This document shows, piece after piece, positions 1-64,000 of a DNA stretch of 64,000 nucleotides. Source of the DNA: Heloderma charlesbogerti. Taxonomy: Eukaryota > Chordata > Lepidosauria > Squamata > Helodermatidae. A program made the translations under genes and the position numbers. The stretch is taken from the NCBI GenBank assembly GCA_026122225.1, contig JANEZZ010001624.1, forward strand, positions 310,001-374,000. Reading direction: 5' to 3'. Position 1 is the stretch's first letter; every line of letters begins with the position of its first letter. The notes under the pieces were generated by a model, which made no database searches, was not told where the DNA came from, and saw only the letters and a program-made list of their open reading frames with translations.

Positions 1-1013
1 CCTCTTTGCACTTAGTGACTGACATGTTCTACTAAGAGTGTCCATCTACGCATAACCTCTGGGTCCCTCCACACATCACTTGCCCCTGGCCAGTTCTGTT
101 TAGAAGACACAATAATGAGTCACTTCCATCAAATGACATCCCACCAGGGTACCCATTCTACATACCTGTGGAGAAACCATGAACAAATCTGGGGGAAAGA
201 AACTACTTCTGTCTGAACACAACAGCTCGTTAGATGGGGCGGGGGGGTTGTGTGTGTCTCCACTTCATCACACCTTGTTCCTCAAAAATAAATAAATTAT
301 GCAGCAGAACCAACCTTACAGCAGTAAGGTAATGGCCATGGCTTCACCCAATGCCAGCAAAAGCTTTTTCATTCCACTCCATAACAGACAAGACAAAGAT
401 AAAACAGCAGCTGTCAGAGGCTCCCGAGGCACCATAATTATGAAAATATTATTTTGTATTTCTGCAGCAGCATTTTCCACCAGAGATCCATCGCTCCAAG
501 CCCACCCTCCCCCCTACAAATCTCATCATTGTTCAAGAATTGGTGGCCACAACGCAATCTAAGGCACAGAGATGGAGAGAGATGAATTAAATGAGGCTGT
601 CCGTAACGTTACATCTTAAATATCTTTCCCAGGCTTCTCTTTTATGTAGTTATGGAACATTAAAATGGGAGCATCATTATGCACTGTGCGAATCTCCTAG
701 GCCATTTTTCTTTGTGACACCTCAAGATGTACATTAAGCCTGGAAAACAGTCTTCTCCATTACCCAACAAATGAAATGCCCGTGAGTTTTAAAGTACAGC
801 CAGACAACTGTGAACAAGGAAAAGAGCCCTGTGTTGATCACTTGGTACAGCGTCCATTCTTTTCCAGCTCTTCATTTCATTTCATGACCTAAAAAATAGA
901 AAATACAAATGAGAGAGACTCAAGCACTCTCCTCCGTATTGCCTGCAGAGTTCTGATTGAGCCAGAAGCTGATTCGGATCACCGTACGCGAGTCACTAAT
1001 CAATTATTTAGGG
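1..1013. other. Unclassified sequence, no gene seen
   Basis: No coding exon, RNA gene or recognised repeat is visible. The 87-residue frame at 299-562 has no domain-like pattern and is probably chance. The AT-rich part around 590-800 is not low complexity and contains homeodomain-like core motifs; it could be conserved non-coding DNA, but only an alignment could show this. Confidence 0.5.
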
Positions 1014-1225
1014 CAGGGATGGGGAACCTTTTCCTGCTGAGGGCCACATCCCCTCAGGGGAACCATCAGGGGACACATGCCAGTGATGGGGGGGCCAGAG
1101 CCAGCAGTGGGCAGAGTCAAAAGTGGGTGGGGTTTGCGACCCTGCAGGATTATATGGTGCTCCCGTGCTCCCGCACTGCCACTACATCCCTCTCTCCCAG
1201 CCCATCTGTTGGGGCCACATAAAAT
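1014..1225. mobile_element. hAT-like non-autonomous repeat fragment (family F)
   Basis: The stretch opens with CAGGGATGGGGAACCT, close to the ends of vertebrate hAT elements. The same family recurs near 24047, 29780, 35040 and 58800-59227 in this window. It carries the typical phrases 'gagggccacat' and 'ccagtg'. No transposase frame is present. The right end is not clear, so only a fragment is called. Confidence 0.5.
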
Positions 1226-2018
1226 TAGGCCAAGGGTGACATCCCGCATTTACATAATTCTGCTATTCATCATAAAGCAGCACTGATGCAGTGAAACTCT
1301 TGCTGTGGAACTTTCTCCAGTGAGATAGCGTTGCATTCTAAGCACAGTGCATTAACTGTGTCTTTGTGACGTCCCCTTATGTAGACATGAGCCTCCAGAT
1401 CACCCTCCCTCCCTCCCTTTGCCCTAGGAAAAACTCTACTGCAAGCCTGTGCGAGCCTCCCAGCCGTGCTGTGGGGTTACACATGCCAGAGCTTGGCTTG
1501 CACCTCACAGGCAGAAATGTGTCTTGGCGAGAGCAGTCTGGGCCTGCTCTGTTGGACATAGCTCTATGGAGTCCCACCCGGCAGGGTGAGCCCTGGCTTT
1601 TGTTAAGCCCTGGACCTCTGCAAGGAAGGACTTGAATCCAGGGGGAAACAAAGGGGTTCAACAAAGGTACTGGGATCAGCTCTGGCACAGAGACCCCCGA
1701 GGTTGTGGTTCTAAAGAAAGTGAGGTGAGCAACAACTTGATATGATGTCTCTGGGAGGCTCACACTGGGATTCCTGGCTCCATGTTACTGGGGAGGGCTG
1801 CCAGAGCTCTCAGCTGTGGTAGGCAGGCAGATCAACCACCTGTCTCCCACCCCCCACATTCTTCTCACCACCTCGGCTGGCATTGCAGGCATCACTGCTG
1901 TTCCCACGCCTGCCATTGTGGCTGCGGCTGCCCCTTCTCTCCTCCTCCAGCACTCGCCCCACTCTGCAAAGGGAAAGGTGCTTTATTTTGGAAAAGCTCC
2001 ATGCTTTTCCCAGCCCGC
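1226..2018. other. Unclassified sequence, no gene seen
   Basis: Both strands carry short open frames here (for example minus 1377-1763 and plus 1782-2144), but they overlap each other and have no recognisable domain or splice context. I see no repeat family that recurs elsewhere in the window. Confidence 0.4.
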
Positions 2019-2548
2019 TGTCAAGGGCTCCTTGGAGGCCTCTCTCAGTCTAATCCAGTAGCCAAGTCCAGACACAGACAAAGGAATTCCTTTCAAAGCT
2101 TTATTCTTCTTTTACAACTTAACAACTATACTGATTGCAACTAGATCTGAGCAGCACAGTACCTATGCCCTACGTTGGAACAGTTGGTCCCCGTTTGAAA
2201 GGGAATTACTGGCAGACCCCTGAACTTAAGGACTAGGGAGAGTCCCTCCCCTTTTCCCTTGGGTCCTCTGGGCGCAGCTGTTGTTTGCGCGCCAACCTGG
2301 CACTACGCCTCCTTTCCGCACCCTCCATCTGGCGCCGCTGTCTGCGTCTGCGTCGCGCATCCACCAAGTCTGCTATCTGTGCCTGGTCACTCCCTGGACT
2401 GCTAACTAAACTAGGAATGCTGGTGGGAGGAATCTCCGTCAGCTGTTGGTCCTGGGAAAGAGGAGCGCGCTCCTCTCCCAGGAGCGACTGCTCTTCCTCA
2501 GAATCAGAACTACTCTGGGATTCTATGGGCTCAGTGTCCACCCTGACA
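2019..2548 (-). mobile_element. Putative LTR of a retrotransposon
   Basis: Read on the minus strand, the segment starts TGTCAGGG at 2548 and can be closed by CCCTTGACA at 2019, giving imperfect inverted LTR-type ends. An AATAAA signal (plus 2100-2105) lies about 80 bp from the 3' end, as expected for the R/U5 region. The first ~55 bases resemble the arms of the palindrome at 40700-40876 (shared TGTCAGGG and a block encoding SSSDSE-like residues). No perfect TSD is seen. It could be a 3' LTR with the rest of the element lost, or a solo LTR. Confidence 0.4.
2233..2541 (-). other. Open frame of about 100 residues inside the LTR
   Basis: The frame starts with an acidic serine-rich segment (SSSDSEEE), has a proline/serine middle, and ends with a basic arginine-rich tract (RRRRRQRR and RRRSARLARK). 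The acidic start coincides with the LTR end. It may be the tail of a retroelement protein that runs into the LTR, or chance. No known domain is recognised. It has no flanking splice signals that would argue for a host exon. Confidence 0.25.
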
Positions 2549-2902
2549 CCTATCTATCGAGCCTCTTTCCACCAGCGGCCATTTGCCCTACGGTTGATGA
2601 CCTCTGAGAGGCAACACAGCCACCCCAGGGATGGAGGCTGGCTCATGGAATGCCCCTTGCAAAGGGGTGTCCCATCGTCTGTGGGAGGCACGTATGGCTA
2701 CTGGGAGTCAGGGCAGGAGCAAAGCCAGCTGCTGGCAAAGCCCCAGTAGAGGGTCAAGGTTCAGTACTCAACACAGAGGTTTACCTCTTTTCCTCAGCTT
2801 TCAAGAATGTAAGAGGAGATGGGGGAGACTGCTTTCAGGGGGTCCAACTCAGATACTCAGTGGTTTGGATAGTGGAAGCACTTTTTGAGTTTAAGAGTGC
2901 AT
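2549..2902. other. Unclassified; possible retroelement flank
   Basis: If the LTR at 2019-2548 is real, this would be the internal side of the element on the minus strand, with the purine-rich stretch GGTGGAAAGAGGC near the LTR edge. No RT, integrase or gag motif is seen. Confidence 0.3.
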
Positions 2903-2911
2903 AATTAAACC

Positions 2912-5014
2912 ATCCCCTTCATGGATCACTGCCTTGTTGTGGCGAAGGGGCTTGCGTAACTCAGTGAAGCCATAAGCTATGCCGTGCAGGGCCACCCAAG
3001 ACAGACAGGTCATGGCGGAGAGTTCGGACAAAATGTGGTCCACTGGAGAAGGAAATGGCAACCCACTCCAGTATTCTTGCCAAGAAAGAAAACCCCATGG
3101 AACGTATCACAAGGCTAAAAGAGATGACGCCGGAAGATGAGCCACTCAGGTCGGAAGGTGTCCAATATACTACTGGGGAAGAGCAGAGGGTATTTCCAAG
3201 TAGCGCCAGAAAGAGTGAAGCGGCTGGGCGAAAGCCGAAAGGACACTCAGTTGTGAATGTGTGTGGTGGTGAAAAGAAAATCCGATGCTGTAAAGGACAA
3301 TATTGTTTAGGAACCTGGAATGTCAGATCAATGAATCAAGGTAAGCTGGAGGTGGTCAAACATGAGATGGCAAGATTGAACATCGACATCTTGGGAATCA
3401 GTGAACTAAAATGGACAAGCATGGGTGAATTTAATTCAGGTGACCATCATATCTACTCCTGTGGGCAAGAATCCCTTAGAAGAAATGGAGTAGCACTCAT
3501 AGTCAACAAAAGGGTGGGAAAAGCAGTACTGGGGTACAATCTTAAAAACGATAGAATGATCTCAGTACGAATCCAAGGCAAACCATTCCACATCACAGTA
3601 ATTCAAGTCTATGCCCCAACCACTGATGCCGAAGAAGCTGAGGTTGATCGGTTCTAGGAAGACCTACAACACCTTTTAGAACTAACACCAAAAAAAGATG
3701 TCCTCTTCATCATAGGGGATTGGAATGCTAAAGTAGGAAGTCAAGAAATCACCGGGATAACAGGCAGGCATGGCCTTGGTGTACAAAATGAAGCAGGACA
3801 AAGGCTAATAGAGTTTTGCCAAGACAACACGCTGATCATAGCAAACACGCTTTTCCAACAGCACAGGAGGCGACTCTACACATGGACATCACCAGATAGT
3901 CAATATCGAAATCAGATTGATTATGTCCTTTGCAGCCAAAGATGGAGAAGCTCTATACAGTCAGTAAAAACAAGACCTGGAGCTGACTGTGGCTCAGATC
4001 ATGAGCTGCTTCTTGCAAAAGTTCGGCTTAAATTGTATAACGTAGGGAAAACCACTAAACCATTCAGGTATGACCTAAATCATATCCCTTATGAATATAC
4101 AGTGGAGGTGAGGAATAGATTTAAGGGATTAGACCTGATAGACAGAGTGCCTGAGGAACTATGGACGGAGGTCCGTAACATTGTTCAGGAGGCAGCAACT
4201 CAATCCATCCCAAAGGAAAAGAAATGCAAGAAAGCAAAGTGGCTGTCTGATGAGGCTTTACAAGTAGCTGAGGAAAGAAGGGAAGCAAAAAGCAAGGGAG
4301 AAAGGGGAAGATATATCCAACTGAATGCAGAGTTCCAGAGAATAGCAAGGAGAGACAAGAAGGCCTTCTTAAATGAACAATGCAAAGAAATCGAGGAAAA
4401 CAATAGAATGGTGACAGATTTTATTTTCTTGGGCTCCAAGATCACCGCAGACGGTGACTGTAGCCATGAAATTAAAAGACGCTTGCTCCTTGGGAGGAAA
4501 GCTATGGCAAACCTAGACAGCATAGTAAGAAGCAGAGACATCACCTTGCCGACAAAGGTCCGTCTAATCAAAGCTATGGTTTTCCCAGTAGTAACGTATG
4601 GCTGTGAGAGCTGGACTATAAGGAAGGCTGAGCGCCGAAGAATCGATGCTTTCGAACTGTGGTGCTGGAGAAGACTCTTACGAGTCCCCTGGACTACAAG
4701 GAGGTCAAATCAGTCAATCCTAAAGGAAATCAACCCTGTCTGCTCATTGGAAGGACGGATACTGAAACTGAAGCTCAAGTATTTTGGCCACCTAATGCGA
4801 AGAGAAAACTCCCTGGAAAAGACGCTGATGCTGGGAAAGATTGAAGGCAAATGGAGAAGGGGACGGCAGAGGATGAGATGGCTAGATAGCATCACCGATG
4901 CAATGAAGATGAATTTGAGCACACTCCGGGAGAGAGCGGAGGACAAGAAGGCCTGGCGTGCTATGGTCCATGGGTCACGAAGAGTCGGACACAACTTAAC
5001 AACTGAATAACAAC
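2912..5014 (+). mobile_element. RTE-BovB LINE copy 1, internally deleted
   Basis: The element is bounded by a perfect 9-bp target-site duplication, AATTAAACC, at 2903-2911 and 5015-5023. It starts with the BovB 5' segment (catggatcactgccttgttg) and ends with the short AACAACAAC-type tail. Compared with the full-length copy at 19339-22548 it lacks 1,119 bp, exactly 373 codons, at the junction near position 4410. The lost part is most of the reverse transcriptase, including the YADD box. The insertion lies directly upstream of an older repeat (5024-5312). Confidence 0.93.
3055..5010 (+). pseudogene. BovB ORF2 remnant: endonuclease joined to C-terminal region
   Basis: The reading frame encodes an APE-like endonuclease (GTWNVRSMN, then SELKW with the metal-binding Glu, GDWNAKVG, IDYVLCSQRW and the SDH motif), followed by the linker region. 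At EENNRM the frame jumps directly to VTDFIFLG of the post-RT region and continues through YGCESWTIRKAERRR and WCWRRLL to a stop at 5010. One in-frame TAG at 3655-3657 replaces the Asn codon seen at the same place in copy 2. Otherwise the frame stays open across the deletion. It cannot make a reverse transcriptase. Confidence 0.9.
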
Positions 5015-5023
5015 AATTAAACC

Positions 5024-5312
5024 GTGGAATGTGCTACCACAAGATGTAGTGATGGCCATCACCTGCAATATCTTTGAAGGGGGATTAGACAAATGCATGG
5101 AGGACAGAGCTATCATTGCCCACTTGCCATGACGGCTATATCATACCTCCACTGTTAGGGGCAGTGTGCCTCAGGGAAACATGAGCAGCAGGTTGTACTG
5201 AGCTCAGGTTTTGTTTCTGGGCTTCCCATGGGGACATCTGGTTGACTCCCGCGGGAGACAGGAAGCTGGACTAGACAGACATTTGGCCTGATCCAGCACT
5301 GCTTTTATTGTT
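5024..5312 (+). repeat. LINE-tail-like interspersed repeat (family A)
   Basis: The segment includes phrases such as 'agatgtagtgatggccatcacc', 'gggcttcccatggggacatctgg' and 'gctggactaga...cctgatccagca'. The same series recurs at 7790-8290, 12775-13012 (reverse) and 22559-22785. It resembles the 3' tail of an old CR1/L3-type LINE, but its class is uncertain. No intact frame remains. Confidence 0.6.
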
Positions 5313-5339
5313 TACTTGTGTTTCAAAAAGGGTTTTTTT

Positions 5340-5344
5340 AAGGG

Positions 5345-5376
<32 letters not shown>

Positions 5377-5607
5377 TTGCATTTATACCCCGCCTTTCTC
5401 CCTCTCGCAAGGAACTCAAGGCGGCTTACATTATCCTCCTCCTCACCGTTGTATTCTCACAACAACAACCCTGTGAGGTAGGTTGGGCTGAGAGTCTGTG
5501 ACTGGCCCAAAGTCACCCAGTGAGCTTCCATGGCCAAGTGGGGACTAGAACCCGGATCTCCCGACTCCCAGTCCGTCACTCTCACCACTACACTACACTG
5601 GCTCTTC
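5340..5607 (-). mobile_element. tRNA-derived SINE (Squam/Sauria-like)
   Basis: On the minus strand it has a tRNA-like head with a B-box-type sequence (GGTTCTAGTCCC), a body ending 'gccgccttgag...gcggggtataaatgcaat', and an ATAAATAA-rich tail (plus 5343-5378). Other copies are at 9036-9290, 26768-27025 and 54664-54905. The tail at the low-coordinate end fixes the orientation. Confidence 0.8.
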
Positions 5608-6499
5608 TCATTACTCCTCATTACTCCTCATATGTTCTCATCCCATGTTTACTGCTCATAAACAGATTTGGCAGGCTTTTGTATTGTTCAAAAACCTGCA
5701 GAACCTCTATAGTCAGAACCACCAGTTTGACAAACTTTATTTTAATTTTATTTCAAATTATTTGTAGGCTGCCTCTAAGTGTAGAACTCAAAAGAAACAG
5801 GTGTAGTGGGTACAGCAGAGGAAGATGAGGTGGGTCTTTCAAGCCATTTAAAAGCTCTTGTCAAAATTAGCCTTCTCCAACCTGCTGCCCTTTGAGATAT
5901 TTTGGATGACAGCTCTCACCAGCCCCAGCCAGTATGACCTGGAGGGCACCAGATTAGGGACGTCTGGTATAAATTGATTCCCTGGGGCAGGAGGATGCCA
6001 TCCCTCCCAGCAGCACATGTAGGACAGCTCACTTTGGAACGCAGAAAGCCAAGCTGACAAGGAAGGCGTGATTTATGAGCAAGCTGCACTTACAGGGGAA
6101 GAAGCCTCACATCACTTTCAATAGTTACACCAGCCACAGCAAAGGATGTGAGTTTCATCCTCTCTGGTTGTCATTTTGCCCACACTATATTTTATGCATG
6201 CAAAGGATAGCCAGTGACCTTCCCTTTCACAGTCGAAAGATATTGGCCGGGCAAAAGAATTCTTAAAGCAGAAAATAGGGGACCTTTATCCCAGTAAAAC
6301 ATGGCTCAGATCCTATCTGCAGTCCCACTAATTCACTGGAATGAAACACGGTCAGAAATATTTAAGGCCGCTTGTCTGCAGCATGGAACCTGGTGCTTGC
6401 AAATATTCTCTTTGCAACTCACTGATCACCTCAACCTAGAATAAGTGTCACTGATAGCATGGCTTAAAAATGGGGAAAGGAGTTGGACATACTACTTAA
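5608..6499. other. Unclassified, with a degraded palindromic MITE
   Basis: At about 5868-5965 there is a worn copy of the palindromic family C repeat ('ttctccaacctgctgccc ... gacctggagggcacc'). The remainder shows no gene, RNA or recurrent repeat. Confidence 0.4.
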
Positions 6500-6890
6500 T
6501 GAACTTTCACTTTGGAGGGAGGGTGGCCATGTGTCCTCTTGTACAGCGAACAGCACACGATTTGAAGGCACCCTCTCTCAGAAGGGCTGCCCAGTCCAAA
6601 TCTGCTTTAAAGGTAAAGAGCCACTAGAACTGTGGTCCATCCACAGTGAGCAGCACCTGGCAGCACTGCCCACCTGGTCACAGTGAGCCCACTGCCCACC
6701 TGGTCACAGTCTTCCACGCTATGGAGAGATTTACTGTATTTCTGTACAAATTATAATAATTAATTCTAAATTTGCACCTATACTTATAAACTAGCATGTA
6801 CACATTATATGCATATCAGTGTCCTCTTTTGTCCTCTTTTGTGGTGATGTGTGTCCTCCTTTGAGGGCAATTCGTAAGTGGACACCATGT
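6500..6890. repeat. Interspersed repeat with GTGGCCA-type ends (family B)
   Basis: The segment begins 'gagggtggccatgtgtcctc' and ends near 'cgtaagtggacacc', so the ends are roughly inverted. An AT-rich middle includes 'acttataaactagca' and 'gtcctcttttgt'. The same order recurs at 8291-8530 and 39070-39365. It may be a hAT-type MITE. A 21-bp phrase (cactgcccacctggtcacagt) is tandemly duplicated around 6665-6711. Confidence 0.5.
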
Positions 6891-7789
6891 TTGGAGAAAG
6901 ATGCTAAACAATAGCCCAAACCATTCTCCTTCTGCAACTGATGCCCACCAGAAAAAAAATGAAGAAAATATTGCATTCAGCTTCTTGGTTTTGGCATCCA
7001 GCATGAATTGGCTCACTTGATTCTTTAACATGAATTCAGATTTATAACATGCTAAGAGGAGCCCCCTCCTGCCCTGCTGGTTCTTTGTCTCTTTCCTCTC
7101 TCTCTCATGCAAATTCCATTTAGAAATGAGCAGAGAAAATGAAGGTCCCCCACCAGGCCCAAAGTTAGCCTAAACAGTTTATTGCTGCAAGGCCAGGCTG
7201 AGGAACCCTCTGAATTGGCCCTGGGTGAGGATTTGGGGGGGGGGGAACTACACCGTGCAGGGCAACAGCCCAAACTGGGCAGAGCCATGTTAACATGCAT
7301 CCCCCGACACAGACCCCCACACATTCTCATGCACCACTGGGAAAGGTGAGGAGCAAATGGAGCCTTTGGGAGCCACTGCATCAGGGTACTGGGAGCATCT
7401 GGAAGCAGAGGCTTCCAACTGGACCCGCTGCGCTCACCCTTGGCCTTTCCCTCACCCTCACCTTGGAGGCAGGGAGATCTCTGAGGAATCTCGTTTGCAC
7501 CGTAGCACTACCCCCCTCCCTGCATACTGCCCGAGTGCTTGTGGCCGAACCATCAAGCCGTTGCTGCTGGGATGGCCGCGTGTCCTACTTGATAAAGGGC
7601 AGCCTGAAGGGCTGTCAGAGGACAGTCGCCTGTCTGGAGGGCTGCTGCCTTGTTCAAGGCAAAGGGCCACGAGAAGGGGAGGTGGGGCTGGCCTTGGCCT
7701 TGGAAAGGGTGCAGAAAAGGCAAGCAACATGATCAAGGGGCTGGAGCACCTCCCCATGAGGAAAGGTGGCAACCGCTGGGGCTGTTTAC
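6891..7789. other. Unclassified, no gene seen
   Basis: A poly-G run lies near 7236-7247. Overlapping open frames on both strands (plus 7295-7896, minus 7458-7874) come from GC-rich sequence without domain pattern. I treat them as chance. Confidence 0.4.
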
Positions 7790-8290
7790 CAGGTGGGGCA
7801 CTAAAGGCGAGTGAGGCGAGACATGCTAGAGGTGTACAAAATGATGCATGCTGTGGAGACAGTGGACAGGGCAAAGTTTTTCTCCCACTCTCATAATACT
7901 AGAACCCGGGTTCATCAATTGAAGCTGCATAGTGGGAGAGTTAGGATGAACCGAAGCCCTTCACACAGCGTGCAGTTAAGCTAGGGAATTCACTTCCACA
8001 AGATGTAGTGATGGCCACCAACTTAGATGGCTTTAAAAGGCGGTTAGACAAATCCATGGAGGAGAAGGCTATCCATGGCTACTAGACCTGATGGTTATAT
8101 GTTACCTCCAGTACGCCTATGTACACCAGTTTCTGGGGAACATGGGAGGGAGGGTGCTATTGCACTCTTGTCCTGCTTGTGGGCTTCCCATTGGGGCACC
8201 TGGTTGGCCACAGTGGGACCAGAAGGCTGGACTCCAGGGGCCGTTGGTCTCATCCAGCGGGGCTCCTATTCTGTTCCTAAGTTGTCTGTC
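7790..8290 (+). repeat. LINE-tail-like repeat (family A), longest copy
   Basis: This is the most extended copy of family A. It includes 'gaattcacttccacaagatgtagtgatggcc', a 'ggttagacaaatcc' block, 'ttctggggaacatggga' and 'gggcttcccattggggcacctggttggcc'. The frame is broken throughout. Confidence 0.6.
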
Positions 8291-8530
8291 AGTGCTTAGC
8301 AGTACCTGGGCAGCAGACTGATCAGCTGCCACACAGCTGACCTGGTCACAGGCTGCCCCGCTATGGCGAGAAGTGCTGCATTTCTATTTAAATGGTAGTC
8401 ATTATTTCTTAATTTCCAACTATACTTATAAACGAGCACATGCAAATGTTATGCAAATCAGGGTCCACTTTCGTCCTCTTTGGCAATGCATTTCCTCGTG
8501 TTGGGAAATGCACGAGCGGCCACCCTAAAT
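8291..8530. repeat. Family B repeat, second copy
   Basis: It shares with 6500-6890 the block 'ctatacttataaac...agca', then 'gtcctcttt', and ends in 'gagcggccaccct', the inverse of the family's 'gtggccat' start. It directly abuts the family A repeat. Confidence 0.5.
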
Positions 8531-9035
8531 ACTGCTAAGTGATCCTTGGGGTGGAGCAGAGGGCCCCCACGAAGAGAGAAGTTGGCCACCTCTGGTTTAA
8601 GGTACAATGGATCGTATTGGTCCAGCGCCTGTGATATCTATATGCTTTGTCTTCCAGGGAGCGCCAGGGAGCGGGGCTGGTGTCACTGGGTGGCACCACT
8701 GGGCACTTCCTTGGGCCCATGTCTCAGCAGGGGGTCCCTGCCCATCTTGAGAGCCCCCTGTGCTGCTGCTCCTCCATGTTGTTGCTGCCTGTTCACCCTT
8801 CCGGAGTGAGTGAGCAGCGACAGGAGCAAAGAGTTGGAGTTCTTGCTCACCTGGCTCCCTCCTTCTTGCAGCTGTACACGTTTTGGCCCAGAGCAAGAGG
8901 GGAAGCAAGTGGGCAGTGGTGGCAACCACAAGGAGGAAGCGGCCCACTCAGGGAAGACGTGCTGTATGCTTGTTCAAACCACAGGAATTAAGAGGTGATT
9001 GTCTGAATGAACCAAACTTGAACAATTTTGTGTTG
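8531..9035. other. Unclassified, no gene seen
   Basis: GC-rich sequence with overlapping open frames on both strands and no domain pattern. Nothing further can be supported. Confidence 0.4.
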
Positions 9036-9290
9036 ATATTGATTGATTGATTGATTGATTGTTTGATTGCATTTATATCCCGCCTTTTTTCCTCCAAGGA
9101 ACCAAGGTGGCATGCATAATCCTCCTCCTCTCCGTTTTATCCTCACAACAACAACCCTGTGAGGTAGGTTGGGCTGAGAGTCTGTGCTTGGCCCACAGTC
9201 ACCCAGTGAGCTTCCATGGCTGTGTGGGGACTAGAAACCTGGATCTCCCGACTCCCAGTCCAACACACTAACCACTACACCACACTGTCC
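9036..9290 (-). mobile_element. tRNA-derived SINE (Squam/Sauria-like)
   Basis: This is the same minus-strand SINE as at 5340-5607. The tail here is a GATT-type run (9038-9062), followed by 'gcatttatatcccgcc' and the body, and the tRNA-like head ends at about 9290. Confidence 0.8.
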
Positions 9291-10254
9291 TTAAAGAGAA
9301 TAGCTGCCTTAAGGTCACCGGCAGAGCATCCTGGGAGACTGAAGTGTTCCCTCCCTGCTGTTTTATTTTAAACCCATTTCTGATGTCAGACTGGTGTCCA
9401 TTTATTCCTTTGCATAGAGTTTGTCCTGTTCGTCCTATGTCAAATGCAGCAGTGCATCTCTGACCAATGCTGGCATAGATCACACTGGAAGATAAGCAGG
9501 TGTACAAACCCCTGATATTGAATAGACAGAGAGGCAGAGTTGGCACCTGGACCTGCCAGAGGAACAATGTAAATAGATCCTGCCTGGGGTAAGTCATGAC
9601 AGCTGGGCCGTCTGTTATACTTGGAGAGAGATGCAGACTGCGGGGGGGGGGGCAATCTGAGACTTGAGCTGGGAAGAGCGTCGTGGCCTGGGGCTGGAAA
9701 TGAACCTAGCAAGCGGCCCAAGACCGTGCATGCTTCAGCCCCAGCAAACCCCTTCAGAATGCAGCAGAACAGAAAGCAAAGGAGAAGTGTAACATCAGTT
9801 GCTGTGGTTGGCAAGCACCATCAGGTATGCAGTAACTGGTCCAGCCAGATCAAGAGGACATGGAAGCCTGGTGTGGTCCTGGTATAGCCACCCATGGACA
9901 TGCACTAGCCCCCACTCACCCTGGCCTGGCCCTGACAGTAGGCTACACAGAAGGTGAGCAGATTCTTTTTTTCATGACTCTGCTTGACCTTCCTGAGAAG
10001 AATGAACCCTACATACTGAGAAGGTGGTCAGTCCATGATACAGTGCCCATTTTTCTCGCTGTGGTTAGGGGATGTGCAAAACAGCCCTGAAGAATTTCTC
10101 TAGACTTATTCAATGCTTTTAGCTTCCCTTCAGATTCCTCCAAAAATATCGCCTGAGGAAGACCATCCAGGTTTGAAATGAAGTTAACTTCAGGCAAAAT
10201 TGGACAGTATGGGAAGTGTGGCCCGCCCCCAAGAATTTTCATCAGTTTTATCTA
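9291..10254. other. Unclassified, no gene seen
   Basis: A poly-G run lies at about 9641-9651. A 'taggggatgtgcaaaa' phrase near 10066 resembles the TAGGG-type hAT ends seen elsewhere, but no matching right end was found. Confidence 0.35.
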
Positions 10255-10395
10255 AACCAGGCTTCCCCAACCTGGTGCCCTCCAGATGTTCTGAACTACA
10301 ACTCTTATCCTCACTGGCCATTGTCCATGCTGACTGGAGTTGATGGCAATTGAAATCCAAAACATCTAGAGGTCACCAGGTTGGGAGAGACTGAT
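10255..10395. repeat. Palindromic MITE (family C)
   Basis: The left side 'cttccccaacctggtgccctccagatgtt' is the inverse of the right side '...catctagaggtcaccaggttggg'. The family recurs at 12150-12235, 16357-16475, 17450-17520, 41730-41795 and 56283-56400. It is non-coding. Confidence 0.65.
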
Positions 10396-11677
10396 CTAAT
10401 TATTTTAGCTTCCCTCAAAATTCAACAAATATTTCACCTGATGAGGAATGGCAACATTGACATTGAATTTCACTTTGAGCCAAGGTTTTGGTGGCAACTC
10501 TGTGCTGAAAATGTCAGTACATTTTTTTGAGCATGGTATAAACCAGGCAAAATGCAAACACAGAACAATTAGAAGAGGTGAGAAGAAATAAGAAGCACTT
10601 GCTTGAAAGACCAAAAACTGGGTGTTTCTTTTCAGAGGATAAGACCGTTTTAGCACTAGACCGGGGGAAAACTGTTGCTCAAAAACCGTACACGGGCCTT
10701 GTGACCATCACACACGACATTGGTGTTCCATCTTTTGCACTGGCTCCTTATTCTCTCCTGGACAATTCAAGGTGCTGGTTTTGACCTAGGAAGCCCTACA
10801 ATGGCCTGCTAATTTCATTGCCAGCCTCTGCTACTCATTTTGCAAAAGCAGTCAGCTTTTCCCAGCTGAAGTAATAAATACAAATTGTGGCTGTAACATT
10901 CAAAATGCTCAGTGCATTAAGAGCTTAAATGAATTGTTAATAAATATTGATGCTACTGGCTGAAATGAAAATAAATGCAGCACTCTAATCATATTGGGAG
11001 CAGAGACCTAGGAAAGAATTACGAATGCAGCGCTCGGCAATTACAGAGCAGAAGAAGAGATGCCAAGACCCTGCTTGAATAGAACCATCTGATGGAAGAG
11101 CTTCTCTTGCGATGGTGAAAGAAGACTTCCCAGAAAAGATCCTTCATTTGATCCAGAATTAAAACCATCAATCCAGCTGGTTCAGAACAGCGCCTGGATC
11201 TCTGCAATTTGGGCTTTGCATAAACCCAAGCAAAGAAGTGTTATCACAAAATTCTCCATTCTTTGGTTCTGTTGTAGAATGACTATTCTACTGAGGGTCA
11301 TGTTGAATGCATTCACTGCTGTCCCATCCCAGAAGTGTTGTAATAAGAAAGACCTAATAGTAATAACAAGACTGGGCATTCAACCGAGCTTCTATTGGGG
11401 GGCAGGGGTGTTTAAACAGCCAACACAGTAGCCCAGCTATGTATTGGGGACTTGTCATGGGAATAAGAAACATGCCCCCCACCTATTCCTTTTGCCAATC
11501 TATCTCCATGTAGGTCTGAAGGTTTAATGCCTTGGGAAGCATTCTAGAAAGAGTTTACATGGGGATACTTCTACCCCAACCAGGTCAGCACTGAAATGTT
11601 GCGTCTCAGCTCTGAGCATACACATGCATGTATATGCCAACCTCCATTTTACAGTATGTGTAAGTATTTCCAGGTTC
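10396..11677. other. Unclassified; AT-rich core may be conserved non-coding
   Basis: The section 10905-10990 is AT-rich but not repetitive, with TTAATAAATATTGATG-like content typical of regulatory DNA. Short open frames here have no recognisable features. Confidence 0.35.
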
Positions 11678-11778
11678 AGCACCTTGGATAGCTCCTTTAG
11701 AGTTCTGGCTGGTTCTGACTAAAACCCAGAATGGATTCACAGCCCCACCAAATTTGGAGCCATCAGCCTCCACATAGA
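11678..11778. repeat. MITE with GGTGGCTCC-type ends (family D), partial
   Basis: It contains 'ccttggatagctcctttag' and ends 'ttggagccatcagcctcc'. Better copies are at 30130-30290, 34718-34845, 43238-43360 and 57400-57532. The left end is eroded. Confidence 0.5.
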
Positions 11779-11784
11779 GATAGA

Positions 11785-12145
11785 GAATCATAGAATAGTA
11801 GGGTTGGAAGGGGCCTACAAGGCCATCGAGTCCAACCCCCTGCTCAATGCAGGAATCCAAGTCAGAGCATCCCTGACAGATGGCTGTCCAGCCTCGTCTT
11901 GAATGCCTCCAGTGTGGGAGAGCCTGCCACCTCCCTAGGTCATTGGTTCCACTGTCGTATTGCTCTCACAGTTGGGACGTTTCTCCTGATGTTCAGCCAG
12001 AATCTGGCTTCCTGTCACTTGAGCCCATGATTCCGTGTCCTGCAGTCTGGGATGATGGAGAAGAGATCCTGGCCTTCCTCTCTGTGACAACCTTTCAAGT
12101 ACTTGAAGAGTGCTATCCTATCTCCCCTCATCATATCTCCCCTCA
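11785..12145 (-). mobile_element. CR1 LINE 3' fragment
   Basis: The low-coordinate end has the CR1 3' terminus (reverse of ATTCTATGATTCT) and the phrase 'ggttggaaggggcctacaagg'. It continues into the coding C-terminus on the minus strand (reverse of 'tacttgaaaggttgtca'). It is 5'-truncated. Confidence 0.85.
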
Positions 12146-12149
12146 GATA

Positions 12150-12235
12150 TGCACACCTATAGCCATGCTGGTTGGGAATTATGGGAGTTGCACTCCAACA
12201 CATCTGGAGGGCACCAGGTTGGGGAAAGCCACTCT
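12150..12235. repeat. Family C palindromic MITE, half copy
   Basis: Only the right half is present: 'tatgggagttgcactccaacacatctggagggcaccaggttgggg'. It directly follows the CR1 fragment. Confidence 0.5.
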
Positions 12236-12774
12236 AGTATGACCAAGAATTGGAACCCAGGATGGTGCTGTGCAGATGAAGGGGATATGCAGATAGAAAC
12301 AAGCTTTGTTCTCAAAGGCTCCCATTCATTTCGATGAGGCAAAGTGAAGAGGGGGTTAAACATGCCACTTACACCACATACTGTCACCAGTAGCAAACAA
12401 CAGGTTTAGCCAATGGGTATCCCCAGGATACATTCTCCCAGATAAGCAAATGGTTGCCATTCATTCCTATGGGGAAAATGTAAGCACTGCATTTGGGGAC
12501 AGTATTATCCTGATAGAAACCCCCACAGATGGTGGAATACAGAGTTCACAGAGACATAATGCATCCTTACACACACACACACCAATATGGATGATGCCAT
12601 CTCCTGTGGTGACTTTACCACACTAAAAATAAATGTGTGAATTAGGTCTCCCTGAAGGATTCCACAAGACCAAGATCTGGGATCTCACATAATTTAAACA
12701 TCTTACAGATACCTTTCATTTCATTGCATCCCTCCCTTCTCCAAAATCCAATGGTCCAAACTGGCAAATGAAGA
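12236..12774. other. Unclassified, no gene seen
   Basis: A short CA run lies near 12572. No repeat family or coding pattern is recognised. Confidence 0.4.
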
Positions 12775-13012
12775 TAAGAACATAAGAAGTGCCATGCTGG
12801 ATCAGACCAAGGGCCCATGTAGCCCAGCATCCTGGTCACACACTGGCCAACCAACTGCCCATGGGAAACCCACAAGCAGGACATCAGGACAGCAACACCC
12901 TCCTGCCCATGTTCCCCAGTAACTGGCTCTGGCTATTAGCCATTGATAGCTTTATTTTCCCTGAATTTGTCCAACCCCCTTTTAAAGTCATATAAGTTGG
13001 TGGCCATCGCTA
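12775..13012 (-). repeat. LINE-tail-like repeat (family A), reverse copy
   Basis: It reads 'aacataagaagtgccatgctgg', then 'gggaaacccacaagcaggaca' and 'tgttccccagtaactgg', the reverse complement of the copy at 7790-8290. Confidence 0.6.
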
Positions 13013-13698
13013 CATCTTGAAGTATAGCATGGGCCTCATTGTGAGCCATGAAAAAGTCATAAGAGCTGCTTACGTTTAAGTTGCTTTTTAAAAAGGGAGA
13101 AGGAGATAATTATACGAACAGACTCCATCATGGAAGACTTTGACGGATGTTGCTCAGAGTTGGATCTTGACAGCCAAACAGGATGAGCAACGGCGTGGCG
13201 GCTCTAAAGACATTATGTTGCAAATGCTGTTTATTTTCTGTCAGCCCTAAACTACGCAGTAAATAACACATTATAAAAGACATCCAGAAATAACATTAGG
13301 CTCAAATGGAACCATCCATTACTTTTCCTTTCTCAAGCCTTTTAGAAGATACTTTGTTGTTCCCTGAAGTATTTCCACTTATTTCTGTCTTCATCAATAG
13401 TTTTTTCCCTAAGAAACCCTCTAGTTTGCCCCGGTGGTTGCCGGCCTTTTGAAAAAACAGAAAAGAAAGAAAGTACACATATATATATCCCAAGATGAAA
13501 CAAGGGTGGAACAGGATTCAAAGACACATCCCCTCCTCGACCTTTCATCTGGAATCTGACTTTGAATCCCACCAGCCTTTGATTCTCCTTAGGAAGAGCT
13601 CTGGTGAATGAAGGGCGATTGACATCAGAGGACACAGAAGCTTCCTAAGGGAGGTTGACTCGGGTGATAGCAGCCTATGGACCTATCCATGTGCCTGC
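13013..13698. other. Unclassified, no gene seen
   Basis: No domain, RNA or recurrent repeat is recognised. A short TA run is present near 13480. Confidence 0.4.
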
Positions 13699-14125
13699 TA
13701 GGGGTGGACAAATGTGACAGTTTTGGTTTCCCTCCATTTCTCATTTTTCCAGTCTTAGATTCAGTTCACCCCAGAGTTCGAGACTTTTTTTTTAAAGTTC
13801 ACCTGAAAATTCATATGCATTTTTGTGCATGTTTCTCCTAATATACACATTTTTGTATGCATTTTTGCCCAGTAGGCACATTTTTGCAAGACGTTCTCCT
13901 AATATCATGCATTCTCAATGCTATTTTCACTAATATATGCATTTTGTGTGCACTTTTCCCCAATATACACATTTTTGTATACATTTCTGTACACATTTCT
14001 TGATACGAGAAGTCTGTTGCAAAATTCGGAGAAGTGCGCATTTTGAAGAATACCTGAGTTTCGATTCACATGGTGGTTCGAAAGTGTGACATGAGGTAAG
14101 TTTGTATTAAAATGTGAACCAAACA
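13699..14125. mobile_element. Possible hAT-like element with TAGGGGTGG end
   Basis: It starts TAGGGGTGGACAAAT, close to the left end of the element at 61681 (TAGGGGTGGACGAAA). The body has a degenerate internal repeat: phrases like 'cacatttttgtatgcattttt' and 'tctcctaatat' recur about every 35-45 bp between 13800 and 14030. No matching right terminus was found, so the boundary is uncertain. Confidence 0.4.
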
Positions 14126-14579
14126 CAGGTCTTCCCCATTGCTCCTGCTCACATGACCAGGATGCTGCAGAGTGTGATGCCGCCCACACTTTCCCTCAAA
14201 TAGACAAATCTATTTAAGATTTAAAAAGTCTATCTAGCCTTTGCCACTGCAGGCCTCAGCAGGATTGTCAGAGAGGGGCTCCACCCAGACCACAGATGGA
14301 AGGAGCACCCGCTCTCCTCCTCCTCCCCAGACACCGCTGCCAGACCCTAGCCAATCCCCCCCCCGGGGGGGGACTGATCATTATTAGGATTGAAGTGGGG
14401 GGGGAGTTTGGTATTTCTTCTCAATGCAAACAGCAGCTTCAGAGGACCAATTTTTGTCACGGCCATAGTAGGGGAAGAAGGGTTAAACTCCCCCACCCTC
14501 CCCGCCTGTGTGACCCTGATAATTATCTGCTCGCACCAACATGCCAGTGGCTACTAACTGCATTTTTCAAAACATTACT
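14126..14579. other. Unclassified, C/G-rich tracts
   Basis: Poly-C and poly-G runs lie around 14357-14405. No gene is seen. Confidence 0.4.
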
Positions 14580-15925
14580 GTTGTTGTTCCTATATCCCCC
14601 CTTTTCGCCAGTACTGGGACTCAAGGCAGCTTTACAACATTAGAAACTTGCACAGTTAAAATGTATAAATAGAAATATACAAAAGTTAAAAATATAATTA
14701 AATCATCAATAATATTAAAATTGTATAAAACATCAAAACATTAAACGACAACAAGAAATATAGTATCCATCTGTCATATTTTCACAGGTCCAGACTAGCT
14801 GTCCCTAAAGGCCTGCTGGAACAAAAATGTTTTTACATGCCTGTGAAAACATATCAAGGAAGGTGCCACTCTCACCTCCCTAGGAAGGGGGTTCCAGAGC
14901 CTTGGGGCAGCCACCGAGAAGGCCCTCTCCTGCGTTCCCACCAGGTGTGCCTGTGATGGTGGCGGGACGGCGAGAAGGGCTTCCCCTGAAGATCTCAGGG
15001 CACAAGCAGGCTCATAGGGGAGAATACGGTCTTTCAGATAACCTGGACCTAAGCTGTATAGGGCTTTATAGGACATGATCAGCACTTTGAATTGTGCCCG
15101 AAAACAGACTGGGAGCCAGTGGAGCTGTTTAGCAGGGGAGTGGTGTGCTCCCTCTAGCCAGCCCCAGTCAGCAGTCTGGCAGCAGCTCTTTGAACCAGTC
15201 AGATGAAGTTTCTGAACACTCTTCAGAGACAGCCCCATGTTTTACAGTAATCCAAACGGGATGGAACTAAGGCATGTGTCACTGTGGCCAAGTCAGACAT
15301 CTCAAGGAATGGGCGCAGCTGGCGCACTCGCTTTAGCTGTGCAAACGCACTCCTGGCCACCGCTGAAACCTGGGCATCCAGGCTCAGGGATGAATCCAGA
15401 AGTACACCCACGCTGCAAACCTGTGTCTTCAGGCAGAGCCTAACCCCATACAGCACAAGCTGGATCCCTATTCCCTGATCTACCTTTCGACTGACCAGGA
15501 GCAGTCTTGTCTGGATTAAGCTTCAATTTGTTTGCCTTCAGCCAGTCCATTACTGCCGACAGACACTGGTTCAGCACCCCAACAACTTCCTTGGAATTAG
15601 ATGGAAAGGAAAAGTAGAGTTGGGTGTCATCAGCATACTGGTGACACTGAACCCCAAAACTCCGGACAACCTCTGCCAGTGGTTTCATGTATATGTTCAA
15701 TAGCACGGGGGACAAAACAGAACCCCAAGGAACTCCACAAGCCAATGGCCAGGGAGTCGGAGTCCCCCAGCACCACCTTCTGGGTCCGCCCCTCCAAGAA
15801 GAAATGGAGCCACTGTAAAACAGTGCCTCCAAATCCCATCCCGGCAAGGCGGCCCAGAAGGTACCATGGTTGATGGTATTGAAAGCTGCTGAGACATGGC
15901 CATTAAGTGCAAAGGCACATTTAAC
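14580..15925 (-). mobile_element. L2 LINE copy, 5'-truncated
   Basis: On the minus strand the translation shows L2-type reverse transcriptase signatures: a YADDTQLY box (near 15620), LKLNPDKT, then the C-terminal LHWLPV, LGPGYLKD and WNPLPREVR motifs near 14830-15120. The A-rich 3' UTR runs down to about 14590. The frames are interrupted by frameshifts. Endonuclease sequence is absent. Confidence 0.85.
14795..15847 (-). pseudogene. L2 ORF2 remnant (reverse transcriptase and C-terminus)
   Basis: Three broken frames cover it: minus 15440-15847 (palm domain with YADD), 15223-15456 (post-palm) and 14795-15238 (C-terminal domain). The catalytic YADD is intact, but frame shifts and stops separate the parts, so no functional protein is expected. 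Residue order follows L2 from other vertebrates, and the comparison with 60681-61683 in this window supports this. Confidence 0.8.
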
Positions 15926-15939
15926 ATCCTGTCCAGTTT

Positions 15940-16060
15940 GGTCACTTAGCCCTGAAGCTCACTGGGTGACCTTGGAGCAGTTATTCTGCTATCAGCCTAC
16001 TCTACCCCACAGGGTTGTTGCAAGAAGAAAATGGGGGACAGCCTGTAAGCTACTCAGAAC
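15940..16060 (+). mobile_element. SINE fragment
   Basis: The block 'gaagctcactgggtgacc' to 'ccccacagggttgttgcaag' matches the middle of the Squam-like SINE at 26768-27025. Head and tail are missing or eroded. Confidence 0.5.
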
Positions 16061-16356
16061 TCCTGGGAGGAAGTGGGGTCGGGGAAGATAAAAATGTAGT
16101 GCCTACAATGAGCTCATGGCATAGTGAACATCTGAAAATGGCAGTCCTTCAGGGAATTTTTCATGTCACTAAAAAATGTTTGTGTTTTCAGTGAGGTGTA
16201 CATAAAGACAGGTGCATGTGTGAGACTGGCATTTGGGATTAGCTGATGCCAGCTACAGAGCCACACAGTGGAAAACATTTGCTGTGGATGGTTCCACCTG
16301 TAAAGGTGGCCCAGAAATAATTGTGGATGGACGGACGGATGGACAGACAGATGTAA
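16061..16356. other. Unclassified, no gene seen
   Basis: Only a short GGAC/GGAT run near 16330-16350 stands out. Confidence 0.4.
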
Positions 16357-16475
16357 AATAGCCTTCCCCAACTGGGTGCCCTCCAGATGTGTCAGACTAT
16401 AACTCCCATCATGCCCAGCAAGCATGGGAGTTGTAGTCCAACATGTCTGGAGGGCACCTGGTTGGGGAAGAGTTA
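16357..16475. repeat. Palindromic MITE (family C), best copy
   Basis: It is a near-perfect inverted repeat: 'cttccccaactgggtgccctccagatgtg' on the left and 'acatgtctggagggcacctggttggggaag' on the right, with a short centre around 'cccatcatgcccagcaagcatggg'. It would fold into one long hairpin. Confidence 0.75.
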
Positions 16476-17015
16476 TGTAAAAGGAAAGAAACAATAGTTT
16501 AGTTTGGGGTTTTGTTTTTTCAGAAATCCCTGCTTTTCAGTTCCTTGTGATGCGGACATCCATTTGCAGCCTAAGCTGTTCTGTCATACAGCCAGAAGTG
16601 CTGAGAAATGACATTACGGCTGTCTAGAGAATGAGTCCAAAGCACTTAAGTCAGCTGGAAAACTCCCCTTGACACCCAGAGGGCCATGTTTAAGCTCTCT
16701 GCGCTCATTAGTCTCACGCAGGTGCATGCCTCGGGTGGCTGCAGAGCGGGCACTTACCATGTGCAGCACATCAAAATGCAAACTTAACTTCAGCTCACCC
16801 AAAAAGTTCTGCACAACTCTTGGCTTAGGAAGAGGAAATCTACAATGGGGCAAATACCTGGCTCTTACAGTGTATCCCTCAGAGGGTACCGATCACTCTT
16901 CGAGGAGAGGGGAAAGGGCTGGATTTCCTCTGCTCCCTCCCACCCACCCTAAAATCAAACCAAACCACTGGTGCTCCGGAGTCAACACTGACAGTGCTGA
17001 CTGTTGATCTTGGAG
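16476..17015. other. Unclassified, no gene seen
   Basis: Opposed open frames at 16614-16853 (minus) and 16669-17007 (plus) have no recognisable pattern. Confidence 0.4.
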
Positions 17016-17215
17016 GGACTCGGGCTCAGTAGTACAGCACCTGCTTTGCTAGCAGAAGGCCCCGGGTCCAACTGCCCACACCTCTAATTAAAAAGCAATT
17101 TGGTAGCATTGACCGGGGATGGTTCCTTTCTTGCTAAGACCCCAGAGAGCTGCTCTCAGTCAGAGCAGACCATGGACAAGTAGTCTGACCTGCTGTAAGG
17201 CAGCTTCCTATCTTC
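17016..17215 (+). mobile_element. tRNA-derived SINE, second family (E)
   Basis: The head 'ctcagtagtacagcacctgctttgctagcag' followed by 'ccgggtccaac' has A- and B-box-like spacing and resembles tRNA-Ala. The body includes 'gagctgctctcagtcagagcag' and ends 'gtaaggcagcttccta'. Other copies are at 35350-35510 and 57735-57942. Confidence 0.65.
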
Positions 17216-17449
17216 TCCTCAACTTAGCGTGCCTGTGATTGATGGAAGCCGGATGCACCCCAAAATCACACGTGTAGCTCTACAGCAACTCTGATGGGCA
17301 CATCCAGTTGTCCATCCAGCAGAGAATACAGACAGGGGTGCCTCCTTCCTTGTGAACCTCACTCTATTTCAGCCTGCCCCAGCCTTGCAGATGTGCAAGG
17401 CTGTGTCGATGTGTTGGCTATGCTGTGCTGGCAGATGTGTTGGCTCTGC

Positions 17450-17520
17450 TGGCTGGGGGATTCTGGGAGTTGCTGACCAACACATCCAGAACATGCCTGG
17501 TTGGGGAAGGCTGCTCCATT
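17450..17520. repeat. Family C MITE, half copy
   Basis: Right-half phrase 'gggagttgctgaccaacacatcc...cctggttggggaaggctgct'. Confidence 0.45.
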
Positions 17521-18899
17521 CATATGGAGGCCTTCATTTTCTTTCTCCTAAAAATGGGAGAGCTCTCAAATATATTTAGGATGAACAAGAAGTTTTGAAT
17601 GGCAGTGGTAGGGGAGGAGGAAGAGGAAGAGGAAGGAAACATTGGTTCGGCAAAAGGTCTGAAAGGCTAACCTTTGGGGCTATAAGAAAGCCATTTCATT
17701 GAGAGAGAAACCTTTGCCAGGAAGAATCTGTCACCTTCCCTCTCCTGATGAGACAAGCTCCATGGCAGTGTTATTTAATTTAAATCCATTGGGAGAGAAG
17801 GGCAAGCTCTCTGACCTTTTAGGGGGAGCCGTTAGCCCCATGCCCGACAAGCAGTCAGTGCTAATTAGCATAAGTTACCATCTTGGTCTGAAGAGTTCCT
17901 TCATTAGCATCTCGGGGTCAAGTTCTACTTTAGCTCAGTCTTTGCTGGCCGCAGACAGAATCTCAGATGAGACACTTGACTGGCTGGTTGTCACTCTGAC
18001 GGGAGGAACTCTGGTGCCCCGGCGCATGGCACAGATGAGCAAAATGCCAGTCACTGCTGAAACTCATCTGCAGATCGAGGTGGCCCTCTCAGGAGGTAAG
18101 GTAAGGTAAGGAGGTGCTTGGGCAGGAGAATGTTCAGGGGTCTAAATTTGCTTTTCACACATCTGCCTTCCCTTGTCTGCTCCTTCCCATATTTCAACAT
18201 CTCATGCATATTTCTAGCAATATTTTTTAAAGGAAGGGAGAGTATCAATTTATAAAATAAATAGCATTGGTTAGACAAATTCCTGGAGGAGAAGATTATC
18301 AATGGCCCAATCTACACAGGTGATTTAGTGTGGAGCAAGAACACATCCGGATTGTTCGTAACACATGACATTGTTGCCACTCCACAGCAACCGTGCAGCT
18401 CAAAAAGGCGCATTTTTGCAAAGTCTTTTTAGTGCATCTTTTTTCCTTAAATGTGGCTCCCACGCAGTTCTGCTGTAGTGTGCCCCGTTCCCCCGAATTA
18501 AATCCTGCATACTAGGCATGCCTAGGGGTGTGTCTGTGACCTGGCTGTGACCTGGTCAAGGGGTGGAACCATCCCTTTTTTTCCCCCATTCCTTCCTCCC
18601 ACCCCCCCATTGGCAGTACCCACGTTGGACACAGGCTTCTCTTCCCATTTAGCACTATTACACAGTAGCGCTATTTGGCTGCTGGCCTTTCCTGTTTATT
18701 TTTATTTTGCACTATAACATTGCTATTTCACAGTCCTGTAATCATGCAATTGTGCAATATCGCATTAGCGCGATAGTCAGAATTGAATTGTACTGAGGCA
18801 GTAACTCAGGCAAGGAGCAGGGCTTCAATACTGCTGATTCACAGTTTTGTGCAACTGTGCAATTCTGAAATGTCACATTAACATGCTATAGTAACTAAT
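17521..18899. other. Unclassified; candidate open frame and diverged internal repeat
   Basis: A 136-residue frame at 17699-18109 has no recognised domain. It ends beside a GTAAGG-type run (18094-18112) that could act as a splice donor but is also a simple repeat. From about 18640 to 18990 a unit containing 'gagcagggcttcaatactgctgattcacag' recurs once in diverged form near 18964. Confidence 0.3.
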
Positions 18900-18965
18900 T
18901 GTGAACCACCCAGAGAGCTTCGGCTATTGGATGGTATAGAAATGAATGAATGAATGAATGATGCG
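18900..18965 (+). mobile_element. L2-type LINE 3' end
   Basis: It has 'gtgaaccacccagagagcttcggctattgg' followed by GAAT repeats, matching the 3' end of the L2 at 62735-62810. Confidence 0.6.
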
Positions 18966-19328
18966 GGGAGCAGGGCTTGAATATTACTGCTTCACACTCC
19001 TGGTGGATGCAAAGGGAGACATGTGGGGTAAACTATCGGATGTACTTCATCTCTTCCATTAAACTTCCCTGAGCAGGGGAGCATTGACAGGAGCAGGGAA
19101 GAAGCCCCTCTCATTGGCTGAGCAGCACCTATGCAGTTGATGATGTTCAGTTCTACTCACTAGACTCCTGCCACCCAACCCCAAAGTATGGCAGCTTCAA
19201 GTGCTGTTTGACCCATGAAAGCAGGGTTTTTAGGTAGTGTATACTCTGCTTTTCTTGCTGCATGTGCCCCTGATGGACCAAAGCAATTTCATGAAAATCT
19301 GGATATAACCAGAAAAAGTTTCTGAAAT
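18966..19328. other. Unclassified, no gene seen
   Basis: This is the left flank of BovB copy 2. No repeat is recognised apart from the diverged 'gagcagggcttgaata' unit at its start. Confidence 0.4.
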
Positions 19329-19338
19329 CATTTCCATG

Positions 19339-22300
19339 TTGTTGTTCAGTCATTCAGTCGTGTCTGACTCTTCGTGACCCCATGGACCATAGCATGCCAG
19401 GCCTTCCTGTCCTGCGCTCTCTCCCGGAGTGTGCTCAAGTTCATATTCATTGCATCGGTGATGCTATCTAGCCATCTCATCCTCTGTCGTCCCCTTCTCC
19501 TTTTGCCTTCAGTCTTTCCCAGCATCAGGGTCTTTTCCAGTGAGTTTTCTCTCCACATTAGGTGGCCAAAATATTTGAGCTTCAGTATCTGTCCTTCCAA
19601 TGAGCACTCAGGGTTGATTTCCTTTAGGATTGACTGATTTGACCTCCTTGCAGTCCAGGGGACTCGTAAGAGTCTTCTCCAGCACCACAGGTCGAAAGCA
19701 TCAATTCTTCGGCGCTCAGCCTTCCTTATAGTCCAGCTCTCACAGCCATACATTACTACTGGGAAAACCATAGCTTTGATTAGAAGGGCCTTTGTCGGCA
19801 AGGTGATGTCTCTGCTTCTTACTATGCTGTCTAGGTTTGCCATAGCTTTCCTCCCAAGGAGCAAGCGTCTTTTAATTTCATGGCTACAGTCACCGTCTGC
19901 GGTGATCTTGGAGCCCAAGAAAGTAAAATCTGTCACTGCTTCCATTTCTTCCCCTTCTATATGCCAGGAAATGATGGGGCCAGATGCCATGATCTTCGTT
20001 TTTTGAATGTTGAGTTTCAAACCAGCTTTTGCACTCTCCTCTTTCACCCTCAACAAGAGGCTCTTGAGATCCTCTTCGCTTTCTGCCATTAGGGTGGTAT
20101 TGTCTGCATATCTGAGGTTGTTGATAATTCTCCTGGCAATCTTAATTCTGACCTGTGATTCATCCAAACCGGCGTTTCTCATGATGTACTCTGCATATAA
20201 GTTAAATAAACAGGGTGACAATATGCAGCCTTGTCGTATTCCTTTCCCAATTTTGAACCACTTGGTTGTTCCATGTCTGGTTCTTACTGTTGCTTCTTGA
20301 CCCTCGTACAGGTTTCTCAGGAGACAGGTAAGGTGGTCTGGTACTCCCATCACTTTAAGAATTTGCCACAGTTTGTTGTGATCCACACAATCAAAGGCTT
20401 TAGCATAGGCAATGAAGCAGAAATAGACGTTTTTCTGGAATTCTCTTGCTTTCTCCATGATCCAGCGAACATTGGCGATTTGATCACTAGTTCCTCTGCC
20501 TCTTCGAAACCCCGCTTGCACTTCCGGTAGTTCTTGGTTCGCATTCTGCTGAAGCCTAGCTTGTAGGATTTGGAGCATCACCTTGCTGACATGTGAAATG
20601 AGCACAATTGTGCGGTAGTTTGAACACTCTTTGGCGTTGCCCTTCTTTAGAACTGGAATGTAAACTGACCTTTTCCAGTCTTGTGGCCACTGTTGAGTGT
20701 TCCAGATTTGTTGGCATATTGAATGCAGCACTTTAACAGCATCATCTTTTAGGATTTTAAATAGCTCAGCTGGAATACTGTCATCTCCGCTAGCTTTGTT
20801 GTTACTAATGCTTCCTAAGGCCCACTTGACTTCAATCTTGAGGATGTCCGGCTCAAGTTCAGTGACCGCACTATCATGGCTATCAGGGACATTCAGATCT
20901 TTCCTGTATAGTTCTTCTGTGTATTCTTGCCACCTCTTCTTAATCTCATCTGCTTCTGTTAGGTCCCTGCCTTCTTTGTCCTTTATCATGCCCATCTTTG
21001 CACAAAACGTTCCCTTGAGATCTCCAATTTTCTTGAAGAGATCTCTAGTCTTTCCCATTCTGTTGTTTTCCTCCATTTCTTTGCATTGTTCATTTAAGAA
21101 GGCCTTCTTGTCTCTCCTTGCTATTCTCTGGAACTCTGCATTCAGTTGGATATATCTTTCCCTTTCTCCCTTGCTTTTCGCTTCCTTTCTTTCTTCAGCT
21201 ACTTGTAAAGCCTCATCAGACAGCCACTTGGCTTTCTTGCATTTCCTTTTCTTTGGGATGGATTTCATTGCTGCCTCCTGAACAATGTTACGGACCTCCG
21301 CCCATAGTTCCTCAGGCACTCTGTCTATCAGGTCTAATCCCTGAAATCTATTCCTCACCTCCACTGTATATTCATCAGGGATATGATTGAGGTCATACCT
21401 GAATGGTTTAGTGGTTTTCCCTATGTTCTTCAATTTAAGCTGAAATCTTGCAACAAGAAGCTCATGATCTGAGCCACAGTCAGCTCCAGGTCTTGTTTTT
21501 ACTGACTGTATAGAGCTTCTCCATCTTTGGCTGCAAAGGACATAATCAATCTGATTTCGATATTGACCATCTGGTGATGTCCATGTGTAGAGTCGTCTCT
21601 TGTGCTGTTGGAAAAGAGTGTCTGCTATGATCAGCGTGTTCTCTTGGCAAAACTCTATTAGCTTTTGTCCTGCTTCATTTTGTACACCAAATCCATGCCT
21701 GCCTGTTATCCCGGTGATTTCTTGACTTCCTACTTTAGCATTCCAATCCCCTATGATGAAGAGGACATCTTTTTTTGGTGTTAGTTCTAGAAGGTGTTGT
21801 AGGTCTTCATTGAACCGATCAACCTCAGCTTCTTCGGCATCAGTGGTTGGGGCATAGACCTGAATTACTGTGATGTTGAATGGTTTGCCTTGGATTCGTA
21901 CTGAGATCATTCTATCGTTTTTAAGATTGTACCCCAGTACTGCTTTTCCCACCCTTTTATTGACTATGAGTGCTACTCCATTTCTTCTAAGGGATTCTTG
22001 CCCACAGGAGTAGATATGATGGTCACCTGAATTAAATTCACCCATGCCTGTCCATTTTAGTTTGCTGATTCCCAAGATGTCGATGTTCAATCTTGCCATC
22101 TCATGTTTGACCACCTCCAGCTTACCTTGATTCATTGATCTGACATTCCACGTTCCTAAACAATATTGTTCTTTACAGCATCGGATTTTCTTTTCACCAC
22201 CAGACACATCCACAGCTGAGTGTCCTTTCGGCTTTGGCCCAGCCGCTTCACTCTTTCTGGCGCTACTTGGAAATTCCCTCTGCTCTTCCCCAGTCGTTTA

Positions 22301-22548
22301 TTGGACACCTTCCGACCTGAGGGGCTCACCTTCCGGCGTCATCTCTTTTAGCCTTGTGATACGTTCCATGGGGTTTTCTTGGCAAGAATACTGGAGTGGG
22401 TTGCCATTTCCTTCTCCAGTGGACCACATTTTGTCAGAACTCTCTGCCATGACCTGTCCGTCTTGGGTGGCCCTGCACGGCATAGCTTATGGCTTCACTG
22501 AGTTACACAAGCCCCTTCACCACAACAAGGCAGTGATCCATGAAGGGG
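19339..22548 (-). mobile_element. RTE-BovB LINE copy 2, full length
   Basis: About 3.2 kb, bounded by a perfect 10-bp target-site duplication CATTTCCATG (19329-19338 and 22549-22558). The 5' end is at the high coordinate and matches the start of copy 1. The 3' end has the short TTGTTGTTCAG-type tail (reverse). It is the only copy in the window with the complete endonuclease, reverse transcriptase and C-terminal order. Confidence 0.95.
19346..22297 (-). pseudogene. BovB ORF2: long open frame with active-site losses
   Basis: The frame is open from just after a TAA (22298-22300) to a stop at 19346, more than 970 codons. The TAA replaces a Tyr codon present in copy 1. Domain order is APE endonuclease (about the first 260 residues), linker, RT, and a C-terminal region with YGCESWTIRKAERRR. 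Three key residues look changed: SELKW is SKLKW (22061-22063), the motif A Asp in FIDYAKAFD is Ala (20408-20410), and YADD is YADN (20099-20101; copy 3 has YADD). Endonuclease motifs GDWNAKVG and SDH are kept. The protein would be catalytically dead despite its length. Confidence 0.88.
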
Positions 22549-22558
22549 CATTTCCATG

Positions 22559-22785
22559 TAGATTGGGCCATTGGCTACAAGTCCTGATGGCTATGTGCTG
22601 CCTCCAGGATGAGAGGCGGTATGCTTGTGTACACCAGTTGCTGGGGAACATGGGCGGGAGCATCCTGAAGCACTCATGTCCTGCTTGTGGGTTTCCCATT
22701 GGGACAGCTGGTTGGCCACTGTGTGAACCGAACGCTGGACTAGAAGGACCCTGGCTCTGATCCAGCAGGGTTCTTCTTGTGTTCT
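22559..22785 (+). repeat. LINE-tail-like repeat (family A)
   Basis: It contains 'gttgctggggaacatgggcggga', 'gtgggtttcccattgggaca' and 'tgatccagcagggttcttctt'. BovB copy 2 sits at its 5' side. Confidence 0.6.
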
Positions 22786-23199
22786 TCTGTTAACTAAGGT
22801 GACATTTACTTCTGTCATCTTCCTCTCAATATTATCTTTTTTAAAGTCCCATACTGATAGCTCACTTTCATAATACCAAAGAGATGTGATCATGCAATAG
22901 CTGAGTAACGTGGTTGGAGGAGATTCCACAAATGAAGCAAGGACACCGTGTTCTGGCACAATCTACCTACCATGATAATGAAAAGAAGGCACAATTGTCA
23001 CAGCCTGAACGGAAGCAGCTCGCTCACTCCACTTCCCAGTCCAGCAGGGCCAGCGAAGCAGTATTGTCACCCAGCTCTTCTGGAGCAATCCTGGACATTC
23101 GTCACTCTTCCAAAGTATTTCTGGCTTGTATGGTGTTGAATTTTGGAAGGACAAGGTCAAGGCCAATGGGGCATGCCCCTCGGCCCACCACCCTGGCAC
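22786..23199. other. Unclassified, no gene seen
   Basis: No recurrent family or coding pattern is recognised. The region could be an older continuation of the CR1-type element next to it. Confidence 0.35.
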
Positions 23200-23700
23200 C
23201 ATGCATAATTTTGCACACCTCTATCATGTCCTCCCCCTCACTCACCTTTTTCTAAGATAAGAGCCGCAAACATTGTGACCTTTCCTTAGTCCCCTGATCA
23301 TTTGGGTTGCCCTTTTTTGCACCTTTTCCAGCTCTACAATATTTTTTTTTGAGCTGAGCAAGCAGAAATGTGCATAGTATTCCAAATGTGCTCTCACCGT
23401 AGACTTAAAGGCACTACAACATTGGGCATTTTCTTCTGTCTATTTCTTCATGATCACTAACTGGGTGCTCGCCGATTTCACCCCTGACATGCCCTGGGTT
23501 GAGGCTTTCATCAAGCTATTTACCACAACCCCAAGATACCTTTTATGGTCACTCACCACCAGCTCAGACCCCATCTGTGTACATGTGAAGATAGGGATCT
23601 TACACTCGCTTACATTGAACCACATGTATGGGTTGTGTGAAGAACTTCCTTTAGTCTCTGCTGAACCTACTTCCAAGCAAGTGCACTGACTGACCACAGG
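23200..23700 (-). mobile_element. Old CR1-type LINE fragment
   Basis: The minus-strand frame 23440-23697 contains NVSECKI, GSELVVSDHKRYLGVVV and SLMKAST, the familiar CR1-group post-RT pattern. Downstream, 'gtattccaaatgtgctctcacc' and 'gggttgcccttttttgcacc' are its 3' coding part. It is more diverged than the CR1 copies at 39440 and 59455, so it is older or from another subfamily. Confidence 0.7.
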
Positions 23701-24046
23701 CTCTCAAATTATGACAAAGGACAGACATGTCCCTGTATCTCCATTCTGCCCCACCCCACACACACTTCATTTTCTCTTGTCCAAACTAAAGAGCTGCTTC
23801 CTCTGTTCCCCATTGAGAAGGTGTTCCACCAAGCCCCAACCTAAGGCCACCTAGCATGGTCAGGGCTGGGAGGGGAGATTTGAACTGAGAATTTCCAAAC
23901 TCATAGTTCACACTCATGAAATCCAATCCAATGTATGGGGCTTACTTCCAGGGAAGTGAGCACAGACTTGCAGCCTCAGCCACTAAGCTACACTAGCTCT
24001 CCAACCACAAAGAACTTAAACACTAACACATCTATTATGGCATGAG
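23701..24046. other. Unclassified, no gene seen
   Basis: The section near 23940-23995 ('gcagcctcagccactaagctacactagctct') resembles an eroded SINE head on the minus strand. Nothing else is recognised. Confidence 0.35.
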
Positions 24047-24240
24047 CCAGGGTGGGGAACCTCTTCCAGCCCGAGGGCTGAATTCCATTTTGGTGGAATG
24101 CGGCCAACGGCGAAAGGCCAAAATACCAAACATACCAGCATATGTCAGCTTAATATTCTTCCTGCGAGAGGCATTTCAACCTCTTAGAAGCGGGGGGGGG
24201 GGGGGGACGACGTGCAACAGCTGGGAAACCACCAAATGAT
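24047..24240. mobile_element. hAT-like fragment (family F)
   Basis: It begins CCAGGGTGGGGAACCTC, continues 'agcccgagggctgaattcc' and carries the 'gcatttcaacctcttagaa' block also present at 29890 and 35205. A poly-G run lies at 24189-24206. Confidence 0.55.
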
Positions 24241-25392
24241 TTCTGGTCAGGGGAAAGTGTTGTGGCCAGGAAGAAGAGTGCCTGAGGTTGCCTTCTCCTG
24301 ACATAAGCTTTTTCTGGATGAGAGTCCCCTTCTTCACTGCTTTTCCCACTTTCTTCACCACCTCTCCTCACCTCTTGTGAGATCCCCTCTTTTCCCATGT
24401 AGTTTTTCACATTAGACTTGCTACCTTTTCAGCAGTCCCTTTGCTTGGCAAAGTAAAAAGTGCCTCTCTGTGTCTGAAGTGGATTTAATATGTGGAGGGT
24501 GAGCAGAATGTTTGTAAAGTGCTACTTGAAATATTTTGACGTGATGGCCATAAATCGCCCCTAAGCTCAATACAGAAGGCTAGTTTACTGCCACCAGGGG
24601 AACTAACCAAGACTCTGCTACTTCAACCCGTGAGCGTTTCAATGGAACTAACTCATGTTTACTGCTCCTGGGAATCTTAGAAACTGACAATAAAATTTAC
24701 TTCTTGCTTTAAAAAAGGGGGGTTATTCTTGACCTTAACGTAACCATTTGAAACACCTGCCCCCCTTTTTTCAGAAAATAAATTCTCTATGCTTCTTCCC
24801 CGACCCTCCATGCACCACCCCCCTGGGTTTGATGATCTGTGTCTTCTACATAGCAATTAAAGTTACACTTACAATAAAACTGTTTTATTTGGTGGGTAAT
24901 TGTAAGTAGCAGCAGTGACTTGTGCTTCCAAATGTCTTACTTTATTATCCTCCTTCGGAAAGGTCTTAATATTTATGTGATTTATTGATCACTTAAAACG
25001 TCAGCCTGGCCATTAGGAGATGCATTTCACTGCACGTCACCTAATTTCATAGTACATAATTTCTTTATAAACAGACATGTTACGGTGAAACATTAATTAA
25101 GCTCCCTTTACACACACACCCCACCCCATTAGAAGGTGCGTTTTGGAGACAGCAACATCACTGGGGTTTACAAATGATAAATGTCCCTCCATGGAATAAA
25201 GACATGTTGGGACGTGCTCCAACCGGGACCCAAATGCATTACATAATGGAAGGGGGCTTGCGATTTATAGTGAGGTTGGGGGGAAGGACCGAGTGAATCA
25301 TATCTGACATTTGCCTTCCCACCAATAGAACAATGTGTTAAATGTCAAGAGGCCCACCCTTAAATTCCGACTGTTTGTTGGTTTCGGGGGCA
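24241..25392. other. Unclassified; AT-rich, possibly conserved non-coding
   Basis: The section 24880-25160 is AT-rich without being a simple repeat ('tttattgatcacttaaaac', 'aacattaattaagctccc'). It has the appearance of vertebrate enhancer DNA, which is an impression only. No coding signal. Confidence 0.35.
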
Positions 25393-25805
25393 TAGAGTCA
25401 TAGAATAGTAGGGTTGGAAGGGGCCTACAAGGCAGAGGAAACTATTCAAAATACAGAGAGAGAGAGCAGGCAGATCCCAGAGTGCAGGACATGGAATCAT
25501 GGGCTCAAGTGACAGGAAGACAGATTCCAGCTGAACATCAGGAGAAACTTCCTGACTGTTAGAGAGCAATACAACTGGCAGGGGAGTTTCTGAGTGCAAG
25601 GAGTGGGATAGCAGTTCAGATACAACAATGGAACCAATTACCTGGGGAGGTGGTGGGCTCTCCCACACTGGAGGCATTCAAGATGAGGCTGGACAGGCAT
25701 CTGTCAGGGATGCTCTGACTTGGATTCCTGCATTGAGCAGGGGGTTGGACTCGATGGTCTGGTGGGCCCCTTCCAACCCTACTGTTCTATGATTCTATGA
25801 TGCTA
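25393..25805. mobile_element. CR1 3' ends in opposed orientation
   Basis: A short minus-strand CR1 terminus ('tcatagaatagtagggttggaagg', 25397-25433) is followed about 40 bp later by a plus-strand CR1 3' end (from 'atcccagagtgcagg' to the ATTCTATGATTCTATG terminus at about 25800). The pair is a fold-back arrangement. The plus copy is interrupted at 25576-25620. Confidence 0.75.
25576..25620. mobile_element. 45-bp insert in CR1, remnant of the palindromic element
   Basis: The insert starts TGGCAGGGG and ends CAGTTCAGA. It is flanked by perfect 6-bp repeats TACAAC at 25570-25575 and 25621-25626. It matches one arm of the palindrome at 40700-40876 ('gagtgcaaggagtgggatag') and lies at the same CR1 position. 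Confidence 0.7.
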
Positions 25806-25869
25806 TGCCCACTAAGGCAAATAACCAAAGCCAGTTATTTCACTAAAATGTTTCTTCTTACAGGCCGAG

Positions 25870-25993
25870 TTTGTTCATTTTATTTTATTTAAAATGAACT
25901 TTTAGGCCACCTGTAAGGTTAGAACCTTCTCAAGGTGGCATACAAGATTTAAAAAGTACGAAAATGTGCAAAAACAAATAGAAAAGCAATAAA
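25870..25993 (-). mobile_element. L2-like LINE 3' UTR, first part
   Basis: It has 'tttaggccacctgtaagg' then 'aaggtggcatacaagatttaaaaa', a minus-strand LINE tail. The same element appears to resume at 27968 after the Helitron insertion. Confidence 0.45.
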
Positions 25994-26465
25994 TCTATAC
26001 ATATAAATAGAAGTGTTTGTTTGTATGTCCTCGATGGACTCGTAAACCGTACATCTGATTGTTATGACACTTTCAGGTGTTGTTCTACCTCTATCTGGGA
26101 TGGTTTTAGACACAGTGAAAATTTCACCTGCCATCTTGAAACAAAATGGCAGCCAGCTGAAATGTTCGAACATGCACTGCCTCTATGCCATTTGATTGAT
26201 TGTTATTAAACTTTTAGGATTTCTTCTACCTCTACCTGGGATGGTTTTAGGCATAGTGAACATTTTGACCACCATCTTGAAACAAAACAGTGACCTATCA
26301 AAAATTTTAAAGATTTACTGCTTCAATAGAAGTGTTTGTATGTCAGTGAAACCTAGACACTTAAAAGTTCCAAGACCGTAAAACCTAGGCATCTGAAACT
26401 TGGCTCCTTACAGGTGTACACCTCAGGGTTTCTTGTTTTTTAAAATGCATTACTTATAATTAATT

Positions 26466-27172
26466 TAGAGAGCAATCCTATGGCCACTAGACAGTGGCTA
26501 GATGGTTGTAGGATATGATGATTTCCGGGAACCGATCTCAGAGCCGCACTCCGAGGTCGGTTCCCGGAAAACCGACCCCCCCCCCCACGTCCATGCTGCC
26601 TCAGAGGCAGCGCAGAGAAGCCCCATCCTCTAGACTGGCAAGAGGAGTGGGGAGCGGCTGAACAGGGGCAGGGCTGGGGGCGTTCTGGGACGGGGAGAGC
26701 AGATCTGCCTGTACACATCCTATGTGTCATACGGCAGCCTCCTCTCCCGCTCCCCCCACCCCCTGTGCAGCTAGAGCCAGTGTGGCGTAGTGGCTAGAGT
26801 GTTGGACTGGGAGCCCAGAGATCCAGGTTCTAGTCCCCACTCGGCCATGGAAGCTCACTGGGTGACTTTGGGCCAGTCACAGACTCTCAGCCCAACCTAC
26901 CTCACAGGGTTGTTGTTGTGAGGATAAAAGGGAGAGGAGGAGGATCATGTAAGCCGCCTTGGGTGCCTTGCAAGAGGAAAAAAGGCGGGGTATAAATGCA
27001 ATAAATAAATAAAATAAATAAATAGACAGCCAAAAACAGCTGTCTAGGAGAAAAAGCAGGGCAGGAGAGGCGCGGAGGGAACAATCCTCCCGTGCTTCTC
27101 CTGCCTTGCTTTGGATAGGCAGTTGCCTCCGAGTTCGGAGGCAGCCGCCTATCTAGATAGGATTGCGCCCCT
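26466..27172. mobile_element. Element with AGCAATCCTAT inverted ends, nested in the Helitron
   Basis: The ends 'agcaatcctat' (26470) and 'ataggattgcgccc' (27155-27170) are inverted copies. The left side holds a hairpin around 'ccgggaaccgatctcag...gaggtcggttcccgg' (26524-26568). A SINE has inserted inside. The ends resemble those of the family G MITEs at 37668 and 53145. Confidence 0.5.
26768..27025 (+). mobile_element. tRNA-derived SINE (Squam/Sauria-like)
   Basis: A full copy: head 'agccagtgtggcgtagtggctagagtg', B-box region 'ccaggttctagtccccactc', body 'gtgactttgggccagtcacag', then 'gcggggtataaatgca' and an AATAAATA tail. Confidence 0.85.
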
Positions 27173-27967
27173 AAATGTGCCTGTGTGGCTGAAGCCTGCA
27201 GTACCATATTCGGGCAGTACAAGGCAGACTTTCTTAACCAGGACATAGTTCTGCAGTTCAGACTGTTTGAAGCCTAGAGGAAGGAGTCTGAGTAAAGAGT
27301 TATACGGCTGCCGCCCCCCAAGGAATAAAGCTGACAGACCCCTCCCTCAAGGAGGTCACCATGGCAGGAGTTATGCCGAAGGGCCAGGGCAGGCATAATG
27401 TGTCCAAATCTGGCAGTGGTGCAACTTTGCTTGATTACATCCAGAGCAAGTAGTCGTGTGATAAAGGATAATATCTACTGGGTCTAATAGCCTAGCCTAA
27501 CCTCTGTGATCTCACTAACTGCTATCCCAGTCAGCTCCCACCCCTTACTCAACTCGTTCTCTATCTCTTCTGTCAAAACAACTGCTTTCGCTCCTACTCA
27601 CTGACTTTCCCAACTGTCTCTAACTCCACCCATTATTCCATTCTGCCCCCCGCCACGGGCACGTTTCATCCCCTTCCCTCAGTCCGTTTCTCTTTCTTGA
27701 CAGAGTTCCATTTGGAGCTTTCTATTTCCCTTTTCTGCTAATGCTATAACTGATAGTGATTAGTAAAAAAAACTGAAGTTGGCTGAAAAGTACTGTAAGT
27801 ATAATACACAGGTAACTCCATGGCAGAGGCCATGCCTAGGGGTGCCAGAGGGCTTCACTCAGATGGGGCAAGCAAAATGTCTCCAACTCTGACGGGTGTG
27901 TAAGGCTTTGTTGTATCAAACTAAGGGTTCGACCCAACCCAAGCGAAGCTGGGTCCATCTGCTTGTA

Positions 27968-28480
27968 TTCAATAAAATACACTAAAAACACTCTAAAAAC
28001 AGATTCACCAATAAAGCCTACCGCCCACAGATTATGGAGAGGCCAGCAGAAACAGGTGGATCTTCAGAGCCTTCCTAAAGATGTGCAAAAAGGGGGCCTG
28101 ATGAACCTCTGATGGAAGCTGATTCCAGAGGTGTGGGACCACCCCTGAAAAGGCCCTCTGCCTTGTACTTGTCAGCCTGACTGCCCTTGGCAGCAGGCAG
28201 ATGAGAACAGCTCTGCTGATGACTGCAGAGGTCCACCCTTCTCCATCTGTGAAGCAGAAGCAACTCCCAAGGGATGCTGCTGCAACGAGAAGGGCACCTG
28301 CCAATGCAGATGTGCAGAAATAACATGTAGTGCAGTCCACTTCAGACCAAAGGGGTGAGATTGCATGTTTTAAAGGGGAAATGCTCCCTGCAAGAGGAGA
28401 GCAAGAAGGTCGTGGGAAAGAGTTTTAGCCTAGTGTTTGCCCAACTTATTTATTAATTTTGTATATTTATATTCGACATT
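27968..28480 (-). mobile_element. L2-like LINE 3' part, resumed
   Basis: The minus-strand frame 28032-28340 contains RAFSGVVPHLWNQLPSEVH and IFRKALKIHLF, the L2-type C-terminal pattern. A similar element is at 32869-33390. It is separated from 25870-25993 by the Helitron. Confidence 0.6.
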
Positions 28481-28504
28481 TCTTCCATTCTGGAAGTCAA
28501 GGCA

Positions 28505-28998
28505 CTGACTGTTTTGGATTTATGGGATCCTGATTAACTTAGATACCAGTCAAACCAGATTCATGGGGTGCTGAGTGAGACAAATCACAAATGGTTCAGT
28601 TTAACCGTTTATTAAATATACAAAGATGATATTTGGAGGCAGAAAGAATGCACAAAGAAAGCTCACATCCCTTCAGTTGATAAAGCAGGCACCTTTACTG
28701 CAGCTGATAAGTATATCTGAGTCCCCAAGACATATGGGATGCTCCCCTCAGGACCAACAAAAGTTCTCCAGGCTGGCAGCGCTATTCCCCCTTGAAGTGA
28801 GACCAAATCAGTTGTGTTGTTCTCAAGCTTATATAGCCTTCTTTCATATTCTCGAAGGTTCCTGAAGCCTCCCAGCCTGGGAGATTAATTGCCTTTCCTC
28901 CGAGAGCGGCCCCAGCATTCCAGCCAAGGAGGAAGGGCCTCCCAGCTCATGGCTGAGATAAGACACTACTCCCTATCTCAGAAGGGTGGGGTAACTAT
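28505..28998 (-). mobile_element. Possible solo LTR
   Basis: On the minus strand a TATATAAGC box (plus about 28829-28836) is followed about 220 bp later by AATAAA (plus 28608-28613), the normal LTR promoter and poly-A order. The outer ends can be read as TG...CA (TGTTTTGG at about 28509, ACTATGCA at about 28998). No convincing TSD is seen and no internal coding part is adjacent. Confidence 0.4.
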
Positions 28999-29002
28999 GC
29001 AT

Positions 29003-29552
29003 ACGTTAGGCTTCATCTGGAGTACTGTGTCCAGTTATGGGCACCGCACTTTAAGAAGGATGCAGACAAGCTGGAGAGGGTTCCAAGGAGGGCAATGAAG
29101 ATGATCAGGGGACTGGAAACAAAGCCCTATGAGGAGAGACCGAAAGAACTGGGCATGTTTAGCTTTGGGAAGAGACGTCTGAGGGGAGATATGATAGCGC
29201 TCTTCAAGTACTTGAAAGGTTGTCCCAGAGAGGAAGGCCAGGATCTCTTCTCAATCATCCCAGAGTGCAGGACATGGAATCATGGGCTCAAGCTACAGGA
29301 AGCCAGATTCCGACTGAACATCAGGAGAAACTTCCTGACTGTCAGAGCAATACGACAATGGAACCAATGACCTAGGGAGGTGGTGGGCTCTCCCACACTG
29401 GAGGCCTTCAAGACGAGGCTGGACAGCCATCTGTCAGGGATGCTCTGACTTGGATTCCTGCAATTAGCAGGGGGTTGGACTCATTGGCCTTGTAGGCCCC
29501 TTCCAACCCTGCTATTCTATGATTCTGTGACTATTCTATGATTCTATGTACA
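29003..29552 (+). mobile_element. CR1 LINE 3' fragment
   Basis: It runs from 'catctggagtactgtgtccag' through the conserved C-terminal frame (GLETKPYEERPKELGMF at 29095-29160) to the ATTCTATGATTCTATG terminus near 29548. It is 5'-truncated. The order is the same as at 60000-60521. Confidence 0.85.
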
Positions 29553-29779
29553 GTTGTTTAACATGCAGAGCTGCACTTGCTTGATACCAGCTGCGACTGT
29601 GTGAGAGGCCCATCTAGGGAATGAGGCCCACTTTTGTGAGCTGAAGCCTGCTAAAGTCCACTGACTGTGTTAGGCTACACAGATCGCTACGGTAGATCTC
29701 TACGCATTCAGCACACTGTAGGGGACGCAACTGTGGGAGCTCACGAAGACTCCTCGCCTGCTGTTCCGGGACCAAATCC
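29553..29779. other. Unclassified spacer
   Basis: No recognised feature. Confidence 0.4.
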
Positions 29780-30085
29780 ACTACAGAGACAGATTCCAGT
29801 GGTGGGTGGGGCTGAAGACAAAAGGGGCGGGGCCAAGGCAAAGGAGCATGTGCTGTGTTAAAGCTCTGACTGCCAGTAACAAAGCTTTGGGAAAGGCATT
29901 TCAGCCTTTTAGAATGGGAGTGGGGGGCTGTGCGATAGCCAAGAACCCACCAAACAATTGGCAGTCAGGGGAAAGGGGATCTGGCCAGAGGAAGGGACTA
30001 CAGCAATTTGAGGAATCCTGGAGGGCTGGACTGGCATGCCAGTTGGCCCGCCTGAGGCCGTGAGGTTCAGCGCCCTGGCCTAGGC
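29780..30085. mobile_element. hAT-like fragment (family F)
   Basis: It has 'ttccagtggtgggtggggctg', 'gggcggggccaaggc' and 'gcatttcagccttttagaa', in the same order as the copy at 35040-35240. Confidence 0.5.
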
Positions 30086-30129
30086 TGTTTCATACCTTCA
30101 GGACCTGGACTGGCTCTGTCTATCCAAAC

Positions 30130-30290
30130 TGGGCGTTGGATCCAGTGGAGGCTGGTGGCTCTGATGTCAGTGGGGCGGTGAATCCGCTCCGGCTTTCAGT
30201 CAGAACTCTAAAGGAGCTCTCCATCGTGCGGAGCCCCACTGACATTGGAGCCACCAGCCTCCACTGACTGGCTCCACTAGAACAGGAAGG
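30130..30290. repeat. MITE (family D), best copy
   Basis: The terminal inverted repeats are 'agtggaggctggtggctctgatgtcagtgg' and 'ccactgacattggagccaccagcctccact'. The centre holds 'agaactctaaaggagctc'. It is non-coding and would fold into a hairpin. Confidence 0.7.
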
Positions 30291-30540
30291 TCTACAAAAG
30301 GGCGTCCTGGTTCAGCTAAGTCTTGCTCGAGCAATATCGGCATCCTGAGCTCCCGTGTGTTCCTCTATCCTTGGTGGTTCTTCAGGCCTGACATCTGCCT
30401 TGCCCCTTGATCCTGACTCCTGGCTTGTCCTCCGCTCCTGACTTACTCTTCAGTCCTGACTCCTGGCTTTGTCCATGACTCCTGCTTCCTGGCTCCTGGC
30501 TCCCCTCAGCCTGCTTCCCATGGCCCTGCCCTGACAGCTC
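30291..30540. repeat. Degenerate CT-rich tandem repeat
   Basis: Between about 30385 and 30500 the phrase 'cctgactcctggctt' recurs in varied form roughly five times. It may be a minisatellite or part of an unrecognised LTR. Confidence 0.4.
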
Positions 30541-32868
30541 ATTCTCACTGATATATTGAGCTTCTTCACACGGGGCTTATATCGTGCAATCAAGATTGGT
30601 TGCCCACAGAAGTCTGCGGGTCCTTTACATGATATTGTCAACCTCCAGGGCCCCTCCCGTGGTTTATTACCTTTATCCCGCTTTTTAAAAGATTGGAGAT
30701 AATGCTATAAGGGATGTTAATCTGATCTATTGGCTGTGTGTAATGATGGCGTTGTGCTATAATCACAGCAGCACCTAGTGACTGTAAAATGAAACATATA
30801 GAACTTGCCGAGAAATAAAGTCCTCGATTCAAAGCATGTGTCCACCCGTGTAAAGGAGCTGATCTTAATCCCGCAAAGAATCCAGAAGCAGAAAGCCCCA
30901 GTAAGGATTCAGGATTTCATCCTCATGTGATGAACCCCAATTAAATTTGTTTCCTGGCTGTGCAACTGTAGGGTTCACAGTGAGGACACAGTCACCTGCA
31001 TTCACCTGACTGAGTGCTCCTCCATAGGAAAACATCCCCTCTATGTGGAAAGTTAGCATATCAGAGAGAAGGCTAGGGCAGAGTCCTATTCCCGAGACAG
31101 CTAGTTTTCTACCTGCAGGGAATTTTTTTATTTTTGTAAACACCAGCCAGTATGTGACATTTAAAGGGGATTTGGAGGATTGAGGGGATGGGATTTGTGG
31201 CTGCATACGGGGAATTTGGCTTTGGCTTATAAATAAGCCAAGCTACTTCTCAGTTTGGGGGAAAATAACAGCTAATTTCTGAACCAATGCCCATACAAGG
31301 CATGGGTAGCTCACCCATCTCAAATCTTTTCTAAAAATATCTAACAGATGAGAGAGGGAGAAATGGCTAAAGCCAAGGTGAAGAACTGTATCCCTCACAG
31401 ATGTCAGGCTTGGCTGAACAAAAGGGCAATTCATGGAGGCTCTGCTTACAACAAGAACCATGAATCACCCCCACCCCAGAATAAACAAGGAATTATGTGC
31501 CAGCCCTTGGGGCGCCATGCGGATGGTTGGACGGAAAGCAATTCTGGATACGCGCTGCTGAGCACAAAGAGCCCCTCTGAGCCAGCTCTGGCACGCCCGT
31601 TTTAAACACACACTTTGTTCTAATCTTTCGCAGAACTGTGCCATTTCTCAGATCCCTTCAAAATCCATCATAACAGCAAATGGTGCTAGTAGAAAACAAA
31701 GGAGACATCAGAGCAGCGACGCTGGCAGCAAAGCCTGCATTTTTCACTATCTCCCCATTCCAGAATGAATGAGCGCTTGGGATCTGCATCCTTTGATTCT
31801 GGTTTTAAAAGGAGAACATTGAACCAACTCTTCCGTGGAGCGCAGGCGCTGAATAATTAAAGAATGTCCCCGCAGAAACCACAAAGCGGCGGGGACTGAG
31901 CATCGCCTAATTTCTCCCCACCCCTGCGTTGCTGGTTCCACAATCGCAGTGATCAACAAGTGCTCATTCCTGAAAGAAACGCATCAGGCAACGATTCCTG
32001 ACCAGAAGGCCAATTTGCTTTGAACCAGGTGGAACGACAAAATGAGACGGCAGCTGCAACGAGGACTGCAAAGAGAGAAAGTCTTTGGCTTCACTATTAA
32101 AAGGCAGCTCGGAATGTGGAAGAGCGAGAGAATATTGGAGGAGTCATTTGTCTTCTGGGGCTTGGAAGCAGCTGTAATGGAAGAAGGCGGGAGTATATCA
32201 CCATTTGCCCGTCCCTTTCCATGCACTCCCTGAATGAGCAGAAGGGGACCACAGCAGAAAGACATGCCCCCGGCACCATCACACTCCTCTGACTGTGCTC
32301 CGAACATCTGTGTGGGTTCCCCTGAACATGTGAAAGAGGCCTCTACGCTGTACACATGTAATTCAGCGTGACTGAATGACAAGTAACTGGGAACTCTGAT
32401 CAGGGAGGGCTCTCTACCACGTCGATGCCCATACATGTTAATGTTGGGGTACACTGGAACAGACTTTGGGGATGTGGCCAGAGGGGTGCAATAGCATCAG
32501 GGGCACGATTAGCTGGCATGATCCCACCACCCCTGCCATGCATTCAGGGAATGCATGGAGGGGAAGGCATGCTTGAGACAGCAACACAAGTCCAAAAGTG
32601 GCACATCGATGTGCCCGAGAATCTCCGTGTATTCACTGAGCTATTTCCACAAGTGGTGCTGAGAATGCCCTTAGAGTGCATTCTCTCCAGGAATGTTCCC
32701 TGGGATCCGCTGGTGGAATCACTGAATGGTGCTCCATTTCTGGGTTGGCTGTGGGGAAAGCATATTCATTGACAAACTTTCCCCCACAGTTTTTGGCATG
32801 GAATCTTAACAGACAGTATTTGGAACATCAGATCTGTTGTCTGGAAGGGCTCCAGCCTCTGGCGTGAA
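30541..32868. other. Unclassified; largest repeat-poor interval
   Basis: No transposon family, RNA gene or exon is recognised over 2.3 kb. Opposed open frames at 31984-32454 (minus) and 32425-32772 (plus) lack domain patterns. The section 30680-30840 is AT-rich and complex, and could be conserved non-coding DNA. Confidence 0.4.
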
Positions 32869-33390
32869 ATTTATTTATTTATTTATTTATTTATTACATT
32901 ACTATACCTCCCAAGAGCTGAAGCTCTCTGGGTGAGTCACAACATTGAACTTAAAAACATAAAATACATTAACATAGTAAAACATAATATAAAAACCATA
33001 GGTTTAAAACAGAATAAAACTAAAGTAAAAGCCAAAATAAAAACCAGCAGCAGTGTAAAGATCTAAAAATGCACTAACGCATTAAAGAAAACCTAAAGGA
33101 GTAAAAAAAAAAACCCTGGGGAAATAAAACGATCAAGACTACAATGTAGGTGCCAGGCAAGACTGTCCAGGAAAGGCATTTCACAACCAGGGGGCCACCA
33201 CTGAAAAGGCCCTCTCTAGGAGACCTCTCTGGCTGACCGCAGCCCTTGCTCTGCCACAGCCCCTGCAAATCTACTGCCCTGGTGGCAACAGGAGAGCCTG
33301 CAGCTTGAAATATAACACCCAACATCTGCAGCACATCTGCAAGGACTGCAACCATATGGGACAAGCTAAAGAGCCATTTAAGCATCCCTC
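32869..33390 (-). mobile_element. L2-like LINE 3' part
   Basis: The TTTA tail at 32869-32895 is followed by 'agagctgaagctctctgggtgagtcac', an A-rich 3' UTR, and then the broken C-terminal frame ('aggaaaggcatttcacaacc...aaaaggccctctc'). The orientation is minus. Confidence 0.65.
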
Positions 33391-34419
33391 TTTTTCAAGC
33401 CATACAAATCATAGCAGTGGCATGTGGAGGCTCCATGTGGAAGCACCAGCCTTACAATAGATGCTTCCACATGGTTGCCAGCAGCTCCACTCTCCTCGGA
33501 ACAACGGAGTGTCTCCTTTTCTGGAGGTGATTGGCAGGAAGCAGCCTTGGGAGACTGCAAGGACATGCTGTGGCTTTGGGGGGGTACTGATGCCTTTAAG
33601 AAGAACATTGCCTGTCCGTGTGCCCCACAGACAGACAGACACACATTGCTACCTAGGGTTACAAGGTCTCAGGCTTTGGCCCTGAGACTCGTATTTTTTG
33701 GTCCATTCTCGGGGTGGCAAATTCACATCTCAAGCCCACCTCTTTGACTCTTGGGCCTCGTGTTTTACGGCAATATTACCATTACCGGTTGGAGTGCTGG
33801 AGACCTGACAACTCCGCTGCTACCATTCCCAATAGCAGGTTCTCACAAAGGGCGCCATGGGCCTCCTGCCACTTCTCTTGGCAAGGAAACAGACCCCACG
33901 AAAGGCTGCCCCTCAGAGAACTGAGAATGCTCTCAAGCCGTCTTCGTCGCCGCGGTCCGATGTGAGTTCTCAGCTGCCTAATGAAACCTTGTCCTCCCCC
34001 TCGCTTGCCCCCCCCACAGAAAACTAGATTGCTTATTGTGAGCTGCTGCAGTCTGTTCATTAGTGTGTGTGTAACTCTATTGTTTGTGCTAATTAGCAAG
34101 CGGCCGGAAACACAACCCTTTCTCTGGGGCAGGAGTGGCTATTCATAGCACAAGATTGACCCAGGCCTCCCCTTCCCGCCCTCGCCTTCCTCTGTTGTTT
34201 CTCCTGTGTTGAATTTTAGACTGTAGGCCCCTTGGGGAAGGGACCTGCACTGTTGTCCTCTGTAAAGCCCCAGGCACACCGAAGGTGCTCCGTAAATAGA
34301 TGAGAATAGGTGAAATCTCAGCCAAGTGAAACTCCACCCTGCTCAGCCCGGCTTCTCTGATGAGGAAAGCCTAGGGTCACTGACAGTTCCCCGTCTTGAA
34401 ATATTTCTTTACCTGATTG
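33391..34419. other. Unclassified, no gene seen
   Basis: The section 33960-34115 ('gtctgttcattagtgtgtg', 'attgtttgtgctaattagca') has Sox- and homeodomain-like cores and could be regulatory. Open frames here are short and overlapping. Confidence 0.35.
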
Positions 34420-34625
34420 GAGTCAGAGCAGAGGTATAAACCTCAGGGTGGCATACATACCCCCCATCAATTATTCTTGCAACAACCCTGTGTGGTAGGC
34501 TAGGCTGAGAGATGGCGACCGGCCCAAGGTGGCCCAATGAGGTTCATGGCTGAGGAGGGATTTGAACCCTGGGCTTCTTGACCCTGGTCTGACTCGCTAT
34601 TCGCTGCACCACGCTGGCTGTCCGC
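34420..34625 (-). mobile_element. Diverged tRNA-derived SINE
   Basis: The body 'caacaaccctgtgtggtaggctaggctgagag' and the head end 'gcaccacgctggctg' match the Squam-like SINE with many differences, so it is an older copy. It lacks the usual tail. Confidence 0.6.
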
Positions 34626-34717
34626 ATTTCAGCACCGCGCGTGTCAGCTGGCTGAGGACCAAGGGCTTTTCCACACGAGGCGTCTAGCATGTGCGCGAGC
34701 CATTCCTTGCTCACAGT

Positions 34718-34845
34718 CAGGGGAGGCTGGTGCGAAGCAGGGCGAGGGGATGCGAAGCAACTTGGATCGCTCCTGACCGGCTCTGACTGAAACCCGGAAT
34801 GGATTCGCCACCCCACTGACATCGGAGCCACCAACCTCCCCTGCC
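34718..34845. repeat. MITE (family D)
   Basis: The ends are 'caggggaggctggtg' and 'ccactgacatcggagccaccaacctcccctg', with 'ctctgactgaaacccgg' in the middle. Confidence 0.6.
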
Positions 34846-35039
34846 CACGGCTGTTTCCAGGGGCTTTGGATTCCCCTGCTCCCATTCCATGAAGACAGAA
34901 CAGGCTGTGGATCCATCTGATCGACTGTCGACCCTCCGGGGCAGAGGCCACGCTCTCCCACTCTGCGTTGTCCTGCACCTGCCACATTCGTGCCGTCAAG
35001 CAAGTATGCAACAGCAGCAGGGGTAGCGAGAGTCACTTC

Positions 35040-35240
35040 AGGGCAGGGGTTTCAGCCCCTTTCAGCCCCAGGGCCAAGTTCCATTTTGGAGAAACTCTCG
35101 GGGGGGGGGCATTCCAGTGGTGGGCAGGACCAAAGGCCAATGGGGTGGGCCCCCAAACCCTGGTATATTGCAGCTTCAAGCTCTTCCCACCGGTAAGCCC
35201 TCAGAGCAGCATTTCAACTTTTTAGAATGTGGGGAAACTC
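35040..35240. mobile_element. hAT-like fragment (family F)
   Basis: It reads 'cagccccagggccaagttcc', 'cattccagtggtgggcagg' and 'gcatttcaactttttagaat'. A poly-G run interrupts it at about 35100. Confidence 0.5.
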
Positions 35241-35349
35241 CACAAAAACCTGGAAACTGTGACCCAGGGGGTGTTTGGGGGGAAGGAAGGGGCCTCCTGA
35301 AGGAACACTGGGGGGGGCATTGGGCCCCTGTGCGTGGGTTTCCCCACCC

Positions 35350-35510
35350 CGGCTTTGGGGAAGGGCTGCAGCTCAGTGGCAGCGCACATGCTTTGCATGC
35401 AGAAGGCTCCAGGTTCAAGGCCTGGCATCCCCGGGTAGGACTGGGAAGACCTTGGAGAGGCGCTGCCGCTCAGCGCTGAGAACCCGGAGCTAGCTGGGCC
35501 AGCATTCCTC
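35350..35510 (+). mobile_element. tRNA-derived SINE (family E)
   Basis: The head 'ctgcagctcagtggcagcgcacatgctttgcatgcag' and 'ccaggttcaagg' show A- and B-box-like motifs. The body ends around 'agctagctgggccagc'. Confidence 0.6.
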
Positions 35511-36154
35511 ACCCGGTGGAATGCCGCTTCAGTGTGGCCCAATACCGCAGAGAACAGCCCACGGCCCGTCCACGTGGTATGCCTGTTCAGCCCTCAGCTG
35601 TACGTACAAAGCAGGCAGGCAGCCAGCCACTGTTCCCTGCCCTTGGCTCTAAGCCAGGGTGTGTGCCTATTTTTAAGCCATTCTGTTCAAACGGGCTGGG
35701 AAGAATCAATGGGGCATCCACAGGGGCTGCCATTTTCTCCCCTTTCAGCAGCGCAGTGAGGAGACGAGGCAAGCCAAAGGGAAGGTGCTGGTCAGAATGC
35801 AACCCTCTCAAATGTTAATAGAAAGACATTCCAGCTCTCCTTTTTAAGAATTCAGCCCCTAGAAGCACACACAGTGCAAGGCTCAGAGTCCACACTGAGA
35901 TGATTCCCCCCCACCCCATATCGTCTCCTATTAGCTCTGTGACAAAGGGCAGGTCTGGAATTTCACCACACATAAGTCGGCTTCATCGTGCTAATGAAAG
36001 CTTCCGACTGAGCAAGGGCTTGTGTTTGTTTTAATGATTCACCTCCCATGTTTACCCTGTGGTCCTTCGGACATGCAGGACCTGTTGATTTGCATAATTG
36101 TAGAATTGCAAGCCATTATATATAGAATTGCAAGCCATTATATACCAAAGCCAT
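35511..36154. other. Unclassified, no gene seen
   Basis: Frames at 35516-35818 and 35532-35759 overlap each other and lack features. No repeat is recognised. Confidence 0.4.
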
Positions 36155-36158
36155 AGAT

Positions 36159-36248
<90 letters not shown>

Positions 36249-36252
36249 TATA
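36155..36252. repeat. Compound tetranucleotide microsatellite
   Basis: A (GATA)n run is followed directly by (GACA)n/(CAGA)n and a short TATATA stretch. The 79-residue minus-strand frame across it (SVCLSVCLS/IYLSIYLS) is produced by the repeat. Confidence 0.95.
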
Positions 36253-36263
36253 TATATGTATAC

Positions 36264-36362
36264 AGCTAAACATTTCGGCTTCCACCCTCATCAGGAGGGT
36301 GGAAGCCAGGATACCCAGTTAACAGCACAGCTACTGATCAGGGCAGGAGCCGAAACATTTAG
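36264..36362. repeat. Short fold-back element
   Basis: The outer ends 'gctaaacatttcggct' and 'agccgaaacatttagc' are inverted copies. Inside the left part is a second hairpin, 'ggcttccaccct' and 'agggtggaagcc', with a six-base centre. It abuts the microsatellite. Confidence 0.65.
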
Positions 36363-36679
36363 CTTAAAATATATTTTAATACTCTGTTGTTAGTCTTTCC
36401 ATCTTTCATATATATATAAGGCAAGAGAGAGAGCACACATTATATACCAAAACATTAAATACCATAATTGCAAAGTATTATATTCCATTATGTATGCAGC
36501 TGTGTGCATGTTTCCCCAATGCTCTATACAAGGCTAGATTTTTGTACTGAGAACAGATTAATTAATACAATTCTGAGACAAAACACTGAAAGCCAGCCTG
36601 CCTTCCTCACTAGGTGGGGCTGCCACATGTCCTGGTGTGGGTTCAAAGGAATGAACAGAAAAGCAGTTATCATTTTCAT

Positions 36680-36900
36680 TTTTATTTAATTCATTTATTC
36701 ATTACCTTTCTAATCCACCCAATAACTAATGTTCTCTCGGCGGATTACAAACAGTTAAAAAACAAAAATGCCATAGAACGGTTAAGAATATAAAATACAA
36801 TACAAATATTTAAAAGAATAAAATACAATATAATACAAAACAAGAAACAGCAAAGGAATCAATAAAATAGCCATAATAACCTAGGACTATAATAACCTTA
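36680..36900 (-). mobile_element. L2-like LINE 3' tail
   Basis: 'tttaattcatttattcattacc' then 'ctaatccacccaataac' and 'ctctcggcggattacaaacag', followed by an A-rich UTR. It matches the reverse of the L2 3' end. Confidence 0.55.
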
Positions 36901-37667
36901 TTTTCTTGCCAACAGAAATGTCCAGAAGTCAGTTGCGATTAAACCCCCCAGTATCTACGCATACGTTAGCATCAGAAACGTGCAAGCAGAATAAGAACCA
37001 CTCCATCAGAAGCTTCTACCTGCTTATCATGAGCATCTTTTAAAAAATAAACAGGAACTTCCTTAAGTCGCCCCTTTTCCTCGCCATGTACCGTGACATG
37101 CTCACAGTGGTAGTAGCTAAAGGAGGCTTAATTCTGCAGGCCCTTAGCATGATATGGGTGACGGAGATCTTGAACAATTCAAGGGCAGCCTTGGAGGAGA
37201 AAAACTGGGAGAGACAGGTGGGTAGTGTTTGGCATGAAGCCATTGCTTTTTGTGTGTGTGTGTTTCCTAAGACAATAATGTGGTTTATCTGATATTTTTA
37301 GTCACTTGATTCATTATTACTTGAACATTTGGTGCTGGCATATATCCCAGGCACTCATTCTTCAACCCAGACCCAGCTGGCTGAAAACCATGGCGAAAAC
37401 CATACTTCACAGACTACTGTGATTTTCCTCCTAATATATGTCTTTCCTTGCAAGCAGCCCTGATGGCTCCAAGGGTTCATCTCTTCCTGCCATGTCATTT
37501 TTTCTCTACAGAATATTACGTGCCTGGAACTGGGGTCCGACCAGGCGGGGGGGGGGATCACCTCCTGCCTAGCCCCCAGATCTTTCCTGGGCCATCGCAA
37601 AGCACAAAAATGTATAAAAATCACCATCAGCTGTCACAACCGAACTTTCAAAGCACTTAAAAACTTA
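36901..37667. other. Unclassified, no gene seen
   Basis: A GT run lies at about 37250-37263 and a poly-G at 37546-37554. No coding pattern is recognised. Confidence 0.4.
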
Positions 37668-37772
37668 GGGCACAATCCTATGCATGTGTAGACAGAAAAA
37701 AGTGCTACAACTCCCAGCATTCCCCAGCTTGTAGGATTTTTTTCTAAGTGGGCATAGGATTGCACCCTAAAA
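37668..37772. repeat. Palindromic MITE (family G)
   Basis: The ends 'agggcacaatcctatgcatg' and 'cataggattgcaccct' are inverted copies, with 'acagaaaaaagtgctacaac' inside. The second copy is at 53145-53257. Confidence 0.65.
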
Positions 37773-37799
37773 GTATCTTATTAAAGCACCAGGAAGGAG

Positions 37800-37976
37800 A
37801 TAGATAGAGAGACAGGCAGGCAGGCAGGCAGAGATATGCTAATAGTGACTAATACACTATTAATAGAGAAAGGAAATATATTTATTTATTAAATTTATTA
37901 AATTTATTAATCGCCCATCTGGCTGGTCATATATATATATATATACACATACATACATGCATACACACACACACAC
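37800..37976. repeat. Simple repeats and AT-rich sequence
   Basis: (CAGG)n near 37810-37830, TTTA/TTAAA runs near 37880-37908, then AT and AC dinucleotide runs at 37928-37976. Confidence 0.7.
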
Positions 37977-37987
37977 TAATAGTGGAT

Positions 37988-38942
37988 TGTTGTTGTTCAG
38001 TTGTTAAGTCGTGTCCAACCCTTCGTGACCCCATGGACCACAGCACGCCAGGCCTTCCTGTCCTCCGCTCTCTCCCGGAGTGTGCTCAAGTTCATATTCA
38101 TTGCATCGGTGATGCTATCTAGCCATCTCATCCTCTGCTGTCCCCTTCTCCTTTTGCCTTCAATCTTTCCCAGCATCAGGGTCTTTTCCAGTGACTTTTC
38201 TCTTCGCATTAGGTGGCCAAAATGTTTGAGCTTCAGTTTCAGTACCTGTCCTTCCAATGAGCACTCAGGGTTGATTTCCTTTAGGATGGACTGATTTGAC
38301 CTCCTTGCAGTCCAGGGGACTCGTAAGAGTCTTCTCCAGCACCACAGTTCGAAAGCATCGATTCTTCGACGCTCAGCCTTCCTTATAGTCCAGCTCTCAC
38401 AGCCATACGTTGCTACTGGGAAAACCATACTTTTGATTAGACGGGCCTTTGTCGGCAAGGTGATGTCTCTGCTTCTTACTATGCTGTCTAGGATTGCCAT
38501 AGCTTTCCTCCCAAAGAGCAAGCATCTTTTAATTTCATGGCTACAGTCACTGTCTGTGGTAATCTTGGAGCCCAAGGAAGTAAAATCTGTCACTGTTGCC
38601 ATTTCTTCCCCTTCTATATGCCAGGAAGTGATGGGGCCAGATGCCATGATTTGAGTTTTTTTAATGTTGAGTTTCAAACCAGCTTTTGCACTCTCCACTT
38701 TCACCCTCCACAAGAGGCTCTTTAGATCCTCTTCGCTTTCTGCCATTAGGGTGGTATCATCTGCATATCTGAGGTTGTTGATAATTCTCCTGGCAATCTT
38801 AATTCCGACCTGTGATTCATCCAACCCGGCGTTTCTCATGATGTACTCTGCATATAAGTTAAATAAGCAGGGCGACAATATGCAGCCTTGTCGTACTCCT
38901 TTCCCAATTTTGAACCAATCGGTTGTTCCATGTCCAGTTTTT
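37988..38942 (-). mobile_element. RTE-BovB LINE copy 3, 5'-truncated
   Basis: Bounded by a perfect 11-bp target-site duplication TAATAGTGGAT (37977-37987 and 38943-38953). It keeps the last 950 bp of BovB and breaks off within the RT domain, just before the GKGVRQGC region. The TSD and the truncation are the normal result of target-primed reverse transcription. Confidence 0.95.
37997..38878 (-). pseudogene. BovB ORF2 C-terminal remnant
   Basis: The frame keeps the catalytic YADDTTLMAES box, then LGSKIT, YGCESWTIRKAERRR and WCWRRLLRVPWTARRSN, and ends LNN-stop. It is uninterrupted, and the frame continues upstream of 38878 to the truncation point. It lacks the endonuclease and the first half of the RT. 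It is the best reference in the window for the RT residues lost in copy 2. Confidence 0.9.
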
Positions 38943-39062
38943 TAATAGTGGATAATACACTATTAATACATTTGGAGAAACTCCCCCCCCCCGTGTGTGT
39001 GTGTGTGTATGTGTATAGAGGGGGGGGGGAGTTTCCAAATTATTAATAGTGTATTATCCAAG
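38943..39062. repeat. Long hairpin with poly-C/poly-G arms and GT loop
   Basis: The left arm (about 38949-38996: 'ggataatacactattaata', then 'tttggagaaactccc') is inverted at about 39016-39062 ('gagtttccaaattattaa', 'tagtgtattatcc'). The loop is a GT-rich run. BovB copy 3 inserted at the outer edge of the left arm. A related 'aatacactattaatag' phrase lies at 37850-37866. Confidence 0.75.
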
Positions 39063-39069
39063 TATGGCC

Positions 39070-39365
39070 TGGCTAAATACGGTGGCCTTGTGTCCTGCTG
39101 TGAATACAGAGGAAGGACTGTCTTCTGTATGAAGGGAGAGGCTCAGGGGTCCTAAAGTTGCCCATCAACAGTTTTAGCAGCCACACAAGTCATGTGGGCA
39201 CATAATTCCCCACAATGGTAAAATGTATTGTTTTTCTGTTTTTATTGTAGTACTTATTTCTAAATTGGCATCTATACATATAAATCAGCATACAAAAACT
39301 GTATGCAAATTTGTGATCCCTTTTGTCCTCCTTTTGGGTGATGCAGAAGTGGCCATCCTAGGGTT
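39070..39365. repeat. Family B repeat, third copy
   Basis: It starts 'acggtggccttgtgtcctg' and ends 'agaagtggccatcctaggg', with 'acatataaatcagcatac' and 'cttttgtcctcctttt' as in the other copies. The ends are inverted, which supports a DNA-transposon MITE. Confidence 0.55.
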
Positions 39366-39439
39366 TTTCCATCCTAGAAAAAACTTCAAAACATGGGTGA
39401 AGAACATGGTTATAACACTGCAAGCTCCTTACACTGTAA

Positions 39440-40011
39440 GCTCCTTTGAAAACAATGCAGTGATTACTCGACGCCAGCATGGATTTGTCAAGAACAAATC
39501 CTGCCAGACTAATCTGATCTCATATTTTGATCAGGGAACCTCCCTTGTGGACTGTGGGAATGCTGTGGACCTAATATACCTCGACTTCAGCAAAGCGTTC
39601 GACAAAGTGCCCCATGATATCCTGATGAGCAAACTAGCTCAAAGTGGGCTAGATGAAACAATGATCAGGTGGAGCCACAGTTGGCTACAGAATCAGACTC
39701 AAAGAGTGCTTATCAATGGGACCTTCTCAAACTGGGGAGAGGAAACAAGTGGGGTACCACAGGGCTCAGTCCTGGGCCCAGTGCTCTTCAACATTTTTAT
39801 GAATGACTTGGAGGAGGAGGTGCAGGGAATGCTGATCACATTTGCAGATGACACAAAATTGGGCAGGATTGCTAATACTTTGGAAGACAGAAACAAAATT
39901 CAAAGTGATCTTGATAGGCTGGAGCACTGGGCAGAAAACATCAGAATGACATTTAATAGTGATAAATGCCAAGTTCTGCACCTAGGAAAAAGAAGGATGC
40001 AGACAAGCTGA
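39440..40011 (+). pseudogene. CR1 ORF2 remnant (reverse transcriptase)
   Basis: The plus frame shows the CR1 RT series: LDFSKAFDKVPH (motif A with the catalytic Asp), SGVPQGSVLGPVLF, FADDTKLG (catalytic Asp pair intact) and CQVLHLGK. It runs open from before the element start to 40011, where the internal deletion throws it out of frame. The C-terminal part continues in pieces after the two insertions (40490-40690 and 40880-40960). It is 5'-truncated and lacks the endonuclease. Confidence 0.87.
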
Positions 40012-40086
40012 AAAGGGTTCAGAGGTGGGCAACGAGGATGATCAGGGGACTGGAAACAAAGTCCTATGAGGAGAGACTGAAAGAAC

Positions 40087-40484
40087 TAGGGATGTTAGAG
40101 AATTCCGCCAGGGACTTCTAAAGAATCCGGCCCCTCAAAGTCTGTGGCAGAACAGATCACCCACCTCCGCCACCCCGTGAAGTTGCCCCGGAACGGATCC
40201 CACCTGCCAATGGCCAGTCCGGTCCATCCGCTGCCATCCTGCAGAAGAAAGATTTATGTAGCCTATCACGCCAAAGATCAGGGACGCAAATGGCATCCGC
40301 TACGCCAGACGCCATTTGTGTCCCAGCGGCCGGAGGTCCGCCAGCAGCCGAAGCCAGCTGGCAGCTCCGCGGACTCGCCACGGAGCAGAGCCGGCCGGCG
40401 AGGATTCCGGGGGGGAAGGATGGATTGCCTCCCCCACACACAGACCCCCGCGGACTCCAGGTAAGGGAGTTTCATACATCCCTA
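40087..40484. mobile_element. Non-autonomous hAT-like element I (TAGGGATGT ends)
   Basis: The termini TAGGGATGT and ACATCCCTA are inverted. The flanking 8-bp repeats GAAAGAAC (40079-40086) and GAAATAAC (40485-40492) differ by one base, and 8-bp TSDs are typical of hAT. The CR1 sequence continues correctly on both sides. The interior is GC-rich, with no transposase frame. It shares GTAGCCTATCACG (about 40258-40270) with element II at 61681. Confidence 0.75.
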
Positions 40485-40699
40485 GAAATAACTGGGCGTG
40501 TTTCGCCTTGAGAAGAGAAGACTGAGGGGAGATAGGATAGCGCTTTTCAAGTACTTGAAAGGTTGTCACAGAGAGGAAGGCCGGGACCTCTTCTCCATCA
40601 TCCCAGAGTGCAGGACACGGAATAACAGGCTCAAGTGACAGGAAGCCAGATTCCGGCTGAACATCAGGAAAAACCTCCTGACTGTTAGAGCAATATGAC

Positions 40700-40876
40700 T
40701 GTCAGGGATGTTTTTGAGCGCAGGGAGTGGGATAGTAGTTCAGATTCTGAAGGAGAATGGCCAGACATGGGGAAGGTGTCTGGACTAGCCTGGGAAAACA
40801 CTTCCCCCATGTCTGGCAGTTCTCCTTCAGAATCTGAACTGCTATCCCACTCCCTGCACTCAGAAACACCCTGACA
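40700..40876. mobile_element. 177-bp palindromic element, TGTCAGGG...CCCTGACA
   Basis: Arms at 40700-40782 and 40804-40876 are inverted copies with few mismatches around a short centre. Its ends are LTR-like and the arm resembles the LTR start at 2548 (minus strand). It interrupts CR1 between 'gcaata' and 'gacaatgg', flanked by ATGAC and TCGAC, which may be a worn 5-bp TSD. The remnant at 25576-25620 lies at the same CR1 position. Confidence 0.8.
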
Positions 40877-41055
40877 TCGACAATGGAACCGATGACCTAA
40901 GGAGGTGGTGGGCTATCCCACGCTGGAGGCATTCAAGACGAGGCCGGACAGCCACCTATCAGGGATGCTTGGCTTGGATTCCTGCAATGAGCAGGGGGTT
41001 GCACTCGATGGTCTTATAGGCCCCTTCCAACCCTACTATTCTATGATTCTATGAT

Positions 41056-42864
41056 TCTACACTACCTCTGCTATATTTGACCTGGAGAGCCCTCGATATA
41101 CTTGTTGCAAAAAATAGACCATTTCCAGAAATGGAGGCCTGGGCATGTTCTCTCAGAACAAAGAGGGCTGCAGGGGGTCGGGTCTGTTGACAGCTCCTTT
41201 GCCTGAGCCTTTTGAAGCTCCTTTAGGCAAACCAAAGCTTCTGTTTCAATATTTTCACAGGACTGAAAATTGGCTAGATAGAAAGCTGTTAACTAGTGAT
41301 GGGCTAACTTACGACAAAGCAATATGTCACTTAGTCTGAAAGTAACGAATTCAGTCATGGCATCTCGTGTGACAGTTCTCCTTTGAGATCTTTTTCTGTG
41401 TATATGGCTTTTTGCACATGGGCACTATCAAACAGCATCTTGGGAGCTGTAGTTTGAAATCGCGGAATGCGTCATGATGTCATGCATCACCACATGATGT
41501 ACTCTTTCCTGACGGGTTGCTCCCACATTGCTTTTCTATGTAATGTTTATGTTCTGTCACTGATGGGTATATGGAGGAGATAGGGATGGATTGGTATACG
41601 GAGGTGTAAACAACCTGCATGGCTGTTTCTTTGAACATGATGGGTTTGTGGAAAGAGTCCCAGTGCCATCCTTTCCCTGAAGTGTTAATGTGACATTGTC
41701 ACATTTCCTCCTGAAAGAAAGAGGTTATTATGGGTGTTGTAGTCCTGCACATCGGGAGGACATGTTGGACTACAGGTTGGGGAAGGCTGTCCTATAGCCA
41801 TGATTTTCATATGTTAATTATATGTTACCTGAAGAAGTACTATCTTCTATAAATAAAAATATATTAAAAAAAAAGAAGTACTATCTTCTGCCAGTCCTAA
41901 ATATATTGGATGACTCTGAGTCCTAGTGATAGGAGACACAGCATAATGTTTGTAAAATGCAGCTCTGGAACTCATTATCCTCATGGACCCCTTTCCACAT
42001 CGACTTGTCTGCCAAGGAACCCAGGCCCTGATCCCCTCCTGCTAAAACCTTGTGCATTCCAGAGGACTGTCCGCCAGGATGCCCAGTACATCTGCATGGG
42101 CTTGCAGGCCTACTAGTCGTCACTGCTGCCCTGCATAAACTGAAAATGTGCCCTAAAACACACCCAGCTTCTGGCAAGGGGAAGATCAGTAGGCAAGCCA
42201 TCTTTCCAGAAAGCACATCCACCATGACTGATCTTCACCTTGAGGAAACCCCGAACTGTTCAGTGTGGAAAATGATGCTCTTTGCAGAGTCATGTGGTCA
42301 TTTGGTGGTGGGAGAAAAAGACACCTGTAAGGTGTTTCAGTGGTTTCGGGTGTTCCAGAATCTATTTGAATTCTCACTAGTTTTCCCACCTGCTAGACCA
42401 TAAGAGGCTCTCTCATGTAATGGATCCCTGGCTTAGAACACTGGCCAACAAAGATGGATCACTCTGCCCCACTTGCAACGTCACACTTTCCCTCTTTGCA
42501 CTGATTTAAAATGGCATCTTCTCAGTGCCTCCATAATGTGCAATATTAATTGCCCGGGACTGCATTTCCTATGCTCCTGCTTGGATGAGGTCCATTCAAA
42601 CCAGATGGATAAAAAATGGTAAAAGGTACTTGACAGAGAATCTGTGCTGTTATAGCAGCTTCCCCTCTGTGTGCAGATGATACTGGAGCTGGCTGTGTCA
42701 TATATGGATTGCTGTTCAACATCAGGTTATCATATTTTATTTGCTAATAGAAGAGTTGGCTTGCCTTGCAGATGTGGCCTTACATTCAGGTCCTGCGCAG
42801 CCTCTGACCCACTGAGCCAAATGAAGCTTATTAGCCATCTACTTTGGCCTGCTAGAGGTATTCA
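41056..42864. other. Unclassified, with a family C MITE half
   Basis: At 41730-41795 'gtgttgtagtcctgcacatc...ggttggggaaggctg' is a worn family C MITE. The phrase 'gaagtactatcttct' is present twice (41832 and 41874) around an A-rich stretch. The remainder shows no gene or repeat. Confidence 0.4.
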
Positions 42865-43100
42865 TGTTATTTATTTATCTTAAAAACCCACATCCCAGGC
42901 TTTTCGTCAAAAAGAAACTCAGTACTGCTTACAACAGTAAAATCTACATAGAATAAAACCACATCCTTAAAATACATTAAATAAACATTAAAAAACACCA
43001 AAATCATATAACCCAGGGGAGGGGAGGGACACAAAATCAACAAAAATAGCCATTTATAAAGCCCAGAAAGCCAAAGTGAAGGCACAGATAAAGGAAACAG
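42865..43100 (-). mobile_element. L2-like LINE 3' tail
   Basis: 'tatttatttatcttaaaaaccc', then 'caaaaagaaactcagtactgc' and an A-rich UTR ('aaatacattaaataaacatt'). Orientation minus. Confidence 0.45.
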
Positions 43101-43225
43101 TCTTAACATATTCATAATGAATATGTTAGACCTTCCAAACATGTTAGACCTTCTGAATATGTTAACATGTCAACATGAATATGTTAGACCTTCTGAAGAC
43201 CTTCCGAAAAATGTTTTCGTCAAAC
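43100..43225. repeat. Degenerate tandem repeat with ATGTTAGACCTT units
   Basis: The phrase 'atgttagacctt' is found three times (about 43124, 43141 and 43181), with related 'gaatatgtta' and 'aaacatgt' blocks. 'aacatattcat' and 'atgaatatgtt' at 43107-43130 form a small palindrome. Confidence 0.55.
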
Positions 43226-43237
43226 ATGTAAAACCAT

Positions 43238-43360
43238 CAGCAGAGGCTGGTGGCTCTGTTGTCAGTGGGATGGTGAAACCGCTCTGGGTGTCAATCAGAA
43301 CAAGTCAGAACTCTAAAGGAGTTATCCAAGGTGCAGTGGACTGCCTCCGCTAGTGAAAAC
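43238..43360. repeat. MITE (family D)
   Basis: 'cagaggctggtggctctgttgtcagtggg' on the left, 'agaactctaaaggagttatcc' inside and an eroded right end 'ctgcctccgct'. Confidence 0.55.
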
Positions 43361-44271
43361 CATGTAGTGCTGGGGCGGGCAAATCTCCGCCAGGAGGGCA
43401 ATCCATCAGGTGGCTGCCACAACCCAAAGCGCCCCCCCCCCCGCATTCTGGGCCTCTGACAGCTGAGGAATCCGAGGCCTCAGGTGATGAATGGCACACG
43501 TGGGGAGGCAGTCCTTCAGGCACACAGGTCCCGAGCAACCCACCCCGTCGTTGCAGTGCCAGATTTCCACGTCCAGCATGATGGCTCCCATGTGGTGCAG
43601 TTCTGCCTTTGATTCACATAAGATTTGACTTTAGGATGGTGAAAATCTGCTTCTTTTGAACTGAGTAATCCTCATTTCTCCTAGGTGTTGTTCCTCGTTT
43701 GCCTCAGGTGAACTGAGAGCATCTTCTCCCGACTGTAGGCTCTATTCAGCTTGAAATCTGGCTCTTCTGATTCTAAGGATATGAAAGGCCTTTGGGGCAT
43801 GCCTGGAGTTGTCAGTTTTCTCTTTAGTGGAGCCAGATGATCTCAACAAAAGCTAACCAAGCGCATGTAAAATCTGTGTTCGCCTCCTTTCATAATAAAG
43901 GGTTGTCAGGGCTGGTCTGGCCAGGGGGAGCTGCAGGTCAGGGGGTGGGCAACCCACAGCCACTGAGCGTGGCCTTCAGGGCCAAAAAGGTTGCCTGTAG
44001 CTGAACGTAGATTGGAAAGATGTATTCTCTAGCCAAGGTCCTTGAGGTCAAGAGCTGGGAGCTGCTTCAAGGCAGGCAAAAGGGACAGTTGACCGAGAAA
44101 GTGCAGGCTCCTTGCATTTGTATCAGGCCTATCCGATCCAGAGGCCTCATACTGCCTTCCAATCGCAGGGATTGATTTGATACACACCTCGCCCCTTCCA
44201 CAGCTGAAGAGGCCCCTGATGATCGAGCACAGGCAGCCTTGGATATAAAGGTGACATTGTAAAGGCCTGGA
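43361..44271. other. Unclassified, no gene seen
   Basis: A short C run lies near 43432-43442. 'caggggtgggcaacccaca' at about 43938 resembles a family F hAT end. No gene is recognised. Confidence 0.35.
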
Positions 44272-44281
44272 ACAGTGGAGC
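44272..44281. mobile_element. Left tip of a hAT-like repeat (family H), split by the ERV
   Basis: The bases 'cagtggagc' just before the ERV form the expected start of the repeat that continues at 52212 ('gcccccaaaccttttggg'). The hAT terminus was therefore interrupted by the provirus. Confidence 0.55.
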
Positions 44282-44877
44282 TGTTGTATGAGCGGAACAC
44301 GCCCTTTGTTCGTTGTCTAGCCGGACAATGGATCATACTAGACACTGGTAAGATTCCTGGATCAAAAAGCACTTTATTGCATGGCCAGCAAGGCACTCTG
44401 TCAGCAAAGGGGCAGAGAGCCCTGAATGTTCGGTAGGGTGGGCTTTTATACAGCGAAATACGTCACAGGGAAGAACTCTAGCCATGCTCTAGTAGCCGCA
44501 TTACTTGGAGGCATTCACACAGTCTGTTATCTGGAACAGGGGCTGAATGTTCCTTCCCTGGACAGGATGGACGCTTGCCAGCTACTGACACTCAGTTACT
44601 GCACAAAGTACAATGTTATCAGCTTGCGGCCTGGAGAGGAACCTATCCTCCCTTACAATTCCCAGGGAAACTGCTGACAGGCTGTAATTTGCTTCTCACA
44701 GTGGCAACACACGGGTGGGCTAGCATACAAACATGGAGCAACTCTGGTTCACAATAAACACAAGCACAAGCATCTGTTGAACACCTTATGCAGATGTCAA
44801 CGGCACTCTTATAACTGCGTTGCTACTCTGGGGTACACACAACACATTAGGGGTGAGGTTAAAGGATTCTTTCCACA
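44282..44877 (-). repeat. ERV 3' LTR
   Basis: 596 bp, TG...CA type (minus strand TGTGGAAAG to CATACAACA). It carries a TATAAAAG box (44443-44450) and AATAAA (44373-44378) in promoter-to-poly-A order on the minus strand. By eye it differs from the other LTR by about 15 substitutions and one 7-bp indel. Confidence 0.93.
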
Positions 44878-44895
44878 TTCCACCGTTTGATCCAA
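44878..44895 (-). promoter_or_regulatory. ERV polypurine tract region
   Basis: Read on the minus strand, the purine-rich CGGTGGAA lies immediately before the LTR start TGTGG, the expected place for plus-strand priming. The tract is short and interrupted. Confidence 0.5.
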
Positions 44896-44976
44896 ATAGT
44901 GCTCTTAGTACAATCTTGGATCATTAATAGAATTCTTTAAGTTTAAGGCAATGGACTGGAGAGCTGGACATTTCAA

Positions 44977-45348
44977 TCAGGGGGGTTCATTTACAGGCAT
45001 GGCTGCATCCTGGCCTGTAAGAAGTTGAGAGCCCTTATATAAAGGAGGAACAAGGTTTATACAACATTGCACAAAGCATGGAATAGCAATTATTAACACA
45101 AGAATAACAACAATTGCCATAACTACTTTTCTTATCCAAGCAGTAGAGGGAAGCCAAGAACTTAGCCAATCTCTAAAGGTATCCTTACCTAAGTGTGAAA
45201 TATCTTTAGAGATTTTATTTATATTATTTAGGTGGTGCAGGATGTCAGGTTGGTTATCTGTTATTTGAGTACAACACTGATTCCCAATTAAAGCACACAC
45301 ACCTCCTTGCGAGGCTAAGAGGCAGTCTAGAGCTAGCCTATTTTGCAA
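44977..45348 (-). pseudogene. ERV env transmembrane subunit remnant
   Basis: The frame begins at a QNRLALD motif (the conserved immunosuppressive-like segment of gamma-type envelopes) and has CALIGNQCC, a CX6CC motif (plus about 45271-45297), then a heptad-like stretch, a strongly hydrophobic membrane span (about 45060-45130) and a short cytoplasmic tail. The upstream fusion-peptide part is not in an open frame here. CX6CC is typical of envelopes whose surface subunit is disulfide-linked. The gene is broken and separated from the surface-subunit frame by stops. Confidence 0.85.
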
Positions 45349-45645
45349 GGCTACTAGACGTCCTTCGGCTAGTTCAGTGGAGAGGGGTCTGGCAATTGCA
45401 ACACTTTCATTAATAAACTGAGTGAGGGATTCAGATAGTGCACAGAGGTCGGCATAATTCTTTCAACCCCATATGTAGGTATGAGGCCATGACCAAACCC
45501 AGCCCAACTGCATTAGTTGTGTTGGCGCGGCCCTGGGGATGGTCTGTGACAATGCACATACCTGGCACAGCGCAAGCCCTGGGGCACATTGCCATGGAGC
45601 ACTCAAAGATGGTAGCACAAGTGTTGCTGTGTGCCCACATAACCA

Positions 45646-46146
45646 CTAAACACCCGCTGGCAAGCCCAAAGTGGAAATGGTGTCATTCTGTGTAAAGGGA
45701 TAAAAGAGATTATGGGAAACAGTTGCCCAGCTGCTAACCACATCTGCCACAACTTCTGTAGAAAATTCGGTTTCTACAGTCCAGTTTGTCCCATCAAACT
45801 GAAGTGGTATGTCGCAACTATGGTGTTCTATGTTAGCCTGGTTAGTGGGATGGTAGGTAACACAAAAGGGGGCAATAACGTCACCGTTTATGGACAGTCT
45901 GGTCTGACCATTTATGTCAAGAGATGTCAAGTTTAATTGTTGTGCTTGTGCTAACTGTGAAATGGTCACTGGGATACCCACTAGAGGGACTCCACTATGG
46001 CTATGAGTGGGGATGTGAGCACAGATGTAACAAGGGTGGCTGATCTTGGCAGCTACAACTCTCAATAAATGAAAATATGTGTTTGGACCCCAACTCCCAG
46101 GGATCGGCTCAGGCGTTGTGGTGGCTGCCAGTTTTTTTAAACACAT
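45646..46146 (-). pseudogene. ERV env surface subunit remnant
   Basis: The frame includes the cysteine motif PCYICAHIP followed by GVPLVGIPV, and N-glycosylation-type sites (NLTS, NWTV, NDTI). This resembles the middle of gamma-like surface subunits. It overlaps the preceding frame (46109-46528) by a shift at an A7 run (about 46134-46140). The two were probably one frame before an indel. No function is expected in the present state. Confidence 0.65.
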
Positions 46147-46528
46147 CTGGATTACCTTTATCTACAGGTGGGGAAGTAGTCTCTGGGGGAGCCCATTTCT
46201 TATTTAATTCTTCTATGGCTTCCTGCACCCAGGAATACACTGGTTTGGTGCAAATAACCCTACTTTTCTTTGTAATTAATAACACGGCTTTCTCCCCCAC
46301 TACAGAAAATATACTGTGTTTGTGGTGACGATACTCATAACTTTGCAGTATGCACAAAGGAATAGGTTTTGCTGTAAAAGCAAGCCATTGTACCTTACAG
46401 TTATTAACTGCAAGCGGCTGACCTCTGACTACAAGTGTTAGGGTACAGCAAAGAAAAATGCTCAAGACAAGTGCTGTAATTTCAGCTTGAGTCCACCTAG
46501 GTGCGTTGCCTGCCATGACACGGCACAC
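46109..46528 (-). pseudogene. ERV env N-terminal frame with chemokine-like domain
   Basis: 139 codons. Residues 17-36 form a hydrophobic signal peptide. Residues about 44-112 (plus 46193-46399) follow the vertebrate chemokine pattern: a Cys at 44, KPIP and LQSYEY in the first part, AVLLITKK as the third beta strand, then VICTKP (Cys 93) and a C-terminal helix WVQEAIEEL. CC chemokines have the same order (IP...L..SY..., AV.F.TK, .C..P...WVQ..I..L). The third chemokine Cys seems absent and about six residues are extra between SYEY and AVLL. A Pro/Thr-rich linker follows. The frame sits between pol and the surface-subunit remnant. Family assignment is by eye, not by search. Confidence 0.65.
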
Positions 46529-47690
46529 TTTTCGTCTGCTTCTGGCACACCCTTGTCGCGGTCAGGTGGCTTAGCGTCATTCCCGCGACGTCTGTTGCCA
46601 CCTGCTTCGAGTCCCCCTGTTTCCTGGTCAGGGGAAGTGCGGCTTGATCCTGTGATGTCAGCTTCTTCTGGCCCTGACTCAGCAGGGCTGTCTGTTGTAG
46701 CTCCTCTGGCGATAGTGCAGTGGGAGTAATGGATCCAGGAATCTCGACCTGCTACTTTGGGAGCGGTGTGTGAGACTAGAAGAACTTGGTACAGGCCTTT
46801 CCACTGTTCCTTGATGCCGTCTGCTGTCCAGGCCCTCACATCTTGTCCTAGTCCGGGGAAGGTGGGGGGGAGGGGGTTGGCTACCCCGTTGTCATCTGCT
46901 TCTCGTCCTAGTCCGAAGAAGGTGGAGGTTTTGGCTGCTTCGTTGTCATCTGGTGGAATGGCACGCTTGCATCGGGTATGATGGATCCAGGCTTCCTTTT
47001 CTTGGTGTCTTTTCACATAGACCTGATCTCTAGCTTCTAGGCTGTGGCGCTGCTCATGATTGGATGCTTCTTCAAGCTGTGAATGAAAGTTCTTAACACA
47101 TTTCATTAATTTCTTACAATAATCTATGGTCAATGAATGAGCGTAGGTAGGGTCCTCATATTCGGGAGGTGAGGAGAAAAATTTAATTGGCCTGCTGGTG
47201 ATAATTTCGTATCAGAAGTGACGCTTTCTGTTTGGGGTGGCCCTCATAGACATCAGGGCTAATGGCAAAATAGTTACCTCATTAGAGTTCAATTCAGTAC
47301 ATAACCTTGACACATTTTGCTCTTCCGTATCCCATTCTCTACATTTTCCAAACCGGGGGCAGGGAGGTGATATGGGCAGTGAAAGTGTTGGGAAATGTTC
47401 ATTACCCTGCACACCTGTTCCTAGTAGGAGTTACAAAGTTCAAAAATTTCTCAGTGACTGTGGTAGCATCTGCCCTCCTGCAAGGGGATGCCTTTACCCT
47501 CATCCAGAAAAAATAGGCACACAATTTCTAACACATATTCAAACCTACGACACTTGGACATTTGAATAAAATCCATTTGCAGATGTAAAAACGGACCCTC
47601 TGAGAGACCTCTACATCCCTGCGCAACCCTTACAGGTGACGCAACAGAGACAGATGGCCTGACAGATGGCCTATCCTTCCTTGCCGGCAT
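46462..47690 (-). pseudogene. ERV pol: integrase remnant
   Basis: Going 5' to 3' on the minus strand: HLQMDFIQ with the first catalytic Asp of DDE (plus 47571-47573), an NRxxK-like stretch, then TILPLALMSMRATPN and YEIITSRPI, and a C-terminal domain with DQVYVKRHQ, WKGLYQVLL and KVAGRDSWIHY. The frame is broken several times (for example near 47340-47400). The C-terminal frame 46462-47133 holds an extra block of about 70 residues with a repeated GLG unit (46842-46952). Its 3' end overlaps the start of the env-position frame, as in gammaretroviruses. Confidence 0.8.
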
Positions 47691-47699
47691 GCGAGAAGG

Positions 47700-48838
47700 A
47701 ATGAAGCATGTCGGCCAAGAGAAAATGGAGTGACCTAGGCGCTACCAAGTGGCCACCTCGGGAGCGCCTTAGAGAGTCGGGGTGTAAAATACAACCTGCG
47801 CGACTCCACTTGGATTTTTTTTGTTTTTGTTTTGGGGACGAATCTTGGGCTATGCTGAGGTCCCAAAGATTAACAAGATATTTGTGCAGCAGCTTCTACA
47901 GCTGCATTAGCACGGGGATTTGAGTGGGACACAACATCTCACTCATATGTATGAGCTTCACATTAAATAATAGCAATGGGAAATGGCAGGAGAACTGCTT
48001 TTTAACAAATCTGAAATATATTTCTATTTTCAATGGGGGTTCTTGCAGAAGTCATAAACTCTCTCTTTTCTTATAATTGACCAAAATAATGAACTACTCT
48101 AAAAGCATATCGTGAATCAGTGAACAGTTTTTTGACTTTAGAGCAATGAGCTCAGCTACTTAAAGCGGAGAGACTAGCTGATTCAAAGCTCTCATAAGGA
48201 GTTGCAACAGCATAATCAGAAAGACATCTGTTCATGCTCAGAGATTAAACTTATACAGCAATAGCATAAACAAAAGGAGCAATTCAGTATATACTTCTTG
48301 TATCAATGGAACAAAGCACACATTCTTAAGCAACTCACTAATTTGAACTTTTCAGTTTTAGGTACATCCCGACCCACAAACGATTTGTGGTTATCAGTTC
48401 TACACACAGAGCTCTCGCTCCCTGTGCAACTCTCGCCTGACCTTCATCAGTTGACTATGCTTTGCAGCATTTCTATTACACTCTGGCTTTCTACAAGCCT
48501 CTACTCTATCTTTCTCCAACTTGGTGCCCTCTACACTTTCTGTCTACTTGCTTCTCACCGGTGACTTTCAGCAAAAGTTTACACTTCCTTTAACCATATA
48601 AAAATCCCATTTTAATCATAACAATTTCAGCACGTGTACTCTCTCTTCACAAACATGCAGTTTTACTTGCATTATTTTGTTCAAAAACATCTTCCTTTCT
48701 GGTAAACACACAAGTGGAGCTTAACCTACAATTTTGCCTTTCTCGTATTGTATGGTATATGCCAACTTGTAAGATCTTTTTACAATAGCACACAATTCAG
48801 CCGCGCTCTTGGCGAAGCCTGTGCTTGGGCTTGTTTCT
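47700..48838 (-). other. ERV internal region without recognisable RT
   Basis: The space where reverse transcriptase and RNase H should lie is only about 1.1 kb and has no YxDD or RNase H motif in any frame that I can see. It is probably deleted and heavily mutated pol, or unrelated inserted DNA. Confidence 0.4.
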
Positions 48839-49080
48839 TCTTTTAAGCTTGACAAGACTGAAACAACAAGAGATTGTCTTCATCTCTAAAATTCCAACGG
48901 ACCTTATTTTTTTTCTCTATTAAGTTCATTTGTTTTATTTTCCCAAGGGCTTCTGGGAGGGAGGAACATTTTGGCTCCACTCCTTCAGTAAGAGCCATCA
49001 AATGAGTGGATGGCAGCAAAACCCACAAGTTATCAGGATCAAATCTTTTCCTAATAAATTTACAGGACTATGATCCATTA
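48839..49080 (-). pseudogene. ERV protease C-terminal part and protease/RT junction
   Basis: The minus-strand translation contains NLLGKDL (near plus 49035-49055), the conserved segment close to the end of retroviral proteases. It is separated from the protease active site at 49960 by the BovB insertion. Confidence 0.6.
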
Positions 49081-49091
49081 GTATAAAAGCA

Positions 49092-49822
49092 TGGCCTCTT
49101 GTTGAGGGTGAAAGTGGAGAGTGCAAAAGCTGGTTTGAAACTCAACATTAAAAAAACGAAGATCATGGCATCTGGCCCCATCATTTCCTGGCATATAGAA
49201 GGGGAAGAAATGGAAGCAGTGACAGATTTTATTTTCTTGGGCTCCAAGATCACTGCAGACGGTTACTGTAGCCATGAAATTAAAAGACGCTTGCTCCTTG
49301 GGAGGAAAGCTATGGCAAACCTCGACAGCATAGTAAGAAGCAGAGACATCACCTTGCCGACAAAGGCCCGTCTAATCAAAGCTATGGTTTTCCCTGTAGC
49401 AACGTATGGCTGTGAAAGCTGGACTATAAGGAAGGCTGAGCGCCGAAGAATCGATGCTTTCAAACTGTGGTGCTGGAGAAGACTCTTACAAGTCCCCTGG
49501 ACTGCAAGGAGGTCAAATCAGTCCATCCTAAAGGAAATCAACCCTGAGTGCTCATTGGAAGGACAGATACTGAAGCTGAAGCTCAAATATTTTGGCCACC
49601 TAATGCGGAGAGAAAACTCCCTGGAAAAGACCCTGATGCTGGGAAAGATTGAAGGCAAAAGGAGAAGGGGACAGCAGAGGATGAGATGGCTAGATAGCAT
49701 CACCGATGCAATGAATATCAACTTGAGCACACTCCGGGAGAGAGCGCAGGACAGGAAGGCCAGGCGTGCTATGGTCCATGGGGCACGAAGAGTCGGACAT
49801 GACTGAACGACTGAACAACAAC
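49092..49822 (+). mobile_element. RTE-BovB LINE copy 4, nested in the ERV
   Basis: 5'-truncated, about 730 bp, opposite in orientation to the ERV. The frame 49099-49806 has LGSKITADG, YGCESWTIRKAERRR and LWCWRRLL, close to copies 1-3. It ends with the ACAACAACAA-type tail. It interrupts the protease region, whose frame is recognisable on both sides. A 4-bp ATGG repeat at both edges may be the TSD. Confidence 0.9.
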
Positions 49823-49899
49823 AAATGGTCTGTTTCAAAGGGCCCTACAGACACCATGACTTCTTTACTAAGGGGTTGATAATTTGGGATCCCATCAAT

Positions 49900-50060
49900 A
49901 CCCATCACCTGCTCTCAGCGTCCCGAGAGGAGTTCTTTGGTGTTTAGCATGGAATAACTTGCACCGGTGTCAACTAAACAAGAGTACTCATTTTCTCCAA
50001 TCTTGACTTTTAAGAACGGGGCACTCAATTTCAGTTTCCAATTGTTAGTTGTTGAGGAGA
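49900..50060 (-). pseudogene. ERV protease active-site region
   Basis: The minus-strand translation has LVDTGA followed by SYSM. The DTGA triad of retroviral aspartic proteases is at plus 49960-49971. Upstream is poorly conserved sequence linking to the nucleocapsid region. Confidence 0.75.
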
Positions 50061-50184
50061 GGTTTTCTTGAGGTTTTTATGTGGAAATCTCCTTGGGACC
50101 ATCATTGTCTACTTTCTTCTCCTTCTGCACTTGCTCACCCTTCAAACTCATCTCTTTTTCCTTCAGTCTGAGGGGACCCTCATG

Positions 50185-50225
50185 CTTTCAATGCCCTGCT
50201 TGTTTACAATAATTACAGATGCCGC
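50185..50225 (-). pseudogene. ERV nucleocapsid zinc-knuckle remnant
   Basis: The minus-strand translation shows C-N-Y-C followed four residues later by G-H, the first part of a CX2CX4HX4C knuckle. A TGA (50188-50190) follows the His directly, so the motif is broken. It is in the correct place between gag and protease. Confidence 0.6.
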
Positions 50226-50364
50226 GGGCATTTTGAGGTGGCTGCCAGGGCCCCTGTGACTGGCCTTCTCGGCTTCTTCCTCACCTACATCCTCTCCCTC
50301 GTGTCTTGTAAAATCCTCCCTCCAAAATTGCTGCAGCCAGCATTTTCAGACTATTTACTGACTC

Positions 50365-50367
<3 letters not shown>

Positions 50368-50403
<36 letters not shown>

Positions 50404-50405
50404 TT
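50368..50405. repeat. (CTTT)n microsatellite in the ERV
   Basis: A run of about nine CTTT units lies within the decayed gag/pro interval. Confidence 0.9.
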
Positions 50406-50673
50406 TTCTCTCATCTCTACCATTAAAAAATATGTGTTGCCAAACTCAAAACTTCTAACACAGACTTTCCTTGCCACCCGGGAACATGGCGAGTAAAATA
50501 CCCTTTAATGTCCGGGAGGGCGCTCTGGTCCACAAACATGCCACCTACCAGAGGTTTACTCTGCTCAGCTTCTGAGTCCATACCACCGTATGTGCAAATG
50601 GACTGGGAGAGTCTGGAAAAAGAAACTCTCCTGGTGTTTCATTTTGCCCTTTCATCAATAGCCAAAAGGGCTT

Positions 50674-51137
50674 CTAAGTGACGAATAAGCTGGTTCTGGC
50701 GGGCTTGCCAGGAGCTCCATTTCCACCTGGGATGGGGGGGGGGTTAAAATTGGTATAGTGGAACTCAAAAGGGGACACAAACCAGACAGGGCAGAGGCGG
50801 CTAAAATACACAGGCAGAGCTGTTAGTAGGGAGCTAAGGCTTTCTAGGGCAAAAACCTTTCCTCTTTGGCTCCGTTTGTAAGCCTCATTTGCCCAAAGGG
50901 ACCAATAAGCCATCTGGCCAGGGAATTTATCTTCTAAGACTAGTCTTAAATCTCTCAAACTTTGGTGGTTAAAGGATCTTATGTTTGGCCATGAATGAGA
51001 TGTGTGATCGGCCATTCTTCAGAACACAAAATACACATACGTTTCTTTGACAAAGCAGCAGTACCAGACAAATTTTTGAAAGACTTCATCATCTCATCTA
51101 GAGGACTGCCCAAAGGGGCAGAACATGTGTTCCCCAT
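50674..51137 (-). pseudogene. ERV gag matrix region remnant
   Basis: The most likely start is the ATG at 51135-51137, which gives MGNTCSAP: Gly at position 2 fits N-myristoylation, as in gammaretroviral matrix. The first frame stops at about 50979; the continuation (PNIRSFN, LEDKFPGQMAYW) is in the next frame to 50674, so one frameshift separates the two. The capsid region downstream is not recognisable. Confidence 0.7.
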
Positions 51138-51179
51138 TTTGGTTTTGAGAGTCCAACTCACAGTTTTGCTTTTTAGAGC

Positions 51180-51345
51180 TCAGGGAGTCCAACCCCTGTT
51201 TTATTTTTCTTTCTGGGAGTCCAACCCCCAGTTTTGATTTCCATAGTCTAACTCGGAAATCTGATTCTGGCCAGAATCTGTTCTGGGAGTCTAACTCCCA
51301 GTTTTGATTTTTCTGGGGGTCTAACCTCCAGTTTTGATTTTAACT
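51180..51345 (-). repeat. Degenerate tandem repeat in the ERV leader
   Basis: Units of the type 'gggagtctaactcccagttttgattt' are found about five times between the primer site and gag. It lies in the untranslated leader, where packaging and splice signals are expected. Confidence 0.7.
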
Positions 51346-51587
51346 TTTATAGGGATCTCTCTTTCTGGGATTCTGACAGTCTTTCAAAAACAGGCCGGGA
51401 AAAGACACAACATATTTGTGTTATTTACCTGTTTTACTTGTGATCTGTCTTACCCTTTATCTTGGACCCGTCCCTTATCAAAGTCTTCCCGACCCTCCAC
51501 CGGAAACAAGATCCCTCAGGTGAACTCATCTAGTGGTGCCTGGGCGTTGATTCCGGGTGGAGGAAAAGAGGGACACAAGCCAGACGG

Positions 51588-51605
51588 GTCCTGCTGTGGT
51601 CGCCA
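51588..51605 (-). promoter_or_regulatory. ERV primer-binding site
   Basis: Three bases inside the 5' LTR the minus strand reads TGGCGACCACAGCAGGAC. The last ten bases of the matching tRNA 3' end (GTGGTCGCCA) agree with vertebrate tRNA-Arg(UCG) as I remember it, and the four outermost (GTCC) also agree, with four mismatches between. A tRNA-Arg primer is therefore likely. Confidence 0.6.
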
Positions 51606-51608
51606 AAT

Positions 51609-52211
51609 TGTTGTATGAGCAGAACACACCCTTTGTTCATTGTCTAGCCAGACAATGGATCACACTAGACACGGGTAAGACTCCTGGATCAAAAAGCCCT
51701 TTATTGCATGGCCAGCAAAGCACTCTGTCAGCAAAGGGGCAGAGAGCCCCGAATGTTCGGTAGGGTGGGCTTTTATACAGCGAAATACGTCACAGGGAAG
51801 AACTCTAGCCATGCTCTAGTAGCCGCATTACTTGGAGGCATTCACACAGTCTGTTATCTGGAACAGGGGCTGAATGTTCCTTCCCTGGACAGGATGGACG
51901 CTTGCCAGCTACTGACACTCAGTTACTGCACAAAGTACAATGCTATCAGCTCGCAGCCTGGAGAGGAACCTATCCTCCCTTACAATTCCCAGGGAAACTG
52001 CTGACAGGCTGTAATTTGCTTCTCACAGACTACGGTGGCAACACACGGGTGGGCTAGCGTACCAACATGGAGCAACTCTGGTTCACAATAAACACAAGCA
52101 CAAGCATCTGTTGAACACCTTATGCAGATGTCAACGGCACTCTTATAACTGCGTTGCTACTCTGGGGTACACACAACACATTAGGGGTGAGGTTAAAGGA
52201 TTCTTTCCACA
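51609..52211 (-). repeat. ERV 5' LTR
   Basis: 603 bp, with TATAAAAG at 51770-51777 and AATAAA at 51700-51705 (minus strand). It has a 7-bp insertion relative to the 3' LTR near 52027-52035. Confidence 0.93.
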
Positions 52212-52575
52212 GCCCCCAAACCTTTTGGGACTGTGGGCACATTTGGAATGCTGAGTGTCATGGGTGCTCTCACAAAATGGCTGCCATAGGAGGTGTGGCC
52301 AATCACAAACAACTTGCCCAAGAATCCAAGTACAAGGCAGAGACAGAGTCTGAGTTCGAAGACACAAACCACCCTTTTGAACCCACAGTTTTCTGCTCCA
52401 ACACCAATTTCGCAGAAGACAAACTGTCAGGCCAAGAAGCTGAGTACAAGGCAAAAACAGAACTTGAGCCTCAAATGCCAAACCACAAATACCAAACCAG
52501 GAGGGTCAGGGAGCCTGGCAGGCACCAAGGAAGGTGTTCGTGGGCACATTTGTGCCTACAGGCACCATACTGGGA
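52212..52575. mobile_element. hAT-like repeat (family H), right part
   Basis: It starts 'gcccccaaaccttttgggactgtgggcaca' and ends near 'gggcacatttgtgcctacaggcaccatactggg', which is partly the inverse of the start. 'aaaatggctgccataggagg' is typical of this family. It continues the 44272-44281 tip across the ERV. Confidence 0.6.
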
Positions 52576-52974
52576 AACTAGCCTGGCCCTGGGGGAAAAC
52601 CCAGAAAGGGGGGGGGCAGTAAGGGGCTTTCAATTTTTCAAAAACAAAACAAAACACCCAACCCCCTGGAGAGAAAAACAGGAAAAATTGTGTTGTTGTT
52701 TAAAAAAAACACACACCTCTCCCCCCCCCCCATTTTTTCTGTTTTTTCCCAGGGCCTTCACATCTCTAGTCCCAGCCATACATCATGATGGGTGCAGTTC
52801 AAGCCCCTGATGGAGGTGGGTGAACTCTGGGAGGCGTCAGCAGGCTGAGTGAACTACCCAGACCCTGAGAAGCACTTGTGATGTGAAGCCAAAATTAAAG
52901 ACAATCTATTCAGATTGTCACTGTGAAATGCCAGTAAGTATATAGCCTCCAAGTCCTAGTTAAGCAGGCAGGCC
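52576..52974. other. Unclassified; poly-G, poly-A and poly-C runs
   Basis: Homopolymer runs lie at 52609-52616, 52640-52655 and 52721-52732. The 218-residue frame at 52154-52810 crosses the hAT repeat and these runs, so it is chance. Confidence 0.5.
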
Positions 52975-53065
52975 CAGCTAGTGTGGTCTAGTGAGAATGC
53001 TTGGCACCCGGGGCTGGAAGCCCTGGGTTCGAATCCAGAGAATGTGCCACTCCCCTTTCTCATGC
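52975..53065 (+). mobile_element. SINE head fragment
   Basis: 'agctagtgtggtctagtgagaatgcttggc' and 'gccctgggttcgaatccag' show A- and B-box-like motifs. The body is missing. Confidence 0.5.
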
Positions 53066-53144
53066 TGTAACATGAGAACAATGACAGCCTAGCTCAGACA
53101 TTTATTTGTACCACAATCTCAAATGCCTCTCTTGTTGCATTAAA

Positions 53145-53257
53145 GGTGCAATCCCATGCATGTTTAGACAGAAAAATATCCATGCTGGCTGGGGTATGCT
53201 AGGAGTTGTATAGCTTTTTTCTGTCTAAACATGCATAGAATTGCGCCCTCAGTGACT
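53145..53257. repeat. Palindromic MITE (family G)
   Basis: The ends 'ggtgcaatcccatgcatgtttagacagaaaaa' and 'ttttttctgtctaaacatgcatagaattgcgccc' are long inverted repeats around 'ctggctggggtatgctagg'. Confidence 0.75.
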
Positions 53258-54663
53258 AAACATTCAGAAAGCTTGAAAAATTAGATGTTACTGATATAAT
53301 ACAGGAGGGAAAGCAAAGTCTCCATGAAAAGTAGAAACGAGCAGATAATTCAAGAGGCAACACGAGAGAGTGAAGTCTCAAAAACAAATGGAAAATAACA
53401 CCAAACAAGATGCTGTGAAGAAATAACTGCCAGCCTATTACTGGAGGCTTTTAAATCATTTTGAAGCATGAAATGATGTAATTATCTTTGATGTGTTATA
53501 TTTGATAACCTTCTCTACAAACGTACTATGCTGCACAGAGTTTGGGACTCCCCTTGCAGTGAATTGCTCCAAGTGAGACAATAACCCAAGAATTAAAATT
53601 CGTTGATTGGTAGACTCAATGCAAAATGAACTCCAGTGTGTTTAAATAACACCCCTTTTTCACATTCTCATCTTTTGCCGCTTTCCTCTGCCAACGATAT
53701 TCTCACCCTCAAAATCATGTTTAGTAGGTGCAATGCTTAAACAAGATTACGAGGAAGCCGACTATGCCTTGGGTGTTCTCGGAGTTTCCCCAGAGCTGCA
53801 CCTGACAGGAGCTTCATCGCTAATTTCATGAGGTATAAAACAAAGAGACAGGTATGCAATAAAATGTGAGCAAAGCAGGGCTTAATGTAATAACAATACT
53901 TAACATTTGTATATCAAGTTTCAAGTGCTGAAAATGCTTCAACGTCTATTAGCCCAGCTGTCTTTCCAACAGGCCAGCTAAGTAGATCAGCATTATTCAT
54001 CACCATTGGCCTTTTCAGATGTAATATCCATGCCGAAACATTTCAGATATTAAGACAAATGTATAGAGGTTGGGGTGGAGTCCCCTACCATGATGGTGCA
54101 TCATCTGCACCAGGTGGTTCCTCAATGAGCATAACAAATGAAAATGGTTCTCTTCAGATATGTATGTAGCACGCTGCCTTATACGGAATCAGAACATTGC
54201 TCCAGCTAGCCTATCATCATCATCCAAAGTCATCATCACCCAACCCCATCTTTCTGCCAGAAACTCAAGACAGCTTGCAATAAAAACAGGATTCACAATA
54301 GTAAAATCACTTCCCCCATATTAGTCTGCCTGAGAAGTATGTTCTACCTCTGAGGACTGGCTTCTAGTTCCATACCATCAGATATACATTGGGTGGGTAG
54401 CCAAGGTAGGGCCTTTTAAGATGGGTGCCCAAATTTGGAATGAATTCCTACTTGCTTTTAGACAGGCAGTGAAGACAGTTTTATTCAGCAGGCTTTTTGT
54501 CCATGGGGTCTTGGCATCCTGGTGTCCTATTCTGGGTCCTGGTGTCCCATTCCGTGTTCCCTTCAGGCTCACAGGGGAAGCTGGTAGCATTCAGTGGCAG
54601 TCAGAGCAAGGCAAGGAGACCTTGGATAGCTCCAAATGAGTCCTGCTACAACAATAGGACTGT
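53258..54663. other. Unclassified; AT-rich section may be conserved non-coding
   Basis: 53440-53760 is complex AT-rich sequence ('gaaatgatgtaattatctttgatg'). Around 54170 a worn SINE family E end ('cacgctgccttatacgg') is visible. At 54410-54500 the plus frame (AQIWNEFLLAFRQAVKTVLFS) looks like an L2 C-terminal fragment. Confidence 0.35.
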
Positions 54664-54903
54664 GAGAGCCAGTGTGGTGTAGTGGCAAGAGTGTTGGACT
54701 GGGAGCTGGGAGATCCGGGTTCTAGTCCCCACTCGGCCATGGAAGCTCACTGGGTGACTTTGGGCCAGTCACACACTCTCAGCCCAACCTACCTCACAGG
54801 GTTGTTGTTGTGAGGATAAAATGGAGAGGAGGAGGATAATGTAAGCCGCCTTGGGTTCCTTGCAAGAGGAAAAAAGGCGGGATATAAATGCAATAATAAA
54901 TAA

Positions 54904-54905
<2 letters not shown>
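54664..54905 (+). mobile_element. tRNA-derived SINE (Squam/Sauria-like)
   Basis: A complete copy from 'gagccagtgtggtgtagtggcaaga' to 'gcgggatataaatgcaataata'. Its A-rich tail passes directly into a GATA microsatellite, which probably grew from the tail. Confidence 0.85.
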
Positions 54906-54990
<85 letters not shown>

Positions 54991-54993
54991 TCT
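54905..54993. repeat. (GATA)n microsatellite
   Basis: About 21 GATA units with one interruption, at the SINE tail. Confidence 0.95.
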
Positions 54994-56282
54994 CAGCAGG
55001 GAACCAAAGCCAATTGAAGCCTTATGTAGATTAACAAGACCTGTCGTGTGGTTACCTTTACCTCCCCAAGGAGCTGACTGGACTGTTAAAGGACTCTCAC
55101 CTGTTTTTCAGTCTTAGACTTCTGTGAGATGAGGGAGATTAAGGTTTTGTCAGGGACTCATCCTCTGAGGCAGAGGGCAATGGCAGGGCTGAGTCCTCTG
55201 GCTGGGAAAGCTCTGAATAAGGCACTGACTGTTCTACCCCTGAGAAAGTAGCTTGTGCCTTGTCCTCATCAGAATCCTCCGCTGCACACTGGGAGGCCTG
55301 AGGGCTGGAGGTCATGACTCCTGGGGCATGTCACTACACATGGCACATCCACAATGTAGGCTTCAGAAGAGACATGGCAGAATAGGCTTCGTAAATTGAT
55401 ATGACACACAGCACTGCCCTGCTTACAGTGTGATGAATTGTTTTGGCCATGTATGAGCCGTGTGGTCTAATATCCAGCCACACTGAGGGGCTTGTTTTTC
55501 AAGAAAGAACAATGAAGAAAAAGTTACCAAACAAAGTTGAGTTTCCATGAGTTTTCTTTTGTCTTTCACTCCATCTGTGTCCCTTTCATATTTCACAGCT
55601 CCCCAGTAGCAAGATGTCAGCCTACTATATTTGAGGAGGGGGTTGGAGGGGAGCAAGAAATCCCTCTGGACAGCTCAACCGTGTGTAATATTATGATTAT
55701 TACTGGGACCACCGACATCCAGATGGAAAGACAGATTGGTGCAGGCTGCCAGCCTTCTATGCCACCTTCTGTTCATTCCCTACTTTTGCCAGTAAGGATT
55801 ATATCTGTGGACAAACTGGATATGCCGCACCAAGAGCAGAATACCTGATTGAATTAGCTCTTTCCAAGTTGTTGTTTTTTATGAATACATATTACTTTTC
55901 ACCGTTTGTTTAGTGTTGGCAAACAGTATACCGCACCATCTTGGGCGAATGTGTGCCAGGCCACTCACAACTCATGAGCAGTGGCTGTTGTGAAACTGGA
56001 CTTTTCTGCATTACGAGAGAGATGCACATCACAACAGGTCAAGGGTCGAAAAGATGTACCTCCTCTGAGCCAGAACATCTGTCCATCAAGTCCAGACTCA
56101 CCTACTTTGACTGGCAATCACTGTCCAGGGTGTCAGGAAAGAGAGGTCTTTCCCAGCCCTGCTGAGATCATTTTAGCTGGAGATGCTCTGCCACTCAGCC
56201 ATGGACACACACACAACCCATGGCACTTGGAGTCACTTAAGCAAAACTGGCAGGCCTCTGCCCCAGGGAGCTTACAGTCTAA
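54994..56282. other. Unclassified; possible LTR piece
   Basis: At 55148 'tgtcagggactcatcctctgag' starts a section to about 55340 whose minus strand could encode an acidic serine-rich peptide. The start recalls the TGTCAGGG ends seen at 2548 and 40700, but the rest does not match. No gene is seen. Confidence 0.3.
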
Positions 56283-56400
56283 AACAGACATCCCAACCTG
56301 GTGCTGTTCAGATGTGCTGAACTGCAACTCCTGTCATTCCCATTCTGGGGGCTGCAGTCCAACACATCTGGAGAACACCAGCTTGGAGAAGGCTGCTCTA
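56283..56400. repeat. Palindromic MITE (family C)
   Basis: 'catcccaacctggtgctgttcagatgtg' and 'aacacatctggagaacaccagcttgg' are inverted. Confidence 0.65.
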
Positions 56401-57399
56401 AAAATGGATCCTGGGAGAGGCAGAAGCGGGACAGGAGATCGAAAAGGACAGTCCAGGGTAACAGGGGGTGAATGCGCTTACAGTTCTTATGTTTCATTTC
56501 CTGTGGGGTCAGGACTTAGGGAAGAAGCCAGAAAAACAGTGTGATTTAGGCTGGTGTGTTGCTATGCAAGTGTTGGCTGAGTCAGATCAGGTGTCAACGT
56601 ACCTCCATCCCATTCAGTAGATGCATGGGGGAGGTAGGGGCAATGTTTGCCCACTGTGCCTGCTCCTGATCTCCATCCAAAGGTCGGAATAAAGGGCAAG
56701 TTATACACACAAAGGCTCTGCCTTTGAGTGAACGCGCTCAGGTTGGGAGCAGGGGAGGTGAGCCCAGTCCGGCTGAATCTGCCTTCCTTCCACACCTTGA
56801 CAGTTTAGGAGAAGGGCTACTGTCTTTACATTCAAGAGGCCAAAGTTGTCCAGGCCAAAGTGTCTTTCCCTTGCAGCCAAAGCCAGGGAGAAAATCTGAT
56901 TCTACAGAACAGAGTGGGATTATAATTCTGCAGTTATGCAGGCAACCTCTATTTTTCAAGTATCTGTACTAAGAAACTCACATGTTTCCCCCACTTCATT
57001 TTAAGGACAGGTAAAGTAGATGGGAAAATATATCCTGTTGCTATGGAGACACCAGGATGGGAAGGCACGGTGTTGATGAAACCTTGACGGTTTTCTCGAT
57101 GCTCATTATAACATTATGTAAAAGAAGTTAATTTTTTTAAAAGAGCAAAGTGATTAACATTTTTCTAGGGAAAACAGTCATCCTGATATGAACAAGGTAA
57201 CAATTAACAAGTGCATGTTTAAAAGTGAATCATCTGAAATAATGATATAATTATGCCCCCTTCAATTAATGAGTAATGGGTTTGGGTGGTTTTTTAAAAA
57301 TCAAAATGCAAAGAAAGGACAAAAGATCATCCAGAGAACTTGGCAATTTTGTGCTTGAATACCCCCTGCAGTTGACATAGATTTTTCTGGCCCCATTTG
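56401..57399. other. Unclassified; strongest conserved-non-coding candidate
   Basis: 57000-57300 is repeat-free and AT-rich, with several short motifs such as 'aacaaggtaacaattaacaag' and 'aataatgatataattatg'. It resembles vertebrate developmental enhancers in texture only. No exon is seen. Confidence 0.35.
57037..57050. promoter_or_regulatory. X-box-like (RFX) motif
   Basis: GTTGCTATGGAGAC is close to the RFX consensus, two inverted half sites of the GTTGCCATGGCAAC type. A single motif of this length can be chance. Confidence 0.25.
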
Positions 57400-57532
57400 A
57401 CGTGGTTCATACGGGGGAGACTGGTGGCTCCAAAGTCAGTGGGGCACCTTGGATAGCTCCTTTAGTGTTCTGACTGAAACCAAGAGCGGATTCACCACCC
57501 ACTGACATCGGAGCCACCAGCCTCCACTAGGT
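57400..57532. repeat. MITE (family D)
   Basis: 'gggagactggtggctccaaagtcagtgggg' and 'cccactgacatcggagccaccagcctccac' are inverted ends. The centre has 'ttggatagctcctttagtg'. Confidence 0.7.
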
Positions 57533-57734
57533 TCTCATGATCAGGGGTACCTGAGGTCGCTGACTGAGAGTTGCCTGGAATCAACTACCTTTTCTTTATA
57601 TGGGTTCTCATGGGATCCCAAAAATCAAGGCCAAATTCAACCTAGAGCCCTTCTGAACTACAGTTTTGTGGTGATTAGCCACTTCAGATTGCAGCACAGA
57701 GAGAGAACAGGAGTGGGATTCTTCTCCCCAGATA

Positions 57735-57942
57735 CAAAGAAACATAGGAAGCTTCTTTACAACGAGTAGGACCCTTGGTCCATCTAGCCCGGTATTGTTA
57801 ACACTGACTGGCAGCAATGGCTGTCCAGGGTTTCAGGCAGCAGTTTTTCCAGCTCTACCTGGAGATGCTGGGGATCAAACCTGGCACCTTCTGCATGCAA
57901 AGCAGGGGGTCTGCCACTGAGCCATGGCCCTTCCCAGTGCCA
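57735..57942 (-). mobile_element. tRNA-derived SINE (family E)
   Basis: On the minus strand the head is 'ggctcagtggcagaccccctgctttgcatgcag' (plus 57897-57930), and the body ends in 'aaggaagcttcctatg'-like sequence at 57745. It has the same order as 17016-17215. Confidence 0.65.
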
Positions 57943-58799
57943 GCAAGGTCCTTCTGGATGACACTTTCCTTCTGTAGGCATTCTGAAGAACTTGTGGGGG
58001 CTAACAGTGGGGACAGGGATGGGGCTGCCCATGTCAGCCCTGCCCCTTCATTCCCTGACCTCACTGCATGGAGCAGCGAGGTCTGAAGTGAGGTTCTACT
58101 CATCAGTTGACTGCAAGTAGATACCATGACCCCTCCATCTGGAGGATCAGTGTCACTGCAAAAAAGGCTCTGAAGCCAGCAAAACACTGGTCACCTTATT
58201 CCAGGAAGGGCCTTCAGGAACCCCAGATCCAAGAGCTCAGCCTTCCCATCAATCTCAGCCTTGGAGATGGCTCTCCAAAAGTCTCCCAGGGCCTTGAGCC
58301 ATGTGGGAGCTTAAGGCTCCAGAAATGGGCCTGGTCCCTTGAAGTTTGCAGTCAAGACCTGGGGGGGGGGGAACTTCTGGGGAACCTGACCTGACCAGCC
58401 TCCTCAAGCCCTCTGTTGCTGCTGGCCCCTTGCTGAAACAACAGCTTCTTTCATGGGGCACTATCTCAGCCTAATAAAATGAAACAATTTTTTAAAATCC
58501 CAGCCTAGCCATTCCCCCATAGTGCAGTCCAAGGTACTATTAGTCTCTGCCTTGCTGTGCTCCTGTTCACCTGACGTAAGTGCTGACTGAATGTGAGCCA
58601 TTTATTGATTGATTTGATTTGTACCCTGCACTCAAGGTGACCTTTGACGTGCTGGTTGCAGTTCTTTCTTCCAGAGCCTCCTCCAACACCCAATTGACCA
58701 GCCACTTGCCATGGGGTCCGACCTGAGCCAGGACAGTAGAACACTCTGTGCAATTGGGAACCTCAGTTGGGTGCTAAGAGAACCTCTCTTTAGGCCACC
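57943..58799. other. Unclassified, no gene seen
   Basis: A poly-G run lies at about 58362-58370. Opposed open frames overlap without features. Confidence 0.4.
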
Positions 58800-59227
58800 C
58801 TGCTCAATGCAGGGAGGTCAAGGAAGGAAGGGGTGTGGCCTGAAGTGCATGGATAAGTCAGGGGTGGAGCCCTCATGTGGGCCAGAATTGGGTCCCATCA
58901 GCACCCAACTATATGATAGCAGCAAGGAAAAACAGTTTGCTTTTAAAGGCCGAAAGTGTGGTTTCCCACCAAAATTCAGCCACATAGTGGCAGCACGGGG
59001 GGCGGGGAGGCAGTTTTTCAGTAAAATAGCCCCTTTTTGCTGCAGCGGCACTGCTGAATTTCAGGGGCAAACTGCACTTCAGCCTTTTGAAAGCAGGCTA
59101 TTTTTCCTTGATGCTGCCACCACACCACCAGATTTAGGTGGCAAATTTGGCAGGGCAGCAGTGGGAGCTGCAAAAGGGGCAAGGGGGCAGCATGAGGCTT
59201 GAGGACTGCATGTTACCCACCCCTGGT
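58800..59227. mobile_element. hAT-like element (family F), with right terminus
   Basis: The right end 'ttacccacccctgg' (59214-59227) is the inverse of the CAGGGGTGGGTAA-type start. The body has 'gtgtggcctgaagtgcatgg' and 'acttcagccttttgaaag'. The 163-residue frame at 58711-59202 crosses it and is chance. Confidence 0.55.
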
Positions 59228-59454
59228 CTATGAGATGTTTAAAAATAAATAAATATGCACTCATACGTACATCACCTTACAGTATTGGTTACATGTCAGA
59301 TGAAACTGAGGCAAGCCGAAAAGCCAGAGTAATTAGGGACATTTTCCCTCTTTGAGTTCCCATTGGAACTTGCGAGAAACCTCGGATTGACTTCCTTCAA
59401 AACACCCAAGAAGCTGTATTAGGGCCATATGGTTTATTATCAGCAGTTGCACTA

Positions 59455-60521
59455 GGAAACCAAATGCACAAGATCAGGGAATCTCAAATTTGGGGAGAAG
59501 TAACGAGTGGGGTACCGCAGGGCTCAGTCCTGGGCCCAGTGCTCTTCAACATTTATATTAATGACTTGGAGGAGGAGGTGCAGGGAATGCTGATCAAATT
59601 TGCAGATGACACAAAACTGGGCAGGATAGCTAATACTTTGGAAGACGGAAACAAAATTCAAAGTGATCTTCATAGACTGGAGCGCTGGGCAGAAAACAAC
59701 AGAATGAAATTTAATAGGGATAAATGCCAAGTTCTGCACTTAGGAAAAAGAAACCAAATGCACAGTTACAAGATGGGGGATCTTAGAATTGTTGTCGATC
59801 ACAAGCTGAATATGAGTAGAGGGGAACTAGTTGTCAATGAGTAGAGGGTATCTTAGAATTGTTGTCGATCACAAGCTGAATATGAGCCAACAATGTGATA
59901 TGGCTGCAAAAAAGGCAAATGCTGTTTTGGGCTGCATTAAGAGAAGCATAGCTTCCAAATCCCAGGAAGTACTAGTCCCCCTCTACTCAGCACTGCTTAG
60001 ACCTCATCTGGGGTACTGTGTCCAGTTCTGGGCATCGCACTTTAAGAAGGATGCAGACAAGCTGGAGAGGGTTCAGAGGAGGGCAACAAAGACGATCAGG
60101 GGACTGGAAACAAAGCCCTATGAAGAGAGACTGAAAGAAATGGGCATGTTTAGCCTTGAGAAGAGGAGACTGAGGGGAGTTATGATAGCGCGCTTCAAGT
60201 CCTTGAAAGGCTGTCACAGAGAGGAAGGCCAGGATCTCTTCTCGATCATCCCAGAGTGCAGGACACGGAATCATGGGCTCAAGTTACAGGAAGCCAGATT
60301 CCGGCTAAACATCAGGAAAAACTTTCTGACTGATAGAACAATACGACAATGGAACCCATTCCCTAGGGAGGTGGTGGGCTCTTCCACGCTGGAGGCATTA
60401 AAGACGAGGCTGGACAGCCATCTGTCAGGGATGCTCTGACTTGGATCCCTGCATTGAGCAGGGGGTTCGACTCGATGGCCTTGTGGGCCCCTTCCAACCC
60501 TACCATTCTATGATTCTATGA
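59455..60521 (+). mobile_element. CR1 LINE copy, 5'-truncated
   Basis: It starts inside the RT domain and ends with the ATTCTATGATTCTATGAATC terminus near 60520. It is the most continuous CR1 copy in the window and serves as reference for the others. Confidence 0.92.
59464..60439 (+). pseudogene. CR1 ORF2 remnant (RT end and C-terminus)
   Basis: The first frame (59464-59844) has SGVPQGSVLGPVLFNIYINDL and FADDTKLG, then CQVLHLGK. It is thrown out by a local duplication: 36 bp at 59781-59816 recur at 59851-59886. The second frame (59831-60439) continues with HKLNMSQQCD, HLGYCVQFW, RVQRRATK, GLETKPYEERL, REEGQDLFSIIPECRTRNHGLK and the final LDSHLSGML. Apart from the duplication the coding part is well kept, suggesting a fairly young insertion. 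Confidence 0.88.
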
Positions 60522-60680
60522 ATCAATGGGAAATGCAAAGCTGATTTTCAGTACATTAATATCTGGGTGTCGTGTCCTGATTTCATGACACTGGACCATA
60601 TCCAAGCGAAGTACTAAACTGCCTTCGTCGCCCTGTGGGATGACCTCTGCCAGGAGAGGGACAGGGGGAGTGCGACCCTT

Positions 60681-61683
60681 TTGATTCTCCTGGACCTCTC
60701 AGTGGCTTTTGATACCATCGACCATGGTATCCTTCTGGATAGGTTGTCTGGGTTGGGAGTTGGAGGCACTGCACTACAGTGGTTCCGCTCCTACTTGGAT
60801 GGCCGATTCCAGAAGGTGGTGCTGGGGGATTATTGCTCTGTGCCATGGCAATTGTGCCATGGGGTTCCACAGGGCTCTAGTCTATCCCCCATGCTGTTTA
60901 ACATCTACATGAAACCGCTGGGGGAGGTTATCCGGAGGTGTGGGCTGAGGTGCCATCAATATGCGGATGACACCCAGCTCTACCTCTCTTTCTCATCAAA
61001 ACCAGGTGAGGCAGTGGCTGTTCTGAACCAGTGCCTGGGCACGGTAATGGACTGGATGAGGGCTAATAAACTGAAACTCAATCCAGACAAGACAGAAGTA
61101 CTGTTAGTGGGTGGTTCGTCTGCCTGGCTAGGTGATATTCAACCTGTTCTGGAGGGGGTTGCACTCCCCCTAAAGGATCACGTTCGTAGTTTGGGGGTGC
61201 TCTTGGACCCAGAACTGTCACTTGAGGCACAGATGAACTCTGTGGCATGGAGCATTTTTTATCAGCTTAGGCTGGTATACCAACTGCGCCCTGATCTGGA
61301 CACAGAGAGCCTAGCTAGTTATCCACGCTCTGAGAACTTCTTGCCTGGATTACTGCGATGCGTTATACGTGGGGCTGCCTTTGAAAACAGTCCAGAAACT
61401 TCAGCTGGTCCAAAATAGGGCAGCAAGGTTGTTAACAGGGACTGGCCAACAAGCTCACATTATGCCAGTCCTTTTCCTGCTGCACTGGTTGCCAGTCCAT
61501 TTCCGGCCCCGATTCAAAGTGCTGGTATTAACATTCAAACCCCTTAACGGCTTGGGGCCAGGTTATCTGAAGGATCGCCTCCTCCCATATGTGCCTGCCC
61601 AGACCTTACGATCATCGTCAGTGGCCCTTCTCCGTGAGCCCCTGCCAAAGGGAGTGAGGCGGGTGGCTACTAGGAGGAGGTAG
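60681..61683 (+). pseudogene. L2 ORF2 remnant
   Basis: The first frame (60681-61418) contains LLDLSVAFDTIDHGILL (motif A), HGVPQGSSLSPMLFNIYM, HQYADDTQLYLSF (YADD intact) and ANKLKLNPDKTEVLL. A frameshift near 61370 moves the C-terminal domain to the frame 61369-61683, with LHWLPVHFRPRFKVLVL and LGPGYLKDRLLPY. The last part, ending FRRQVKTFLFSQAF, follows after the hAT-like insertion (62450-62576). Confidence 0.87.
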
Positions 61684-62448
61684 GGGTGGACGAAAGTCCC
61701 TTACCTTTCGCCGAAGCTTGTTCGCGGTGGGGGGGGCGCTTCGCTGCTCCCCCCGCGAAGTTCAGGCCGGGGGGGGAGGCTTCCCGCCTCGCCCCAGCCG
61801 AAATTCAGGCCGGGGAGGAGGCTTCCCGCCTCGCCTGGCCGCGAACACGGAAGTTAAAAAAAAAAAAAAAAACGCCCCCTGATAGGCTACGTGACGATTA
61901 ACGTAGCCTATCACGGCTAGATTTGTAAAGTCAGCTGTGATAGGCTACGTCAATCGTCACGTAGCCTATCACGGGTGACTTTAAAAAAAAAAAGGGCGTA
62001 AGCTAATGGCGGCCCCCATAGGGAGCCGCCGTTCGCCTTCCTTATTTGGTCGCTGTAGTCTACGTAAAGATTTACGTAGACTACGGCGAAAATAAGGGCA
62101 ACGCAAATAGCGTCATAATCGTCATAATCATAATCATAATAATCATAATCTCATAATCGTCACGTAGCCTATCAGGGGGCGTGTTTTTTTTTTTCTTTTA
62201 TTGCAATGGCGGCGGCGGCAGCCGGTCGAAAGACCAGCTGCCGCTCCCGCCCCACTCGAACACCCGCCGAACCGCCGGCTGGACCCGCCGCCGGGAGGGA
62301 CATTCGGCGAAGGTAAGTCCCGTCCCGGGGGGGGGGGCGCGGGGGGCGGGGGGGTTCGGAGGATTTCTCCCCAAAACCTGTTCGGGGGGCCGAACACGTT
62401 GGCGCTCAGCCCCCCGAAGTTTCGGGGAGAAATTCTCCGCCATCCCTA
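61681..62448. mobile_element. Non-autonomous hAT-like element II, with nested palindromes
   Basis: The ends TAGGGGTGG and CCATCCCTA are inverted. Flanking 8-bp repeats GGAGGAGG (61673-61680) and GGTGGAGG (62449-62456) differ by one base. The L2 continues correctly on both sides. The outer thirds are very GC-rich. The middle third is built of palindromes (61857-62192). No transposase frame is seen. Confidence 0.75.
61857..62192. repeat. Nested palindrome array inside element II
   Basis: Hairpin 1 is at 61880-61913 (arms TGATAGGCTACGT), hairpin 2 at 61937-61972 is its inverted copy with one mismatch, and hairpin 3 at about 62050-62097 has GTAGTCTACGTAAA arms. The outer strands 61857-61900 and 62153-62192 are also inverted copies, ending in poly-A and poly-T. 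Between them are (ATAATC)-type repeats at 62110-62150. Confidence 0.9.
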
Positions 62449-62815
62449 GGTGGAGGGCTTTTTCTGCTGTGGCAATCCAGCTGTGGAATGAGCTCCCTAG
62501 TGAGGTTCGCCTGGCACCTACATTGTATTCCTTTCGGCGCCAGGTGAAGACCTTTTTATTTTCCCAGGCATTTTAGCATTTTAGCTTTCTAAACTTTTAG
62601 CTTTGCTGTTTTAAAAATTTGTATTTTAAACTCCTGCACTACTGCTAGGTTTTATTGTGGTTGTATTATTATATTGTGGTTTTAATGTTCTACATATTTT
62701 AAATTGTTTTATTGTGTGTTGTTTGGTTTTAATTTTTGTGAACCGCCCAGAGAGCTTTGGCTATTGGGCAGTATAGAAATGAAATAAATAAATAAAATAA
62801 AATAAACTCTGGGGG

Positions 62816-64000
62816 TGGCCACTCCCAGTCAAAAATGTCCTGATGAACTTGCTCCAAGTCATCTCTCTTCTGCACAACTTGCCAGAGATGGAAGCTCCAC
62901 ACACCTGTCTGCCTTCAACATGACCATCTTGCTGTTACTGCAAGCCAAAACTGGCCCGGAGCGGCTGTCGCTGCCTTTTGACAAGCCATGGCTGAAACAC
63001 AAAACATTTGTCAGAGCTAATGAGGCAACACCACAGAGCGCTTTGATGGGTGGATGTGGCTGTTCAGTTTCTTCTTTTGCTTTTTCACTTTTGAGCATTC
63101 TTGAAACAAAAACTGTACTTCATGAAGAAAGAGTGACACAGGTTTCAGGAAAGGAGAACAAGAACCGTCTTAATAGATCAGCTGAAAGACCCAATGCAAA
63201 TACATGCAAATATACCGTTAAAGCAGCATCCAGCAGCTTTTACCTTTTCCTCACAGCTTACTCCTCCCTTTGTGATGGAATGGACAGGTGTACAACGAGC
63301 AAATCAAATGTTGGATCAGTTATCAACCTTTCCTTCCTCCTATGTTGTGGGTGGGCTATCTGCCATAACACACACACATGCACGCGAGCCATGTGAACGT
63401 TTATTCATTTAAACCAGGTGAGGTAACTAGAGGCTAAAATTTCAGGGTTCCCAGTATTAGATACCTGGGCACACTTACTTTAAACAGCCTCGGTTTGGCC
63501 CGGATGTTGTAGGTGAGGTCCTTCAAGGACTCGAGTTAGAATATTTGCATTCACTCAGATTTACTTAAATTGTACAAATAAGGACTAAAACAACAACATA
63601 AGCTAAATGAATGTATTAAGGAAAGATAAAGAAAGTGGCACACACGTGCAAACTCATCACACCACAAATCCTGCAGCTGTCCGTTTGGTCACCCCTCACA
63701 CCTGTACTTTACCAGCAAAAGGAGATCTCACTTTCACCAGCGAACGAAACCTTCTCACAATACAGGACTCGTCGAGGCCCTGCGATCAGGAGGAGGAACC
63801 CCATTTTCTGTGTGCATGGATCTAAATACCCTTCTAAACTTGGTGATCTCTTTCTTAATACATATTCTAAAATCTTTAAAACTACTGGTCCATGTTACCT
63901 TTTGGGCCTCCCTCCTCCCAGAAAGTCCATCTTTTTCACCAAAAGTTCCCTCCTATCCCTGATACCAGTTGTTTACTCCAAAGTGAGCCTTACTTCTCAC
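62816..64000. other. Unclassified, no gene seen
   Basis: The longest frame is 193 codons (62815-63396). It begins at the L2 tail and shows no domain, so I regard it as chance. No repeat is recognised to the end of the window. Confidence 0.4.

What the first reader, a model, noticed from the sequence alone, without database searches (positions are those of the whole stretch)
46109..46528. Chemokine-like domain at the N-terminus of a retroviral env-position frame
Seen: a 139-codon minus-strand frame inside the ERV, between integrase and the surface-subunit remnant, with a signal peptide and then a segment with chemokine order: KPIP, LQSYEY, AVLLITKK, VICTKP and WVQEAIEEL. Known: CC, CX3C and XC chemokines share IP..., a SY segment, AV.F.TK, a Cys followed by a Pro, and a C-terminal WV helix. 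Inference: a host chemokine gene, or its exon 2-3 part, was captured by a retrovirus and placed at the start of env. The third Cys seems lost and about six residues are extra near the place where chemokine genes usually have an intron. I know of no described retroviral envelope with this arrangement, but my knowledge is limited.
Basis: partly seen in the sequence, partly recalled or inferred. Interest (0 to 1): 0.88.

Follow-up and report, generated by a model that had tools for sequence, protein, structure and literature searches.

The report
Fractalkine head captured by retroviral envelope
An ancient retrovirus family fossilised in this animal's genome carries, at the tip of its envelope protein, a piece copied from a host immune-signalling gene, fractalkine (CX3CL1), which suggests that it used an immune-cell receptor to find or enter its target cells.

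Summary
The window frame matches Pfam chemokine PF00048 just above its cut-off. It is a decayed copy: the second Cys reads Trp, and the Cys3 region has 7 extra residues and no Cys. The same genome holds 37 related ERV loci, 33 with at least 20 residues of the domain. Better-kept copies show CX3C, four cysteines at chemokine spacing, and E-values down to 2.5e-13. The profile's best solved match is CX3CL1; the best host match, exon by exon, is a host CX3CL1 gene whose intron the virus lacks. L007 reads the domain and the SU core in one frame, L016 part of the domain through SU to TM. Turtle Envs and a sister ERV here go from leader straight to the CXXC core. Evolution was constrained (omega 0.53). 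Most likely it was an N-terminal targeting domain for the receptor CX3CR1; that function is inferred. Fold prediction was inconclusive. Seven literature searches, of which I saw top rows only, listed no such Env.

The parts
51609..52211 (-). 5' LTR of the provirus
   Evidence: 581 of 603 columns identical to the other LTR, 15 substitutions, 7 gap columns
44282..44877 (-). 3' LTR of the provirus
46462..47211 (-). frame ending pol: integrase C-terminal domain; its 3' end overlaps the env start
   Evidence: PF18697 MLVIN_C E=7.4e-9
46421..46516 (-). env start codon and signal peptide (read by eye from the hydrophobic stretch)
   Evidence: a sister ERV without a detected chemokine keeps a leader 46% identical over 26 residues, with a stop in it (L087)
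46193..46420 (-). CX3CL1-like chemokine domain (this copy: Cys2 position Trp, Cys3 lost, 7 extra residues)
   Evidence: PF00048 23.7 bits, cut-off 21.3; alignment with 28 other rows
46109..46192 (-). Pro/Thr-rich linker; the frame ends here in a stop in this copy
   Evidence: omega 1.24 (0.65-2.87) in 10 other copies
45646..46110 (-). SU core with N-terminal CXXC (CYIC), in another frame of this copy
   Evidence: same region in the turtle and snake Envs of A3; SU search
44977..45462 (-). TM subunit with CX6CC and membrane anchor
   Evidence: PF00429 TLV_coat E=1.1e-9; CX6CC and anchor read by eye

Best explanation
A gammaretrovirus-like virus with an N-terminal-CXXC Env acquired the chemokine head of a host CX3CL1 (fractalkine) from spliced mRNA and placed it between the Env signal peptide and the SU core. 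After signal-peptide removal, the Env began with a free chemokine N-terminus, then the chemokine fold, then a Pro/Thr-rich linker, then SU and TM. This repeats fractalkine's own layout, a chemokine head held away from a membrane on a stalk. I infer that the head bound the host fractalkine receptor CX3CR1 (on monocytes, macrophages, T and NK cells, by recall) and so set attachment, entry or tropism, while the old SU/TM did the fusion. SHOWN: homology, CX3CL1 as nearest host match, absence of the intron, shared reading frame in two copies, insertion relative to sisters, constraint, and restriction to one group of loci. INFERRED: receptor identity, use in entry, and any signalling.
For: PF00048 matches in 10 of 10 copies, best 2.5e-13. 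Profile against PDB: CX3CL1 first at 6.9e-11. CX3C kept in 17 of 25 rows that cover it, all four Cys in 9 of 20. Host CX3CL1 exon 2 and exon 3, with mucin-like stalk and membrane anchor in the exon-3 frame and splice signals at the junction that is seamless in the ERV. Best host match is CX3CL1 for 6 of 6 exon-3 and 4 of 4 usable exon-2 queries. ERV and CX3CL1 rows form one group at 89/85. One open frame: part of IL8 plus TLV_coat in L016 (445 codons), whole IL8 plus CYVC core in L007 (275 codons). Of 42 SU loci at 65% identity or more, 33 have at least 20 residues of the domain, 4 only the leader and the domain's first 9-14 residues, 5 none; of 16 SU loci at 59% or less none has a match. Omega: chemokine 0.53 (0.32-0.79), SU 0.39, linker 1.24. 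Precedent for CX3CR1 as a virus receptor: RSV G (abstract).
Against: No binding, entry or expression data. The window copy lacks two of the four cysteines. The fold could not be confirmed (pLDDT 46.9; best Foldseek E 0.06). Identity to host CX3CL1 is only 38-53%, the tree branch is below its program's mark for strong support, and in 2 of 9 copies (L004, L009) identity to an XCL1 ancestor is slightly higher than to host CX3CL1. The last chemokine piece and the first SU piece share a frame in only 11 of 27 loci, near what chance gives; fusion rests on two long frames and on SU having no leader of its own. The linker's omega interval overlaps the chemokine's.
Confidence: 0.62

Rival explanations
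1. The captured head served mainly immune modulation: as an Env-borne or shed CX3CL1 mimic it activated, blocked or attracted CX3CR1-bearing cells, and the receptor for entry was bound by the SU core as in the sisters.
For: Turtle Envs and sister L086 have no such domain, so the SU core should have a receptor function of its own; the MCMV chemokine MCK2 has separable entry and chemokine roles (abstract PMC10732436).
Against: Placement at the N-terminus of Env, where gamma-type RBDs lie (passages of PMC9967133), fits attachment at least as well. Neither reading is tested.
Confidence: 0.22
2. The chemokine is a separate secreted accessory protein encoded before SU, not an Env domain; the stop that ends it in the window copy is genuine.
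For: In the window and in many copies the frame shifts or stops before SU; neighbouring chemokine and SU pieces share a frame in 11 of 27 loci.
Against: L016 reads part of IL8 and TLV_coat in one 445-codon frame and L007 reads chemokine and CXXC core in one 275-codon frame. SU has no leader of its own. By eye, much of the length difference in the linker lies in short A or C runs.
Confidence: 0.1
3. The donor is another chemokine (CC or XC) and the CX3C spacing is convergent.
For: The single-copy search ranks an XCL1 ancestor first. In one search, human CCL13 and CCL7 are as near as or nearer than human CX3CL1 in most of 9 rows, and for L004 and L009 the XCL1 ancestor (44 and 42%) edges out host CX3CL1 (42 and 41%). 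L022 exon 3 scores 41.6 against CX3CL1 and 40.8 against another host chemokine exon.
Against: CX3C motif in 17 of 25 rows; best host match is CX3CL1 for both exons; the ERV shares the host CX3CL1 spacing at Cys3 and groups with CX3CL1 at 89/85.
Confidence: 0.05
4. Chance or compositional resemblance in ordinary SU sequence.
For: The window copy alone is only 2.4 bits over the cut-off.
Against: 10 of 10 copies match; both exons match host CX3CL1; sisters lack the segment.
Confidence: 0.01

Closest known systems
CX3CL1 (fractalkine), vertebrate CX3C chemokine
   Same: CX3C motif, four-Cys spacing, exons 2 and 3 in order, chemokine head N-terminal to a stalk and membrane anchor
   Different: No intron, short linker instead of mucin stalk, attached to retroviral SU/TM; 38-53% identical to the host gene
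Gamma-type retroviral Env with N-terminal CXXC (turtle P0007, P0008, P0010, P0012; SYNC2 is named as such in PMC9967133 section 5.1)
   Same: CXXC core, CX6CC TM, TLV_coat match
   Different: Those four read from the leader straight to the core; 0 of 9 relatives match PF00048
Cytomegalovirus chemokines in entry complexes (MCK2, UL128)
   Same: A chemokine used in a virus entry complex (abstracts of PMC3723581 and PMC10732436)
   Different: Separate herpesvirus gene product bound to gH (gH/gL), CC type; here one polypeptide with the fusion protein, CX3C type, in a retrovirus
RSV G glycoprotein CX3C motif
   Same: CX3C motif on an attachment protein; CX3CR1 used as receptor (abstract PMC4676609)
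   Different: RSV G carries a motif, recalled as not a chemokine fold and not a captured gene; here a whole homologous domain
Laboratory chemokine-Env chimeras for retroviral targeting
   Same: Same idea (recalled; I saw 10 of 229 rows and none was such a paper)
   Different: Engineered, not natural

Membership tests
Chemokine family (PF00048), CX3C class | Profile match above curated cut-off | tested here: met
   Window copy 23.7 bits against 21.3; L003 37.1, L007 31.9, L016 26.6; 10 of 10 copies match at E<=1, best 2.5e-13 (bits of the others not shown)
Chemokine family (PF00048), CX3C class | Four cysteines with CX3C spacing | tested here: met
   Family: CX3C in 17 of 25 covering rows, all four Cys in 9 of 20. 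The window copy alone does NOT meet it
Chemokine family (PF00048), CX3C class | Three-strand sheet plus C-terminal helix | tested here: inconclusive
   Single-sequence model of the window copy, pLDDT 46.9; the 50 Foldseek rows shown of 420 all name a chemokine in the title, but E is 0.06 or worse and TM about 0.2
Chemokine family (PF00048), CX3C class | Nearest host gene is CX3CL1 | tested here: met
   narrow for L022 exon 3
Chemokine family (PF00048), CX3C class | Binds CX3CR1 | not testable with these tools
   needs an assay
Gamma-type retroviral Env | TLV_coat TM with CX6CC | tested here: met
   (match); CX6CC read by eye
Gamma-type retroviral Env | CXXC in SU, leader at N-terminus, env start overlapping pol end | tested here: met
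Gamma-type retroviral Env | MLV-like RBD before a proline-rich region | tested here: not met
   The segment before the linker is a chemokine domain; like an RBD by position only
Virus-encoded chemokine used in entry (MCK2/UL128 kind) | Chemokine physically part of the virion entry protein | tested here: inconclusive
   One reading frame in L016 and L007; no protein data

The most novel reading that the evidence does not exclude
A retrovirus lineage topped or replaced its receptor-binding region with a captured host chemokine and so turned a chemokine receptor, CX3CR1, into its entry or homing receptor: a natural counterpart of engineered ligand-Env fusions, kept under selection while the lineage spread to at least 33 germline loci.
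Probability: 0.5. Interest if true: 0.95.

Novelty: new variant of a known kind. Interest (0 to 1): 0.87.

Why it matters
How retroviral Envs acquire new receptor specificity is usually pictured as drift or recombination between viral RBDs (recalled). This is a natural case in which a host ligand domain was joined to an Env, with donor gene type, insertion point and chemokine-free sisters all visible in one genome. It predicts a specific receptor, so receptor switching by ligand capture becomes testable. A review read in part says that novel folds have likely evolved in the N-terminal domain of SU (PMC9967133, section 5.1).

Tried and rejected
Single-sequence fold of the window copy: poor model, kept only as inconclusive. 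A protein search with the window frame, a viral-contig scan with TM and a phage-collection search with L007 found nothing; with TM found four turtle fragments. Host exon 1 of CX3CL1 was sought and not found with confidence, so whether any of the Env leader comes from CX3CL1 is open. A first alignment used the wrong strand for half of the loci and was redone. Two of six exon-2 queries were mis-cut by my script and not used. Frame agreement of chemokine and SU (11 of 27 by neighbouring pieces) was considered as evidence and rejected as near chance. No target-site duplication was evident. A pattern control was too strict to match the domain itself and says nothing. NCBIfam gave no match for 3 proteins. 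No shuffled-sequence control of the Pfam match was run.

Full report
WHAT IS THERE. It lies in a provirus whose LTRs (44282-44877 and 51609-52211) agree at 581 of 603 columns, with 15 substitutions. It overlaps the end of an integrase C-terminal frame (PF18697) and precedes an SU piece and a TM frame (PF00429) that lie in other frames of this decayed copy. The window copy matches PF00048 at 23.7 bits against a cut-off of 21.3. Among PDB sequences the best match is an XCL1 ancestor, then CX3CL1 and CCL7.

THE FAMILY IN THE SAME GENOME. A six-frame search of the 2.3-Gb genome gave 53 matches: 51 fall into 37 ERV loci and 2 are host genes (below). In 33 loci the matches cover at least 20 residues of the domain, in 4 only the leader and the domain's first 9-14 residues. 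The tool returned 30 loci, 29 distinct (L025 and L026 are one). Within 1.5 kb SU lies downstream in 27 of 29 and the integrase end upstream in 27 of 29. Better-kept copies show what the window copy has lost: C-x3-C, a third Cys and a fourth Cys at chemokine spacing. CX3C is kept in 17 of 25 rows that cover it and all four cysteines in 9 of 20 (29 rows, L030 left out as too short, L025 and L026 being two rows of one locus). In the window copy the Cys2 position is Trp, and the Cys3 region holds seven extra residues and no Cys. All 10 rows of A1 (window copy and nine others, chosen for few stops) match PF00048, best 2.5e-13. The A1 profile finds CX3CL1 first among solved structures (6.9e-11), then CCL13 (2.3e-10) and an XCL1 ancestor (6.2e-10).

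ONE PROTEIN WITH ENV. L007 reads the whole chemokine domain and the CXXC core in one open frame of 275 codons. L016 reads the second half of the domain, the SU core and TM in one open frame of 445 codons; its first half is interrupted. In the other loci frames are broken: the last chemokine piece and the first SU piece share a frame in 11 of 27, near chance; by eye much of the length difference lies in short A and C runs of the linker. SU has no leader of its own, so without the fusion it would not reach the membrane (inference).

THE DONOR. Two host genes 54 kb apart on one contig match. L031 has an exon with C-x3-C and a further exon that runs through the last chemokine part into a Ser/Thr/Pro-rich stretch and a hydrophobic anchor in one 431-codon frame, with PF00048 at 3.2e-5: a CX3CL1 gene by layout. 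The intron between them has ordinary splice signals, read by eye, and is absent from the ERV, where the two exons read on; so the capture passed through spliced RNA. A search of the genome with PF00048 gave 35 matches; the top seven are ERV copies, as expected for intronless ones. For 6 of 6 exon-3 and 4 of 4 usable exon-2 queries the best host match is CX3CL1, for L022 exon 3 by less than one bit (only the host loci fetched were compared). A tree of 17 rows and 71 columns, window copy not included, groups 9 ERV rows with host and human CX3CL1 at 89/85, against five other chemokines. Identity to host CX3CL1 is 38-53%; L004 and L009 are slightly nearer to the XCL1 ancestor. The donor may be CX3CL1 of another species or of an older time.

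INSERTED, NOT ANCESTRAL. A protein search with L016 gave nine Envs; 0 of 9 match PF00048. In turtle P0007, P0008, P0010 and P0012 a hydrophobic leader is followed directly by the core, in Rhineura P0014 after about 20 residues (leaders read by eye). The Naja models P0006 and P0009 begin without a leader, so their N-termini may be missing. In the own genome, SU matches fall into 58 loci (150 of 189 candidates scored). The 37 with a match within 3 kb all have SU identity of 65% or more. Of 21 without, 16 are at 59% or less; of the other 5, four begin at SU residue 32 or later and one has LTR sequence directly upstream (86% over 350 bases). Of the 16 distant loci I read the upstream DNA of three: L086 shows leader and core joined without the domain, L085 reads nearly the same leader by eye, and C1153 keeps a leader 46% identical over 26 residues but an unidentified segment before the core. 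A decayed domain could be missed in the other 13.

SELECTION AND AGE. With 10 copies, window copy not included, omega is 0.53 (bootstrap over codons 0.32-0.79) for the chemokine and 1.24 (0.65-2.87) for the linker; with 12 copies it is 0.39 (0.30-0.50) for the SU core. The bootstrap does not allow for shared descent. Decay after integration pulls such values towards 1, so constraint in the living virus was probably stronger. LTR pairs of other copies differ by 26 of 525 (L010), 22 of 476 (L006), 28 of 551 (L005) and 23 of 418 (L004) alignment columns, gaps not counted as differences; pairs were sought in 8 copies and found in 4. With 15 substitutions in 603 columns the window copy is the youngest of the five dated.

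HOW IT LIKELY WORKED. The mature Env would begin at or near the chemokine N-terminus, the part that chemokines use to engage their receptors (established knowledge), with the C-terminal helix tied by a linker to SU. That is fractalkine's own topology. RBDs of gamma-type Envs lie in the N-terminal half of SU (PMC9967133, passages). RSV uses CX3CR1 through a CX3C motif (abstract PMC4676609), and CMVs build chemokines into entry complexes (abstracts PMC3723581, PMC10732436). I therefore favour receptor targeting through CX3CR1 (0.62), with immune modulation as main rival. Receptor and use in entry are not shown.

NOVELTY. Seven searches of the open-access library showed no paper on an ERV Env with a chemokine domain among the rows I saw: 15 of 214, 15 of 291, 7 of 8, 15 of 74, 12 of 96, 10 of 283 and 10 of 63. 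I saw titles and starts of abstracts only; subscription journals are mostly not held, and none of the seven used the word fractalkine.

Noticed in passing
window 49094-49823: A LINE-like fragment lies inside the provirus; copies 94-95% identical lie at 4411-5016, 19337-20061 and 37987-38718. BovB by recall; no Pfam match.
   Followed up: partly
L087 and L084 (C1153:22550-24000): A sister ERV (44% in SU) keeps a similar Env leader but carries a different, unidentified segment before the CXXC core; only weak, sub-threshold profile hits. The N-terminus of SU may be a swapping site.
   Followed up: partly
L031 and L032 (C1969): Two CX3CL1-like host genes 54 kb apart; in L032 the exon-3 frame is short (open frame 106 codons) and may be a pseudogene. 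L034 holds another chemokine-type exon nearby.
   Followed up: partly
P0006, P0009 (Naja naja Env models): Snake Env relatives whose models start without a leader, so an N-terminal domain may be missing from the annotation.
   Followed up: no
C1958:192283 and C1958:211649: Two SU matches of nearly equal score on opposite strands 19 kb apart, perhaps an inverted duplication.
   Followed up: no
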